64,000 nt of DNA from an uncultured Holophagaceae bacterium. GTDB lineage: Bacteria; Acidobacteriota; Holophagae; Holophagales; Holophagaceae. The position numbers and the translations under genes are program-made. The DNA is taken from positions 1 through 64,000 of the forward strand of contig CAIPAY010000141.1 of the NCBI GenBank assembly GCA_903863195.1, given 5' to 3'. The notes beneath the pieces are model-generated. The model was not told the DNA's origin. It worked only from the letters and a program-made list of their open reading frames with translations, and made no database searches. Position 1 is the first letter of the stretch; every line of letters begins with the position of its first letter. Of this stretch, positions 1-64,000 are shown in pieces.

Positions 1-342
1 CGCCAGACCCGATTTCCCCATAACGGTCTGCTCGGCCCTCGCCGCTACGGGCTTGTTCAACATCGCATTTTGCCGGTGGGCACCGCCGCGCCTACCCACA
101 CCATCAACTCGGTCCCGCCACCGACGAAATGCTCACTGTTCACGGGTGCCTCCGAGCGGCAGGATTGAATAGATCAATAACAGTCCATCCAAGGGAAGGG
201 GCAATCAAAAATACAAACAAGAGCGATATCGCGCAAGGGCTTGTAATCTTCTTTGGTGGGTGCAGGCCAGGGATGCTCCGGCAGCCGGGTGGGCGACCCG
301 AATGGGGAAGCGCGATAGAATCACCCTTTTCGGGCAAAACAC

Positions 343-2040
343 ATGGCGAAGCCTTCCTCCCGTCCGGCTACCGAGCAGCCCGAGATCATCTACTCGATGA
401 TGCGGGTCAGCAAGATCTACAACAACAAGCCGGTCATCAAGGACATCTCCCTCAGCTACTTCTATGGCGCGAAGATCGGCGTCCTGGGTCTCAACGGCTC
501 GGGCAAGAGCACCGTGCTGCGCATCATGGCGGGCGTGGACCACGACTTCAACGGCGAGGCTGTGCTCAGCAAGGGCTACACCACGGGCATCCTCGACCAG
601 GAGCCTCAGCTCGACCCTGACAAGACTGTGCTGGAGATCGTTGAGGAGGGTGCTGCCGAGCAGGTGGACTGGCTCAAGGCCTACAACGCCATCAGCGAGC
701 AGTTCGCGGACCCCGACGCGGACATGGATGCCCTGCTGGCCAGGCAGGGCGAGCTCCAGGAGAAGATCGACGCCCATGACTGCTGGGACCTGGACTCGCG
801 CCTGGACCAGGCCATGGACGCCCTGCGCTGCCCGGACCCCGACACCAAGATCGGCGTGCTCTCCGGTGGTGAGCGGCGTCGCGTGGCCCTGTGCCGGCTC
901 CTGCTCCAGCAGCCGGATATCCTGCTGCTGGACGAGCCCACCAACCACCTGGACGCAGAGACTGTCGCCTGGCTGGAGAAGCACCTCCAGGACTACAAGG
1001 GCACGGTCATCGCCGTCACCCACGACCGCTACTTCCTGGACCACGTGGCCGAGTGGATCCTCGAGCTGGACCGGGGCGAGGGCATCCCCTGGAAGGGCAA
1101 CTATTCGAGCTGGCTGGAGCAGAAGCAGGGCCGCCTGGCGCGGGAGGAGAAGTCCGACCAGCGGCGCCAGAAGACCCTGGAGCGCGAGCTGGAGTGGATA
1201 CGCATGTCCCCCAAGGGCCAGCACACCAAGAGCAAGGCCCGCATCGCCAACTACGAGAGCCTGGCCGGTGAGGAAGGCCGCCAGAAGGAGCAGGAGCTGG
1301 AGATCTACATTCCCAGCGGTCCGCGCCTGGGTGACCTGGTGGCGGAACTGGAAGGCGTCACCAAGGCCTATGGCGACCGGGTGCTCTTCGAGAACCTGAC
1401 CTTCGCCATCCCCCGCGGCGGCATCCTCGGCGTCATCGGTCCCAACGGCGCCGGCAAGTCCACGCTGCTGCGCCTGCTCACGAGCCAGGAGGGGCCGGAC
1501 GCGGGCACCATCCGCATCGGCGAGACCGTGCGCATGGCCTATGTGGATCAGCTCCGCTCGAACCTGAAGCTCGACAAGAGCGTCTTCGAGGCCGTCAGCG
1601 GTGGCTACGAGCAGATCGAGCTGGGCGGCAAGCTCATCAACGCCCGCGCCTGGCTGAGCCGCTTCGGTTTCTCCGGAGACTCCCAGCAGAAGAAGATCTC
1701 CGAGCTGAGTGGGGGCCAGCAGAACCGGCTGAACCTGGCCCTCACCCTGAAGAGCGAAGCCAACCTGCTGTTCTTCGACGAGCCCACCAACGACCTGGAC
1801 GTGAACACCATGCGGGCCCTGGAGGAAGCCATCGAGGCCTTCGCCGGCAGTGCGGTGCTGGTGAGCCATGACCGCTGGTTCCTGGACCGGCTGGCCACGC
1901 ACATCCTGGCCTTCGAGGGGGACTCCCAGGTGCAGTTCTTCGACGGGAACTACAGCCAGTACGAGGACTACCGCAGGGACGTCCTGGGCCTCAAGCCCTT
2001 CGACCCGCACCGCATCAAGTACCGGAAGCTGACCCGATGA
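343..2040 (+). CDS. ettA: Energy-dependent translational throttle protein EttA (ABC-F ATPase)
   Basis: 565 aa with two ABC cassettes (GLNGSGKST, LSGGERRRVALCRLL, GPNGAGKST, LSGGQQNRLNLA), EttA-type linker and no TM segments. Confidence 0.95.
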   Translation: MAKPSSRPATEQPEIIYSMMRVSKIYNNKPVIKDISLSYFYGAKIGVLGLNGSGKSTVLRIMAGVDHDFNGEAVLSKGYTTGILDQEPQLDPDKTVLEIVEEGAAEQVDWLKAYNAISEQFADPDADMDALLARQGELQEKIDAHDCWDLDSRLDQAMDALRCPDPDTKIGVLSGGERRRVALCRLLLQQPDILLLDEPTNHLDAETVAWLEKHLQDYKGTVIAVTHDRYFLDHVAEWILELDRGEGIPWKGNYSSWLEQKQGRLAREEKSDQRRQKTLERELEWIRMSPKGQHTKSKARIANYESLAGEEGRQKEQELEIYIPSGPRLGDLVAELEGVTKAYGDRVLFENLTFAIPRGGILGVIGPNGAGKSTLLRLLTSQEGPDAGTIRIGETVRMAYVDQLRSNLKLDKSVFEAVSGGYEQIELGGKLINARAWLSRFGFSGDSQQKKISELSGGQQNRLNLALTLKSEANLLFFDEPTNDLDVNTMRALEEAIEAFAGSAVLVSHDRWFLDRLATHILAFEGDSQVQFFDGNYSQYEDYRRDVLGLKPFDPHRIKYRKLTR

Positions 2041-2654
2041 CCGCGGACCTCTCCCGGTCCCTCTGGCTCACGCGCCTGACGGCGCTGACCGGGCTGTCCC
2101 TCGGGGGTGCCGCGCTGGGCCTGGGATGGACTCAGGGCGGCATCGCCTTCGGGGGGTTTGGTGCGGCCTGCCTCCTGCAAGTCCCGGCGGCCCTCAGCCT
2201 GGGCTCCCGCATCGGGGGCGGGCTTGGCAATGAGGGGCTCGAGCGGGATCGGGTGACCCTGCGGGCCACCGCCCACCTGCTGCGCCTCCTGGCGCTGGGT
2301 CTGGCCGGCGTCGCCCTGCTGGCCCTGCGGGGCGAGTGGATGCCCTCTGCGGATGCCATCACACGGGGGCTGGCCCTGGCGGCCCTGCTGCTGCTGGTCT
2401 GCCTCTGGGGCGCCAAGCGCGGCCTGGCGGGTCTGCATCCGGCGCTGGAGCTGGATGCCGCGCGGTCCCGGGTCCTGCTGGAATTGGCCGTGCTGCTGGC
2501 GGCGGGCACCCTGGTGGGCCTCTGGGTGCCCTGGGCCGATGCGCTGACGGCGCTGGCGCTGGCAATCCGGCTCTTTGTCGCGGGTCAGGGGCTGGCCAAG
2601 GCCACAACCCTCCAGGCTGCCTGCGGAGGCTGTGGCAGCGGCTGCGGCTGCTGA
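2037..2654 (+). CDS. Hydrophobic multi-TM membrane protein with Cys-rich C-terminus (cation-transporter-like)
   Basis: 205 aa with several hydrophobic helices; ends in AACGGCGSGCGC; 4-bp ATGA overlap with ettA. Confidence 0.6.
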   Translation: MTADLSRSLWLTRLTALTGLSLGGAALGLGWTQGGIAFGGFGAACLLQVPAALSLGSRIGGGLGNEGLERDRVTLRATAHLLRLLALGLAGVALLALRGEWMPSADAITRGLALAALLLLVCLWGAKRGLAGLHPALELDAARSRVLLELAVLLAAGTLVGLWVPWADALTALALAIRLFVAGQGLAKATTLQAACGGCGSGCGC

Positions 2655-3514
2655 TGCGCGTGCTTGAGCTGTTCTCGGGCCTTGGCGGCTGGCGCTGCGC
2701 CCTCGGGGACCGCGGCCGGGTGGTGGCGGCCTACGACGTGAGCGAGGCCGCCAACGCCACCTACCAGCTGAACCATGGCGAGTTCCCCCGGCCCCAGGAG
2801 CTGGCCTCCGTACCGCAGGCCGCGCTGGCCGCCCACGGGGCCGACACCTGGCTGCTGAGCCCGCCCTGCCAGCCCTTCTGCCGCATGGGGAACCATCAGG
2901 GGCTGGAGGATCGCCGCTCGCGGGCCTTCCGCCACCTCATGGACGTGTTCCGGGAGGCACCGCCGGAGCAACTGGTGCTGGAGAACGTGGCCGGCTTCCT
3001 GGGATCCGACGCCCACGCGCTGCTCTCGGAGCGGATCAGGTCCCACGGCATGCATCAGCTGGATCTCCGGGCCTGCCCCAGCCAGCTCGACTGGCCCAAC
3101 CAGCGGCCCCGCACCTATGTGGTGGCCTCGCGAAAGCCGCTGCAGGCCCTGCCGCTGCCGGTCTTCGCGCCGCGCACCGTGGCAGGGTTCCTGGATGCGG
3201 TGGAGGACGAGCGGCTCTACCTGCCGCTGGAGGTGCTGGCCCGCCACTACGAGGGCCTGGATCTCGTCGAGGCCGGTGACCGCCGCACCGCGTGCTTCAT
3301 CGGCGGCTACGGTCGGCGCTACGTGGGCAGCGGCTCCTTCCTGCGGACGGCGCGCGGCGTGCGCCGCTTCTCGCCCCCGGAGGTGGCGCGCCTGCTGGGT
3401 TTGCCCGAGGGCTTCCGCTTTCCCGCGGCGCAGTCGCTGGAGGTCCGCTACCGCCTGCTGGGCAATGGCCTCTCCATCCCCGTCGCCGCCTGGGCGCTGC
3501 AGCATCTCGCGTAG
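2654..3514 (+). CDS. DNA/tRNA (cytosine-5) methyltransferase, Dnmt2/TRDMT1-like
   Basis: 286 aa from ATG 2654; MRVLELFSGLGGWRCAL, SPPCQPFCRMG, LENVAGFL, ACFIGGYGRRYVGSGSFL, RYRLLGNGLSIPV; C-terminal part resembles the Dnmt2 target-recognition/motif X region. Confidence 0.85.
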   Translation: MRVLELFSGLGGWRCALGDRGRVVAAYDVSEAANATYQLNHGEFPRPQELASVPQAALAAHGADTWLLSPPCQPFCRMGNHQGLEDRRSRAFRHLMDVFREAPPEQLVLENVAGFLGSDAHALLSERIRSHGMHQLDLRACPSQLDWPNQRPRTYVVASRKPLQALPLPVFAPRTVAGFLDAVEDERLYLPLEVLARHYEGLDLVEAGDRRTACFIGGYGRRYVGSGSFLRTARGVRRFSPPEVARLLGLPEGFRFPAAQSLEVRYRLLGNGLSIPVAAWALQHLA

Positions 3515-3523
3515 AATCTCCCC

Positions 3524-4105
3524 ATGCGCCTCATCTTGTCCGCCTTTGCCCCCGAGCTGGGGCCCCTCGCCGCTGCGCCCCCCGCGGGCTGGACTGTGGC
3601 CACCGTGGGCATCGGCGCGGTGACGGCCGCGGCGGCGACCGCGCGGCTGTTGGCCGAGCAGCGGCCCGAGGCAGTGCTCTTCCTGGGCACCTGCGGCCGC
3701 TACGACGAGCGCCTGGCCCTCTTCGAGTGCCTCTGGGCCAGTGAAGCCATCGCCACCTCCTTGGAGGAGCTCCGGGGCGGCGCCTACCGGCCGGGCCTCG
3801 AGCCGACCCGCTGGGCCTCGACCCTGGGTGGTCCCTGGCCCCCCCAGGCCGTGGCCGTGCCCCCGGCCATCACCTCGACCCTGTCGGGCGCGGCCCTGCT
3901 GGGTAGTGTGGCTCCGGCCGAGCACCTGGAGCTCACGGGGGTCTTCGCCGCCTGTCAGGCCGCGGGCGTGCCCTGCGGCGCGGCGCTGGTGGTCGTGAAT
4001 GACGTGGGGCCCGCCGCCCCGGCCCAGTGGCAGGCCAACCACGCCCGGGGCAGCCAGCTGCTGGTGGCGGCCCTCAAGGCTGCGGGCTGGTTCGCAGAGG
4101 CGTGA
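3524..4105 (+). CDS. Nucleoside phosphorylase/hydrolase superfamily protein (futalosine hydrolase/MTAN-like)
   Basis: 193 aa; VGIGAVTAAAATARLL, AVLFLGTCGRYD and VVVNDVGPAA fit the PNP/UDP fold. Confidence 0.6.
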   Translation: MRLILSAFAPELGPLAAAPPAGWTVATVGIGAVTAAAATARLLAEQRPEAVLFLGTCGRYDERLALFECLWASEAIATSLEELRGGAYRPGLEPTRWASTLGGPWPPQAVAVPPAITSTLSGAALLGSVAPAEHLELTGVFAACQAAGVPCGAALVVVNDVGPAAPAQWQANHARGSQLLVAALKAAGWFAEA

Positions 4106-6410
4106 AGGCTGCGGCGCCCGCGCCGGTCTGGATGTGCCAGCCGCCGGGCACGGCGGCCACCTGCACCCCGCAGGCTGGGCCCGTAATCCAGGGTGTCAGG
4201 CCGTGGCGGCGGAAGGTCTCCAGGGTCTCGGCGTGGGGGTGCTCGAAGCGGTTGCGGAACCCCGCCGGGATGATGACGAGCTCGGGCTGGAGCGCCGCGA
4301 CCCAGACCGGATCCGAAGCGTTGCGGCTGCCGTGGTGGCCCGCCTTGAGCAGGCGGTGGCGGCCGGGGCCGGGCTCCCCCAGGTCCAGCAGGTCCCGCTC
4401 CTGCACGGCCAGGGCGTCGCCCATGAGCCAGAGCTCCCGGTCCTGCCAGGCCACCCGCAGCACGATGGACACCATGTTGGCGTCGGGCAGGGCGAAGGCG
4501 CCGGGGGGCCAGCGCACGCTGAAGGCGGCCGGTCCGCGCGCCCAGGCATCCTGGCGCAGGAGCCCCACCAGGTCGCTCCCCGCGCTGGGGCGGTAGGGGG
4601 CCCAGGGGTCTTCGTCGTCGGCGGTGACCGGCACGCTCGTGGAGGCCAGAGGCCAGATCCGGGCGAGGGTGGCCCAGCCGCCCGCGTGGTCCCCGTGGGC
4701 GTGGGTCAGCAGCAGGTGCACGGGCTCGCGGACGCCGCGTCGGCTGAGCACCCGCGCGAGGCGGCGGCCGGTCCAGGGCCCCGGCCCGGTGTCGAGGAGG
4801 GTGGCCTCCCCGCCCGGCACCCGCAGCAGCAGGGCGTCGCCCTGGCCGATGTCCACGGACTCCAGCGTGAGGGTGGCCGGACTGCGGCCCGTGCCCCGGG
4901 TGGCGAGCAGCCCCAGGGAGCAGGCCACCAGAACCACGGTCAGGGCCCGGGTGCGCCGCAGCCGCCCCTGCAGGTGGGCCAGGGCCAGCCAGCCGAGGGC
5001 CAGGAGCAGCCAGGGCCAGAGGATTCCGGTGGCCAGCGGCGCGATGCCCGTGAGGGCGGGCACCAGCTGATTCCCCATCCAGTCCAGTAGGGCCCCCGCG
5101 CCCTGGGTGAGCCCCGGCAGAGGCAGCAGGATCAGGGCCAGGCAGATGGGCGTCAGGAAGGCGACGAGGGGCAGCACCAGCAGGTTGGCCAGGACGCCCC
5201 ACCAGGGGGCGCCGCCGTGCAGCAGGGCCAGGAGGGGCAGGGTGGAGAGCCAGGGCGCGGTCAGGCGGGCCAGGGGTAGGGCCAGGCGGCCCAGCAGCGG
5301 GGCCAGCAGGCCCGCCAGGGGCTCCGCTCCCCAGAGGAGGCCGAGCAGGGCCCACCAGGCCAGCAGGAAGCCGGGTTCCACCCCGGCGGCCGGGTGCCCC
5401 AGCAGCCAGAGCAGCAGGGCCAGGTGGAGACCCGCCACGGGCGGCAGCTTCCAGCCGGTGCCGCGCCCGATGGCCCAGGCGAAGCCCATGAAGAGCCCCC
5501 GCCACACCGGGGCGGAGAAGCCCACCAGGGCGGCATAGAGCAGGCCCCCGGCCATGGCCCCGACGGCGGCGCCGCGCAGGCGAAGGCGGCGCAGCAGGGC
5601 CTCCAGGGCCGCCAGGACCAGCGTGACCTGCAGACCCGAGACCACGAGGATGTGGATGGTGCCGCTCTCCGCGAAGACGCTGAAGTGGGCCTCGTCCGCC
5701 GGGGGCATGCCCAGGGCCAGCGCCCCCCACAGGTCCCGGGCCGTCGGGCCCAGGGGCAGGGCGTCGAAGCGGCGCCGGATGAAGGTCTGCAGGCGCAGCA
5801 GCGGACTGGGCGCCGCGGGTCCGGTAGCCTCCAGCAGCTGAGTGGAGGCCAGATGGATGCGGCGCGGGGCCTCGTCGCTCCGAGCGCGCCACAGGGGGCG
5901 TTCCGCCAGGAAGACCGGCCCGGGCTGGACGGGGCGCAGCTCGGCGCGGACCCGGATGGGGGTGCCGGGTGCGGGCGGGGGCTGCTCGCCCTCTGCGGGC
6001 ACCGTGAGGGGCAGGGACAGGCCCTTCAGGGCGGGTGGTGCGGTCAGGTCCAGCTGGCTCCGCAGTCGCTCCCCCTGCGGGGTCCAGGGCAGGCCGATCC
6101 TGCCCTCCAGGGCCTGGAAGCCGGTGGGCAGATTCGTCTCCCACTGGGCCTTCCGAGCCAGTCCCAGGAAGGTGCTGCCCATCAGGCTCAGGGCCAAAGG
6201 CACCAGGAGCCACCGGCGGCGGCGGAGGAGCGGCAGCGAGAGCGCCCAGGCCAGGGCGCCCAGGGCGGTCCACCCTGGCGCCACCTGGCCGCTCCAGCGC
6301 TCGGGAATGAGCCAGGGCACCGAGCAGGCCGCCGCCAGAGCCCAGGCCAGAGGCCAGAGGGGAGCCCCGGAGAGGCGCTGCCAGAGGGTGGACCTGGAGA
6401 GCATGGGCAA
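4074..6410 (-). CDS. comEC: DNA internalization-related competence protein ComEC/Rec2
   Basis: 778 aa; multi-TM competence domain (HILVVSGLQVTL) plus C-terminal metallo-beta-lactamase domain (LLLTHAHGDHAGGW, KAGHHGSRNAS). Confidence 0.93.
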   Translation of the reverse strand: MPMLSRSTLWQRLSGAPLWPLAWALAAACSVPWLIPERWSGQVAPGWTALGALAWALSLPLLRRRRWLLVPLALSLMGSTFLGLARKAQWETNLPTGFQALEGRIGLPWTPQGERLRSQLDLTAPPALKGLSLPLTVPAEGEQPPPAPGTPIRVRAELRPVQPGPVFLAERPLWRARSDEAPRRIHLASTQLLEATGPAAPSPLLRLQTFIRRRFDALPLGPTARDLWGALALGMPPADEAHFSVFAESGTIHILVVSGLQVTLVLAALEALLRRLRLRGAAVGAMAGGLLYAALVGFSAPVWRGLFMGFAWAIGRGTGWKLPPVAGLHLALLLWLLGHPAAGVEPGFLLAWWALLGLLWGAEPLAGLLAPLLGRLALPLARLTAPWLSTLPLLALLHGGAPWWGVLANLLVLPLVAFLTPICLALILLPLPGLTQGAGALLDWMGNQLVPALTGIAPLATGILWPWLLLALGWLALAHLQGRLRRTRALTVVLVACSLGLLATRGTGRSPATLTLESVDIGQGDALLLRVPGGEATLLDTGPGPWTGRRLARVLSRRGVREPVHLLLTHAHGDHAGGWATLARIWPLASTSVPVTADDEDPWAPYRPSAGSDLVGLLRQDAWARGPAAFSVRWPPGAFALPDANMVSIVLRVAWQDRELWLMGDALAVQERDLLDLGEPGPGRHRLLKAGHHGSRNASDPVWVAALQPELVIIPAGFRNRFEHPHAETLETFRRHGLTPWITGPACGVQVAAVPGGWHIQTGAGAAAFTPLRTSPQP

Positions 6411-6467
6411 AGTTTACCAAAGTGTCCAACTCTTGACAGGTTCAAATTGAACTGGAACCCTGGGGGC

Positions 6468-7883
6468 ATGCACACAGCCCGGGTTCTTCTGGTGGATGAC
6501 GATCCCACCATCCTTGAGGTGGTCGGCACGCTGCTGTCCCGGCACGGGCATGAGGTGGTCGGCACCGGCTCGGGCCTGCGGGCCGCCCAGTTCCTGCGCA
6601 CCGAGCACTTCGACCTGGCGGTGGTGGACCTCATGCTGCCGGACCTGAGCGGCCTGGAACTGGCCCGCCAGGGGGTCGCCAAGCCGGACACCGTGGTGGT
6701 GGTGCTGTCGGGCACGACCTCGGTGGAAACGGCCCTGCAGGCCATGAAGATGGGCATCTACGACTATGTGCCCAAGCCCTTCCGCACCGAGGAGCTGGAA
6801 CATACTCTGCTCCGCGCCATCGAGAAGTCCCAGCTGAACCAGGAGAACAAGCGCCTGCGCGAGCAGATCCAGGGCAAGCTGACCGGCCCCCAGATGGTGG
6901 GCCGCTCCGAGACCTGGCGCGACCTCCAGTCCCTGCTCCGCCGGGTGGCGCCCTCGCCGTCCACGGTGCTGGTCACCGGCCCTTCGGGCACCGGCAAGGA
7001 GCTGGCGGCCCGGGCCATCCACCAGTGGAGCCCGCGCGCCCAGGGGCCCTTCGTGCCCATCCACTGCGGCGCCATTCCCGAGACGCTGCTGGAGGACGAG
7101 CTCTTCGGCCATGTGCGCGGCGCCTACACCGACGCGCGCACGGACCGGCCCGGCCGGTTCCAGCAGGCCGAGGGCGGCACCCTCTTCCTGGATGAGATCG
7201 GCACCATGCCCATGAGCCTGCAGGTGAAGCTGCTGCGGGTGATCCAGGAGCGGGAGTTCACCCCGCTGGGCTCCACGCGCACGGTGAAGTCGGACTTCCG
7301 GCTGCTGGCGGCGACCAACGAGGACCTGGGCTCCCTCGTGGAGCAGAAGCGCTTCCGGGAGGACCTCTTCTACCGGCTCAACGTGATCCCCATTCAGCTG
7401 CACCCGCTCCGCGAGCACCCCCAGGACATCTCCGTGCTGGTGGCGCACTTCACCCGGAAGTTCGCCCGGGAGCTCGGGCTGCCCCTGAAGCAGGTGGAGC
7501 CGACAGCCCTGCAGGCCATGGAGGCCTATGGCTGGCCGGGCAACGTGCGTGAGCTGGAGAATGCGGTAGAGCGGGCCATGGCCCTGGGCTCGGATCCCGA
7601 GCGCCTGCTGCTCCAGGACCTGCCCGCCTCCATCGCCGGTGTGCTGCCCTCGGTGGCCTTCCCGAGCCTCTCCCAGAACCAGGACCTGGGGCAGTTCCTG
7701 GCAGATCTCGAGCGGCACCTCCTCCTCGAGTCGCTCCAGGCCACGGGCTGGAACAAGAGTGAGAGCGCGCGCCGCCTGGGCATGCGCCGAACGACCCTCC
7801 TGCACCGGCTCCGCGCCCTGGGCATCCCCATGGACCCCCTGGCCGAGGCCGAGTCCACCCTGTCCCAGGAGGGCGGCCAATGA
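6468..7883 (+). CDS. Sigma-54-dependent response regulator (NtrC family)
   Basis: 471 aa from ATG 6468; receiver (VDDDPTILEVV, VVDLMLPDLSG), AAA+ (GPSGTGKELAARAIH, GHVRGAYTDA, FLDEIGTM), Fis-type HTH. Confidence 0.93.
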   Translation: MHTARVLLVDDDPTILEVVGTLLSRHGHEVVGTGSGLRAAQFLRTEHFDLAVVDLMLPDLSGLELARQGVAKPDTVVVVLSGTTSVETALQAMKMGIYDYVPKPFRTEELEHTLLRAIEKSQLNQENKRLREQIQGKLTGPQMVGRSETWRDLQSLLRRVAPSPSTVLVTGPSGTGKELAARAIHQWSPRAQGPFVPIHCGAIPETLLEDELFGHVRGAYTDARTDRPGRFQQAEGGTLFLDEIGTMPMSLQVKLLRVIQEREFTPLGSTRTVKSDFRLLAATNEDLGSLVEQKRFREDLFYRLNVIPIQLHPLREHPQDISVLVAHFTRKFARELGLPLKQVEPTALQAMEAYGWPGNVRELENAVERAMALGSDPERLLLQDLPASIAGVLPSVAFPSLSQNQDLGQFLADLERHLLLESLQATGWNKSESARRLGMRRTTLLHRLRALGIPMDPLAEAESTLSQEGGQ

Positions 7884-8551
7884 TCCAACTCGGCCGTCCG
7901 ATCCTGGCGCTGCTGCTCGCCGGCAGTCCCCTGGGAGCCTGGTCCCCCAAGGTCCACGAGGCCCAGACTGCCAAGGCCATCCGGCTCCTGCCCCGGCCCA
8001 TGGCGGCCCTGCTGCGCGCTCACCCGCAGGTGCTGCTGGAGAGCGCCCGGGGCGTGGCCAACGACCAGCCGCCCACCGTGGAGCAGGTGGAGGCCCAGTT
8101 CCGCACCGTGCTGCGCCTGAGCGAGGAAGGCCGACGTCCCGAGGAGCTCGTCCGGGACCTGGGTGTCCTCGCCCACCAGATCCAGCTGCTGGTGGATCCG
8201 TCGGCCACGGAGGGCATGAGCCCGCTCCGGGAGTCCTTCGAGGCCTACGCGGATCAGCACCTGCCGCACCTGCTGGTGACCCAGGAACCCTACTGGGCTG
8301 CTCAGGGGAGCCTCGATCCGGGCCCGCCCCTGCGCCGGTTCGTGGCCCTCAAGCTGGAGCGCAACCAGCGGCTCCAGGCTCACTTCGACGGGTCCGCAAG
8401 CCGCCGCATCGGCTCTTGGGACGAGCTCTCGCTGCCCTTCGCCCAGCTGCAGCTGGCCTTCTCCAACGGCGTCAACGCCACCGCCAACCTCTGGATCCTG
8501 CTCTGGCGCGCCGCGGGAGATCAGTGGGAGCTTCCCCCGGGCGGCCCCTGA
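7880..8551 (+). CDS. Hypothetical exported protein (possibly zinc-dependent phospholipase C/nuclease-like)
   Basis: 223 aa; signal-like N-terminus, WSPKVHEAQT, spaced His/Asp; ATGA overlap with upstream regulator. Confidence 0.45.
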   Translation: MIQLGRPILALLLAGSPLGAWSPKVHEAQTAKAIRLLPRPMAALLRAHPQVLLESARGVANDQPPTVEQVEAQFRTVLRLSEEGRRPEELVRDLGVLAHQIQLLVDPSATEGMSPLRESFEAYADQHLPHLLVTQEPYWAAQGSLDPGPPLRRFVALKLERNQRLQAHFDGSASRRIGSWDELSLPFAQLQLAFSNGVNATANLWILLWRAAGDQWELPPGGP

Positions 8552-8567
8552 CCGCCCCGTCTCCCGC

Positions 8568-10433
8568 ATGACCGTCATCACCACCGCTTTCCCGTCACCA
8601 CCCCCCCCCACTGACTTTGTTCCGGAGATGGACATGGGTACCTATTCCCGCCTCGGGTCCTACCTGCTGGCCTCCGAGCTCACCAGCGATCCTTTCGGCA
8701 CCATCCACCGGGCGGTGGTCATCGCAGGGAACGCGTTCGATCGGCACGTCCTGGTGCGCACCTTCTCGGAAGAGCTCTTCCAGGCGGGCATGGACACCCG
8801 GCTGGCCGAGGCCGGGCGGGTGGTGCCTCAGCTGGGCGGCGCGCGCATCTTCGGGGTGGGCTACCAGATCGAGGACGGGAAGACGCCGCACCTGGCCTGG
8901 GACCATGTGGCCGGGCGCAGCTTGGCCCAGCTCATCGAGAAGGCGCGCCAGGAGCAGATCCCCTTCGGGGTCGATCATGCCCTGACGGTGATCCAGGGCG
9001 TGGCCCAGGGCATCGTGCAGCTGCAGGCCAAGGGGCTCAGCCACGGCGTGCTCAGCCCGCACAGCGTCTGGGTGAGCATCGAGGGCTCCACCCAGATCCT
9101 GGACGCGCCCTACGCCCCGCTGGCCAAGAGCCTGCTGGCCAAGGCGCCGGTGCTCCGGCAGAAGCTGGCTCCCTACCTGCAGGGAGCGGACCCGAGTCCG
9201 CTCCAGCAGGATCTCTTCGCCCTGGGCGCGGTGCTCTATGAGCTGCTGACCTTCGAGCCGCTCCCCGTGGGCGGCGACCTCCAGTCCATCCTGGACCAGG
9301 CCACGCTCAAGGCGGCCCAGGAAAACGCGCCGCTGCCGGCGGAGCTCCGGGCCTTCCTCGGCCGGCTGCTGCTGGGCCGCCAGTCCTTCACGACCGTGGA
9401 GGCCTTCAGCGTGGAGCTGGAGCGGGTCCTCTACGACGGCGACTACAGTCCCACCACCTTCAACATGGCCTTCTTCATGCACACGCTGTTCCGGGAGGAG
9501 AACGACCGGGATGCCCTGGCCATCAAGGCCGAGCAGGGGGAGACCTACCAGCCCTACACGGCCGCGGGCGAGTCACTGCGGAGTGGGGCCACGCGGGTCC
9601 TGCCCAGCGAAAGCCAGCCCGAGTTCCCAGCTGGTTCGAAGCACACCCCGCTGCTCATCGTGGGAGGTCTGGTCGCAGTGGTGATCCTGGGTCTGGGCGC
9701 CATGTTCCTGTTCCGCCCGAGGACGGACCCGGCGGTGCAGAAACAGCTGGCGGAGCTGACGGAGCTCTCCCTGCTGAAGAAGCAGCTGGAGCAGCAGAAA
9801 GCCGACCTCGACGCCCGGGCCAAGGCCGAGTCCGAGAAGACCGCTCAGCTGCAGAAACAGCTGGGTGAGACCCGGTCGGCGGAGGACCGGGCGCGCATCC
9901 AGAAGCAGCTGGAGGAGGCCCGCCAGCGCAGCCAGGAAGTGGAGCGCCAGCAGAAGCTGGCGGAGCAGCGACTGGGCGAGCAGAAGGCGGCGGAGCAGAA
10001 GCTGGCCGCCGAAGCCAGGCCCGCCGCACCCGCACCGGCACCGGTCCCGGTGGCGGAGGCCACGCCGACGCCTGCCCCGGAAGCGGCCAGACCGGCGCCG
10101 GCGGCGGCCCCGCAAGCTGCCCCGCCGAGCGCCGCGCCGGTGAGCGAGCCGGCCCGGCTGATGAACCAGGTGGCCCCGGCCTTTCCTCCCCGGGCCGCGC
10201 AGATGCGCTGGGAGAGCAACCTGGATCACGTGGTCCGCCTGAAGGTCTACGTGAGTGAGCAGGGGCAGCCCCTGAAGGTCACCGTGATCGAAGGGGTGCC
10301 TGGCACGTATGGTTTTGACGAGGCCGCCGTCGAGGCCGCCAACAGGTCCACGTTCAGCCCCGCCACGCGGGACGGCAAGTCCGCCCGCGGGTGGACCCCG
10401 GACATCGTCTACCGCTTCCAGAAGCGGCGCTGA
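8568..10433 (+). CDS. Pseudokinase-like domain, TM, coiled coil and C-terminal TonB domain protein
   Basis: 621 aa (alternative start ATG 8629); kinase fold with degenerate motifs, TM (LLIVGGLVAVVILGLGAMFLF), KQLEQQK coiled coil, Pro/Ala linker, TonB-like C-terminus. Confidence 0.75.
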   Translation: MTVITTAFPSPPPPTDFVPEMDMGTYSRLGSYLLASELTSDPFGTIHRAVVIAGNAFDRHVLVRTFSEELFQAGMDTRLAEAGRVVPQLGGARIFGVGYQIEDGKTPHLAWDHVAGRSLAQLIEKARQEQIPFGVDHALTVIQGVAQGIVQLQAKGLSHGVLSPHSVWVSIEGSTQILDAPYAPLAKSLLAKAPVLRQKLAPYLQGADPSPLQQDLFALGAVLYELLTFEPLPVGGDLQSILDQATLKAAQENAPLPAELRAFLGRLLLGRQSFTTVEAFSVELERVLYDGDYSPTTFNMAFFMHTLFREENDRDALAIKAEQGETYQPYTAAGESLRSGATRVLPSESQPEFPAGSKHTPLLIVGGLVAVVILGLGAMFLFRPRTDPAVQKQLAELTELSLLKKQLEQQKADLDARAKAESEKTAQLQKQLGETRSAEDRARIQKQLEEARQRSQEVERQQKLAEQRLGEQKAAEQKLAAEARPAAPAPAPVPVAEATPTPAPEAARPAPAAAPQAAPPSAAPVSEPARLMNQVAPAFPPRAAQMRWESNLDHVVRLKVYVSEQGQPLKVTVIEGVPGTYGFDEAAVEAANRSTFSPATRDGKSARGWTPDIVYRFQKRR

Positions 10434-10441
10434 GGCCGAAT

Positions 10442-10885
10442 CTAACGCAGGGTCTGGGCCGCCTCGGTGGCGAGGCGGTCCACGCGCTCGTTCTCGGCGT
10501 GGCCCGCATGGCCCTTGACCCAGCGGGCCTCCACCTGGTGCCGCGCCAGCTGGGCGTCCAGGGCCTGCCAGAGGTCCGCGTTCAGGACGGGCTTGCCGTC
10601 CGCCTTCTTCCAGCCGCGACGCTTCCAGTCCTTCAGCCAGGACTGGATCCCCTTCACCACATACTGGCTGTCGCTCTGGAGCAGCACCTCGCAGGGCTTG
10701 GTGAGCGCCTCCAGGCCACGGATGGCCGCGGTGAGCTCCATGCGGTTGTTGGTGGTGTCAGGCTCCGCTTCGGCGGCTTCCTTCTCCTGGACGCCCGAGG
10801 CCAGGCGCACCCGCAGCAGGTAGCCCCACCCGCCGGGGCCCGGGTTCCCGAGGCAGGCGCCATCGCAATACAGTTCGATCTTCAT
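10442..10885 (-). CDS. rnhA: Ribonuclease HI
   Basis: 147 aa; [56 protein letters not shown]. Confidence 0.97.
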
Positions 10886-12237
10886 CCCACCAGAGTAGGC
10901 GCAGTGGCCGCGACTGAGGCAACAGCCTTGCGGAGCAGCTCCACGCCCAGGTCCAGATCCTCGGTGCGGAGGTTCATGGCGGGGCGGAAGCGCAGGCCCT
11001 GCACGCCCGTCGAGAGGATCATCATGCCCTCGTCACGGCCCTTGGCCACCACCGCGTTGCGGAGGTCAGGGGAGGCGATGTCCAGGGCGCAGAAGAGGCC
11101 CCGGCCGCGGGGGTTCGAGGTGAGTTCGGGGAAGTCCCGGTGGATCTCCTGGAGGCCCTTGAGCAGGCGCTCGCCCTGCTTCACACCGTGCTCCAGCAGG
11201 TTCTCTTCGCGGATGACGTCGATGATGCGCGTGCCGCGCACCATGTCCACCAGGTTTCCGCCCCAGGTGCTGTTGATACGGCTGGGCACCTGGAAGACGC
11301 TCTCCACCTCGTCGAGGCGGCGGCTCGCGGCGATGCCGCAGGTCTGGGACTTCTTGCCGAAGGCGAGGATGTCGGGCTGCACGTCGAACCACTGGTGCGC
11401 CCACCACTTGCCCGTGGCGCCGAAGCCGGTTTGCACTTCGTCGAAGATCAGCAGGAACTCGTGACGGTCTGCCAGCACGCGCAGCTGCTGCAGGAACTCG
11501 GCGCGGAAGTGGTTGTCGCCGCCCTCGCCCTGGATGGGCTCGACGATGAGGCAGGCGATGTCATCGGGGTTCTGCGCCACGGCGGCTTCGATGGCGGCGA
11601 TGGACGCAGCCTCGGCGATTTCGACCCTGGCGAGGTCCACGGGGAAGGTCAGCTTGGGGTTCGGCACGCGGGGCCAGGGGAACTTGGGGAAGTACTGGTG
11701 CTTCCGGGGATCCGCCGTGTTCGTGAGGCTCAGGGTGTAGCCGGAGCGGCCGTGGAAGGCCTCGCGGAAGTGGATCACCTGCGAGCCCTTCTCGCCCTTG
11801 CCCGCGGCCAGGTTCTTCCGGACCTTCCAGTCGAAGGCGGCCTTCAGGGCGTTCTCCACGGCCAGGGCCCCGCCGTCGATCCAGAACAGGTGGGGCAGGG
11901 TGGCCGGCGCCGCGTGGGTGCCGAAGGCCTCCACCCACTCCGCATAGGCCGTGGTGTAGATGTCGGAGTTGGCGGGCTTGTGGACCGCGATCTCGCCCAG
12001 GCGCTGGATGAAGGCGGCCTCCCGCAGGCGCGGGTGGTTGTGCCCCAGGGGCGCGGTGGCGAAGAAGGTGTAGAAATCGAGGTATTTACGGCCGTCGCGG
12101 GCATCCACGATCCAGGAGCCGTGGGACTTGTCGAGGTCCATGACCAGGTGGAAGCCGTCCATCAGCATGTGGCGGCCCAGGCTCGCCAAGACGGCGGTGG
12201 GATCGATGTGGGGGCTGGACATGACGGACCTCTGCAA
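10882..12237 (-). CDS. lat: L-lysine 6-transaminase
   Basis: 451 aa class-III aminotransferase; [44 protein letters not shown]; overlaps rnhA by 4 bp. Confidence 0.88.
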
Positions 12238-12276
12238 GCGGTTCAGTGTATGGTTGGGGCTGCAGCGGAGACACGC

Positions 12277-12711
12277 ATGATTCCCTGGATAGCGGTTCAG
12301 GAAGCGCCTCTCGACGGGATGGCTTTACGAAGTGTCATGGAAGATCCCCACGCGGGTGCCCTGGTCCTCTTCGAAGGTCGGGCCCGGGATCACCACGAAG
12401 GTCGTCCCGTGCGGGAGTTGGCCTACGAGGCCTACGTCCCCATGGCTGAGAAGGAGCTGGGCCTCCTGCGGGAGCAGGCCATCGAGCGCTACGGCCTGAC
12501 CCGCTGCGCCATCCACCATCGCATCGGCGTCGTGCCCCTTACCGAGGCCGCCGTCATCGTCGCCACCAGCAGCGCCCACCGCGCCGAGAGCTACCAGGCC
12601 TCCGCCTGGATCATGGACGAGATCAAGCAGCGCGTCCCCATCTGGAAGCGCGAGAAATACCGGGACGGGTCCGAGAGCTGGGTGGAGTGCACGCACCGGT
12701 TTCAGATGTAG
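12277..12711 (+). CDS. moaE: Molybdopterin synthase catalytic subunit MoaE
   Basis: 144 aa from ATG 12277; GALVLFEGRARDHHEGRPVRELAYEAY, HRIGVVPL, HRAESYQA, PIWKREKY. Confidence 0.9.
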   Translation: MIPWIAVQEAPLDGMALRSVMEDPHAGALVLFEGRARDHHEGRPVRELAYEAYVPMAEKELGLLREQAIERYGLTRCAIHHRIGVVPLTEAAVIVATSSAHRAESYQASAWIMDEIKQRVPIWKREKYRDGSESWVECTHRFQM

Positions 12712-12879
12712 CGCAAGGTTCAGGCCCGGACCTTCCGCCGTTACTGCACAAACCGCGCAGCGGTTTGCGGGGGAGGAGGGATCAGGCTCCCTTCTGCATG
12801 GCCAGGCCTGCCGATCAACCTCGGGTCGGAACCCAAAAGGGCTTCGTTCCCTGGAGGAACCAGCGGATCATCGACGACG

Positions 12880-14127
12880 ATGATCCCCTACCTCCGTGCT
12901 GTTTCCTCGGACCTGCGTGGGCTGGCTCGGCTGGCGGTGGAGGGGACTGTCGGCGTGACGGACCTGGTGGAGGCCATGCACCAGGGCATCCGGCATCCGC
13001 TGACGGAGGGCAAGGCCCGCCATGCGGTCGGGGGCCGGGGCATCAGCGGGCTGGTCTACGGGACCATCCGCGCCCTGACCCGGACCGTGGGTCTCGGAGT
13101 GGAGGCCGCCTTGGCCCCCCTGGAGCCACCGGAAGGGGGGGCAGACCCCTCACCCCAGCGGGAGGCCCTGCTGGCGGCGCTGAACGGTGTGCTGGGGGAC
13201 CATCTGGCCGCCACCGGCAATCCCCTGGCCACACCCATGAGCTTGCACTACCAAGGCCAACCGTTGGTCCTGGAGAGGGCCGCCCTCACGGCGGCGATCC
13301 CGCAGCCCGGCGCCCACCTGCTGGTCCTGATCCATGGGCTGTGCCGGAATGATCGGCAGTGGAGCCAGAGTGGGCAGGACCACGGCGCCGCCCTAGCCCG
13401 GGACCTGGGCTGCACCACCCTCTACCTGCGCTACAACACGGGCCTGCACGTCTCCACCAACGGGAAGGCCTTGGCCGACCTGCTGGAGACCCTGCTCGCC
13501 CAGTGGCCGGAGCCCGTGGAGCGCCTGGACCTCCTCGCCCACAGCATGGGTGGGCTGGTGGCCCGCAGCGCCTGCCACCAGGCCCTGGCGGCCGGGCAGG
13601 CCTGGCCGACTGCCCTCCGGCACCTGATCTTCCTGGGCACGCCCCACCACGGCTCACCCCTGGAGCGGTGGGGGCACTGGTTTGAGCGCGGCCTCGAGGC
13701 CAGCCCTTTCGCCGGCCCCTTGGCGCGGCTGGGGAAGGTCCGCAGTGCCGGCATCACCGACCTGCGGCACGGCAACCTCCTGGAGGAGGACTGGCAGGGC
13801 CTGGACCCCGATGCGGAGGGCGAGGATCGGCGCCGGCCTGTCCCGCTGCCGGAAGGGGTGCGCTGCTGCGCCGTGGCTGGGGCCACGGGAGAGGACGCCG
13901 ACTCCTGGCAGGGCCGCCTGTTGGGGGACGGACTCGTATCCGTGGACAGCGCCCTCGGACGGCACCCGGATCCCCGGCGCTGTCTGGCCTTCCCCGAGGA
14001 GCAGACCTGGATCGGCCAGGGGATGGGCCACCTGGAGCTGCTGACCCGTCCGGAAGTGTATGAGCAGATTCGGTGCTGGCTGCAGACTGCAGAGTCTGGC
14101 CCTGCAGGGGACGCCGGGGGCCGTTAG
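12880..14127 (+). CDS. Alpha/beta-hydrolase, lipase/PGAP1-like
   Basis: 415 aa; HLLVLIHGLCRND, LLAHSMGGLVARSA (GxSxG), FLGTPHHGSPLER. Confidence 0.8.
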   Translation: MIPYLRAVSSDLRGLARLAVEGTVGVTDLVEAMHQGIRHPLTEGKARHAVGGRGISGLVYGTIRALTRTVGLGVEAALAPLEPPEGGADPSPQREALLAALNGVLGDHLAATGNPLATPMSLHYQGQPLVLERAALTAAIPQPGAHLLVLIHGLCRNDRQWSQSGQDHGAALARDLGCTTLYLRYNTGLHVSTNGKALADLLETLLAQWPEPVERLDLLAHSMGGLVARSACHQALAAGQAWPTALRHLIFLGTPHHGSPLERWGHWFERGLEASPFAGPLARLGKVRSAGITDLRHGNLLEEDWQGLDPDAEGEDRRRPVPLPEGVRCCAVAGATGEDADSWQGRLLGDGLVSVDSALGRHPDPRRCLAFPEEQTWIGQGMGHLELLTRPEVYEQIRCWLQTAESGPAGDAGGR

Positions 14128-14564
14128 CGCTGCAAGAGGCCGCCCGTGAGAAACGATGGATGGCCAGGCCGCCATCCAGACCTGGACCGTCCTCAACAAC
14201 ACCGATGTCCAGGGCATCAACGCCCTTGCCGGCAACTCCGTGACAGGCATGACCCGGATCGCCCACTTCAGCAGGGAAGCTCCAGCTCGGTCGTGTCCCT
14301 TTCCACTTTCCAGGGCGCGGCTCCCCAGCGCTTCCCCAGACCTCGGGTCTGGCGCACCGTGCACTGACAGAACCCCGCTGGGGCCCAGTCCGCCCGGGGC
14401 GGGACGGGGGCCGTGGGACCGAGAGAGGCCTCCACCCCTGGCGTGGCCTCGCTCGAGCCTGCTCGGGCCCAGAGCCACGCCCTCCTCCTGTCCTGCCCCC
14501 TCGACCCGCCGGAGGGGAGGGGCTCAAGTTATAGCGACAACACCTTTGCCGCTAGACTGATCCC

Positions 14565-14798
14565 ATGAACATGAAAATCCCAGCGCGTATCTCGGCTCTG
14601 CTCACGGCGATTGTCGCCTTGTTTTGCTACTACCTTGCCTACCGGGGCCGAGTCGATCTGGCGGGGATCACGGATCCAGCTGCGCTCCGGGATGCCCGGG
14701 GCTTCCTGGGCTTCATCCTCTTCCTGGGCACGGTGTTCCTGGCCATCGCAGTCGTGTCCTGGAAGCTCAGCGGCCGTCCGCCCGTGGATGAGGAATAG
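14565..14798 (+). CDS. Small two-TM membrane protein
   Basis: 77 aa with two hydrophobic helices. Confidence 0.5.
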   Translation: MNMKIPARISALLTAIVALFCYYLAYRGRVDLAGITDPAALRDARGFLGFILFLGTVFLAIAVVSWKLSGRPPVDEE

Positions 14799-14949
14799 GC
14801 AGCAACTCCCTAAGTGACAACCGGTTAAACGGCTATCCATTGCCATAAAAGACTCGCCATCAAGGCCTGAAACATTTCGTCCAGGGCCAAGGTCGTGACT
14901 TGTTTTTCGCTAAAAATTCGCCATACTTGGATCCCTTCCGGAGGTCCTG

Positions 14950-16104
14950 GTGCTGGCGATGTGGGTTCCTGAGCTGCCGTTCCAGCTGGCCTGTGGCCGG
15001 GACGGGGCCCTGCGGGACCGGCCCCTGGCCTTCCTGAACCAGGAGACGCCGCGCACGCCCAGCCTCTGGTTCGTGAACCGCCTGGCGCGGGCCGGGGGGC
15101 TGGCGCCGGGTCTGCCCCTGGACCGGGCGCTGCGGGCGGTGCCGGGGCTGCGGGTGCTGGACCCGGCCCCCCAGGTCTGGTGGGAGGCCCAGGTCTCCCT
15201 GGGGGACTTCCTGCAGCAGTGGACCCCCCAGGGGCAGCTGCTGCGCCTGGGCGAGGCGCTGGTGGAGCTCCAGGGCACCCAGGGCCTCTTCGGGCCGCTG
15301 GCAGACACCGCCGAGCGCATCCGGCGGGAGCTGGCCCAGCGGCACGGCTGGGAGAGCCACGGCGGCCTCTCCCTGAGCGCCACCGCCGCCCAGCTCGCCG
15401 CCCGGGCCGAGCACCACCTGGAGCGGGTGGGGGAGGGCGGGGAGGCGGTCTTCCTCGCGCCCCACCCCCTGCGCCGCCTGCCGGACCTGGCCCCGCGCCT
15501 GCAGGAGCGCTTCCAGCGGCTGGGCCTCCGCAGCTTCGGCGACCTCCAGCCCGTGCCCCTGCCGGTGCTGGTGGAGCTGACGAACCCCAAGCTGGCGCCG
15601 GAGCTGCGGGCCCGGGTCCGGGGCGAAGACCGGCCGCGCCTGCCCCTGCTCACGGAGCGCCCGGGCCATGTGCGCCACGGCTGGCGGCTGCAGCCGCCCC
15701 GGCTGCCCGAGGAGGCGGGGCTCGCCGCCCGCTGCCTGACCTGGCTCTGGTCCGATCCCCGCAGCCCCCGCCGCCTGGTGCTGCGGTGGTGGGACGTGGA
15801 CGGGGAGCCCCACACCTGGCGCGCCGCCCCGGAGGACCTCGCGGAGCCGCCCCTGGCCCTGGCCCGCCGCATCCAGCGGGCCTTCCTCGAGGGCACCACC
15901 CGCCGCCTCCTGGTGCGCGAGGTGGAGCTGCGCCTGGCCTGGGGCCTGGGCCGGGAGCGGGGCCTCTTCCTGACCCCCCTCCAGGAGCGCCTCGACCGCC
16001 TGGAGCCCGTCCTGGCCCGCCTCCGCCGCCGCTTCCCCGATCAGGCCGTCCTGCCGGGGTGGGCCGGGCGGGGGCCCCCTTCGGCCCACGAGGCCAGGTC
16101 CTGA
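14950..16104 (+). CDS. imuB: ImuB-like Y-family DNA polymerase homologue (mutasome component)
   Basis: 384 aa (GTG 14950 or ATG 14959); MWVPELPFQLA, G.ALVELQGTQGLFG and LRRLPDLAPRLQERFQRLGLRSFGDL fit an inactive Y-family protein; dnaE2 lies downstream. Confidence 0.75.
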   Translation: MLAMWVPELPFQLACGRDGALRDRPLAFLNQETPRTPSLWFVNRLARAGGLAPGLPLDRALRAVPGLRVLDPAPQVWWEAQVSLGDFLQQWTPQGQLLRLGEALVELQGTQGLFGPLADTAERIRRELAQRHGWESHGGLSLSATAAQLAARAEHHLERVGEGGEAVFLAPHPLRRLPDLAPRLQERFQRLGLRSFGDLQPVPLPVLVELTNPKLAPELRARVRGEDRPRLPLLTERPGHVRHGWRLQPPRLPEEAGLAARCLTWLWSDPRSPRRLVLRWWDVDGEPHTWRAAPEDLAEPPLALARRIQRAFLEGTTRRLLVREVELRLAWGLGRERGLFLTPLQERLDRLEPVLARLRRRFPDQAVLPGWAGRGPPSAHEARS

Positions 16105-16118
16105 CTGGGCGTTGAAGG

Positions 16119-16149
16119 TTGACGGGGGAGATAAATGTTCTACATTTAT
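16119..16149 (+). promoter_or_regulatory. Candidate promoter and operator of brnT/brnA-like operon
   Basis: TTGACG at 16119 with TACATT/ACATTT 16-17 nt downstream; perfect 8-bp palindrome ATAAATGT-TCT-ACATTTAT at 16131..16149. Confidence 0.55.
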
Positions 16150-16159
16150 TGGAGAGGGA

Positions 16160-16411
16160 ATGATCTTTCACTGGGATGAAGAGAACCGTCCCCACATCGC
16201 GCGTCACGATGTGTCTGCAGCCCAGGCGGAGGCGGCTTTCCAGGCCGAGGATGCCCAGGTGTTTCCGGACGCCACGCGCCTGAATCGCTGGCTTTTGGAG
16301 GCAACGGTGGAGGAGCGGACGCTCAGGGTGGTCTTCGCCCGCGTCTTCCCTGAAGGCTTCCGGATCATCACCGCGCACTGGATGCACCCCAAACGCAGGA
16401 GAACGCCATGA
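16160..16411 (+). CDS. brnT: BrnT-family toxin
   Basis: 83 aa from ATG 16160; MIFHWDEENRPHIARHDVSAAQAEAAFQ...RTLRVVFARVFPEGFRIITAHWM. Confidence 0.8.
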   Translation: MIFHWDEENRPHIARHDVSAAQAEAAFQAEDAQVFPDATRLNRWLLEATVEERTLRVVFARVFPEGFRIITAHWMHPKRRRTP

Positions 16412-16746
16412 CCGCCAAGAAAACCAAGCGCATGTCCATGGCCGAGTTTGAGAAGGCCTCCGGTCCCGGCGAACCGCTGGAAGAGCTCCGGGCCCGGCAG
16501 GAAGTTGATGCCGCCTGGGCGGAACGGGCGTTCCGAGGGGAGGAACCCCTGGGCATACCCATCCGCATTCAGCGGGGAAGGCCAAGGGCGGGGGATCCCG
16601 CCGCTCCGACGGTGGTGAAGGCCATCCGGCTACCCGAAACCCTGCTGAAGCAACTTCAGACCCGGGCCAAAGCCGAAGGGCTCTCGCTGAACGCCCTTCT
16701 TCAGACGGCCGCCGCCGAATACCTCGTCCGTCATCGGGGCGCCTGA
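16408..16746 (+). CDS. brnA: BrnA-like/CopG-type antitoxin
   Basis: 112 aa; 4-bp overlap with brnT; C-terminal ribbon-helix-helix-like VVKAIRLPETLLKQLQTRAKAEGLSLNALLQTAAAEYL. Confidence 0.75.
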   Translation: MTAKKTKRMSMAEFEKASGPGEPLEELRARQEVDAAWAERAFRGEEPLGIPIRIQRGRPRAGDPAAPTVVKAIRLPETLLKQLQTRAKAEGLSLNALLQTAAAEYLVRHRGA

Positions 16747-16837
16747 ACGCCCAACCAAAAATCAACGCAGAGCCGCGCTGTCTTTTCCCTCTCGGAATCG
16801 CCAGCGGCGATTCCGAGCACCCCCCGATTGGCCCGCC

Positions 16838-19762
16838 ATGTTCGCCCTCGGCATTTCCGATTTCAGTGTGGGAGAAGGGGTCTACCCGGCGGCGCAGCTG
16901 CTGCGGGTGGCCCAGGGCCTGGGCTACCGGGACCTGGTCTGCTGGGACCAGGGCACGGCGGGCTATCCCAAGCTGCGGGAGACCCTGGCGTGGATGCGCC
17001 AGGCCCGGGAGCTGGAGGGCCTGCCGCCGGACCCGGCCTGGACGGACTTCCGCCTGCACCTGGGCAGCCGCTTCACCTGGCGGGGCCACGACTACGGCGC
17101 GCTGCCCTGCTCGGCCGCGGGCCACGGCGCCCTGAACCGGCTGCTCACGGCCCTGGCCCACGAGGCGCGGCCGGAGCTGGCCATCCCGGGCCTGGGCGCG
17201 CCGGAGCCGCCCCGGGACTGCGTGCTGCTGGCGGAGGACCGGGCGGGCCTCGACGCGCTGCTGCGGGAGGGCTTCGAGGCGGTGCTGCTGGGCCATCCCC
17301 GCCGGGCGCAGGAGGCCCGGGCCGCGCTGGCGGCGGGCCTCTCCGTGGCCGCGCCCCAGGTGCTGCGCTTCCGCACGGCCGAGGGCCTGGAGATGCACCG
17401 GCTCAAGCGCGCCATCGCGCAGCAGGCCACCCTGGTCCGCACCGAGTGCCTGTGGGAGCCCGCCGAGGCCGCCGTGCCCCGGCGCGACTGGGAGGCCCGC
17501 TTCCCCTTCGCCGAGCCCGCCGTGGCGCGGACCACCGCCGCCCTGCTCGAGCGCGTGGCGGGCGGGGCCATCCCCTGGGGCGAGTGGGTGGTGGCCCGGC
17601 CCCTGGGACAGGATGAGACGGACTTGGACGCCCTGCTGCGGGAGCGCGTGCAGGCCGGCGTGGCGGCGCGCTTCCCGGTGCTGCGCGGGGACATCCTCGC
17701 CCGCCTGGAGCAGGAGCTGGACCTGATCTCGTACAAGGGGTTCGCACGGTACTTCCTGCTGGTGCAGGACATCGTGCAGGCGCTGAAGCACCAGGGCATC
17801 CCCAGCCGCATCTGCGGCCGGGGCAGCGGCGCGGCCTCCCTGGTGAGCTACGCGCTGCAGCTCAGCAACGTGGATCCCATGGCCACGAACCTGATGTTCG
17901 AGCGCTTCCTCACGAAGGAGCGGAAGGATCCGCCGGACATGGACATCGACTTCGCCTGGGACGAGCGGGACCGTGTCATCCAGGCCGTCTTCGAGCGCTA
18001 TGGCCGCGAACGCGTTGCCATGGTGTCCAACCACGCGTTCTTCAAGGCCAAGGGGGCCCTGCGGGCCGTGGCCCAGGCCCACGGGCGGCCCGAAAATGAA
18101 TTGAAGCAGCTGGCCCGCTATGTCCGCGGCTGGGAGGGCGGCCTGGTCCGCGCCGCGGAGAACCCCGTCTGGGATGCCATCCTGCGCCAGGCCGCGGGGC
18201 TGAAGGGCCACTTCCACCAGTTCTCCGTGCATCCCGGCGGCACCCTCGTCACGCCCGGTCCCCTGTGGGCGCACGCGGCCTTCCAGCCCGCCCCGGCCAA
18301 GGAGGGCGTGTCCATCACCAGCTGGGACAAGGACGGCGTGGAGAACTACGGCCTGGTGAAGATCGACCTGCTGGGCAACCGCAGCCTCGCCGTGCTGCGG
18401 GACGCCTACGCGGTGCTGGGCAGCGCCGTGCCGGCGGACCCCGGCACCCACTCGCGCAACGACCCCGCCACCCAGGCCCTGCTGGCCCGGGGCGACAGCA
18501 TCGGCGTCTTCTACGTGGAGAGCCCCGCCACGCGCCAGCTCCAGCAGCGGGTGGGGAAGGGGGACTTCGAGACCCTGGTGATCCACTCCAGCCTCATCCG
18601 CCCCGCCGCCTACCGCTGGGTGGACCGCTACGTGAAGCGCTCCCGGGGCGAGGAGGCCTGGGAGCCCAGTGATCCCGTCTTTGGACATCTGCTGTCCGAC
18701 AGCCATGGCGTGCTCATCTACCAGGAGGACGTCCTCAAGGTCTGCGTGGAGCTGGCGGGCTGGACCCACCACGAGGCGGACCAGCTGCGCAAGCTGCTGG
18801 GCAAGCCCGGCTGCGAGGTGCGGCTGCCCACCTTCGAGGCCCGCTTCCGCCGCGGCTGCGCCGAGCGGGGCGTGCGCCAGACCGTGGTGGACGAGGCCTG
18901 GGACATGATCCGCACCTTCACGGGCTACTCCTTCTGCAAGCCCCACTCCGCCAGCTACGCGCAGGTCAGCTTCGAGAGCTCGTGGATCAAGGCCCACCAC
19001 CCGGCGGTGTTCTTCGCGGCGGTCATCACCAACCAGGGCGGCTTCTACCCTGCCATCGCCTACCTGGGCGACGCCCGCCGCCACCGGTTGGTGGTGCGCG
19101 GCCCCGACGCCAATGCGTCCCTGTGGCCCTTCGCCGCCGAGGGCGAGCAGGCCCTGCGCGTGGGGCTGATGCAGGTGCAGGGCGCCCTCGCGCCGGAGGT
19201 CCGGGCGCTGCTTACGGAGCGGGAGCGCGGCGGCCCCTTCGCCAGCCTGGACGAGCTGCTGGGCCGGGTGCGGCTCTCGGTGCCCACCGCCGAGGCCCTC
19301 TGCGCCGCGGGGGCCTTCGACCGCTGGGCGCCGGACGGCGACCGCACGCGGCTCATGTGGGCGCGCCTGGGCGGAGTGCCGCCGGGCGTGCGGCCGCGGC
19401 CCACGGATCCCTTCGAGCGCGCCGACCTGGAGATGGCGACCCTGGCCCTCACGCTGGAGCTGCACCCCGCGGCCCTGGCCCGCTTCCGCAAGGGCGGCGG
19501 CCCGGACCGGGCGGCCGATGTGGTGAAACCCGGTCGCCGCCTGCGCTTCTGGGCCCTCGTGGTGGCCGACAAGGAAGTGGCCACGGAGAAGGGCGAGCGC
19601 ATGCAGTTCATCACCTTCGAAGACGAGACCAGCCTCTGCGAAGCCGTGGCTTTTCCGGACGCCATGCGCCGCCGCCAGCGCCCCTTCCGCGTGGGCGACA
19701 TCGTTCCTGTCGTCGGCCGATCCACGCAGCAGGATGGCCTGGCCGTGCTGGAGGTGAGCTGA
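16838..19762 (+). CDS. dnaE2: Error-prone DNA polymerase DnaE2
   Basis: 974 aa; RICGRGSGAASLVSYAL, ERKDPPDMDIDFAWDERD, FCKPHSASYAQVSF; position after imuB. Confidence 0.92.
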   Translation: MFALGISDFSVGEGVYPAAQLLRVAQGLGYRDLVCWDQGTAGYPKLRETLAWMRQARELEGLPPDPAWTDFRLHLGSRFTWRGHDYGALPCSAAGHGALNRLLTALAHEARPELAIPGLGAPEPPRDCVLLAEDRAGLDALLREGFEAVLLGHPRRAQEARAALAAGLSVAAPQVLRFRTAEGLEMHRLKRAIAQQATLVRTECLWEPAEAAVPRRDWEARFPFAEPAVARTTAALLERVAGGAIPWGEWVVARPLGQDETDLDALLRERVQAGVAARFPVLRGDILARLEQELDLISYKGFARYFLLVQDIVQALKHQGIPSRICGRGSGAASLVSYALQLSNVDPMATNLMFERFLTKERKDPPDMDIDFAWDERDRVIQAVFERYGRERVAMVSNHAFFKAKGALRAVAQAHGRPENELKQLARYVRGWEGGLVRAAENPVWDAILRQAAGLKGHFHQFSVHPGGTLVTPGPLWAHAAFQPAPAKEGVSITSWDKDGVENYGLVKIDLLGNRSLAVLRDAYAVLGSAVPADPGTHSRNDPATQALLARGDSIGVFYVESPATRQLQQRVGKGDFETLVIHSSLIRPAAYRWVDRYVKRSRGEEAWEPSDPVFGHLLSDSHGVLIYQEDVLKVCVELAGWTHHEADQLRKLLGKPGCEVRLPTFEARFRRGCAERGVRQTVVDEAWDMIRTFTGYSFCKPHSASYAQVSFESSWIKAHHPAVFFAAVITNQGGFYPAIAYLGDARRHRLVVRGPDANASLWPFAAEGEQALRVGLMQVQGALAPEVRALLTERERGGPFASLDELLGRVRLSVPTAEALCAAGAFDRWAPDGDRTRLMWARLGGVPPGVRPRPTDPFERADLEMATLALTLELHPAALARFRKGGGPDRAADVVKPGRRLRFWALVVADKEVATEKGERMQFITFEDETSLCEAVAFPDAMRRRQRPFRVGDIVPVVGRSTQQDGLAVLEVS

Positions 19763-20170
19763 GGGGGCGCCTCGGATCCCCAGGGACGGATTTTGGAAGT
19801 CGGGAGATCTCGACAGGTGTAGGCAACGGCCGATGCAGTTGGCCACATTCAAGAAAAAGGAGACATTAACTATAATTTCTGGAAATTGCCCCTGCTCCGG
19901 GTAAGTCGTTTTAAATATTAAAATTATAAACCAGTGACTTTGACGTGATTTGACAGGGTTTGGACCTGGACAACATTCAAGGTGGGGAAATTTTTATTAA
20001 AGTTAAATAAATAATTTTTTGTCATATTTGCTAAAAATAATAAAACTTAATTAAACTCAAAACAGATCTTGGTGAGCTGATTTTTATCGGTTTGTCCAGA
20101 TTATTGGGCATTCTGTTTTCGTCGGAATCTCTTAAATTTTTCATTAGACAAATTTTTGAGGGACACCACC

Positions 20171-21073
20171 GTGACAAAGCCCAGTTTGCTGGACCTGGGG
20201 GGAGCGACCCCCCTTGAATCGACGCCTCTGATGATGAAGCCCCGGCTGCTGAGCATCGGGGAAGTCTGCATGGAAACCGGACTGACCGTGGACGTGATCC
20301 GGGTCTGGGAGCGCCGCTACGGCTTCCCGGTGCCGCTGCGTCTGCCCTCGGGGCACCGGCGCTACCGGATGGCGGACCTCTACCGGCTCCGGCTCATGGC
20401 CGAGGCCATGGCCCGGGGGCATCGGGCCAGCAAGGTGGTCTCCGCAGATGAAGCCACGATCAAGGGGATGCTCCTGCCCCGGGCGAACCCTCGGGTGGAT
20501 GCGCTCTTCGCAGCCGTGCTCGCCGAGGACCTCGATGGCATGCGCTGCCTGATGGTGGAGAGCCTGAGCCAGCTCGGCTGGGCGGATTTTACGCAGCAGC
20601 TGGTCTTTCCGCTGCTGGACCGGGTGAGCCTGGCCTGGGCCGAGGGTTCGATTCGGCCCGAGCACGAGGCGCTGGTCGTCCGGATGCTGGAGGGCCTCCT
20701 GCGCAGGCTGCGCCGGGATTACCACTCGCTGGCGGGCCAGGGCCGGGTGCTGCTCTGCACGCTGCCGGGGGAGAACCGCAACCTTGATCTGCTGCTGGCG
20801 GGTCTGGCCTATGCCGTCCAGGGTGCGCGCACCAACCTGCTGGGGCCAGACGCGTCGATCAACGACATCGCCAGGTCCGCCCGCATCCTGAGGGTTGATG
20901 TGGTGGTGGTTACCCTGTCCGCCCAGAACACGGGGGAATCGGTTCGGAGCATGCTCATGGACCTCAAGGACCGGCTCCCACTGGATTGCCGTCTGCTGGT
21001 CGGTGGCCGGGGTGCGGCCCGCACCCGGAAGGTCCAGGGTGTCGAGCGGATGGATGTGGTGAAGGTGGCCTGA
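20171..21073 (+). CDS. MerR-family regulator with C-terminal B12-binding-like domain (CarH/LitR-like)
   Basis: 300 aa from GTG 20171 after GAGGGA; LSIGEVCMETGLTVDVIRVWERRYGFP, helical bundle with W..GSIRPEH, Rossmann-like C-terminus. Confidence 0.85.
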   Translation: MTKPSLLDLGGATPLESTPLMMKPRLLSIGEVCMETGLTVDVIRVWERRYGFPVPLRLPSGHRRYRMADLYRLRLMAEAMARGHRASKVVSADEATIKGMLLPRANPRVDALFAAVLAEDLDGMRCLMVESLSQLGWADFTQQLVFPLLDRVSLAWAEGSIRPEHEALVVRMLEGLLRRLRRDYHSLAGQGRVLLCTLPGENRNLDLLLAGLAYAVQGARTNLLGPDASINDIARSARILRVDVVVVTLSAQNTGESVRSMLMDLKDRLPLDCRLLVGGRGAARTRKVQGVERMDVVKVA

Positions 21074-21137
21074 TCGACCGTTCTGGACCCGCCGTTCTCG
21101 GGCCCCGCGGACCCTCAAGTCTGAGTAACCTCGGAGG

Positions 21138-21929
21138 ATGGAACCCACGACCCTCCGCGCTGTCATGGCCGCACTCCGCAACCCGGAGAGCGGCTGCCCC
21201 TGGGACCTGAAGCAGGATCACCAGAGCCTGGCCCGCTACCTCCGGGAGGAGGCGGCGGAGGTGCTCGAGGCGCTCGCCGAACACCGGCCGGGCGAAGGCG
21301 TGACCGAGGCCCACCTTTGCGAGGAGCTGGGCGACCTCTACCTGCAGATCGCCTTCCATGCCCAGCTGGCCGAGGATCGCGGGGCATGGGATCTCCATGA
21401 TGTGGAGCGGACCGTGGTGGAGAAGCTGATCCGGCGCCACCCGCACGTCTTTGCCCAGGTGGCGGTCGAAGGGGCTGAGGAGGTGCTCACCAACTGGGCG
21501 GCCATCAAGCGCGAGGAGAAGGGCCATACCCCGGAAACCGAACCCCGGCTGCTGGAGGGCATCCCGGCCACCCTATCCCCCCTGGACGAAGCCCTGGAGA
21601 TCGGTCGCCGCTGCGCCAAGGTGGGCTTCGAGTGGCCGGACCTGGAGGGGGTCCTCGACAAGGTGAAGGAAGAGGTGGCCGAGCTGCAGGCGGAATCCGA
21701 TCCGGTGCGGGTGGAGGAGGAATTCGGCGATGTGCTCTTCAGCCTGATGCAGTGGGCGCGCAAGAAGGGTGTGGACCCTGATGCCGCCCTCCGGCGCCAG
21801 ATGGTCCGCTTCAAGGGACGCTTCCGGGCGGTGGAGGACGACGCCCGCGCCCACGGCGGCTGGGACCAGCGCACCCTGGAAGAGATGGAGGCCGCCTGGC
21901 AGGCGGAGAAGCGGCGGAGCCGGGCCTGA
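21138..21929 (+). CDS. mazG: Nucleoside triphosphate pyrophosphohydrolase MazG
   Basis: 263 aa; LRNPESGCPWDLKQDHQSLARYLREEAAEVLEAL, EEFGDVLFSL. Confidence 0.93.
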   Translation: MEPTTLRAVMAALRNPESGCPWDLKQDHQSLARYLREEAAEVLEALAEHRPGEGVTEAHLCEELGDLYLQIAFHAQLAEDRGAWDLHDVERTVVEKLIRRHPHVFAQVAVEGAEEVLTNWAAIKREEKGHTPETEPRLLEGIPATLSPLDEALEIGRRCAKVGFEWPDLEGVLDKVKEEVAELQAESDPVRVEEEFGDVLFSLMQWARKKGVDPDAALRRQMVRFKGRFRAVEDDARAHGGWDQRTLEEMEAAWQAEKRRSRA

Positions 21930-21969
21930 GCAGATGACGTCTATGTTTGAAAAACCAAAATAGATCTAG

Positions 21970-22038
21970 CCACCAAGGCACCAAGAAAAGCAGCAGATAC
22001 TCCGCTTTGCAGTTCTTGGTGCCTTGGTGTCTTGGTGG
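21970..22038. repeat. Intergenic inverted repeat of ~8-nt (ACCAAGGC-type) oligomers
   Basis: CACCAAGGCACCAAGAA (21971..21987) is the exact reverse complement of TTCTTGGTGCCTTGGTG (22013..22029); TTGGTGYC units recur. Confidence 0.75.
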
Positions 22039-22059
22039 TGATCCTTGGTTTTTAAATGA

Positions 22060-23115
22060 TTACACCGCGTCCGCGATGGCCTGGCCGAGCTCTTTGGTGC
22101 TGGCGGTGCCGCCCATGTCCGGGGTGCGCGGGCCCGTGGCCAGCACCTTCTCGATGGCGGCCATGACCGAAGCCCCGGCCTCGGGACAGCCGAGGTGGTC
22201 GAGCATCATGGCCCCGGCCCAGATCTGGCCGATGGGGTTGGCGATGCCCTTGCCGTAGATGTCCGGCGCCGAGCCGTGGACGGGTTCGAACATGGAGGGA
22301 TACTCCCGCTCGGGATTCAGGTTCGCGCTGGGCGCGATGGCGATGGTGCCCGTGCAGGCGGGGCCCAGGTCCGACAGGATGTCCCCGAAGAGGTTGGAGC
22401 CCACCACCACGTCGAACCAGTGGGGGTTCCGCACGAAGTGGGCCGTGAGGATGTCCACATGGAACTGGTCCACCTTTACCTCGGGATAGGCGGCGGACAT
22501 GGCCTTCACGCGCTCGTCCCAGTACGGCATCGTGATGGCGATGCCGTTGGACTTGGTGGCCGAGGTCAGGTGCTTCTTGGGGCGCGACTGGGCGATGTCG
22601 AAGGCCACCTTCAGGATGCGGTCCACGCCCTGCCGGGTGAAGACGCTCTGCTGCACGGCCATCTCCTGGTCCGTGCCTTCGTAGAGGCGCCCGCCGATGC
22701 TGGAGTACTCGCCTTCGTTGTTCTCCCGCACCACGATGAAGTCGATGTCGCCCACCTGCCGACCCGCCAGGGGGCAGGGCACGCCGGGCATGAGCTTCAC
22801 GGGGCGCAGGTTGGCGTACTGGCGGAAGCCCCGGCGGATGGGGATGAGCAGGCCCCAGAGCGAGATGTGGTCCGGCACCCCGGGGAACCCGACGGCGCCC
22901 AGGAAGATCGCATCGTGGTGGCGGATCTGGTCTAGGCCGTCCTCGGGCATCATGCGGCCGGTCTCGAGATACTGCTCGCAGCTCCAGGGGAACTCCTCCC
23001 AGTGGAAGCGCAGGCCGTGCTTGGCGGCGGCGGCCTCCAGCACCCGGATGCCTTCGGGCACGACCTCCTTGCCGATGCCGTCGCCGGGAATGACCGCGAT
23101 CCTGAAATCCTGCAC
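22060..23115 (-). CDS. Tartrate/D-malate dehydrogenase (isocitrate/isopropylmalate dehydrogenase family)
   Basis: 351 aa from GTG 23115 after GAGGAGG; FRIAVIPGDGIGKEVVPEG, NNEGEYSSIGGR, NLFGDILSDLG, EPVHGSAPDI. Confidence 0.85.
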   Translation of the reverse strand: MQDFRIAVIPGDGIGKEVVPEGIRVLEAAAAKHGLRFHWEEFPWSCEQYLETGRMMPEDGLDQIRHHDAIFLGAVGFPGVPDHISLWGLLIPIRRGFRQYANLRPVKLMPGVPCPLAGRQVGDIDFIVVRENNEGEYSSIGGRLYEGTDQEMAVQQSVFTRQGVDRILKVAFDIAQSRPKKHLTSATKSNGIAITMPYWDERVKAMSAAYPEVKVDQFHVDILTAHFVRNPHWFDVVVGSNLFGDILSDLGPACTGTIAIAPSANLNPEREYPSMFEPVHGSAPDIYGKGIANPIGQIWAGAMMLDHLGCPEAGASVMAAIEKVLATGPRTPDMGGTASTKELGQAIADAV

Positions 23116-23254
23116 GGTGAACCTCCTCAGGAAAAACCAACCATTTATTTTTTTAAGATGATGAATGGGTCGAAAAAGGGCATCAAGATGCCTCTTCACA
23201 ATATCTGACTGACGAGTAGACTACGCACGAAATCAAACCCTTTGGAGGCTCCCC

Positions 23255-25039
23255 ATGAGCCCGAACCCTGTGCCCGAAACGCCCGTCGCCAGTGTCCTCC
23301 AGGGCTGGCAAGGGGCCCGCCCCCTGCCGACCCTGGCCACCCTGATCCTGGGGCTGGTGCTCTACTTCGGCCTGCCGAACGTGGTGGCCGTGCCCGACGC
23401 GAAGCTCTTCGCCGGCCAGGTGGCGGCCGGGAAGCCCGCGGCGCCGGCGGCCCCCAAGCCCGCTGCGAAGCCCGAGGCCAAGCCTGCCGCAGCGCCGGTT
23501 GCTACGGTTCCCGCCAAGCCCACTGCCACCAAGCCTGCGACAAAGGCCCAGGCCGAAGCGGCGGCAAAGGCGAAGCTCGAGGCGGACGCCCGGCTCAAGG
23601 TGGAGACCGAGGCCAAGGCCAAGGCTGAGGCCGACGCCAAGGTAAAGGCCGAAGCCGACGCCAAGGCGGAGGCGAAGGCCAAGGCGGACGCCGAGGCCAA
23701 GCGCAAGGCCGACTGGGTGAAGGGTCTCCACCTCTTCGCCATCTTCGTCACCACCATCGCTGGCATCATCATGAAGGCCCTGCCCATGGGCGCCGTGGCC
23801 ATGATCGGCATAGCCGTGACGGCGCTGTCGGGCACGCTCAGCATCACGGACTCCATGAGCGGCTTCATGGACGTGGTCATCTGGCTCATCGTGCTGGCCT
23901 TCTTCATCTCCCGGGGCTTCATCAAGACCGGCCTTGGCGCCCGCATCGCCTACTCCTTCATGGCGCTGCTGGGTCGGCGGACCCTGGGCCTCAGCTATGG
24001 CCTGGCGGCCACGGACCTGGTGCTCGCGCCGGCCATTCCCAGCAACACCGCCCGTGGCGGGGGCATCGTCATGCCCATCATGGCCTCCCTGGCCCGGGCC
24101 TACGGCAGCCACCCGGGCGATGCCAGCGCGAAGAAGATGGGCACCTTCCTGACGCTCACGGCCTACCAGGTGAACTGCATCACCAGCGCCATGTTCCTCA
24201 CGGCCATGGCCGCGAACCCCCTGGCCCAGAAGCTGGCGGGGGATCTCAAGGTGACCATCACCTGGGGCGGCTGGGCCCTGGCGGCCCTGGTGCCGGGGCT
24301 CATCGCCCTGGTCGTGGTGCCCTACCTGGCCTACAAGCTGCTGCGCCCGGAGATCACCGAGACCCCCGAGGCCGTGGAGATGGCCAAGGGCCACCTCCGT
24401 GACCTGGGACCTGTCAAGCGCCAGGAGTGGATGATGCTCGGCGTCTTCGTGATGCTGCTGGTGCTGTGGATCTTCGCCAAGCAGCTGGGGGACCTCAACG
24501 CCACCACCGCTGCGCTCGCGGGCCTCGCGGTGCTGCTGCTGACGGGCGTCCTCAACTGGGACGACATCAAGAACGAGACCGGCGCCTGGGACACCCTCGT
24601 GTGGTTCGCGGCCCTGGTGATGATGGCCAGCTTCCTCAACAAGCTGGGCATGGTGCCCTGGTTCAGCAAGTCCATGGGCGGCATGGTGGCCGGCAAGGGC
24701 TGGATCGTGGCCTTCCTGGTGCTGGCCCTAGTCTACTTCTACAGCCACTACTTCTTCGCCAGCAACACGGCGCACGTGGCTTCGATGTACGCGGCCTTCC
24801 TAGGCGTCTCCATCGCCGCGGGTGCCCCGCCGGTCCTGGCCGCGCTGGTGCTGGCCTTCTTCAGCAACCTCTTCGCGGGCATGACCCACTACGGGACCGG
24901 CCCGGCGCCGGTGCTCTTCGGCACGGGCTATGTGGAGCTGGGCACCTGGTGGCGTATGGGGCTGCTGATCAGCGTCGTAAACATCGTCATCTGGGTCGGC
25001 GTCGGCGGCCTGTGGTGGAAGGTCCTGGGCCTCTGGTAG
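23255..25039 (+). CDS. DASS-family anion (dicarboxylate):Na+ symporter with Ala/Lys-rich insertion
   Basis: 594 aa multi-[53 protein letters not shown]; ~95-aa low-complexity coiled-coil insert. Confidence 0.85.
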
Positions 25040-25051
25040 TCGCTCCTCAAA

Positions 25052-25089
25052 CACGAAAAAGCCCCGCCAATGAGCGGGGCTTTTTCGTG
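25052..25089. terminator. Bidirectional intrinsic terminator
   Basis: Perfect stem CACGAAAAAGCCCCGC-CAATGA-GCGGGGCTTTTTCGTG between convergent genes. Confidence 0.93.
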
Positions 25090-25101
25090 CGGTGCAAGGG
25101 C

Positions 25102-26436
25102 TCAGGCGAAGAGCTTCGACAGGCCGTAGGCGACGACGGTGGAGGTGCCGACGCCGATGAGGCCGGGGATCATGAAGCTGTGGTTGAGGAGATACTTGCC
25201 GATCCGCGTGGTGCCCGTGCGGTCCATGTTGATGGCGGCCAGGTCGCTGGGGTAGAAGGCGAAGAAGAAGTAGGCGTAGCTGGCGGGGATCAGGCTCAGC
25301 AGCAGGGGCGTGGGCAGGCCCAGCGCATAGCCGAAGGGCAGCATGATGGTGAGCGTGGCGGCCTGGCTCTTCACGAAGGCGGACACGGCGAACATGGCGA
25401 GGGCGAAGGTCCAGGGGGCCATCTGCACCATGGTCTTGATGTTGGCGATGAGGTAGCTCTCGTTGGCCTTGATGAAGGTCTCGCTCATCCAGGCGATGCC
25501 GAAGATGGAGACGACGGCGATCATGCCCGCGATGAAGACGCTGGAGCGGGCGATCTCGGGGGCCTTCACCTTGGTGGCGAACAGGATGAAGCTGCCGAAG
25601 GCCAGCATGACCATCTGCACCACGGTGGTCATGGGCACGGGCTTGCCGTTCACCAGCGGCAGCAGGCCGGGCTTCATGGCGACGAGGATGATGGCCAGCA
25701 CGCCCGCGAAGAAGAGGCCCACGGCGAGCTTGGCCGAGGTGGGGATGACCTTGTCCAGGGTGGTGACGTTGGCGTCCAGGGCCTTGGCGAACTCAGGGTC
25801 CTTCAGGCGCTCGAGATACTCGGGATCCTTGTCGAGGTCGAGGCCGCGGTTGAAGCTCCAGGCCGCCGCCACCAGCACGCCGACGATGCCCGCAGGCAGG
25901 GTGATGCGGATGATGTCGAAGAGGCCCACGGGATGGCCGTTCTTGGCGGCCATGGCCAGGAAGGTGGTGACGGCTGCAGCCACGGGGCTGGCCGTGATGC
26001 CCATCTGGGACGCGACGCTGGAGATGGCCATGGGCCGCTCGGGCCGGATGCGGGTCTTCAGGGCCACATCGGAGATGACCGGCAGCAGGGCATAGACCGC
26101 GTGGCCGGTGCCGACGCAGACCGTGAGAAAGAAGGTGGAGAGCGGGGCGAGGATGGTCACGTACTTCGGGTGGGCCCGGAGCAGGCGTTCGGTGAGCTGG
26201 ACCAGGTAGTCGAGGCCGCCCGAGACCTGCAGGGTCGCCGAGGCGGTCACCACGGCCAGGATGATCAGCATCACGTCGATGGGGGGCGTTCCCGGCGCCA
26301 CCCGGAACCCGAAGACCAGCACCGCCACACCGCAGCCGCCGATGAGCCCCAGGGCGACCCCGCCCTTGCGGATGCCGATCAGGATGGCGCCCAGCACGAG
26401 CACGAATTGGATCCAGAACATCAAGGCGGGGGACAT
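25102..26436 (-). CDS. Anaerobic C4-dicarboxylate transporter (Dcu family)
   Basis: ORF 25102..26496, likely ATG 26436 (MSPALMFWIQFVLVLGAILIGIRKGGVALGLIGG); GTGHAVYALLPVI, FDIIRITLPAGIVG. Confidence 0.9.
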   Translation of the reverse strand: MSPALMFWIQFVLVLGAILIGIRKGGVALGLIGGCGVAVLVFGFRVAPGTPPIDVMLIILAVVTASATLQVSGGLDYLVQLTERLLRAHPKYVTILAPLSTFFLTVCVGTGHAVYALLPVISDVALKTRIRPERPMAISSVASQMGITASPVAAAVTTFLAMAAKNGHPVGLFDIIRITLPAGIVGVLVAAAWSFNRGLDLDKDPEYLERLKDPEFAKALDANVTTLDKVIPTSAKLAVGLFFAGVLAIILVAMKPGLLPLVNGKPVPMTTVVQMVMLAFGSFILFATKVKAPEIARSSVFIAGMIAVVSIFGIAWMSETFIKANESYLIANIKTMVQMAPWTFALAMFAVSAFVKSQAATLTIMLPFGYALGLPTPLLLSLIPASYAYFFFAFYPSDLAAINMDRTGTTRIGKYLLNHSFMIPGLIGVGTSTVVAYGLSKLFA

Positions 26437-26638
26437 AGGGCACTCTCCTTGGGAGCAGAACCCGGTGGTCTGACCACCGGATCGGTGCTGCTTCAATTAA
26501 TAGCAGATATAATCATCGTGAATGGGCTGGTCACCCTTTTGGAAGTTGAAAAACCATTCCACTGCCAAGGGTTTGGAGTGCCCGCCCTGGCTCGCCCGGA
26601 GGGGATTCACGGGCCAACCGGCCCCGGGGAAGGGTAGG

Positions 26639-28039
26639 ATGGCCTTTTCCGGATCGACTGCCGTGAGCCACCTTCCCTTCCACCTCGTGACCCTGACCCA
26701 TGCGGACTGGGACTCGGCGCGGGCCTGTGCCCGGCGCCTGGGTGACGACGCCCTGCCGGAGCTGCGCCTGGACCTGTTTCCGGACGAGGACCCCGAGGCC
26801 ATGGTGGACGAGCTGAAGCGGCGCTGCCTGGTCACCTGCCGGAGGGTCTCCGAGGGGGGGCGCTGGCCGGACGAGGACGAGTCCGGCCGCCTGGCCCGAC
26901 TTTTCAAGGCCATCAGGGGGCGGCCCGCCTGGATGGACCTGGAGTGGGAGCTGCCCATCCCGCCGGAGATCCAGGCCGCCCGCACCCATGTCCGCCTGCT
27001 GCGGTCAGTCCATGTGGCGCCCGGGGTCTTCGACCTGGAGGAGCGCCTGCGCGACCTGCCGGACGGGGACGCCTACAAGTGGGTGGGCTGGGCGGGCCGC
27101 CTTGGCGACAGCGGCCGCCTCCGCGCGCCCCTGGCCTGGGCCCGGGACCACGGTCTGGTCCTGGCGGCCTTCCTGATGGGTCCCAAGGGGCTGCCCAGCC
27201 GGGCTCTCCAGGCCGCCTGGGGCGGCGCCTTCACCTTCGCGGCCCCGGACGATGGCCCTCCCGCCGCGCCGGGTCAGCTGCCCCTCTCCCTCCTGCGGGA
27301 GTGGCGCTGCGCGCGGCTCCACCCGGGCTACGGCCTCTGCGGGGTGATCGGAGAGCCGGTCCTGCACTCGCGGGGACCCGCCTTCCACAACCCGCGCTTT
27401 CAGCGGGCGCTCAAGGACCTGCTCTACCTGCCCCTGCCCTGCGGCGAGGCGGGCGAGGCGGTGGAGGCTTTGGAGGCTCTCGGTCTGCTGGGCCTGAGCA
27501 TCACGGCGCCACTGAAGCTCACCCTGCCTGCGGCGCTGGGGCTGGAAGGGCCGCTGAACACCCTCTGGAGGCGCGCGCCCGGGGAGCCCTGGCAGGGCGC
27601 CAACACGGACGCTGAGGCCTTCGGAAAGGCCCTCTCGCAGCTGGCGCCCGGACCCGTCCTCGTCCTGGGCTCCGGCGGCGTGGCCCGCACCAGCACGGCC
27701 CTGCTGGAGGCCGCGGGGCGGCCGGTCCTGCAGGTTTCCCGCCAGGCTCCCGCCACCGCGGGGCAGGTGGCCGCCTTCGGTCCGGTGGGCCTCGTGCAGG
27801 CTACCAGCCTCGGCATGTCCCCGGAGGACCCCGCGCCCTTTCCGGAGTTCCTGGAGGCCGCCAGGGCCACCTGCCGGTGGGCCGTGGAGTGGATCTACAA
27901 GGAGGACACCTCCTTCGCCCTCTGGGCCCGGGAGGCGGGCCTGCAGGTGGTGGCCGGCGCCGCCCTCTTCGAGGCCCAGGCCGTGGCCCAGACCCGGCGC
28001 TTCATCACCGACTGCGGCGGCCTGCCCGCCGAGCTCTGA
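26639..28039 (+). CDS. aroDE: Bifunctional type I 3-dehydroquinate dehydratase/shikimate dehydrogenase
   Basis: 466 aa from ATG 26639; N-terminal DHQase-like LRLDLFPDEDP...CLVTCRR; C-terminal GVIGEPVLHSRGPAFHN, GLSITAPLK, VLVLGSGGVART. Confidence 0.88.
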   Translation: MAFSGSTAVSHLPFHLVTLTHADWDSARACARRLGDDALPELRLDLFPDEDPEAMVDELKRRCLVTCRRVSEGGRWPDEDESGRLARLFKAIRGRPAWMDLEWELPIPPEIQAARTHVRLLRSVHVAPGVFDLEERLRDLPDGDAYKWVGWAGRLGDSGRLRAPLAWARDHGLVLAAFLMGPKGLPSRALQAAWGGAFTFAAPDDGPPAAPGQLPLSLLREWRCARLHPGYGLCGVIGEPVLHSRGPAFHNPRFQRALKDLLYLPLPCGEAGEAVEALEALGLLGLSITAPLKLTLPAALGLEGPLNTLWRRAPGEPWQGANTDAEAFGKALSQLAPGPVLVLGSGGVARTSTALLEAAGRPVLQVSRQAPATAGQVAAFGPVGLVQATSLGMSPEDPAPFPEFLEAARATCRWAVEWIYKEDTSFALWAREAGLQVVAGAALFEAQAVAQTRRFITDCGGLPAEL

Positions 28040-28042
28040 CCG

Positions 28043-28100
28043 CCGACAGCTGATAGCTGACAGCCGACAGCTGATAGCTGACAGCCGATAGCTGATAGCT
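28043..28100. repeat. Heptamer-based tandem repeat
   Basis: CCGACAGCTGATAGCTGACAG x2 plus CCGATAGCTGATAGCT; underlying 7-nt unit AGCYGAY. Confidence 0.9.
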
Positions 28101-28107
28101 TTATGCC

Positions 28108-29364
28108 ATGCACCTGCTGCTGGTCGAGGACAAGGACAGTTTCCGCCGCCTGCTGGCGCAGGCGCTGGAAGGGTCGGTCTGGACCGTGCAGGCGGTGGCC
28201 GACCCCCAGGAGGCGCTGCGGGAGCTTCAGGCCCGGCCTTTCCAGGTGCTGGTCACGGACCTGCGCTTGCCGGGCATGAGCGGGCTCGAGCTCATCCGTC
28301 GTGCGCGCCGGCTGCAGCCCGGTCTCCGGGTGGTGCTGATGTCGGCCTTCGGCGAGCCCAGGGACATCGTGGAGGCCATGCGGCTGGGCGCCGACGACTT
28401 CCTGCCCAAGCCCTTCGATCTGGACGTGTTCCTGGCGCTGCTGGATCGGCTCCATGTCCTGGTTGGGGCTCCGCCGCCGGACCCTGCCGAGCTCTGGGTG
28501 GCCCACAGCCCCGCCATGCAGGCTCTGGACGCGGCCCTGGCCCAGGCGGCCGGAACCAAGTTGCCGCTGCTGTTTCGGGGCGAGCGCGGGGCGGGCCGGG
28601 AGCGCTGCGCGCGCCGTCTCCACGTCCTGCGTCACCCCGAGGCGCCCTACCGGAGCCTGTCCGCCGCGACCCTGGGACCGGAGGGGCCCGAGCCGCAGCT
28701 GCTGAGCCTCCTGCGGAGCGGCAGCCTCTACCTGGGCGGACTGGACTTCCTCTCTCCGGAGGCCACGGGGGCCCTGGCCCGTGCCATGGACAGCCCGGCG
28801 GGACAGCAGATCGCCTGGATGGGCGGCATCGATCCCGAGGGCTCCCTGCCGCCGGAGCTGGCGGGACGGCTGGGTTCCCTGGAGCTGCGGGTGCCGCCCC
28901 TGTGCGAGCGCCGGGAGGACCTGCTGACCCTCGCCCGGCTGCTGCTGGAACGGGGCAGCCGCCGGGAGGGCAGGGCCGCCCTCTGGCTGGAGCGCTCCGC
29001 CGAGAAGCAGCTGCTGGACCATCCCTGGCCCGGCAATGTGCGCGAGCTGGAGGCCCTGGTGGAGCAGACGCTGCGCACCAGCGATGGCCACGCACTCCGC
29101 GCCTTTCCTGAGCTTCGGCTCGGCGGTGCCGCGCCGCTCTGCCTCCCCTGGCCGGAGCCAGCTGACCTGGAGACCATGCTGAAGGCCGTGGCCCGGTCCG
29201 CCGAGGGCCAGCTGCTGCAGCGCCAGCTGAACGAGGCCCGAGGCGACCTGCCCCGGGCGGCGGAGGCCCTGGGCCTGACGGTCCGCACCCTGGCCCAGCG
29301 CTTGCGGGACCATGGCATCTCTCTGGAAGATGGAGAAGGTCCTCTTCCCCGAAAGGCGCCATGA
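28108..29364 (+). CDS. Response regulator with degenerate NtrC-like AAA+ domain and Fis-like HTH
   Basis: 418 aa; receiver (VEDKDSFRRLL, VTDLRLPGMSG, KPFD), P-loop degenerate RGERGAGRE, no GAFTGA, DHPWPGNVRELEALVEQ, C-terminal HTH. Confidence 0.85.
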   Translation: MHLLLVEDKDSFRRLLAQALEGSVWTVQAVADPQEALRELQARPFQVLVTDLRLPGMSGLELIRRARRLQPGLRVVLMSAFGEPRDIVEAMRLGADDFLPKPFDLDVFLALLDRLHVLVGAPPPDPAELWVAHSPAMQALDAALAQAAGTKLPLLFRGERGAGRERCARRLHVLRHPEAPYRSLSAATLGPEGPEPQLLSLLRSGSLYLGGLDFLSPEATGALARAMDSPAGQQIAWMGGIDPEGSLPPELAGRLGSLELRVPPLCERREDLLTLARLLLERGSRREGRAALWLERSAEKQLLDHPWPGNVRELEALVEQTLRTSDGHALRAFPELRLGGAAPLCLPWPEPADLETMLKAVARSAEGQLLQRQLNEARGDLPRAAEALGLTVRTLAQRLRDHGISLEDGEGPLPRKAP

Positions 29365-30329
29365 CCCAGCTCCCGCCCATCCTCGTCCCGCCGATGCGCG
29401 ATCCGGACCCGGTGCGGCCGGCGGCCCGGGCCGGACTGGCGGCGCTGCAGGCGGTGGTGGTGGGCAAGGAGACCCAGGTCCGGCGGGCCTTCGCGGCCAT
29501 GCTGGCCGGAGGCCACGTGCTGCTGGAGGACCTGCCCGGCGTGGGCAAGACCACCCTCGCCAAGGGCCTGTCCCGCATCCTGGGCGGCAGCTTCCAGCGG
29601 GTGCAGGGCACCAATGACCTGCTGCCATCGGACCTGCTGGGCGTGCACCTCTGGGATGCCAAGGAGCAGACCTTCCGGTTCCAGCAGGGCCCCGTGTTCT
29701 GCCATGTGCTGCTGCTGGACGAGCTGAACCGCATCGGCCCCAAGACCCAGAGCGCCATGCTCGAGGCCATGGTGGAGGGCCAGGTCACCCTGGACCGCAG
29801 CACCCACCGTCTGCCCGATCCCTTCTTCGTCATCGCCACCCAGAACCCCCTGGACCACGCGGGCACCTTTCCGCTGCCGGAGAGCCAGCTGGACCGCTTC
29901 TCCTGCACGATCCACCTGGGCTATCCCGACCGCGCGGCCGAGCGCCGCATCCTTACGGGCGAGGCCGGCGCCGAGCTGCTGGATTCCCTCGTGCCGGTCC
30001 TGGATCTTGATGGTTGGCGGCAGGCCCGGGCCGCCGTCCGGCAGGTGCGGGTGGCCGAGGCCGTGCTGGACTATGTCGAGCGGATGGTGAGCCAGATCCG
30101 GGCCGGCGGCGGGTTCTGCTCCACCCGGGCCGCCAAGCACTGGCTGGCCCTGGCCCAGGCGGAGGCCTGGCTGGCCGGCCGGGACTTCATCACGCCCGAT
30201 GACCTGCAGGACACCCTCGCGGACACCATGGCCCACCGGGGCAGCCTGGATGACCGCCGCCTCAACCGCAGCGAACGGCGCGAGCAGCTGGCCCGGATGC
30301 TGAAGGACGTGCCCGTGGGATGGGCCTGA
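29361..30329 (+). CDS. MoxR-family AAA+ ATPase
   Basis: 322 aa; GGHVLLEDLPGVGKTTLAKGLSRIL, LLLDELNRIGPKTQSAMLEAMVEGQVT, ATQNPLDHAGTFPLPESQLDRF. Confidence 0.95.
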   Translation: MTQLPPILVPPMRDPDPVRPAARAGLAALQAVVVGKETQVRRAFAAMLAGGHVLLEDLPGVGKTTLAKGLSRILGGSFQRVQGTNDLLPSDLLGVHLWDAKEQTFRFQQGPVFCHVLLLDELNRIGPKTQSAMLEAMVEGQVTLDRSTHRLPDPFFVIATQNPLDHAGTFPLPESQLDRFSCTIHLGYPDRAAERRILTGEAGAELLDSLVPVLDLDGWRQARAAVRQVRVAEAVLDYVERMVSQIRAGGGFCSTRAAKHWLALAQAEAWLAGRDFITPDDLQDTLADTMAHRGSLDDRRLNRSERREQLARMLKDVPVGWA

Positions 30330-31132
30330 TGCTGGAAGAGGCCACGGTCGGCCACCTGCTGCAGCAGGCACGCGAAGCGAGAGGCCTCAGCCGGGAAGCC
30401 CTGGCCCTGGAGCTCAAGCTACCTCTGCGCCACCTGGACGCCATCGAGGGCGATGACTGGTCCTCGCTGCCGCCGGGCCGGGCCCGGCCGCTGGCCCGGC
30501 AACTGGCCGAGCGCCTCGGGGTGGACCTGGAGTCCCACACCGGGGCCTTCCAGGTGGTGCCGGGCGTGCAGGAACTGGAACCTCCGGATCCCCGGCGGGA
30601 GCGGCTCGAGCGGCTGGTGATGGGGGCCCTGACCGGCGCGTCAGTGCTGGTGGTGCTGTGGCTGGTGGTGCCCGGCCCCAGCCTGGGCCGCAAGGCCGCC
30701 AGCAGCCGCCTAGGAACCCTGCCCAAGCTGTCGCTGCCCCCGCCGCCGCCACCTTCGAGTGCACCCTATCCCGTGCTGGGAGAGATGCTGCCCGAGGCCC
30801 CCATCGACGAGCAGGGCATCCTGGTCAGCCTCCGGGTCATGGACGCCTGCGGCGCGCGCATCGAGCCCGAAGGCGGCGCGCCTCAGGCCCGGGCCCTGCA
30901 AGTCTCGGAGCCCTGGCGCCTTCGCGTGAAGGGCTCCTTCAGCCTGGTGCTGGACAACGCGGGCGTGGTGAATGTGGAGGTGGCGGGCCGCCGCATCGCC
31001 CATGGCCAGAGTGTCGGCCAAGCCTGGACGGGCCGCTTCGACGCCGAGGGCCGCTGGCTGCGGCCCGTCGCCCCGGAGCTGCCGGATGAGCCTGCGGTGC
31101 CGGATGATGACGAAGAAGGCGGCGAGTCATGA
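30320..31132 (+). CDS. RodZ-like HTH/transmembrane protein
   Basis: 270 aa; N-terminal HTH (VGHLLQQAREARGLSREALALELKLPLRHLDAIEGDDWSSLP), TM, Pro-rich linker, C-terminal beta domain. Confidence 0.8.
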   Translation: MGLMLEEATVGHLLQQAREARGLSREALALELKLPLRHLDAIEGDDWSSLPPGRARPLARQLAERLGVDLESHTGAFQVVPGVQELEPPDPRRERLERLVMGALTGASVLVVLWLVVPGPSLGRKAASSRLGTLPKLSLPPPPPPSSAPYPVLGEMLPEAPIDEQGILVSLRVMDACGARIEPEGGAPQARALQVSEPWRLRVKGSFSLVLDNAGVVNVEVAGRRIAHGQSVGQAWTGRFDAEGRWLRPVAPELPDEPAVPDDDEEGGES

Positions 31133-32238
31133 CCCTGCATCCGATCGTCCAGCGCTTCCTCCAGGGGTCCCTGCCCGAACCCATGGTCATGGCCCTGGTC
31201 GGGGGCAGCCTCCCACTGCCCACCCTGGACCTGCTACAGGCCCTGGCCCATGCCGGGCTGCAGGAGACCCCCTACCGGCAGCGGGCCCTGGCCTTCTTCG
31301 AGACCATGCCGGAGTCCCTGCTGGCGGGCGCTTTGGCCGAAGCCATCGATCCGCCGGCCCCTTTGCAGCTGGTCCTCTGCCACCGCAAGGAAGCAGCGCT
31401 CCTCGAGACGGTGCTCCTGAACCCGTCCATCACCCCGGCCATCGTCGAAGCTTCCATCCCCAGCCTGCCGGGCTCGGTGCTGGAGATCGTGCTGAACAAC
31501 CAGGTGCTCTGGCTGCAGCAGCCGCGCATCCTCGACCTCCTGGAAGAGCATCCCGAAGGCGAGTACGTCATCAAGCGGCGCATCAATGAGTTCCGCTTCG
31601 AGGTGCTGGGCCTCATCCCAGAGGAGGTCAAGCAGGACCGTCTGGCGATCATCGACGAGGTGGAGGCGGGGCACCTGGATCGCGCCTGGTCGGAGCTGCC
31701 CCTGCCCAAGGCCCCCTCCCCCGAGGAGGCCGAAGCTGAGGTGGAAACCGAGGAAATGGCCGCCGAGCGTCGGCTGCTGGCCCTGCGGCCACCGGTGGAT
31801 CACGAGGGCGTGGAGATCAACCTCACCGTCACCCAGCGCGTGGCGAAGCTGAGCACCAACCAGAAGATCATGCTGGCGATCAAGGGCGGCAAGGAAGAGC
31901 GCACCCTCCTCATCCGCGAGGCGAACCGGCTCATCCAGGTGAACGTCCTGCGCAACGGCCGCATCACCGAAGGCGAGATCGCGCACATCGCCCAGATGCG
32001 CACCATCAACGAGGAGGTGCTCCGCATCATCTCCAACAGCCGCGAGTGGATGAAGAAATACCCCATCACCAAGGCGCTGGTCATGAATCCCCGGACGCCG
32101 CTCCCCGTGGCCCTGACCCACTTCAAGCGGCTCTTCGAGAGCGACCTGAAGCTGCTCATGAAGGATCGCAACGTCCCCGAGCTTCTCCGCCGCGAGGCCA
32201 AGCGCATGGTCGAGATGAAGGCGCAGGGGAAGGGGTAG
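31129..32238 (+). CDS. Conserved hypothetical soluble protein
   Basis: 369 aa, no recognised catalytic motif; helical; overlaps rodZ-like gene by 4 bp. Confidence 0.7.
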   Translation: MTLHPIVQRFLQGSLPEPMVMALVGGSLPLPTLDLLQALAHAGLQETPYRQRALAFFETMPESLLAGALAEAIDPPAPLQLVLCHRKEAALLETVLLNPSITPAIVEASIPSLPGSVLEIVLNNQVLWLQQPRILDLLEEHPEGEYVIKRRINEFRFEVLGLIPEEVKQDRLAIIDEVEAGHLDRAWSELPLPKAPSPEEAEAEVETEEMAAERRLLALRPPVDHEGVEINLTVTQRVAKLSTNQKIMLAIKGGKEERTLLIREANRLIQVNVLRNGRITEGEIAHIAQMRTINEEVLRIISNSREWMKKYPITKALVMNPRTPLPVALTHFKRLFESDLKLLMKDRNVPELLRREAKRMVEMKAQGKG

Positions 32239-32278
32239 CGTCGCCTCCTGCGAGTTCAATCCCAAATCAGTCCTGTCT

Positions 32279-32323
32279 CCACTACCGAACAGGCCCACCG
32301 CTGGTGGGCCTGTTCGGTAGTGG
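32279..32323. terminator. Long perfect hairpin (terminator-like) overlapping the encoded CCA of tRNA-Gly
   Basis: CCACTACCGAACAGGCCCACC-GCT-GGTGGGCCTGTTCGGTAGTGG; 21-bp perfect arms. Confidence 0.7.
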
Positions 32324-32395
32324 AGCGGGCGATCGGGATTGAACCGACGACATTCAGCTTGGGAAGCTGACGTTCTACCACTGAACTACGCCCGC
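32321..32395 (-). tRNA. tRNA-Gly(CCC)
   Basis: Cloverleaf GCGGGCG TA GTTC AGTGGTA GAAC G TCAGC TTCCCAA GCTGA ATGTC GTCGG TTCAATC CCGAT CGCCCGC T CCA; anticodon CCC; CCA encoded. Confidence 0.93.
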
Positions 32396-32445
32396 GGCAG
32401 GGGTCCATCCTAGCGCAAGTGGGACGGCGCTGCCAGAGTCGGCCC

Positions 32446-33173
<728 letters not shown>

Positions 33174-33177
<4 letters not shown>

Positions 33178-35129
33178 GCGGGCAGCGGCTCGGCGCCGCC
33201 GGGAAGCTCGGGTTGCGGGGGCTGACCCAGGTAGGCTTCGACCACCTTCGGGTGGCGCTTGACCTCGTCCGGGGTGCCCTCGGCGATGATCCGGCCGCCG
33301 TCCAGCACCGTCACGGTGTCGCAGAGCTCGCTCACCACGTCCATGTGGTGCTCGATCAGGATGATGGTGATGCCGCGCTGGTGGATGCGCTGGATGAACT
33401 CGATCTGCTGGAGCACGTCCGGGTGGGCCAGCCCGGCGGCGGGCTCGTCCAGGATGAGCAGGTCGGGCTTGCGGGCCAGGGCCCGGGCGATCTCGAGGAA
33501 GCGCTGGGCACCGTAGGTGAGGTCCTTGGCCTTGACGAGGGCCTGCTCCCGGAGCCCGATGAGCTCCAGCAGGGCCAGTGCCTGGGCCTGGGCGGCGCGC
33601 TCCTCGCGGCGGGCGAGGCCCAGCAGCACCATGGGCAGGGGATTCCGGTAGACGCCCTTGAGGGCCACCAGGACATTCTCCAGGGCCGTGAGCTCTCCGA
33701 AGAGCTGCAGGTTCTGGAAGGTGCGGGCCACTCCGGCCTGGGCCACGCTGTAGAGGCTCCCGATGGGCAGGGGCACGCCCCGCAGCTGCATGGTTCCGGC
33801 GGTCGGTGTGTAGAGGCCGGAGATCACGTTGACGACGGTGCTCTTGCCCGAGCCGTTGGGCCCGATGAGCCCGTGGATGGTGCCGGCGCGAACCGTCATG
33901 GTGAGGCCGTCCACGGCCTTCACTCCGCCGAAGTAGCGCTTGAGGTCGTCGAGGACCAGCAGGGCCGAGCCGTCCGCGGGGCGGACCGGCAGCAGGGTGT
34001 CGAGGTCTGCGGGTTCCGGCAGCGGGGCGTGGGGAACCCGGAAGAGCTTGGCCAGGAAGAGGGCCAGGAAGCCCATGATGCCCTCGGGCAGACCCACCAC
34101 CACGGAGAAGAGCATCAGCGCGAAGATGGCCTTGCGCCAGTCCTCGGTGTTCTCCACGAAAAGGCCGCCGACCACAAGGAGGCCCATGGCCACCACGGGG
34201 GCCAGGGCCTGGAAGGGACGAGTGGTCTTCTTAACTAGGCCCTGCACGCCCGCGGCCAGGGCCCCAGCGAAGCCCAGGCCCGAGAAGATCTGGAAGAGCA
34301 GGCGGTTCGACAGCAGGTTGGGCAGGAGCACGATGACGGTGGCCCCCACGAAGGCTCCCCAGAGGCTCTTGCGGCCACCCAGGACCACGCCCAGGAGGAG
34401 GATGATCATCAGGTCGTAGGTGAAACTCTGGGGCTGGAGGTACTGGAAGTTGAAGGCGTAGAGGCCCCCGGCGAGGCCGCCGAGGCTGGAGCCCAGCGCG
34501 AAGGCCGCCACCTTGTGCTTGTAGGTGCCCACACCCATGGCGTCGGTGGCGATGGGGCTGTCCCGCAGGGCCTCGAAGGCCCGGCCCCACTGGGAGGCCA
34601 GCAGGTTCCGCATGAGCATCCAGACCACGGCCAGCAGCACCATGCAGAGCCAGTAGAAGAGGGGCGGTGTCAGCGCGTGGCCGAGGATGGGAGGCCGGGA
34701 CAGGCTGAGGCCCTGGGCGCCGCCCGTGAGGGCTTCGAGCTCGTTCAGGGCGGTGGTGCTGAGGGCGGCGAAGCTGAGGGTGGCCAGGGCGAACTGGGGG
34801 CCCTCCAGGCGCAGGGCGGGCAGGGCCAGCAGGCCACCCAGCACCAGGCCCACCAGGGTGGCGGCCAGCAGCGCGGGCACCATGCCCAGGCCCAGCTTGG
34901 TGACCACGAGGCCTGCGGCGTAGGCGCCCAGGCCCAGGAAGGCCACGTGGGCGAGGTTCACCTGCCCGAGGTAGCCCACGGTGACGTCCAGGCCAATGAG
35001 GAGGATGCCGTAGATGGCCAGCAGCGTGAGCAGGCCCAGGGCGTAGGGATTCACCACCAGCAGCGGGATCGTGGCGAGGAAGGCGAAGACGACGAGCTCG
35101 GCGCCGCGGAGGAGGAGAATTCTTTTCAT
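33174..35129 (-). CDS. Fused branched-chain amino acid ABC transporter permease (LivM) and ATP-binding protein (LivG)
   Basis: 651 aa; N-terminal LivM TM domain (GLDVTVGYLGQVNLAHVAFLGLGAYAAG), C-terminal ABC (GPNGSGKSTVVNVISGLYTPTAG, DEPAAGLAHPD). Confidence 0.92.
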
Positions 35130-35130
35130 C

Positions 35131-36009
35131 TCACACCTTCCTGATGGTGGCTTTGCCGAACACGCCGTTGGGGCGCAGGGCGAGGGCCAGGATCAGCAGG
35201 ATGAGGCCGGGGGCCTCGCGCCAGCCGCTGCCCAGATAGAAGCTCGCGAGGCTCTCCAGGGCGCCCAGGAACATGCCCACCAGCACCACGCCGAAGCCCG
35301 AGTCGAGCCCGGCGACCACGGCCACGGAGAAGGCCTTCAGGATCAGGGCCGAGGCCATGGTCGGACCCACGGTGGTGATGGGGGAGACCAGGATGCCCGC
35401 CAGGGCCGCCACCGAGCCGGACAGGCCGTAGGAGAGCATGACGGTGCGGGTGGAGGAGATGCCCATGAGCTCGGCCGCGTCGCGGTCCGCCGAGACGGCC
35501 TCGAAGGCCTTGCCCAGCAGGGTGCGGCGCTTGAAGAGCTCGATCAGGCCCATGATGGCGAACACGCCCACGGCGACCGAGAGCTCCAGGCGGGTGACGT
35601 CCACGCCCAGGATGTGGATGGGGTCGGCGGAGATCGGCGTGGGGAAGGGGCGGTCGTCCCGGCCCCAGATGTTCTCGGCCGCCGAGAAGAAGAACAGACC
35701 GATGATGATGCTGAGCAGGATCCAGCCTTCGCTCTTCTGCTCCAGGGCCAGCCGCACGCCGGCGCGCTCCACCACCAGGCCCATCAGCGCCCCGAAGAGC
35801 AGCCCGCCGGGCACCATGGCCCAGTAGGGGAACCCCAGGTTGGTGAGGGTGAGGCTGAAGAAGGCGGAGATCATCACCAGCTCGCCCTGGCCGAAGTTGA
35901 TGCTCTTGCTGGTGGCGAAGGTGAGCTGGAAGCCGTAGGCGATGAGGGCGTAGACCAGCCCCATCAGCGCGCCGCTGACGGCCATCTGACCAATGATCTG
36001 TGCATTCAT
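35131..36009 (-). CDS. livH: Branched-chain amino acid ABC transporter permease LivH
   Basis: 292 aa from ATG 36009 (MNAQIIGQMAVSGALMGLVYALIAYGFQLTFATSKSINFGQGELVM). Confidence 0.92.
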   Translation of the reverse strand: MNAQIIGQMAVSGALMGLVYALIAYGFQLTFATSKSINFGQGELVMISAFFSLTLTNLGFPYWAMVPGGLLFGALMGLVVERAGVRLALEQKSEGWILLSIIIGLFFFSAAENIWGRDDRPFPTPISADPIHILGVDVTRLELSVAVGVFAIMGLIELFKRRTLLGKAFEAVSADRDAAELMGISSTRTVMLSYGLSGSVAALAGILVSPITTVGPTMASALILKAFSVAVVAGLDSGFGVVLVGMFLGALESLASFYLGSGWREAPGLILLILALALRPNGVFGKATIRKV

Positions 36010-36041
36010 GGGGGGCCTGCCTGGGTGACGGGCGAAAAAGG

Positions 36042-36063
36042 CCGGGGGGCCGAAGCCCCCCGG
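36042..36063 (-). terminator. UUCG-tetraloop hairpin between livK and livH
   Basis: Minus strand CCGGGGGGC-TTCG-GCCCCCCGG-CCTTTTT. Confidence 0.7.
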
Positions 36064-36077
36064 GTTGGCGGTGAGGC

Positions 36078-37334
36078 CTACTTCTTCTTGGTCTTGCTGG
36101 TCTTGGCGGGCGTGACCGTGGTGGCGGACTTGATGAGGCGGGCGCGGTCGGCATCGTTGCCGAAGACCACGCGGCCATCCTTCACCATGCCCATGACCAC
36201 CTGCTCGCGGCGGAAGGCCTCGTGGGTGGTGACATCCGCGGGATCCCACTTGGTGTAGGGGTGGCTCCAGGTGGCGATGACGCCCTTCACGGGCTCCTTC
36301 AGGTCTTCCAGGGCTTCCTTGATCTTCTTGGTGTCGGTGCTGCCGGCCTGCTTCACGGCGGCGGCCAGGATGTAGAGCGCGTCATAGCCCTGGGCCGCGG
36401 CCACGGCGGAGGGGATGCGGTCCACCTTGTAGGCCTTGTGGTAGCCGTCGATGAAGCTCTTGGCCTTGGGGGTGATGGCCTCCTCGATGAAGGTCTGGGG
36501 CATGAGGGTGCCGTTGCCGTTCTTGCCCGCGTTGTCGATGTAGTTGGACATGGAGAGCGTCCAGCCGCCGATGAGGGGCGCCTTCATGCCGATCTTGGCC
36601 TCGCCGTTGGACACGGCGGCCAGCTCGGGGCCGATGGCCCAGATGAGGATGGCCTGGGCTCCTGCAGACTTGGCGCGCAGCAGTTGCGCGGTCATGTCCT
36701 TGTCGCCGATGTTGAACTTCTCCTGGGCCACCACCTCGAGCTTGTTGCCCTGTTTCTTGATCTGCTCCAGCATGTCGTCGCGGCCGGAGACGCCATAGTT
36801 CGTGGAGTCGAAGACCACGGCCACCTTGGTGAACTTGCGGTTGATGGCCTCTTCCACCACCATGGCCGCCTGGATGCCGTCGTAGGCCGCGAAGCGGAAG
36901 ATGGAGTTGTCCTTCACGCCGGCCTTGCTCCACTGGGTCATGGAGGCGGAACCCGCAGCCGGGCAGATGATCTTGGTGATGCCCTTCTCCTGCAGGTGCT
37001 TGTCGCCCGCGAGGCAGACGCCGGTGTTCACGGTGCCGATGACGCCGGAGAGGTCGCTCATGGCGGCCAGCTCCTGGGCGATGAGGGCGCCGCGCTCGTT
37101 CTTGGCCTCGTCATCGCGCTCGATGACCTCGATCTTCATCTTCTTGCTGCCCACCTGGATGCCGCCTGCGGCATTGATCTCGGCGATGGCCAGCTTGGAG
37201 CCGTCCCGCGCGGAGGTGCCCATGGGCGCAGAGCCGCCGCTGAAGGGGCCGGTGAGGGCGATCTTTACCGTGTCGGCTGCCTGGGCGCCCGAGGCCGCCA
37301 CCAGGAGCAGTCCGCAAAGGGTCTGCCTGAACAT
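36078..37334 (-). CDS. livK: Branched-chain amino acid ABC transporter substrate-binding protein
   Basis: 418 aa from ATG 37334; signal peptide MFRQTLCGLLLVAASGAQA, VKIALTGPFSGGSAPMGTSARDGSKLAIAEINAAGGI. Confidence 0.93.
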   Translation of the reverse strand: MFRQTLCGLLLVAASGAQAADTVKIALTGPFSGGSAPMGTSARDGSKLAIAEINAAGGIQVGSKKMKIEVIERDDEAKNERGALIAQELAAMSDLSGVIGTVNTGVCLAGDKHLQEKGITKIICPAAGSASMTQWSKAGVKDNSIFRFAAYDGIQAAMVVEEAINRKFTKVAVVFDSTNYGVSGRDDMLEQIKKQGNKLEVVAQEKFNIGDKDMTAQLLRAKSAGAQAILIWAIGPELAAVSNGEAKIGMKAPLIGGWTLSMSNYIDNAGKNGNGTLMPQTFIEEAITPKAKSFIDGYHKAYKVDRIPSAVAAAQGYDALYILAAAVKQAGSTDTKKIKEALEDLKEPVKGVIATWSHPYTKWDPADVTTHEAFRREQVVMGMVKDGRVVFGNDADRARLIKSATTVTPAKTSKTKKK

Positions 37335-37445
37335 CGTTTCCTCCTGTGATGCATTGGTTTGAGAGGGAGTTCTGGACGAAAGCATAACGGTCCTTGGGCT
37401 GCCGGGGAAGGCTGCCTCTTTTATTCCAAGCCCGCGTAGGAAAGT

Positions 37446-38474
37446 TCAGATGAGCACGGCCAGAATCCAGGCCAGGAGAGCTTCTCCATTTATGACTTTT
37501 TGATCTGCAAAATAGAGTGGCAGCTCCAGTATCCGGGCGTGTGCCGGGGTCAGTTTCACGGCGTCTTTCTGAGTGCAGACCAGCCAGCCAGCCCCCTCGG
37601 AGCGGGCCCGGACCTGCAGCCGCTGCAACTCGGCGGGCGAGGGCCCGCGGTGGTCGGGAAAGCTCTCGGAGCCGCACCAGGGCTGACCCGCCAGCAGCAG
37701 GTCGGCATAGAAGGCCTCCGGGTGGCCCAGTCCGCACCAGGCGAAGGCGGGACCCTGGTCCGGGAGCGGCAGGGGAACGGACTCCCCAGTGTCCCAGCGG
37801 CGAAGGGCGCCCAGGGTGAAGTCCACCCAGAAGATCGGCCCGTCAGAGCCATGGCGGGACCACCAGGCCTCGATGCGGTCCCGGTCCTGCACCCGACCCG
37901 CCCGGGTCACCACGAGGGCATGCGCCCGCCGGACGCTGTCCACCGGCTCACGCAGGTCGCCCAGGGGCAGCATCCGGCTGTTTCCCCAGGTGCGGACGCC
38001 GTCGAGCACCAGCAGGTCCAGGTCGCGGTGCAGCGCCCGGTGCTGGAAGCCGTCGTCCAGCAGCAGGCAGCGCAGGTCCGGCCGCTGGGAGAGGGCGCGC
38101 AGGGCCGCGGCGTGGCGCTTCCGGCCCACGACCACCCGGTGGGTTCCGAGTGCCTGGGCCATGAGCAGGGGCTCATCCCCGGTCTGGCGGGGATCCGAGT
38201 CCGGCTCGACGCTCATGGGATCCACGGACCGGCGTCCGCCATAGCCCCGGGACAGCACCGCGTTGGCCCAGCCCGCGGCTTCCAGTCCCTTTGCGAGGAA
38301 CAGCGTCAGGGGTGTCTTGCCCGTGCCACCCGCACTGAGGTTGCCCACGGAGATCACGGGTACGGGAACTTGCTCCGCCCGCTCGGGATGGGCATCGAAG
38401 CTGCGGTTCCGCGCACGCACCACCGCCCCGTAGAGGGGTGCCAGCGGGGCGGCCAGGTAGCGCAGAATGGACAT
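37446..38474 (-). CDS. lpxK: Tetraacyldisaccharide 4'-kinase
   Basis: 342 aa; VPVISVGNLSAGGTGKTPLTLFLA, LSRGYGGRR, LLLDDGFQHRALHRDLDLLVLDG. Confidence 0.95.
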   Translation of the reverse strand: MSILRYLAAPLAPLYGAVVRARNRSFDAHPERAEQVPVPVISVGNLSAGGTGKTPLTLFLAKGLEAAGWANAVLSRGYGGRRSVDPMSVEPDSDPRQTGDEPLLMAQALGTHRVVVGRKRHAAALRALSQRPDLRCLLLDDGFQHRALHRDLDLLVLDGVRTWGNSRMLPLGDLREPVDSVRRAHALVVTRAGRVQDRDRIEAWWSRHGSDGPIFWVDFTLGALRRWDTGESVPLPLPDQGPAFAWCGLGHPEAFYADLLLAGQPWCGSESFPDHRGPSPAELQRLQVRARSEGAGWLVCTQKDAVKLTPAHARILELPLYFADQKVINGEALLAWILAVLI

Positions 38475-38540
38475 GGCTTAGAGTGTCCAACCAAACCCCG
38501 GCGAGGTCACGACGAATCCAGGCAGTCAACGGAGGTAGTG

Positions 38541-39047
38541 ATGAGCGAAGGCATCCTGCTCGCGAAGGTGGCCCGGGGCACCCTGCTCCCGGAGGTCGAT
38601 CGGGTGGCGCGGCTCGACCTGGCCCTGCCCCAGATCCGGGCTGCCGTGGCGGGTGAGACCGACGAGGTGGCGCTCCAGGCCACCCTCGCCTGCCTGCTGT
38701 GGGAGACCCTCGTTCAGACCAACTGGTGCGGGTTCTATCGGCAAGTGGAGCCGTCCCTGCTGGCGGTCGGTCCCTACCAGGGCGGCATGGGCTGCCTCCG
38801 CATCCCCTTCGACAAGGGCGTCTGCGGGGCCTGCGCCCGGACCGGCGCCACGCAGCTGATACCCGATGTCCACGCCTTCCCGGGGCACATCGCCTGCGAC
38901 GGGGCGACCCGCAGCGAACTGGTGATTCCCGTCAGGGTTGGGGGTCGGGTGATTGCGGTCCTGGATCTGGATTGTCCGCACCTGGACGGCTTTTCCCCTG
39001 CCGAAGCCAGGATTCTAGAGGATCTGCTGGGCGGCACCTTCGGGTGA
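38541..39047 (+). CDS. msrC: GAF-domain free methionine-(R)-sulfoxide reductase
   Basis: 168 aa from ATG 38541; NWCGFYR, VGPYQGGMGCLRIPFDKGVCGACARTGATQLIPDVHAFPGHIACD. Confidence 0.85.
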   Translation: MSEGILLAKVARGTLLPEVDRVARLDLALPQIRAAVAGETDEVALQATLACLLWETLVQTNWCGFYRQVEPSLLAVGPYQGGMGCLRIPFDKGVCGACARTGATQLIPDVHAFPGHIACDGATRSELVIPVRVGGRVIAVLDLDCPHLDGFSPAEARILEDLLGGTFG

Positions 39048-39113
39048 CGCCCGCACGGCGAAGTTCCTCCAGGCTTGCCCCTGGGGTAACCTAGGACCAA
39101 CTCCGGGACCCTG

Positions 39114-39839
39114 ATGGCCGAACCCAGCTTCATCGAACAAAGCAAGCTGCGCTTCCGCGAGGGGGAGATCATCTTCCGCAAGGGGGAGATGGCCCAGCAG
39201 ATGTATGTCATCCTCGCGGGCCGGGTCCGGCTGTACGTCTCGGAGGAGCCCACGGGCGAGTGGGCCGAGGAGCTGTCCAAGGGGGACTTTTTCGGCGAGG
39301 GCAGCCTCCTGGAGGCCCTGTCGCGGCAGCACACGGCGCTGGCCCTGGAGGACTCGGACCTGATCGCCATCAACCGCGGCACGTTCCTGCGCATGATCCG
39401 CCAGAACCCGGAAGTCTCTGTGAAGATGATGCAGCGCCTCGTCCAGCGCCACCGGGAGCTAGGGGAACGTGTCGAGGCCATGGATGCCAGCCGTCCGGCC
39501 AAGGCCCCCGTGGGCGGGCCTGTGGCCAGCCTGGTGTCCGTTCTCAGTGGCAAGCCGCACCCGATCCTCTCCCACGGGTCCCTCATCGGGCGCTTCGACC
39601 CCACCACCGGGGTGCATCCGGACATCGACTTGACGGAAGAGGACCACAACCTGAGCGTCTCCCGCCGCCACGCCCGCATCCTCTGTGAACATGGCCGCTA
39701 CTTCATGCTGGAGGAGCCCGGCGTGGCCAACGGCACCTTCGTACGCGGCGAGCGGATCCTGCCGGGCGAGCCCCGCGAACTGAAGCCGGGCGACCGGGTG
39801 GGGTTCGGCATGGTGGTGCTCTTCTTCGAAAAGACCTAA
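39114..39839 (+). CDS. Cyclic nucleotide-binding domain plus FHA domain protein
   Basis: 241 aa; N-terminal cNMP-like (FREGEIIFRKGEMAQQMYVILAGRVRLYV, FFGEGSLLEALSRQHTALALEDSDLIAI), C-terminal FHA (IGRFD, NLSVSRRHARI, GVANGTFVRGERI). Confidence 0.88.
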   Translation: MAEPSFIEQSKLRFREGEIIFRKGEMAQQMYVILAGRVRLYVSEEPTGEWAEELSKGDFFGEGSLLEALSRQHTALALEDSDLIAINRGTFLRMIRQNPEVSVKMMQRLVQRHRELGERVEAMDASRPAKAPVGGPVASLVSVLSGKPHPILSHGSLIGRFDPTTGVHPDIDLTEEDHNLSVSRRHARILCEHGRYFMLEEPGVANGTFVRGERILPGEPRELKPGDRVGFGMVVLFFEKT

Positions 39840-39854
39840 CTTCTCCTCTGCAGG

Positions 39855-40103
39855 ATGAAGTCCGGAGGTGAGGCCATGGGAACCGATCTACATGTCGAGG
39901 CTTGGCAGGATGAGCACGGCTGTCTAAGGGAGCTGGTGCAGTTCGCCCTGGATGAGATCGGCGGCTCCTGCATCATCCGGGAGCGCAACAGCCTGGATGC
40001 GCTGGATGGTGACGCCAACGAAGGCGATACCGTCGTCGCGCGCTTCGGCGATCCCGAGGATGCCCGGGAGTTCCTCCGCGACGAAGGGTTCGAGCCGCTG
40101 TAA
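39855..40103 (+). CDS. Hypothetical protein
   Basis: 82 aa short acidic ORF in a non-shadow frame. Confidence 0.45.
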   Translation: MKSGGEAMGTDLHVEAWQDEHGCLRELVQFALDEIGGSCIIRERNSLDALDGDANEGDTVVARFGDPEDAREFLRDEGFEPL

Positions 40104-40136
40104 CCTTGGCCTGGCGCACGTTTCAGGAGCCAGCCC

Positions 40137-40586
40137 ATGAACTCACTCTTCACGCCGACCGATCGGGAAGCGCTGTCGCTGCGCCTGGCTACCCTGGAGC
40201 CCGGCACGCCGCGCCGCTGGGGCACCATGGAGCCCGCGCAGATGCTGCTGCACTGTTCCATCGGCCTGGAGGTGGGCACCGGAGACCGGCCCATGCGCCA
40301 GGTCTTCCTCGGGAAGCTCCTCACGCCCTTCCTCCGCGGTCGGGTCTTCGGCGAGCAGCCCTTCATGCGGAAGGTGCCGACCGATCCGAGCTACGTGGTG
40401 CGTGGTGCCCGGGACTTCGAGGCGGAGCGCACCCGCCTGGCTACCCTCATCGACCGTTTCGTCCAGCGCGGCCCCGAGCGTGCCGCCCAGTTCACCCACC
40501 CCTTCTTCGGCCAGCTCCAGGGACACGAGTGGGGCATCCTGATGTACAAGCATCTGGATCATCATCTGAGGCAGTTCGGGGTGTAG
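40137..40586 (+). CDS. DUF1569-like protein
   Basis: 149 aa; RRWGTMEPAQMLLHCSIGLEVGTGD, HPFFGQLQGHEWGILMYKHLDHHLRQF (DinB-like). Confidence 0.7.
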   Translation: MNSLFTPTDREALSLRLATLEPGTPRRWGTMEPAQMLLHCSIGLEVGTGDRPMRQVFLGKLLTPFLRGRVFGEQPFMRKVPTDPSYVVRGARDFEAERTRLATLIDRFVQRGPERAAQFTHPFFGQLQGHEWGILMYKHLDHHLRQFGV

Positions 40587-40591
40587 CCCTG

Positions 40592-40632
40592 CTCCAGAAC
40601 GAGGCCAGGCAGTCGCCGGGCCTCGTTCTGGA
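40592..40632. terminator. Hairpin downstream of DUF1569-like gene
   Basis: CTCCAGAACGAGGCC ... GGCCTCGTTCTGGAG. Confidence 0.65.
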
Positions 40633-40831
40633 GATAGGCAAAGCCTGGGGGGGCCAAGTTGAGCCAGGGCCCAGGCACTCATAGTGAAGAGCGTGCGATT
40701 CATAAAGAAACGGAAGCCCAGGCCCCGGGGTTTGCAACCATCCCGGAGTGCCGGACCAGATCTCGCGGACCATCCTTGGGTGGATAACACAGGCTCCGGG
40801 AGGACGAGGCCCACAGCCGATCATTCCAAAT

Positions 40832-40874
40832 CTCCAAAAAACGGGCCCGGCAACCGCCGGGCCCGTTTTTGGAG
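40832..40874. terminator. Bidirectional intrinsic terminator (etfA side)
   Basis: CTCCAAAAAACGGGCCCGG-CAAC-CGCCGGGCCCGTTTTTGGAG. Confidence 0.85.
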
Positions 40875-40887
40875 CGGGGAACAAATT

Positions 40888-41859
40888 CTAGTTGGTGCCA
40901 ATCCCCATCGCCTTCGCGGCCTTGGTGAGTTCGGGAACCACCTCGAACAGATCCCCAACAATGCCGTAGCTGGCCAGCTTGAAGATGGGGGCCTCGGGGT
41001 CCTTGTTGATGGCGACGATGAACTTCGAGCCGCTCATGCCGGCAATGTGCTGGATGGCGCCGCTGATGCCGCAGGCGATGTAGAGGGTGGGGCTGACGAC
41101 CTTGCCGGTCTGGCCCACCTGCATGCTGTGGGGCAGGCCCCAGCCTGCGTCCACGGCCGCGCGGGAGGCGCCCACCACCCCGCCGATGGCGTCGGCGAAG
41201 TCTTCGAGGAGCTTGAAGTTGGCACCGTCCTTCATGCCGCGCCCGCCGCTCACGATGACGTTGGCTTCACTCAGGTCCAGCTTGCCGCCGGCCTTGGCCA
41301 GGATCTCCTTGACCATGGACTTGAAGTCGCCGGTAGGAGCCGCCAGGGCCTCCACAGCACCCGCGCCAGCCTTCTCGGCGGCGGGGAAGACGTTGGGACG
41401 CGTGGTGGCCACCTGGACCGCGCTGGCGAAGCTGGTGGTGGCGAAAGCCTTGCCGGCGTAGACCGGGCGCACGGCCTGGAGCTTGCCGTCCACGATGGAG
41501 AGGGCGGTGACGTCGGAGGCGTAGCCGGCAGCCAGTCGGGCGGCGGTGCGGGGCGCCACGTCCTTGCCCACGGCGGTGGCGGCGGCGAGCAGCACGGTGG
41601 CGCCCTTGGCCTTGACGGCATCCGCCACGACTTGGGCGAAGGCGTCACTGGAGTAGGAAGCCAGGGTGCCGCCCTCGGCGGTGAGGATCACATCGGCGCC
41701 GTACTTGGCGGCGTCGGCGGCGCCGGCGCTGGAGGCGCCGACGAAGAGGGCGCCCAGCTGCTTGCCGCTGGCGTCCGCCAGGCGGCGGCCTTCGCTCAGG
41801 GCCTCAGCGCTGGGCTTGCGGAGCTGGCCATCCTTCAGTTCGCAGAATACGAGAATCAT
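40888..41859 (-). CDS. etfA: Electron transfer flavoprotein subunit alpha
   Basis: 323 aa; [65 protein letters not shown]. Confidence 0.95.
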
Positions 41860-41892
41860 GGAGTCGTCCTTTCGAGTCGGAAGTCGGGAAGG

Positions 41893-42642
41893 CTAGAAGA
41901 CCTTGGCTTCATCCTTGAGGGCCTGGAGCAGAGCCTGGGCCTGGGCGGCGGGTTCGCCTTCCAGCTTGCGGCCGGCGGGACGCTCTGGAGGCAGAGCCAG
42001 GGCGCTGACTTGGGCGCCAGCCACGGCCGGGGCCGCGTCCAGCTCTTCGATGGTCTTCTTCTTGGCGGCCATGATGCCCTTGAGGCTGGCGTAGCGGGGC
42101 TCGTTGAGGCCCTTCTGGGCGGTGATCACCGCGGGCAGCGCGCCGACCACGAGCTCGGAACCGCCATCGGTCTCGCGCTCGGCGGTGAAGGTGCCTTCAC
42201 CGAGCTCGAGCTTCACGACCACATTGGCCTGGGCCACGCCGAGCAGCTCCGCCAGCATGGGACCCATGGCCGCGTTGTCGCCGCCGAGGCCCTTGTTGCC
42301 GCAGAGGATGAGGTCGAAGCCCTTGTCCTTGACGTAGGCCGCGATCATCTGGGCCACGGCGAAGGCATCGCCCTGGCCATCGCCCTTGAGCAGCACGGCG
42401 GTGTCCGCACCCAGCGCGAGGGCGTTCTTGAGGACGTCCTTGGCGGCATCGGTGCCGACCGAGAGGGCCACCACTTCCGCGCCCTTGGCTTCCTTGATGC
42501 GGATGGCCTCTTCCAGCGCGTACTCATCGTAGGGGCTGGTGATCCACTTCACGTCCGCGGGATCGAGCGAGCGACCATCCGCTGCGACCTTTATCCGGCT
42601 CTCGGTGTCGGGGACCTGTTTGAGGGCGACGAGGATCTTCAT
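41893..42642 (-). CDS. etfB: Electron transfer flavoprotein subunit beta
   Basis: 249 aa from ATG 42642 (MKILVALKQVPDTESRIKV); SPYDEYALEEAIRIKE, ICGNKGLGGDNAAMGPMLAELLG. Confidence 0.95.
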   Translation of the reverse strand: MKILVALKQVPDTESRIKVAADGRSLDPADVKWITSPYDEYALEEAIRIKEAKGAEVVALSVGTDAAKDVLKNALALGADTAVLLKGDGQGDAFAVAQMIAAYVKDKGFDLILCGNKGLGGDNAAMGPMLAELLGVAQANVVVKLELGEGTFTAERETDGGSELVVGALPAVITAQKGLNEPRYASLKGIMAAKKKTIEELDAAPAVAGAQVSALALPPERPAGRKLEGEPAAQAQALLQALKDEAKVF

Positions 42643-42806
42643 GGGCGCTCCCTGATGCGTCATAAGACAGGTCGGCGAATGGCCGACCCCAAGGTAGAGT
42701 TTAACCAGACTAGGGGCTTCCCTGGTTCGTTTTTGCAGCGATTGAACCCCCCAATGCAACCTTGCCTTCGGGTAGGTTTCTCCCCCTCGGGTAAGGTGAA
42801 CGGAGC

Positions 42807-43889
42807 ATGCGCGAGACACCGCCGAATTTCCAGGATGCGCTCGTCCTCACCGGGGGCGGGACCGGGGGGCACTTCTTTCCGGCCATCGCCCTGGCGGAAG
42901 GGGCCCGGGTGCGGTGGCCAGGGCGGCCGGTCGTCTTTGTCGGGGCCTGTCGGGGCATTGAGGCCCGGGAGCTGCCGGGCAGCGCCTGGTCGCACCTGTT
43001 GCTGGACGTCGAGGGGATCGTGGGGCGCTCCCCGCTGCGGGTGGGGCGCTCCGCCTGGAAGCTCTGGAAGGCGACCCGCCACCTGAAGGCCCTGTGGGGG
43101 CAGCAGCGGCCCTGGGCCGTGCTCGGCACCGGCGGCTACGGCGCGGCCCCGGCTCTGCTGGCCGCCCGGGCCCTGGGCATCCCCTACTTCCTGCACGAGA
43201 GCAACGCGGCGCCCGGCGCGCTGGTGAAGCTGGTGGCGCCCAAGGCGCGGCGGGTGTGGTGCGGCATGGAGGCCGTGCGTCCCCTGCTGCCCGGGGCCGA
43301 CTGCCGGGTGGTGGGCACCCCGGTCCGGGATGCTTTCCTCCAAGCCTTCCATCCGGCTGGGGACCTTTCCGCCCCCTTCCGGCTGCTGGTGCTGGGCGGC
43401 AGTGGCGGGGCGCGCTCCCTCAACGAGGCGCTCCTGGAGCTTGCCCCGGCCCTGCTGGAGGCGCTGCCGGACTGGGAGATCCTGCACCAGGTCGGGCCTG
43501 CGGAGATGGAGCGCCTTCGGGACCGCTCCCGGCACGTGCGCCATGAACTGGTGCCCTTCATCGCGGGCATGGCAGAGGCCATGGAGTCCGCCAGCCTGGT
43601 GCTCAGCCGCGCCGGCGCCAGCACCTGCGCAGAGCTCAAGGCCGCCGGGCGGGGTGCCCTCCTGGTTCCGCTGCCCACCAGCGCCAACGGCCACCAGCGC
43701 ATGAACGCCCGGGCCATGGTCGCCGAGGGCCGCGCCCGGCTGCTGGAGCAGGGCGAGGGGTTCTCCCTGCGCATGGATGAGGTGCTCCGGGAGTTGATGA
43801 GCAGTGCGCTGCAGCGACAGGCTCTGTCCAAGGCGCCCGAGCCCAACCGCGCCGTGGCGCAGTGCCTGGATGACCTCGAGGGGCTCTGA
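42807..43889 (+). CDS. murG: UDP-N-acetylglucosamine-N-acetylmuramyl-(pentapeptide) pyrophosphoryl-undecaprenol N-acetylglucosamine transferase MurG
   Basis: 360 aa; LTGGGTGGHFFPAIALAEG, GTGGYGAAPALLAARALGIPYFLHESNAAPG, VLGGSGGARSLNEAL, SRAGASTCAELKAAGRGALLVPLP. Confidence 0.95.
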   Translation: MRETPPNFQDALVLTGGGTGGHFFPAIALAEGARVRWPGRPVVFVGACRGIEARELPGSAWSHLLLDVEGIVGRSPLRVGRSAWKLWKATRHLKALWGQQRPWAVLGTGGYGAAPALLAARALGIPYFLHESNAAPGALVKLVAPKARRVWCGMEAVRPLLPGADCRVVGTPVRDAFLQAFHPAGDLSAPFRLLVLGGSGGARSLNEALLELAPALLEALPDWEILHQVGPAEMERLRDRSRHVRHELVPFIAGMAEAMESASLVLSRAGASTCAELKAAGRGALLVPLPTSANGHQRMNARAMVAEGRARLLEQGEGFSLRMDEVLRELMSSALQRQALSKAPEPNRAVAQCLDDLEGL

Positions 43890-44004
43890 GGTCCGTGTGG
43901 AATCGGAGCGGGAAAGAAAACACTCTCGCGGAGAAAGGACGAAGGGGCGGAGGGACGCGGAGATAGACCTGCCGGAAGCATGGCCCCAGGCCAGCCTTTG
44001 CTGT

Positions 44005-44078
44005 TATCCCCTTTATCCCCTGCATCCCTGTTTCTTTGCTTTTCCTTGAAAACAGGGATGAAGGGGATGAAGGGGATA
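44005..44078. repeat. Imperfect ~29-bp inverted repeat with 9-nt internal units
   Basis: TATCCCCTTTATCCCCTGCATCCCTGTTT ... AAACAGGGATGAAGGGGATGAAGGGGATA between convergent murG and tatC. Confidence 0.8.
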
Positions 44079-44183
44079 GGCCGCTCTGGTCCTCGCGCAA
44101 CAGTGATCATCCATCGATGAATTCAGAAGTGATGGGGGCGTTATCCGCTCTCCTCCATGTCCTTCCAGCCTGTTTCGCTCGGC

Positions 44184-44954
44184 CTACTTGGGCTGTCTGG
44201 GCTCGGCGGCCCAGGCGACGAGGATGGAGATGAAGTAGAGGCCCAGCAGCACCACGCTGAAGAAGATGGTGGTCACCACCACGTCACCGGGCGTGAAGAA
44301 GGCGCTGAAGATCAGGATGGCCATGGTGGCGTGGCGCCAGTACTTCAGCATCAGCCGCGCGGTCACGATGCGGAACTTGGCCAGGAAGAAGAACAGCACC
44401 GGCAGCTCGAACATGATGCCGGTGATGAGCAGGGTGGAGATGAACAGGTCCAGGTAGTCCGAGACGTGCAGGTTGGCCCGCAGCCCCGCGGAGGCCGCCT
44501 CCTGGAAGAGGATGTCGCCCAGGAACTTGAAGGCCTGGTAGTAGGCGAAGGCGGCGCCCCCGAGGAAGCAGCCCGACGTCACGACCACGAAGGGGATGAC
44601 CAGCCGGCGCTCTTTCGGCAGCAGGCCGGGCCGGATGAAGGCCCACAGCTGATAGAACAGGAACGGCGCGACGAGCAGCGCAGCGGCCCACAGCGAGAGC
44701 CGCATCATGCTGAAGAAGGGCTCGGTGAGGTCCGTGAAGGCGAAGGGGTCGAGGGCCGAGATGGGCTTGCCGGTCTGCCGGGCCATGGCCTCGAGGAAGG
44801 GCTTCTGGGCCAGGGCCCACAGCTTGAACCGGAAGGCGTAGGTGACGGCGAAGCCCACTGCCACGATGAGCAGGGACCGCACGATGCGGACCCGCAGTTC
44901 CTGGAGGTGTTCCCAGAAGCTCATCTTGTCGGGCGGGGTGTCCGGAAGTGCCAT
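44184..44954 (-). CDS. tatC: Sec-independent protein translocase TatC
   Basis: 256 aa; FWEHLQELRVRIVRSLLIV, LWAFIRPGLLPKERR, FELPVLFFFLAKF. Confidence 0.95.
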   Translation of the reverse strand: MALPDTPPDKMSFWEHLQELRVRIVRSLLIVAVGFAVTYAFRFKLWALAQKPFLEAMARQTGKPISALDPFAFTDLTEPFFSMMRLSLWAAALLVAPFLFYQLWAFIRPGLLPKERRLVIPFVVVTSGCFLGGAAFAYYQAFKFLGDILFQEAASAGLRANLHVSDYLDLFISTLLITGIMFELPVLFFFLAKFRIVTARLMLKYWRHATMAILIFSAFFTPGDVVVTTIFFSVVLLGLYFISILVAWAAEPRQPK

Positions 44955-45023
44955 GGTCCTCGGGGTGCGGGGTGCAGCAAGGGAGAGGCCCCGGGAAGGA
45001 GCCTGGGACGGAAGGGCCGGGGC

Positions 45024-45233
45024 CTACTTCTTGTCCTGTTCCTTGTCCTTCTCCTTGTCCTTGTCCGTGGTGACGTCTTCCTTTACTGCATCCGTCAGCT
45101 CGCGGCTGGCCTTCTTGAATTCCTGGATGCCCTTGCCCAGGCTCTTGCCGAGCTCCGGCAGCCGGGAGGGGCCGAAGAAGATCAGCAGCGCGATGCCGAT
45201 CAGCAGGATCTCCATCATTCCGAGGTTGCCCAT
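45024..45233 (-). CDS. tatA: Sec-independent protein translocase TatA/E
   Basis: 69 aa from ATG 45233; MGNLGMMEILLIGIALLIFFGPSRLPELGKSLGKGIQEFKKA, charged KDKE tail. Confidence 0.92.
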   Translation of the reverse strand: MGNLGMMEILLIGIALLIFFGPSRLPELGKSLGKGIQEFKKASRELTDAVKEDVTTDKDKEKDKEQDKK

Positions 45234-45462
45234 GGTGCGCTCCGAGTTCGTCTGGCGGGAATCAGGGTTGCGGATCACCCGGCGACAGGACGCCAGGCAG
45301 GTCGAGCTTCATTCTAAGCAGGCCTTGCGCGGGTGTGTTGCCCTGGGAGTTGGCATTTCCTGCCTTGGCTGCCATCCCGGCCCGGGCCACCTTGGAATGC
45401 CTTGTTCATAAAAGATGTGTCGGCATGATTAAAGTGCACTGCGAAGCCTGGGCTGAGGTCGC

Positions 45463-46818
45463 TCAAGAGCCTTCCACGGCCCGGCGGCCCAGGGACTGGT
45501 AGGTCCAGCCCGCGGCCTCCATGGCTTCGGGGCGGAAGAGGTTGCGGCCATCGAAGATGCGGCGGGCCTTGAGGGCCCTGCCCACGGCTTCGAGGTCCGC
45601 CTTGCGGTAGTCGGCCCACTCGGTGGCGATGAGCAGCGCGTCGGCGCCCTCGCAGGCCTCCAGCGGCGTGGCGGCGTAGCGCACCTTGTCGCCGATGCGG
45701 GCCTTCACGGCATCCATGGCGGCGAAGTCGTGCACCACCACCTCGGCGCCCAGGTTCACGAGCCCTTCGATGAGCTCCAGGGCCATGCTCTCGCGGATGT
45801 CATCGGTGTCCGCCTTGAAGGCCAGGCCCCAGAGGGCGAAGCGGCGGCCCTTCAGCGGGGCCGGCACGCCGGACTGCACGCCGAAGTGCGCCTTCACCTT
45901 GCGCAGGAGCACCTGCTTCTGGTGGCGGTTGGCTTCCACCGTGGCGGCGAGGGTCAGGAGCGGGTGGCCCTGCTCGCGGCCAACCTTCAGAAGGGCCTGC
46001 AGGTCCTTGGGGAAGCAGGAGCCGCCGAAGCCGGGTCCGGGGTTCAGGAAGGCGGGACCGATGCGGTGGTCGGCGCCGATGGCGGTCTTCACGTGGTCCA
46101 CGTCGGCGCCCACGGACTCCGCCAGGTTGGCGATCTCGTTGATGAAGCTGATGCGCAGGGCCAGCATGGCGTTGGCGGCGTACTTTGTGAGCTCGGCGCT
46201 GGGGGGATCCATGCGGAACCACTTGCCGCCGCTGCGGTCCAGGAAGGACTGGTAGAGCCCCTTCATGACGGCCTCGGCGTGGTCCGAGCGGCAGCCCACC
46301 ACCACGCGGTCTGGCACCAGGAAATCGCCAAGGGCCGAACCCTCGCGCAGGAACTCGGGGTTGCTCACCACCTCGAAGGCGCGGTCCGTGTGGGCGGCGA
46401 TCTCGGCATGGACCCGGGCGGCGGTCCCCACGGGAACCGTGCTCTTGTCCACCACCACGAGGGGCTTGGCGTCCCTGGCGCGCAGGGCCATGGCGTCGCC
46501 CAGCTGCCCCGCCACTGCCAGCACGTACTTCATGTCGGCGCTGCCGTCCTCGCTCTGGGGGGTGCCCACGCAGATGAAGGCGGCATCAGCGTCGGCGATG
46601 CCGACGCGGAGGTCCGTGGTGAAGCTCAGGCTGCCCGAGGCCAGGTGCTTCTTTAGCAGCTCGTCGAGGCCGGGCTCGAAGATGGGCGACTCGCCCCGGG
46701 CCAGGGTGGCCACCTTGGCCGCGTCCACGTCCACGCCGAGGATGCGGTGACCCGCCTCCGCGAAGCACGCGGCGGCCACCAGCCCCACATATCCCGAACC
46801 GATGACCAGCACCTGCAT
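45463..46818 (-). CDS. UDP-glucose 6-dehydrogenase
   Basis: 451 aa from ATG 46818 (MQVLVIGSGYVGLVAAACFAEAGH); GPGFGGSCFPKDLQAL, FKADTDDIRESMALELIEGL. Confidence 0.95.
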   Translation of the reverse strand: MQVLVIGSGYVGLVAAACFAEAGHRILGVDVDAAKVATLARGESPIFEPGLDELLKKHLASGSLSFTTDLRVGIADADAAFICVGTPQSEDGSADMKYVLAVAGQLGDAMALRARDAKPLVVVDKSTVPVGTAARVHAEIAAHTDRAFEVVSNPEFLREGSALGDFLVPDRVVVGCRSDHAEAVMKGLYQSFLDRSGGKWFRMDPPSAELTKYAANAMLALRISFINEIANLAESVGADVDHVKTAIGADHRIGPAFLNPGPGFGGSCFPKDLQALLKVGREQGHPLLTLAATVEANRHQKQVLLRKVKAHFGVQSGVPAPLKGRRFALWGLAFKADTDDIRESMALELIEGLVNLGAEVVVHDFAAMDAVKARIGDKVRYAATPLEACEGADALLIATEWADYRKADLEAVGRALKARRIFDGRNLFRPEAMEAAGWTYQSLGRRAVEGS

Positions 46819-46887
46819 GACGACTCCGTGCAAACCTGTCGAGTGTATCGCGTTCCAGGGTTGGTATCATGGCGCCACGGAGACAGC

Positions 46888-47583
46888 ATGGCGATTCTGG
46901 CGACACCCACGGGCAACGAGGTCAACCTCCTGGAAGTCATGCTCCATGCGGGTCCGGTCGCCAAGGTGGTCATGGTCATCCTGGTCACCTTCTCGCTCCT
47001 GAGCTGGGTGGTGATCATCCGCAAGGCGCTGCTCTACCAGCGCTGCCGCAGCGTGTCCGAGCAGTTCCGGGGCGCCTTCAAGCGCGCCACGGACTGGCGG
47101 GAGTTCAAGCAGCAGGTGGAGAAGTTCGCGCTCAGCCCCCTGGTGGGGCTCTTCGTGGCGGGCTACAGCGAGGTGACCTACCAGCTGCGGCAGGTGGGCC
47201 AGGACGGCAAGTCGCAGCTGCGCAGCATGGAGGCCGTGGAGCGTGCCCTCCAGCGGGCCAGCGTGGTGGAGATGGGTCGCCTGGAGCGCTCCCTCGGGGG
47301 CTTGGCCACGGTGGCTGCTGTCAGTCCTTTCATCGGTCTGTTCGGCACCGTGTGGGGCATCATCGACGCCTTCCGCGGCATCGGGGCCACGGGCAACGCG
47401 AACCTGGCGACGGTGGCTCCCGGCATCTCCGAGGCCCTGGTGGCCACGGCGGCGGGCCTGGCGGCGGCCATTCCCGCGCTCATGGCCTACAACTTCTTCC
47501 AGGGCCAGCTCAAGCAGTTCCAGACCGAGTTGGATGACTTCTCCCTGGAGTTCATCAGCCTCTCCGAGCGGAACTTCACCTGA
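46888..47583 (+). CDS. tolQ: MotA/TolQ/ExbB proton channel family protein
   Basis: 231 aa from ATG 46888; three TM helices, AAVSPFIGLFGTVWGIIDAFRGIGATG, PGISEALVATAAGLAAAIPALMAYN. Confidence 0.92.
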   Translation: MAILATPTGNEVNLLEVMLHAGPVAKVVMVILVTFSLLSWVVIIRKALLYQRCRSVSEQFRGAFKRATDWREFKQQVEKFALSPLVGLFVAGYSEVTYQLRQVGQDGKSQLRSMEAVERALQRASVVEMGRLERSLGGLATVAAVSPFIGLFGTVWGIIDAFRGIGATGNANLATVAPGISEALVATAAGLAAAIPALMAYNFFQGQLKQFQTELDDFSLEFISLSERNFT

Positions 47584-48398
47584 GCATTCGCCGGCTGCCC
47601 CTCTCCCTGGACTGGGAGGACTGGTTCCAGCTCTGCTGCCCGCCCTACGACCAGCCCGAGGCTCTGGACCGCTTCGAGTGCCGCCTGCCCCTGGCCACCG
47701 AGAAGGCCCTGGAGCTCTGTGCGGACCTGGGCGCCCAGGCCACCTGGTTCTGCCTGGCAGACCAGGCCCGGCGCCACCCGGACCTGCTGCGCCGGATCGT
47801 TGGGCAGGGCCACGCCATCGGCCTGCACGGGCTCACCCACCGCCGGGCCTTCGAGCAGGACCGGGCCACCTGGCAGGCCTCGCTGCGGGAGGGGAAGGCC
47901 CTCCTGGAAGACTTGGCCGGCACGGCCGTGGTCGGCTACCGCGCCCCGGAGTGGAGCCTCCGCGGCGCCGCCGCGGACTGGTGGCGGGACCTGCCGGCCC
48001 TGGGTTTCCGCTACGACTCCAGCCGGGTGCCCCTGGCGGTCATCGGCGATCCCGCGTGGCCCCGCCGCCCCCACCGGCTGGCCGAGGACCTCTGGGAGCT
48101 GCCGCCCCCGGTGCTGTGGTCCGGGCCGCCCCGTTCCCCCCTCTGGGGGTGGGGGCTGCGGGTGCTGCCCTTCAGCCTAGTGCGGCGGGCGCTGGAGACC
48201 CTGGCCCTGGAGGACGCGGGCACGCCCCTGCTGCTGCATCCCTGGGAACTGGACGAGGGCCAGCCGGACCTGCCCGGCGCCAGCTTCGGCCACCGCTTCG
48301 CTCACGGCGCGGGCCTGCGCGGCCACGGCGACCTGCTGCGGGACCTGTTCGCGGGCTTCCAGCTGGTGAGCCTTGAGGCCTGGGTGGCCTCCCGATGA
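47580..48398 (+). CDS. Polysaccharide deacetylase family protein (XrtA-associated type), probable CTG start
   Basis: Open frame from CTG 47580 reads LSIRRLPLSLDWEDWFQLCCPPYDQPEALDRFECRLPLATEKALELCADLGAQATWFCLADQARRHPDLLRRIVGQGHAIGLHGLTHR...VVGYRAPEWSL; ORF caller found only 47913..48398. Confidence 0.8.
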   Translation: MSIRRLPLSLDWEDWFQLCCPPYDQPEALDRFECRLPLATEKALELCADLGAQATWFCLADQARRHPDLLRRIVGQGHAIGLHGLTHRRAFEQDRATWQASLREGKALLEDLAGTAVVGYRAPEWSLRGAAADWWRDLPALGFRYDSSRVPLAVIGDPAWPRRPHRLAEDLWELPPPVLWSGPPRSPLWGWGLRVLPFSLVRRALETLALEDAGTPLLLHPWELDEGQPDLPGASFGHRFAHGAGLRGHGDLLRDLFAGFQLVSLEAWVASR

Positions 48399-49117
48399 AG
48401 GCCCTGCCGCTCATCCTGCTCGCCCCCTCAGAGGACAAGGCTCCTGGGGGCGTGGTGGGTCGGCTGACGGAGACCCAGGATCAGCGCTGGGTGCGGGAGC
48501 GGCTGGTGGCCCTGGCGCGGGCGGGCTCCCCCGAGGCCCTGAAGAAGGCCTTCGAGGTCAAGGAGCTGGCCCTGGCCAAGGCCCGGAGCGAGGCCCTGGC
48601 CCTCTGCGGCGCTGTGCCCCTCCTGCCGGCCCTGGCCCGCTACACCGGCGTGGCCTTCCAGGCCCTGGACGCGGCCACCCTGCCTCCGGCGACCTGGACC
48701 CAGGTGCACATCCTGTCCCTGCTCCGGGGCCTGGTGCGCGGTGACGAGCTGGTGCCGCCCTACAAGCTGAAGCCCGCGGCCATCCACGGCCTCAAGGCCC
48801 ATTGGCGGCAGGCGCTGCCAACGCGGCTAGAGGCGCTGCCTGCCGGCCCCCTGTGGGAGCTGCTGCCGGGCGATTCCGCAGACCTGCTCCGGGGCTGGAC
48901 CCGGCCCCGCCACACGGTCGAGATCTTCGACGCCAGCGGCCGCGCCGTGAGCCACTTCTCCAAGAAATACCGGGGCCTGGTGGCGCGCTGGCTGCTGACG
49001 CACCAGGAGGGCGATCCCCGCAAGGTGCTCAAGGGCCGCCTCCCCGGCTGCCAGTGGGCCGGGGTCTCGGAGAATGACCGGGGTGGCTTCGCCCTGCGCC
49101 TGCTGGTGGAGCCATGA
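48395..49117 (+). CDS. YaaA-like (UPF0246) peroxide stress protein
   Basis: 240 aa; ILLAPSEDKAPGG, RYTGVAFQALD, LVRGDELVPPYKLKPAA; 4-bp overlap upstream. Confidence 0.75.
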   Translation: MKALPLILLAPSEDKAPGGVVGRLTETQDQRWVRERLVALARAGSPEALKKAFEVKELALAKARSEALALCGAVPLLPALARYTGVAFQALDAATLPPATWTQVHILSLLRGLVRGDELVPPYKLKPAAIHGLKAHWRQALPTRLEALPAGPLWELLPGDSADLLRGWTRPRHTVEIFDASGRAVSHFSKKYRGLVARWLLTHQEGDPRKVLKGRLPGCQWAGVSENDRGGFALRLLVEP

Positions 49118-49890
49118 GCGACGCCTGCAACCGCACCCCCTTCTGGCAGCGCCAGCCGCTGCTGCCCCGGGCCGTCCAGGAGGTGCTCCGGAGCCGGCTC
49201 GAAGCGGCCCTGGCCGATCCCGGAGCCCGCGAGCACCTGGTCTGGCCCACGGTCCTGGCCGCCCCGCGGGTGCGTAGCGAGCACCCGGGCGGCCTGCCGG
49301 AGCCGCTGCTGCTGAACCTCGCCGCCCGGATGCTGGGGGCGCTGGGCCAGCACGATCCGGCCGGGGCCTGGCAGCGCCACCGGGCTGCCTGGCCGGACAC
49401 GGCGGACGCGGGGGCCGAGGGCTGGCTGCCCGGGGCCTCCTGGGGCGCCTGGGGGCCCCTGGTGAGCCTGCGCTGCGGCTGGCAGCTGGCTGCGCTCACA
49501 TCGCTGCCCCTGGGCGAGCGGTATCCCCTGGCTTGTGGTGTGTCCCTCTTCAACCACGGGCTCTTCCACGAGTGCCACGATGCCCTGGAGCCCCTCTGGG
49601 ACCGTGCCAGCGGAGACCTTCGGGAGCAGCTGCAGGGGCTCATCCTGCTGGCCGGGGGCTACCACCACCTGCAACAGCACAACCTGGCAGGGGCGCTCGC
49701 CCTCTGGCAGGAGGCGCTGGAGCGGCTGCGGGCCCGCGGCGGCAGCTTCGCAACGCCCTGGGGCGAGGTCCGGGCCGCTACGGCCCTGGATCTGACGGCC
49801 CGGCGACTGGACCAGGGCCGACGGATGGACGATGATACGGACCTCGCGCCCCTGTGGGCCCTGGACCGTCCCACCTGGGAGTTGGCATGA
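49114..49890 (+). CDS. DUF309-domain protein
   Basis: 258 aa; LFNHGLFHECHDALEPLWDRASGDLREQLQGLILLAGGYHHLQQHNLAGALALWQEALERL. Confidence 0.75.
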   Translation: MSDACNRTPFWQRQPLLPRAVQEVLRSRLEAALADPGAREHLVWPTVLAAPRVRSEHPGGLPEPLLLNLAARMLGALGQHDPAGAWQRHRAAWPDTADAGAEGWLPGASWGAWGPLVSLRCGWQLAALTSLPLGERYPLACGVSLFNHGLFHECHDALEPLWDRASGDLREQLQGLILLAGGYHHLQQHNLAGALALWQEALERLRARGGSFATPWGEVRAATALDLTARRLDQGRRMDDDTDLAPLWALDRPTWELA

Positions 49891-51461
49891 CGATGACGGC
49901 AGACCTGCTGGTGCTGGGCGCGGGGATCGCCGGCTGTTCGGCGGCCCTCCGTGCTGCGGACCTGGGCGCCTCCGTGGTGCTGGTGGCCAAGGATGACCTG
50001 GGCGGCAGCAACACCTCCTGGGCTCAGGGCGGGATCATCGGCCTGGCGCCGGCGGAAGAGGGGGACTCCCCGGACCTGCTCGCGGCGGACATCGAAGCGG
50101 CGGGCGCGGGCCTCTGCCGGCATGAGGCTGTGCGGCTGCTGGCGGAAGAGGGTCCCCGGCTGTGCCGGAGCTTCCTCTGGGAGCGGTTGGGCGTGCCCTT
50201 CGACCTGGGGCGGGACGATGCCCCGGATGCCATCGCCGAGGCCGCCCACAGCGCCAAGCGCATCTACCACGCCAAGGACGCCACGGGGCTGGCGATCCAG
50301 ACGGCCCTGAGCCAGGCGGTGCGCAGCCACCCGAACATCCGGGTGCGGGAGCGCCTCTGTCTCGTGGACCTCATCACCAGTCCCCACCACTGCCTGAGCC
50401 CCGTACGGGTCTACGATCCCATCCAGGTGCATGGGGCCTTCCTCTACGACCCGGCCACGGGCCAGGTGGAGGGTGCCCTGGCCCATCGGACGCTGCTGGC
50501 CACAGGCGGGCTGGGCTACCTCTACCTGCACACCACCAACCCGCCCGGCGCCACCGGGGATGGTCTGGCGGCGGCCTACCGGGCCAGCGCCCGCATCGTG
50601 AACTGCGAGTATCTCCAGTTCCACCCCACGGCCCTGTATGCACCGGGCAAGCCGCGGACCCTGCTCACCGAGGCTCTGCGTGGTGAAGGGGCCTGGCTGG
50701 TGAACCGGAAGGGCGAGCGCTTCATGGCCAAGTACGCGCCGGAGCACCTGGAGCTGGCGCCCCGGGATGTGGTCAGCCGGGCCATCTTCCAGGAGATGGC
50801 AGCCAGCGGCGACGCCAGCGTCTACCTGGACCTGGCGCCCGTGGCGGCGAAGCTGGACCTGGAGTCCCACTTCCCCACCGTGGTGGCGGCCTGCCGGGCC
50901 GAGGGCATGGATCCGCTCCACCAGCCCATCCCCGTGGTGCCCGCGGCCCATTACTTCTGCGGGGGCGTGCTGGTGGACCTGGACGGACGGACCAGCCTGC
51001 CCGGGCTCTTCGCGGCGGGCGAGGTGGCCTGCACGGGCCTTCACGGAGCGAACCGTCTGGCCTCCACCAGCCTGCTGGAAGGCCTCGTCTGGGGCCTGCG
51101 GGGGGCCGAGGCGGCCGTGGCCGAGCTGGGCGAATCCAGCCTGCCCGAAGCCAGCGACATGGCCCAGTGGCAGATGCCGGAGGCCAGCGAGGAGACCGAC
51201 CCGCTGCTGATCGACCAGGACTGGGGGCTCATCCGCAGCACGCTCTGGAACTATGCGGGGATTGTCCGGACGGGTGCCCGCCTGCACCGCGCCAAGGCCG
51301 ACATCCAGTACCTGGCCCACCGCATCGACCGCTTCTACCACGAGGCGCCCCTGAGCCGGGAGCTCCTGGAACTGCGCAGCGGCATCCTCTGCGCCCAGCT
51401 CATCCTGAAGGCCGCCCTGCAGAACCCCGAGAGCCGGGGCTGCCACTACCGGGTGGACTGA
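49887..51461 (+). CDS. nadB: L-aspartate oxidase
   Basis: 524 aa from ATG 49887; LVLGAGIAGCSAALRAAD, NTSWAQGGIIGLAP, QFHPTALYAPGKPRTLLTEALRGEGAWLVN, GLHGANRLASTSLLEGLVWG. Confidence 0.95.
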   Translation: MTMTADLLVLGAGIAGCSAALRAADLGASVVLVAKDDLGGSNTSWAQGGIIGLAPAEEGDSPDLLAADIEAAGAGLCRHEAVRLLAEEGPRLCRSFLWERLGVPFDLGRDDAPDAIAEAAHSAKRIYHAKDATGLAIQTALSQAVRSHPNIRVRERLCLVDLITSPHHCLSPVRVYDPIQVHGAFLYDPATGQVEGALAHRTLLATGGLGYLYLHTTNPPGATGDGLAAAYRASARIVNCEYLQFHPTALYAPGKPRTLLTEALRGEGAWLVNRKGERFMAKYAPEHLELAPRDVVSRAIFQEMAASGDASVYLDLAPVAAKLDLESHFPTVVAACRAEGMDPLHQPIPVVPAAHYFCGGVLVDLDGRTSLPGLFAAGEVACTGLHGANRLASTSLLEGLVWGLRGAEAAVAELGESSLPEASDMAQWQMPEASEETDPLLIDQDWGLIRSTLWNYAGIVRTGARLHRAKADIQYLAHRIDRFYHEAPLSRELLELRSGILCAQLILKAALQNPESRGCHYRVD

Positions 51462-51502
51462 GACGGACTTTCTTCATGCAGTTGCACTCACCCGGAGTCC
51501 CC

Positions 51503-52270
51503 ATGCGACGAACCGCTGCGCTCCTCCTGGCTGTTCCAGCCTTCCTCTCCGCCCAGGCGCCCCTGCCGGATGACGGCCGACTCGACGCGGCCTGGTTCGG
51601 TCCCGCCGCGGAGCTCCAGGCTTCGAAGGCCCTGGGGTTCCAGTGGCTCAAGACGGGCCTCACCCTTGGCCACCGGTCCCTCCGCCTCAAGGCCTGGGAG
51701 CCAGCGACCTGGCTGCTGGGCAAGCGCGCCACCAAGGATCAGCTCATGCTGGCGCGGCTCGAGGACACGCTGGTGCCGGGGCTGGCCAGGGGCCTGCAGA
51801 AGGGCCTGAAGGGCACGCTTCCTGTCTCTCTCGCAGAGGGGGATCTCGTCCTGGTGGGCCGGGTGGTGGATGTCGTGGGGGAGGATGGCGACGCCATGTT
51901 CTCGGGTCCGTCCTTCCTGTCCCTGGACTTGAAGCTGGTGGACGCCGACTCGGGGGAGCTGCTGGGTGCCTTCCACACCACGCTCCGTGGCCTGGGCGCC
52001 GACAGCCTCGCCATCCAGTACGCCCAGTGGTGCGAGAGCCTGGGCCGGCTCCTGGCCCCCCTGGCGAAGCCCCTGCCCGTCGCGGGGGCAGTCCCAACCG
52101 GCGCGGCGAAGCCCGTGCCTCCGTCGGCCGCGGTCCCGGCCTTCGACCTGGAGGGTGCGCTGCGCCGCATTGAAGGCCTCAAGCGCGATGGCCTGCTGAC
52201 CGAACCGGAGTGCCAGGTGCTGCGCCTGAAGGCCGCCGAGCGGGCGAAGGCGCCTGCCGAAACGAAGTGA
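51503..52270 (+). CDS. Hypothetical exported protein
   Basis: 255 aa from ATG 51503; signal peptide MRRTAALLLAVPAFLSAQA; C-terminal SHOCT-like IEGLKRDGLLTEPECQVLRLKAAE. Confidence 0.65.
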   Translation: MRRTAALLLAVPAFLSAQAPLPDDGRLDAAWFGPAAELQASKALGFQWLKTGLTLGHRSLRLKAWEPATWLLGKRATKDQLMLARLEDTLVPGLARGLQKGLKGTLPVSLAEGDLVLVGRVVDVVGEDGDAMFSGPSFLSLDLKLVDADSGELLGAFHTTLRGLGADSLAIQYAQWCESLGRLLAPLAKPLPVAGAVPTGAAKPVPPSAAVPAFDLEGALRRIEGLKRDGLLTEPECQVLRLKAAERAKAPAETK

Positions 52271-52873
52271 TCAGACGGGCCAGAGCCCCGCGCCCTGCCG
52301 CACCAGCACAGGCTCCTCGCCGCTCAGGTCCAGGATGGTGCTGGGCACGCCCTCGGGCTGCCCGCAGTCCACCACCAGATCCAGGGCGTGGCCCAGCTCC
52401 TCCTCGAGCTCCCAGGCCGTGTTGAGCACGGTCTGGCCGGGCAGCACCACGCTGGTGGTGATGATGGGCTCCCCGAGCAGCGTGAGCAGCGCCCGGCAGA
52501 AAGCGCTGTCTGGGATGCGCAGCCCCACCACCTGCTTGTTCTGCAGGTAGCGCGGCACCTCACGGCTGGCGGGCAGCAGCACCGTGTAGGGACCGGGCAG
52601 CAGCTGCTTCAGGATGCGGAAGGTGGGCGTCTCCAGGTGCCGCGCGTAGCGGGAGAGCATCTCCATGTCGGCGCAGAGCATCGACATGGGCTTCTTGGGA
52701 TCGCGGACCTTCAGCTGCTGGACACGGTCCACGGCCTTCTTCCGTGAGGCCAGGCAGCCCAGGCCGAAGAGGGTGTCGGTGGGGTAGGCGATGACCCCGT
52801 CCCGCCGCAGCAGGTCCGCGATGCGCTCGAGGTGGCGCAGCTGCGGAGTGTCCGGATGCAGGCTGAGGATCAT
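52271..52873 (-). CDS. L-threonylcarbamoyladenylate synthase / Sua5-YciO-YrdC family protein
   Basis: 200 aa from ATG 52873; DGVIAYPTDTLFGLGCLASRKKAVDRVQQLK, KPMSMLCADM, GPYTVLLPAS, VGLRIPD, PSTILDLSG. Confidence 0.92.
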   Translation of the reverse strand: MILSLHPDTPQLRHLERIADLLRRDGVIAYPTDTLFGLGCLASRKKAVDRVQQLKVRDPKKPMSMLCADMEMLSRYARHLETPTFRILKQLLPGPYTVLLPASREVPRYLQNKQVVGLRIPDSAFCRALLTLLGEPIITTSVVLPGQTVLNTAWELEEELGHALDLVVDCGQPEGVPSTILDLSGEEPVLVRQGAGLWPV

Positions 52874-53544
52874 GGCGCGTCCAGGGCGGCCCACCGGGCG
52901 CGGCCGCGGGAGGGATGGGCTTCGGTGCGCTGGAAGAAACGCTGGGCGAGGGCCGGCTCCAGCGGCGCGTCCACGCCGCTGCGCCGGGCCTGGAGGGCCA
53001 GCAGCGCCATGACCGTGAGGCTGTCCGTGAGCTCGCCGCACAGCACCCGGCGCAGGCAGTCCTGGAAGGGCTCGCGGTGCAGCAGCAGTTCCTCATCATC
53101 CTCGGCCTGGTGCCCCTCGCTGGGGCCGAGGTCCGTGGCGAGGAACAGAAACGCCTCCTCCTCGGTGGAGGAGTTGCTGGGGTGGAAGAAGGCCAGGGGC
53201 TCCCAGATCTTGGCGGTGATGCCCGCCTCTTCGGCGAGCTCCCGGGTGATGGCCTCGAAGGGACTCTCGGAGGCATCGCCGCCCCCCTCGGGGATCTCCC
53301 AGGAGTAGGCCTCCAGCGGGTAGCGCCACTGGCCCACGAGCACGACGCGATCCTGCTCGTCGAGGGCAAGCACGCCACAGGCCGTGCGCACGAAGCCACA
53401 GACGGCATAGCGGCCGGCGGCGCCCCGGCGGTGCTGGAACTGGTCCTCCCGGATGCGGATCCAGGGTGAGTCGTAGAGAAACCGCCGGTCGAGAACGGTG
53501 TAGGGATTCGGGTGCTCGGGACAGGGCAGGGGCTTCAGGTCCAT
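52870..53544 (-). CDS. NUDIX hydrolase (ADP-ribose pyrophosphatase-like)
   Basis: 224 aa from ATG 53544; EIPEGGGDASESPFEAITRELAEEAGI NUDIX box. Confidence 0.9.
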   Translation of the reverse strand: MDLKPLPCPEHPNPYTVLDRRFLYDSPWIRIREDQFQHRRGAAGRYAVCGFVRTACGVLALDEQDRVVLVGQWRYPLEAYSWEIPEGGGDASESPFEAITRELAEEAGITAKIWEPLAFFHPSNSSTEEEAFLFLATDLGPSEGHQAEDDEELLLHREPFQDCLRRVLCGELTDSLTVMALLALQARRSGVDAPLEPALAQRFFQRTEAHPSRGRARWAALDAP

Positions 53545-53560
53545 TCTTTGAACATAACGA

Positions 53561-53588
53561 AAAAACGCCCGCATTTGCGGGCGTTTTG
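53561..53588 (-). terminator. Intrinsic terminator downstream of rpsO
   Basis: AAAAACGCCCGC-ATTT-GCGGGCGTTTT. Confidence 0.9.
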
Positions 53589-53603
53589 GGGATCGGGAGG
53601 AGC

Positions 53604-53873
53604 CTAGCGGCGCAGGCCGAGGCGCTCGATGAGGGTGGCGTAGCGCTCCTTGCTCTTCTTCTTGAGGTAGTCGAGCAGACGGCGGCGCTGGCCGACCATG
53701 ATCATGAGCCCGCGGCGGCTGTGGTAGTCCTTGCTGTGGATCTTGAAGTGCTCGGTCAGGTCATTGATGCGCTTGGTCAGGATGGCGACCTGCACCTCGG
53801 GCGAACCCGTGTCCGACTCGTGCTGCTTGAAGTCGTCGATGATGATCTTCTTCTGGTCTACGTTGAGGGCCAT
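53604..53873 (-). CDS. rpsO: 30S ribosomal protein S15
   Basis: 89 aa; [51 protein letters not shown]. Confidence 0.98.
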
Positions 53874-54061
53874 GGTGGCTCCTTTTCGGGGGTTCTCCCG
53901 TCACCCGCTGCCAACGCTGCGCGTTGCCAGATATCGCCTGCGGCGAAAATCCTCAGTCCCGTACCAAGGAAGGGTCGAACCTGGAAGAGGCCAGGCGCCT
54001 GTTATCAACCTGCTTCTGATCTTTTCTTCTTCACCATTTTTTGCGGCGTAGCCGAGAAAAA

Positions 54062-54147
54062 TGGTGCGGATAGAGGGACTCGAACCCCCACGTCTTGTGA
54101 ACACTAGTACCTGAAACTAGCGCGTCTACCAATTCCGCCATATCCGC
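54062..54147 (-). tRNA. tRNA-Leu(CAG)
   Basis: GCGGATATGGCGGAATTGGTAGACGCGCTAGTTTCAGGTACTAGTGTTCACAAGACGTGGGGGTTCGAGTCCCTCTATCCGCACCA; anticodon CAG, long variable arm, CCA encoded. Confidence 0.95.
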
Positions 54148-54233
54148 GTGAAAGATCGTGCCGGGCCCCGAAGGTTCCGGATGTGCCGAACTCCAAGACT
54201 AGCGCGAGAACCGCGGAGAGGCAACAGCGTTTC

Positions 54234-54692
54234 TTACCACTCTCGGTAGGGGATGCCATTCATCCCGGTGCCCTGGTGCAGGGTGTAGACATCGTAGACG
54301 TGGCCCCCGCCCCAGCTGGTGCTGGTGACGTCGTCGTTGGTGTTGCGCATGCCCCACTCCGGCTTGCCGCTGAAGGGATCCACGGGAATGCGGCGGAGGA
54401 AGCGCATCTTGCGGCTCAGGGAACCGGCCATGGGCACGCCCTCCACCAGGATCTCGAGGCTCTCCGGGTAGAAGTTGGCATCCGCGGGTGGAGCCTTGAT
54501 CTTCTGCATCTCCGCCTGTTTCTTGTAGTCGTCGATGGCGAGGCGCATCTCCCGGAGGGCCCGGCGAAGCTCCAGCTCCTGCTGGCGCTTGAAGCCGTTG
54601 CGGGCGAGGGGCACGACCACGGACGCCAGGATCATGAGTACGGTGGCGGTGACCACCAGCTCCAGCAGGGTGAAGCCGCCCTGGCGCTTCAC
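54234..54692 (-). CDS. Type II secretion/type IV pilus pseudopilin (GspG-like)
   Basis: 152 aa; prepilin motif RQGGFTLLELVVTATVLMILASVVVPLA; DPFSGKPEWGM. Confidence 0.88.
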   Translation of the reverse strand: MKRQGGFTLLELVVTATVLMILASVVVPLARNGFKRQQELELRRALREMRLAIDDYKKQAEMQKIKAPPADANFYPESLEILVEGVPMAGSLSRKMRFLRRIPVDPFSGKPEWGMRNTNDDVTSTSWGGGHVYDVYTLHQGTGMNGIPYREW

Positions 54693-57052
54693 TGCACCGT
54701 CACGAGCGCGTTGGACCAGCGTCCGGAGATGGGTCCGGTGCCGATGAGGAACTGCCCGCTCTGGATGAGGACAGGCGCATTCCCGGCTGTCAGGCCCTCG
54801 AGCTCCAGCGTGGCGAAGGGCCCGGCGTCGGTGCCGGTGGCGCTGCGCCGGAAGACCAGCTTGAGGAGGCCGTCCTTGCCGGGGAACTGCTCGAGGCCGC
54901 CGCCCTCGCCCGAAAGGAACTCGCCGGGGGTGACGCTCTGGAGCCGCAGGCCCGGGGGCAGGCGGAGCTCGAGAATGCCGGAGGTGAGGCCCTGGCCGCC
55001 GCTGACGGTGAGGGTGATGCGGGCCTTCTGCCCGGCCTTGATCTCCGAGGCCACGGGTGACATGAAGATCACCAGGTCCGAGGGGGCGGGCGGTGCTTCG
55101 CTCGGGACTCCCGGCTTCTTGTCCTGGATGGCGTCCGAGGGGGGGACCGGGGGCGGGATGGGCTGCGCCTGCTGGTCTGCTGGGTTCGGGGTGGCCGGTA
55201 ATGCAGGGGTGGCCTCGGCTCCAGGGGCGACCGACGGGGCGGCTGGCTTGACGGCGGGGGCGGTCGGCACCACCGGCTTGGGCGGGACCACCGGCGGGAC
55301 AGGCTTGGGGGCGGGCGCCTTCTTGACAGGCTCGGGCGAGAAGGGCCCCGCCTTGGAGGCCGCATCCTCGGGATTGAAGGGGGCCATGTCCTGTTCGGTC
55401 AGGACCGGCTTGCGCACCAGCACCGCGCGGATGGTGAGGATCACGTCCGTCTTGGCCTTGCTGTTGTTGGTGTTGCCCAGCAGGCGGCCGATGAGGGGAA
55501 TGTCCGTGAGTCCCCAGATCCCCTGCAGGCCCTTCTGCTCTTCATCCTTGAGCAGGCCGCCGAAGATGGCGGTCTCGCCGTCCCGCAGGCGGGCCATGGT
55601 CTTGATCTGGCGCTTGCCGAGGTCGGGGCGGCCCGGGGTGGACCCGGACTTGAGAGTCGTGACCTCGCTGTCGAGCTCCAGGGTGATCTCGCCGTTGTTG
55701 TGGACGCGGGGCTTGACCTTGATCTTCACGCCGACGTCCTCGTAGGAGAAGGAGGTCTGACCTACGCCGCCGAGCAGGGAGGACGCCGAGGCCGTGGTGG
55801 CGGTGGTGCCGGTGGTGGGCAGGGAGAGCTGGCTCTGGGTGGTGGAGATCTTCTCGCCGATGTTCACTTCGCCGGACTCGCCGGAGAGCACCCGCACGTT
55901 GGGACTGGCCACCAGCCGGGCATCGCCATTGCTCTTGAGGAAGTCCAGGGCGAGATTCGGGAACAGTACGCGGATGTCCGCCGTGTGGATCTTGGTGAAG
56001 CCGGAGTTGGTGTTCATGCCCGAGGTGTTGTTCACGGTGGTGGCGCCCAGGCGGTAGGTGCCGGAGGTGTCGGAGGCATTGACCACGGGCAGCAGGCCCG
56101 CATGCTCGAGGCTGTTCTCGGTGACTTCCATCAGCTCGAGGTAGACCATGACCTCGGCCTTGGCCTTGTCCAGGGTGCGGATCACCTGATCCACGATGGC
56201 GAGCTCGAGGGGCTTGGCCTTGACGATGAGCGCGTTGATCCGCTTGTCCGTGAAGACACGCAGCTGGGGGTTGATGGTCGTGAGTGTGGACCGCAGCTCG
56301 TTGGGGTCCGCGTGCGAGAGGTAGTAGGTCTTGATGATCTGGTTCTCGTACTGCTCCCGGTTCTGGGGCGTGGCCTTGAAGACCATGATGGTGTTCTTGT
56401 CTATCACCTTGAAGAACAGGTCGTTCTGGAGCATCAGCGTGTCCAGCACCCGCTGGAAGGGCAGGCCGCGCAGGTCGATGGAGATCGTCTGATCCTGGAA
56501 AGAGGAGTGGGCGATGATGTTCACGCCGGAGGCCTTGCTCAGGGTGCCGAAGATCTCCTTGAGGCTGGTGCGCCGGCTGAAGTTCAGGTCGATGCCGTCG
56601 ATGGAGCGGGGGTTCAGCTGGACGACGTTGGTGGCATCCGCCTTGACCTTCATCAGGTCGAGGTCTTCGGCGGAGTCCGCCTCGGCCTTCTCCCGGGCAA
56701 GCTTCTGCTCCATCTTGATGAGCCAGTCCTGGGCGATCTGGTTGTCGGGATCCAGCACCAGGGCCTTCCGCACCTCCGAGAGCACCGTGTCGGTGTAGCC
56801 CTTCATCTCAGCCTGGCGGGCCAGGGTCAGGTGCGCCTCGGCGGCCCGCTGGGACGCGCGCTTGATGCCGATCCGGGCCTTGGTGTTGGTGGGATCGCTC
56901 CGGAGGGCGGACCGGTATTCGGCCACGGCCTCGTCGTAGCGCCCCTCGTCGAAGGCCTTGTTGGCCCGGTGCAGGCTGCAGCCTAGGGCCAGCAGCAGGA
57001 TAGCGGCCACCATCAGGGGTTTGCGGAGCAGGGCGAAGGAGGGAGTCGGCAT
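54689..57052 (-). CDS. Secretin (GspD/PilQ-like) with N-terminal TPR and C-terminal cohesin-like domain
   Basis: 787 aa from ATG 57052; lipobox-like LLALGCS, TPR region, secretin core (VASPNVRVLSGESGEVNIGEKI, GVKIKVKPRVHNNGEITLELDSEV), C-terminal beta-rich ~120 aa. Confidence 0.88.
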   Translation of the reverse strand: MPTPSFALLRKPLMVAAILLLALGCSLHRANKAFDEGRYDEAVAEYRSALRSDPTNTKARIGIKRASQRAAEAHLTLARQAEMKGYTDTVLSEVRKALVLDPDNQIAQDWLIKMEQKLAREKAEADSAEDLDLMKVKADATNVVQLNPRSIDGIDLNFSRRTSLKEIFGTLSKASGVNIIAHSSFQDQTISIDLRGLPFQRVLDTLMLQNDLFFKVIDKNTIMVFKATPQNREQYENQIIKTYYLSHADPNELRSTLTTINPQLRVFTDKRINALIVKAKPLELAIVDQVIRTLDKAKAEVMVYLELMEVTENSLEHAGLLPVVNASDTSGTYRLGATTVNNTSGMNTNSGFTKIHTADIRVLFPNLALDFLKSNGDARLVASPNVRVLSGESGEVNIGEKISTTQSQLSLPTTGTTATTASASSLLGGVGQTSFSYEDVGVKIKVKPRVHNNGEITLELDSEVTTLKSGSTPGRPDLGKRQIKTMARLRDGETAIFGGLLKDEEQKGLQGIWGLTDIPLIGRLLGNTNNSKAKTDVILTIRAVLVRKPVLTEQDMAPFNPEDAASKAGPFSPEPVKKAPAPKPVPPVVPPKPVVPTAPAVKPAAPSVAPGAEATPALPATPNPADQQAQPIPPPVPPSDAIQDKKPGVPSEAPPAPSDLVIFMSPVASEIKAGQKARITLTVSGGQGLTSGILELRLPPGLRLQSVTPGEFLSGEGGGLEQFPGKDGLLKLVFRRSATGTDAGPFATLELEGLTAGNAPVLIQSGQFLIGTGPISGRWSNALVTVQ

Positions 57053-57069
57053 CGGGGGCGTCCTTCGGA

Positions 57070-57732
57070 TCAGAATTGGTTCGTCACGGCAGTGCCGCCG
57101 GAGGCCTCGCGGACCTCCAGGACCACGCGGAGGTCCGGATACTTGGTGTTCTGGAATTCGGCCTTGGTGTCGAGGATGGAGACCAGCTTCCAGCGTTCCC
57201 TGAGGAGGGCGCCCTGGGTCAGGGTGACGGGCTCCTCGCCCTTCATGAATGCGCCCACGGAACCGGAGGGGCTGCCCTTGAAGAACCCGAGGTACCGGAG
57301 GTCTTGGGGGCGTCCCGCAAACTCCGCGGACTTGGCCTGGGCCAGCCGCTGGGCCTCGAGCTCCGCAGCGGTCGGCGGAGGCGGGGGTGGCGGTGGTGGT
57401 GGTGGCGGCTTGGTCGGCGGCGGAATCGGGGACTCGAACACGAAGAGGTCCCGCAGGATCTTGGGCTTCGGCGGCAGCTCGCCCGCCTTGTCGAGGGCGG
57501 CGAGATCCGGCAGCCGCCGCAGCCCTTGCAGCTGTCGGGAGTCGAGGTTGGCGGCGGCGCGTGCTTCGCCGGGGCGGCGGCCCTTGGGCGCATCCGGGGC
57601 GAAGACCGTATAGAGGAAGTAGCCGATGACCACGGCAAAGCCGGCGAGGGCCAGCTGGGTCTTGCGGTTGGAGCGGAGCTCCTGGAGCATGCCCTGAAGG
57701 TCCGTACCGTGGGCGGGGGTGGCGGCGCTCAT
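57070..57732 (-). CDS. Pilus assembly/inner-membrane protein (PilP-like position) with polyproline linker
   Basis: 220 aa; single N-terminal TM (LALAGFAVVIGYFLYTVF), P12 tract, small C-terminal domain. Confidence 0.6.
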   Translation of the reverse strand: MSAATPAHGTDLQGMLQELRSNRKTQLALAGFAVVIGYFLYTVFAPDAPKGRRPGEARAAANLDSRQLQGLRRLPDLAALDKAGELPPKPKILRDLFVFESPIPPPTKPPPPPPPPPPPPTAAELEAQRLAQAKSAEFAGRPQDLRYLGFFKGSPSGSVGAFMKGEEPVTLTQGALLRERWKLVSILDTKAEFQNTKYPDLRVVLEVREASGGTAVTNQF

Positions 57733-58310
57733 GCTTCGCCCTCCTCGCGCTCGGGGGCGCCCGCCTTCCGGAAGGCCCGGAGCACGATGTTGAGCCGGGC
57801 TCCCTCGGGACTCTCTTCGAGGCGCCCGTCGCGGACCGCGAAGGGCAGACCGGAGCCCTCGAGCTCAAGCATGAAGGCCTTGTGGTTGGCGTAGAGGCCC
57901 AGGGCGACGAACTCGACCTCCACCGCCTCGAGGTCGGTGCCGCGGGCACCCTCGCGGCTGGGCAGGCCGTATTTCACGTTCTGCAGGCGCAGCCCATGCT
58001 TCTTGGCCAGCAGGTGCAGGGTCTTGCTGAGGCTCCACTGAAGCTCTCCCGCCGAGCCGCGGGGCAGGCGGATCTCCAGGTCGGCCAGGGTCTCCCGGCC
58101 GCGCCGGATCCGGTCCGCCAGGCGCTGCAGTTCCTGGAGCTGCTGGACCTGCTGGTTCCGGGCGAGCTCGGCTGCGCGCCGGGCCTTCAGCTGCTGGTTC
58201 AGCTGCTGGGAGGCGTCTGGCAGGAGGAACAGGGCCACGCCCAGGCCGAGCACCGCGCCCAGGGCGCCCAGGGCGAGGCGTAGGCGGCTCGCGCGCAAGG
58301 GGCTGGTCAT
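57729..58310 (-). CDS. PilO/GspM-like protein
   Basis: 193 aa; N-terminal TM, coiled coil, position between PilN- and PilP-like genes. Confidence 0.65.
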   Translation of the reverse strand: MTSPLRASRLRLALGALGAVLGLGVALFLLPDASQQLNQQLKARRAAELARNQQVQQLQELQRLADRIRRGRETLADLEIRLPRGSAGELQWSLSKTLHLLAKKHGLRLQNVKYGLPSREGARGTDLEAVEVEFVALGLYANHKAFMLELEGSGLPFAVRDGRLEESPEGARLNIVLRAFRKAGAPEREEGEA

Positions 58311-59101
58311 TGCGGGATCCTCGGTTCAGGGGGGCGTACTCGGACGCGGCGGGGCCGAACCGGGCCTTCGTCCTCGTTGGGGGGGGGTGGAGCGGGAGGA
58401 GCCGGCTTTGCGACTGGAGCCACCGGCGTCGGCGTGGGACGGAGGGGGGCGGCGACGGCCACGGGGCGCGTGCTGGCCTTGGCCATGGGCGGAGCGGTGA
58501 GGCCCGGCTTGATCACCTTGACCTGGAAGGGCGGCGGAACGGGCGCGGCGGGCAGGCTGAGCTCGAAGTCCCAGCCGCCGCCGGCGCGCTCGGACTCGCG
58601 CTCCAGCACCACCTGGGCGAAGACAGGCGTGGCTCGCAGGGCCTCGACGAAGGCGGCTTCCGCCTCGCGGGTCCGGGCCTCGCCCTTGAGCTTCATGAGC
58701 ACCTGCTGGTTGTTGCTGCGGGCGCGCTGGATCCCCTTGAGCCGCATGTCGGGCACCATGCACTGCTCCAACTCGGCGGTAAGGCGGGACCAGGGCAGGC
58801 TGCGCTCCTGGAGGATCTTCTCAGCGAGCTTCCAGCGGGATTGTTCCTTGCCCGCGTCCATGTCCTGGAGGGAGCTCTGGAGCTGCTGCTCCTGCCGGGA
58901 GGCGCGCTTGGCCTCTTCAGTGAGGCTGACCGCATCCCGACCAGCGCGGCTAGCCTGGGAATACGCTCGCCAGGTAAAGCCGATGCTCCCGAGCAGGAGC
59001 AGGCTCCCGAGGCCAATGGCGGCCCACCCGAGGGCCTTGTGCCGCTGGCGCCAGAGGCTGGGCCTGGGGGCCAGATTGAGGGGGAGGACAGGAACGGCCA
59101 T
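58307..59101 (-). CDS. PilN-like protein
   Basis: 264 aa; LNLAPRPSLWRQR then TM, coiled coil and Pro/Ala-rich tail. Confidence 0.65.
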   Translation of the reverse strand: MAVPVLPLNLAPRPSLWRQRHKALGWAAIGLGSLLLLGSIGFTWRAYSQASRAGRDAVSLTEEAKRASRQEQQLQSSLQDMDAGKEQSRWKLAEKILQERSLPWSRLTAELEQCMVPDMRLKGIQRARSNNQQVLMKLKGEARTREAEAAFVEALRATPVFAQVVLERESERAGGGWDFELSLPAAPVPPPFQVKVIKPGLTAPPMAKASTRPVAVAAPLRPTPTPVAPVAKPAPPAPPPPNEDEGPVRPRRVRVRPPEPRIPQ

Positions 59102-59874
59102 CAGCGCGTCTCCCCGAGCGCGAACCGCTCGTCGAGGTAGCGGATGGGCAGGCTGCTCTCAGGCCAGGCGGTAGCGCCCCAGATCAGCAGCTGCTGTGGC
59201 GTGCGGGACTCCCGCTGGAGGAAGGCGGCGCTGGGCGCGATGCGCTCCTCCAGCCAGCCTTCGGGGTCCAGGGGTTCAGACCACTGGCGCAGCAGGCAGA
59301 GGGTCCGGCCCCAGGCGACGAGGGTTCCCGCATAGCGCCCGCCTTCCGTGGGACTCAGCGACAGCAGCATGCCGGGCAGGGTGAGCGACGGGGCCAGCAG
59401 GTTGTAGAGGTGGAGCCAGCGGGGCGTGAGGCTGTGCAGGGTGCGGTCCAGGCGGAAGCCCAGCTGCAGGATGCTCTCCCGGAAGTCCTCCCGGATGCCC
59501 GCGGCCAGCCAGGTGCCGGGTTCCACCTCCAGGGCCTGGACGAAATGGGGTGCGTCCAGGGCCAGGGCCTGGGTGAAGCGCCAGCGGAGGAAGGCCTCCT
59601 GAGCCTCGGCGCCTTTGGGGAGCTCCGTGAGGTCCCGCAGCAGCAGCGAGGGCGTCCAGAGATCATCCACCACCCACTTGGTGGGGCCGGCGGGCAGGGC
59701 GGACAGGGCCGGCAGCAGCTGGGCCTCGTCGGGAAGCCCCTGGACGGGCCCTCGGAAAGGGCCGGCCATCACGCGGTGAGCCTCCAGCCAGAGCAGAGAA
59801 GCATCGGGAGGGGCAAGCAGGGAGAACTTCACCGGCGGTCCCGGGTAGGGACGCTGCCAGCCTCGGTCCGACAC
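59101..59874 (-). CDS. Hypothetical PilM/GspL-like protein
   Basis: 257 aa at the PilM position; WVVDDLWTPSLLLRDLTELPKGAEAQEAFLRWRFTQAL resembles the PilM/GspL region. Confidence 0.5.
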   Translation of the reverse strand: MSDRGWQRPYPGPPVKFSLLAPPDASLLWLEAHRVMAGPFRGPVQGLPDEAQLLPALSALPAGPTKWVVDDLWTPSLLLRDLTELPKGAEAQEAFLRWRFTQALALDAPHFVQALEVEPGTWLAAGIREDFRESILQLGFRLDRTLHSLTPRWLHLYNLLAPSLTLPGMLLSLSPTEGGRYAGTLVAWGRTLCLLRQWSEPLDPEGWLEERIAPSAAFLQRESRTPQQLLIWGATAWPESSLPIRYLDERFALGETR

Positions 59875-60040
59875 CCATGAGCCTCCGCCCGGACAGGGGG
59901 CACAGGATCAGTGTGGGGGGCTGGGTACGGCTGCACAGGTATCTCCTGACGGGCCTGGGAACACCCGAGTCTACCGGGCTTCCGGTCGATTCCAAAGGGG
60001 CCCTTGGGCTCCCCCGGGCAGAAGTCCTCTCAGGTGTGAA

Positions 60041-63000
60041 ATGATGGGGGCAGATGTTCCCAGCCACCCTCTCCGGAGCGCCCCTCCCGTGCGCCTGATC
60101 TCCCTCGAACTCCACGGCTTCAAGTCCTTCGCCGATGCCCAGAAGCTCAGCTTCCCGGGGGGCATGACGGCGGTGGTGGGGCCGAACGGCTGCGGGAAGT
60201 CGAACATCTCGGACAGCCTAGCCTGGGTGCTGGGGGAACAGCGGCCCTCGATGCTCCGGGGTTCCGAGATGGCGGACGTGATCTTCAGCGGCACCGCCCA
60301 GCGCCGGCCCATGGGCCTAGCCGAGGTCAAGCTCGTCCTGGAGATGCCCGATCCGGCCCTGCCCGGCGCGGCCCGGGAGGTGACCATCTCCCGCCGACTC
60401 TACCGCGACACGGGCAGCGAATACCGCATCAACAGCCGGGAGGCCCGGCTCAAGGATGTCCAGGACCTGCTGCTCGACACGGGCATGGGTACCCGCGCCT
60501 ACAGCTTCATCCAGCAGGGCCAGATCGACCTCATCCTGAGCAGCAAGCCCAAGGACCGCCGCCTCCTGCTGGAGGAGGCAGCTGGCATCACGCGCTACAA
60601 GCTGCGCCGCGCGGAAGCGGAGAAGCGCCTGGATGAGACCCGGGCCAACCTGCAGCGTCTGGACGACATCCTCTACGAGCTGAACAAGCAGATGGACTCT
60701 CTGCGCCGCCAGGCCTCCCGGGCCCGCCGGGCCAAGGACCTGGACACGGAGATCAAGGCCACCCAGCGCATCCTCCTTGCGGGCAAGGCGGTGGAGCTGG
60801 AGGCGGCCAAGCAGCGCATCCTCGACCAGCTGGACCAGACCGAGCGCCGGGTGGCCGAGCTGACCGCGCAGGTCTCCGAGAAGGCCTCCGAGGTCGAGAC
60901 CCTGCGCCTCTCCGTGGACGAGCAGCAGCAGGCCCAGGCCCGGCGCGCCAGTGCCATCCTCGGCCTGGACCAGCGCCTCCAGCTGGCCGACCAGGAGCGG
61001 AGCTTCCAGGAGGAGCGGCGCACCGAGGCCCAGGCGCAGCGGAGCCGCCTGCAGGAGCGGATCCAGGCCCTTGTGGACCGGCTCGCGGAGTCCGGGGACT
61101 CTTTCACGGCCCTGGAGGCTCTGCTCAAGGATGCCGCGGAGCGGCTCGCCGGGCGGGAAGGAGAGCTGACCCTGGCCGAAGAGGGCGTGGCCCTGGCCCA
61201 GGGGGCGCTGCGCCACCGGGAAGCGGAGCTGCAGGGTCTCCGGGAGCAGAAGGCCGAGAACCAGAAGGAGGCCCTGGCGCGCCAGAAGCAGCGGCTGGCC
61301 TTCCAGAGCCAGATTGCCCAGCTGGAGGGGCGCCTCGACGCGCTCAACCACGAGGAGTCCATCCGGGCGCCCCGCCTGGAGGGGCTGGAGGCCGAGGCCA
61401 CCCAGGTGGGACGGAGCCTCGAGGGGCTCCTGGGGCAGCTGGAGCAGGCGGAAGAGGCGGCCTTCGACCAGCGCCGCCGGGCCGAGGCGCTGGAGGAAGC
61501 CCAGCGGACCCTCGCCCAGGACCACCACCGGGCCGAGTCCGAGCTGGACGCCGCTGAGCGGCGCCTGCGGCAGATCTCGGACCTGCTGGCCAAGAGCTTC
61601 GGCGACGCCGAGCTGCAGAAGGGCCTCACCTGGCTCAAGGAGCAGGGCTTCCGGCCGGAGGCGCTGGTGGAGCAGCTGGCGGTGGACGAAGAGCGGCGCC
61701 CGGATCTTGAGCGCCTGCTGGGGGTCTGGCTGCAGTCCCTCTCTGCCGACGCCGCGCTGGCCCTGTGCGCCTCAGCCGCCCCGGGGCACCTGCTGCTGGC
61801 CCTGGAGTCCACCCTGCCGCCGCCCCCCGCGCCCGCGGGCTGCGAGGCCCTGCGCGACCGGGTGCGCTGGTCCGGTGCGGGACGGCCCCTGGGCGCCCTG
61901 CTGGACCGCGCCTTCCACTGCGGGGACGCAGACCTGCCCGCCCTGGCCCAGGCCCATCCGGACCTGGCCTTCGTCTCACCCGCCTTCATCCGCCTGCCCT
62001 TCGGTCCCCTGCAGCTGGGCGTCTCCGCCCCCGCCGCCTCGCCCTTGAAGCTGCGGGCCGAGCAGGAAGAGGCCAGGGGCACCCGCGAGGCGCTGCTGGA
62101 CCGCCTGGAAGACCTGGAGGCCCGGCGCGGGCTGGGGGGCGATGAGGCCCGGGCCGCCCGCGAACGCTCCCTCGAGATCGACGAGGACCTGCGGACCCTG
62201 CATCGGCGGGTCGAGGGCCAGAAGGCCCAGCAGGCTTCCATCGAGGGCCAGCTGGCCGAGATCCGCGCCGCCAGCGAGCGCGCCGACACGCTGTGGGAGC
62301 AGATCGAGAACGAGATCAAGCGGCTCCAGGGCCTGCTGCGCGAGCTGGATGAACATCCCGAGGAGGCTGGCGATGCCGCGCTGGAGGCCGCCATCCTGGC
62401 TGCGGAGGACGCGGTGCGCGAGGCGCGCCACCGCCTGGACGGGTCCCGGGACCAGCGCATGGAGGCTGCCCGCAGCCGGGACGCTGCCTGGGCCGAGCGG
62501 GACGGCCACGAGCGCCACCTGCAGCTCACCCAGCGGGGCCGCTTCGACCTGGAGGCCGAGCGCCTGCGGCTGGAGGCCGAGTCCGCAGAGCAGGCCGAGC
62601 GGGCCGAGGTCTGCACCGTCCGCCTGGCAGAGCTCGAGCGCGATTCCCAGACCCTGCTCCAGGAGCGGGAGGTCGTCCAGGCCCAGGCCCAGGAAGCCCA
62701 GCCCCGGCTGGAGCTGGGCATGGAGACCCTGCGCGTGCAGGAGCGGAACGCCCGCGACCTGCAGGAGGCCCTGGAGAACGCCCGGGCTCAGCACCAGGAA
62801 GTGCTGCTCCACGGGGCCCAGGTGCAGGGCAGCCAGGAGGCTCTGGCCAAGGAAGTCGAGCTGGCGCTGGGGCTGGAGGTCCCGGCCTTCCTCGCGGGCC
62901 TGAGCGAGGCCGAGCGGGAGGCCTGGGAGGAAGGCGAGCTGGTCTACCAGACCCGCCTGAACGAGCTGCAGGGTCGGCGCATGGAGCTGGGCGGCGTGAA

Positions 63001-63598
63001 CCCCCTGGCCATCCAGGAGCTGGAGGAGGCGGAGACCCGGCTGGCGTTCATGGACGAGCAGCGCGCGGATGTCACCAAGGCCATCGGCAACCTGGAGGCC
63101 ACCATCCAGGAGATCAACGTCACCAGCGAGGAGCGCTTCCGGGAGGCCTTCGACTACGTGAACCTGCGCTTCCAGGAGGTCTTCCGGGAGGCCTTTGGCG
63201 GAGGCAGCGCCCACCTCAGCCTGGAAGATCCCAAGAACCTGCTCGAGTGCGGCATCGAGATCACCGCCCAGCCCCCGGGCAAGTCCGCCAAGGCCCTTAC
63301 CCTGCTGAGTGGCGGGGAGAAGGCGCTGACGGCCATCTCGCTGCTCTTCGCCATCTTCCACTTCAAGCCCAGCCCCTTCTGCGTGCTGGACGAGGTGGAC
63401 GCGCCCCTGGATGAAGCCAACGTCGGCCGCTTCGCCGCCATGGTCCAGAAGATGAAAGCCGACACGCAGTTCATCGTCATCACCCACCAGAAGCCCACCA
63501 TGGTCGCCGCCGACACACTCTACGGCGTCACCATGGAGGAGGCTGGCTGCTCCCGGTTGGTCAGCGTGCACCTCCGGGAAGCGGAGGCATTGGTCTGA
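60041..63598 (+). CDS. smc: Chromosome segregation protein SMC
   Basis: 1185 aa (alternative start GTG 60089); LHGFKSFADAQKLSFPGGMTAVVGPNGCGKSNISDSLAWVLGEQ, long coiled coils, hinge, LLSGGEKALTAISLLFAIFHFKPSPFCVLDEVDAPLDEANV. Confidence 0.97.
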   Translation: MMGADVPSHPLRSAPPVRLISLELHGFKSFADAQKLSFPGGMTAVVGPNGCGKSNISDSLAWVLGEQRPSMLRGSEMADVIFSGTAQRRPMGLAEVKLVLEMPDPALPGAAREVTISRRLYRDTGSEYRINSREARLKDVQDLLLDTGMGTRAYSFIQQGQIDLILSSKPKDRRLLLEEAAGITRYKLRRAEAEKRLDETRANLQRLDDILYELNKQMDSLRRQASRARRAKDLDTEIKATQRILLAGKAVELEAAKQRILDQLDQTERRVAELTAQVSEKASEVETLRLSVDEQQQAQARRASAILGLDQRLQLADQERSFQEERRTEAQAQRSRLQERIQALVDRLAESGDSFTALEALLKDAAERLAGREGELTLAEEGVALAQGALRHREAELQGLREQKAENQKEALARQKQRLAFQSQIAQLEGRLDALNHEESIRAPRLEGLEAEATQVGRSLEGLLGQLEQAEEAAFDQRRRAEALEEAQRTLAQDHHRAESELDAAERRLRQISDLLAKSFGDAELQKGLTWLKEQGFRPEALVEQLAVDEERRPDLERLLGVWLQSLSADAALALCASAAPGHLLLALESTLPPPPAPAGCEALRDRVRWSGAGRPLGALLDRAFHCGDADLPALAQAHPDLAFVSPAFIRLPFGPLQLGVSAPAASPLKLRAEQEEARGTREALLDRLEDLEARRGLGGDEARAARERSLEIDEDLRTLHRRVEGQKAQQASIEGQLAEIRAASERADTLWEQIENEIKRLQGLLRELDEHPEEAGDAALEAAILAAEDAVREARHRLDGSRDQRMEAARSRDAAWAERDGHERHLQLTQRGRFDLEAERLRLEAESAEQAERAEVCTVRLAELERDSQTLLQEREVVQAQAQEAQPRLELGMETLRVQERNARDLQEALENARAQHQEVLLHGAQVQGSQEALAKEVELALGLEVPAFLAGLSEAEREAWEEGELVYQTRLNELQGRRMELGGVNPLAIQELEEAETRLAFMDEQRADVTKAIGNLEATIQEINVTSEERFREAFDYVNLRFQEVFREAFGGGSAHLSLEDPKNLLECGIEITAQPPGKSAKALTLLSGGEKALTAISLLFAIFHFKPSPFCVLDEVDAPLDEANVGRFAAMVQKMKADTQFIVITHQKPTMVAADTLYGVTMEEAGCSRLVSVHLREAEALV

Positions 63599-63946
63599 TA
63601 CTTATGTGTAACAAAAAAGGGTTGACGAGCCTGTTTTCGCCCCATTGAACGGTGATTAAGGGGCTTTCGCCTCGTCCAGGCGAAAGAAAGCGAAGAATGT
63701 GGAAAACCCGATTTCTGGACACATCGTCAGATCCTGCGATCAGTATCAATTTAAATATTGATAATACATGATTTGTAATCAGGCGAATTTGCCCATTTCA
63801 CACCTGGAAATCCATATCTAGACAAGGTTTAGAACCTTCCAACCAGGCAAATCCGCAGGCTTTTCCACACCGGCCAGAGGTCGGTTTGGAAACGCTTGGA
63901 AACAACCGGGTGACGAAACCGTGACCAGACGGGCAAGACCGTGAGG

Positions 63947-64000
63947 TCAAGCCTCGGCTTCCATGAATTCGGGACGGAGCCACTCGCGGATGCTGTCTTC
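63947..64000 (-). CDS. 3' end of an unidentified protein gene running off the window
   Basis: Minus-strand frame ...EDSIREWLRPEFMEAEA* open to the right edge. Confidence 0.3.
   Translation of the reverse strand, partial: EDSIREWLRPEFMEAEA

Follow-up and report, generated by a model that had tools for sequence, protein, structure and literature searches.

The imuB–dnaE2 junction of Geothrix is a fixed slot for alternative, probably exchangeable toxin–antitoxin modules

The window analyzed here is a 64,000-nucleotide stretch of genomic DNA from an uncultured Holophagaceae bacterium, whose genome grouped with 46 relatives into a single genus of the family. Named members of this genus are Geothrix, a bacterium of soil and sediment. 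We focused on a locus where imuB, a toxin–antitoxin (TA) pair and dnaE2 follow one another in the same direction, and which is organized as follows (window coordinates):

14900..14927, + strand: imuB promoter and predicted SOS operator (−35 TTGTTT, −10 CATACT, with a TTCGC-N6-TTCGC direct repeat within the spacer).
14950..16104, + strand: imuB, coding for a catalytically dead Y-family protein of 384 aa (Pfam IMS, 1.6e-9; Pol IV alignment).
16119..16146, + strand: promoter of the TA module itself (TTGACG-16-TACATT), kept in BrnT/BrnA carriers.
16131..16149, no strand assigned: perfect palindrome ATAAATGT-TCT-ACATTTAT spanning the −10 box, a putative antitoxin operator read from the sequence.
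16160..16411, + strand: BrnT-family ribonuclease toxin of 83 aa (Pfam BrnT_toxin; AlphaFold match to 3u97 and 7vd7).
16408..16746, + strand: ribbon-helix-helix (RHH), BrnA-like antitoxin of 112 aa (RHH_1 slightly below cut-off).
16791..16817, + strand: perfect 12-bp hairpin without a T-run ahead of dnaE2 (fold z = −2.9).
16838..19762, + strand: dnaE2, coding for an error-prone C-family polymerase of 974 aa (Pfam DNA_pol3_alpha and finger).

Gene coordinates, Pfam matches and a promoter scan upheld the initial annotation of this locus as imuB and dnaE2 separated by a TA pair that has a promoter of its own. Indeed, the promoter of the module was the only sigma-70-like promoter found between 14500 and 17000, where 0.2 were expected. 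Translation of imuB, the sole Y-family match in its genome, starts at a GTG codon with GGAGG five bases upstream. Alignment of its GEALVEL stretch to LDEAYLD of Pol IV revealed that the Glu survives whereas the Asp has disappeared; the lack of Y-family catalytic acids highlighted by the initial annotation is therefore real but no oddity, an inactive active site being the published norm for ImuB (PMC6511836). The best NCBIfam match of DnaE2 was the error-prone polymerase PRK05672 (5.6e-134, under its curated cut-off), and a search of its N-terminus (16838..17500) retrieved no PHP-domain match, so that this domain looks degenerate.

No imuA had been noted in the window initially, and none was found by genome searches. 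The ImuA model NF033429 retrieved from the genus genomes only recA, far under the cut-off, plus two very weak extra matches, while PF00154 again hit recA only, the single RecA-family gene in the genome of the window. Since the ImuA model reached its cut-off in none of the control genomes, these searches provide good, not absolute, evidence of absence, and a divergent ImuA could have escaped them. Five relatives encode an additional ImuB, 43–45% identical, and several species carry it in a second imuB–dnaE2 pair (for example L065 in G031 and L072 in G002). In G031, a dnaE2 of its own comes immediately after this copy, which is preceded by SSB- and antirestriction-like genes (named by inspection), and it may therefore reside on a mobile element. 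An imuA accompanying a second imuB elsewhere had been contemplated as evidence against the annotation, and none adjoins the G031 copy in the stretch read. Beyond the Holophagaceae, no ImuB reached E 1e-20 in a class-wide search. Separately, the complete genome of G033 (contig C1, near 92543..93030) showed no imuB match and only fragments of dnaE2, and appears to have lost the mutasome.

Regarding the TA pair, the toxin scored 34.6 bits against Pfam BrnT_toxin (cut-off 34.5). Its PDB sequence search returned no match, whereas structure search with the AlphaFold model (pLDDT 88) matched Brucella BrnT (3u97; TM 0.72/0.77) and a Salmonella TA complex (7vd7). In the essential Lys–His pair of BrnT (residues as in PMC13284704), the His (His16) is invariant and the Lys is replaced by Arg. 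The toxin gene comes first and overlaps that of the antitoxin by ATGA. The antitoxin matched RHH_1 weakly (20.2 bits, cut-off 20.5) and none of the BrnA-specific models, so that it is called BrnA-like on account of its RHH fold and the order of the genes. A palindrome core, AATKGTTCTACATTTAT, is present in most BrnT carriers, and the palindrome over the −10 box is likely the operator of the antitoxin. More distant BrnT copies (~35–54% identity) occur elsewhere in Geothrix genomes; BrnT–antitoxin copies of this kind were observed in three of them (L009, L010, L016), with toxin identities of 49–54%.

We then read the imuB–dnaE2 junction in 40 of the 47 genus genomes, which revealed three states: empty (17), occupied by BrnT–antitoxin (10), or occupied by a DUF4160–DUF2442/Xre module (13). 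The latter scored 69.6 bits for DUF4160 (cut-off 23) followed by 67.9 bits for DUF2442 (cut-off 23.9), domains known as a type II TA pair, for which work on Dickeya provided the name DhiTA (PMC8198452). Attempts in Thermus to establish plasmids with the first gene but not the second failed, suggesting neutralization of the DUF4160 product by that of DUF2442 (PMC12724237). Judged by its domains, the Geothrix module is a DhiTA-like type II pair unrelated to BrnT–antitoxin, whose antitoxin carries an extra C-terminal Xre-type HTH; PADLOC reported no defence match apart from generic HTH matches of DhiA. Five BrnT–antitoxin modules are intact, four have a broken toxin (G014, G045, G021, G027) and one lies at a contig edge (G025), whereas eight DhiTA modules are intact, three have a truncated toxin (G011, G020, G022) and two are cut by contig ends (G028, G039). 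All modules share the insertion point, a few codons past the LPGW motif at the ImuB C-terminus, each carries its own promoter, and all are co-oriented with imuB and dnaE2. Sixteen of the empty junctions leave a gap of 2–8 bp; G036 is also empty, yet the first bases of the DhiTA promoter, CTTGAAACAAGCCAATAAAAGCC, remain there joined to the start of dnaE2, which reads as a deletion scar. An assembly or binning artefact, with modules joined through misassembly of metagenome-assembled genomes (MAGs), to which the window and many relatives belong, is very improbable: reading frames and promoters are intact, and misassembly is refuted for the isolates, which show all three states, namely BrnT (G. 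fermentans, G. fuzhouensis), DhiTA (G. oryzisoli, G. paludis) and empty (G. campi, G. terrae, G. limicola).

In other genera of the family, imuB and dnaE2 mostly nearly touch, and this looks like the ancestral arrangement. One sister-genus genome (G072) also holds the DUF4160–DUF2442/Xre module. Other, unrelated insertions at this junction were noticed in sister genera (L118 and L119 in g6 genomes, L127 in G069), among them what look on inspection like a DUF1016-like nuclease and a GxxExxY-type protein. The imuB–dnaE2 junction in Geothrix is best read as a fixed site at which small type II TA modules are exchanged. Among the papers available for searching, none dealt with TA systems in Geothrix. 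The synteny comparison proposed in the initial annotation found relatives with imuB–dnaE2 but without a TA pair (n = 17), which excludes an obligate coupling of the pair to mutagenic repair; coupling, one of the two scenarios put forward at that stage, does not fit as stated.

The other scenario, a simple insertion, does not hold as a single random event, since 23 species carry one or the other of two unrelated TA pairs in this slot and the tree shows ~15 state changes. On an imuB+dnaE2 tree of 39 tips, slot states require 15 changes, compared with a mean of 17.8 for shuffled labels (P 0.08), that is, they are distributed nearly randomly. G037 and G038 hold different modules although each sequence window to the left and right of the slot is 94–100% identical between them, and the modules of G003 and G005 are 97–98% identical with imuB at 92%; modules are otherwise as diverged as their neighbours, or more so. 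Close homologues (DhiA at least 85%, BrnT at least 70%) were not found elsewhere in Geothrix genomes. This pattern fits modules that are old residents of one site, repeatedly exchanged or lost. We infer the route of exchange between species, most simply homologous recombination in the flanking genes. Same-state species displayed no consistent excess similarity near the junction (P ~0.03–0.04 in three scattered windows of 15), and the lack of a clear flank–module association indicates that any recombination tracts must be short or old, if they exist at all. The same scatter could reflect trans-species polymorphism, with empty, BrnT–antitoxin and DhiTA alleles kept circulating by selection, for example time-varying phage or DNA-damage pressure, and the antitoxins serving as exchangeable dnaE2 regulators. 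We consider this rather unlikely; if true, species would tune mutagenesis through swaps of TA modules.

Inspection of the scars in the damaged toxin genes evidenced about four independent events: one deletion common to G014 and G045; in G021, loss of the start plus a stop; in G027, a frameshift that is possibly an assembly error; and the truncation that G011, G020 and G022 share as a clade. No antitoxin has been lost, on the other hand, and all copies that could be read completely have their full length. Antitoxin dN/dS values range from 0.06 to 0.2 across species, and those of DhiA reach 0.24–0.32 between species of the toxin-less clade versus 0.07–0.17 elsewhere, which suggests partly relaxed constraint. 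The antitoxin is thus under purifying selection even without the toxin (dN/dS at most 0.32). Loss of the toxin before the antitoxin is the expected order in any TA pair because the reverse would kill, and continued constraint hints at a regulatory role without proving it. These features bear on whether the junction merely tolerates insertions and the TA pairs persist there by addiction, with no gain for mutagenesis. Dispensability in 17 species, repeated toxin decay and the sister-genus insertions all agree with such selfish persistence, as does the judgement, in a Pseudomonas putida study, that chromosomal TA modules are more selfish than beneficial (PMC7280312). However, purifying selection continues to maintain the promoter and the antitoxin once the toxin is lost, and modules are confined to the junction rather than dispersed, always in the orientation of imuB and dnaE2; this explanation accordingly seems doubtful to us, though a serious one.

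The region between the antitoxin and dnaE2 lacks a T-run in 22 of 24 carriers, which makes transcriptional read-through into dnaE2 plausible, and the antitoxin stop lies only 13–22 bp from dnaE2 in G003, G005 and G027 (13 bp in the first two). In the window species, however, the stable hairpin at 16791..16817 separates both genes and counts against read-through. A similar palindrome precedes dnaE2 in some DhiTA carriers (for example G038, G030 and G041), and its likeness across species with different modules makes a small repeat or RNA element possible. The short antitoxin–dnaE2 distances, together with the intact antitoxins that outlived about four toxin losses, would also suit selection on antitoxin and promoter as an SOS-independent dnaE2 switch in which the toxin is incidental. 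Toxin-first loss is nonetheless expected anyway, and the raised DhiA dN/dS in the toxin-less clade argues against such a switch, which we regard as improbable.

A block upstream of imuB, TTGTTTTTCGCTAAAAATTCGCCATACTT, is conserved across Holophagaceae, and its 12-mer core, TTTTTCGCTWWW, is common to the recA and lexA promoters (loci L073–L112). This 12-mer is rare, with 3–5 sites per genome, and 14 of its 18 sites in five genomes map to recA, lexA or imuB promoters. As SOS boxes, the other sites were discarded: three fall in a terminator-like hairpin upstream of mraZ in two species, with one or both arms matching, and one is a stray match in an RND pump locus. Collectively, these data argue strongly for TTTTTCGCTWWW as a putative LexA box, providing a concrete prediction for Holophagaceae. 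The motif is absent from the TA module promoters. Of the two genes whose genome search had been suggested, imuA was not found, and lexA escaped detection in the MAG of the window (93% complete) but is present in 44 of the 47 genus genomes. SOS coupling of the TA pair, the part of the initial proposal that stands as plausible, would thus proceed via read-through from the imuB promoter, the TA promoter itself having no box.

By a slight preference, we favour a model in which transcription from an SOS-inducible imuB promoter crosses an exchangeable, autoregulated TA module in a fixed slot and continues into dnaE2. The dinB-yafNO operon of Escherichia coli offers a parallel: its TA pair is transcribed both from the SOS promoter of the polymerase gene and from an autoregulated promoter belonging to the pair (PMC2814082). 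LexA would control the imuB promoter through the predicted design shared with recA and lexA. At an empty slot, dnaE2, 2–8 bp after imuB, would be expressed only together with imuB; at a filled one, the module would add an antitoxin-repressed promoter, and dnaE2 would be reached both by SOS read-through from imuB and from this second promoter, which would open upon antitoxin degradation. DNA damage would consequently co-induce toxin, antitoxin and mutasome, and the toxin would often be lost while promoter and antitoxin are retained. LexA binding, read-through, autoregulation, toxicity and benefit are all inferred steps of this model.

Whether chromosomal TA modules benefit their hosts or serve themselves is a long-running dispute. 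Geothrix offers a natural experiment in this regard, as close and partly culturable species share one SOS mutagenesis operon that contains no TA, one type, the other type or the antitoxin only (as in the toxin-less G. rubra). Through the slot, error-prone DNA repair is connected with a possible growth-arrest switch, and comparing species under DNA damage would directly test TA effects on mutagenesis or survival.

Several known systems resemble this locus in part. In dinB-yafNO (PMC2814082), a type II TA pair likewise lies directly 3' of a Y-family SOS gene in a two-promoter layout, the SOS and autoregulation steps being predicted in Geothrix; TA families differ, however, and the Geothrix pair, which is absent or swapped between species, is flanked by imuB and dnaE2 instead of following a single polymerase gene. 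The imuA-imuB-dnaE2 cassette (PMC6511836, PMC3919608) also pairs an inactive Y-family ImuB with DnaE2, here under a predicted SOS promoter, whereas no imuA was found in Geothrix and a TA module can interrupt the cassette. The Deinococcus lexA-imuY-imuB-C-dnaE2 cassette (PMC8072749) is imuA-less and likewise has a small gene separating dnaE2 from the Y-family gene, but that gene is the mutasome component ImuB-C, where Geothrix has a TA pair. BrnTA of Brucella abortus (3u97) shares the toxin-first order, the BrnT fold and the toxicity-linked His, while Arg replaces the neighbouring Lys16 in the Geothrix toxin and the antitoxin matches RHH models only. The DUF4160-then-DUF2442 order is that of Dickeya DhiTA and the Thermus plasmid module, to which the Geothrix antitoxin adds its C-terminal Xre-type HTH. 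The new element is a TA pair sitting as a swappable part between two mutasome genes.
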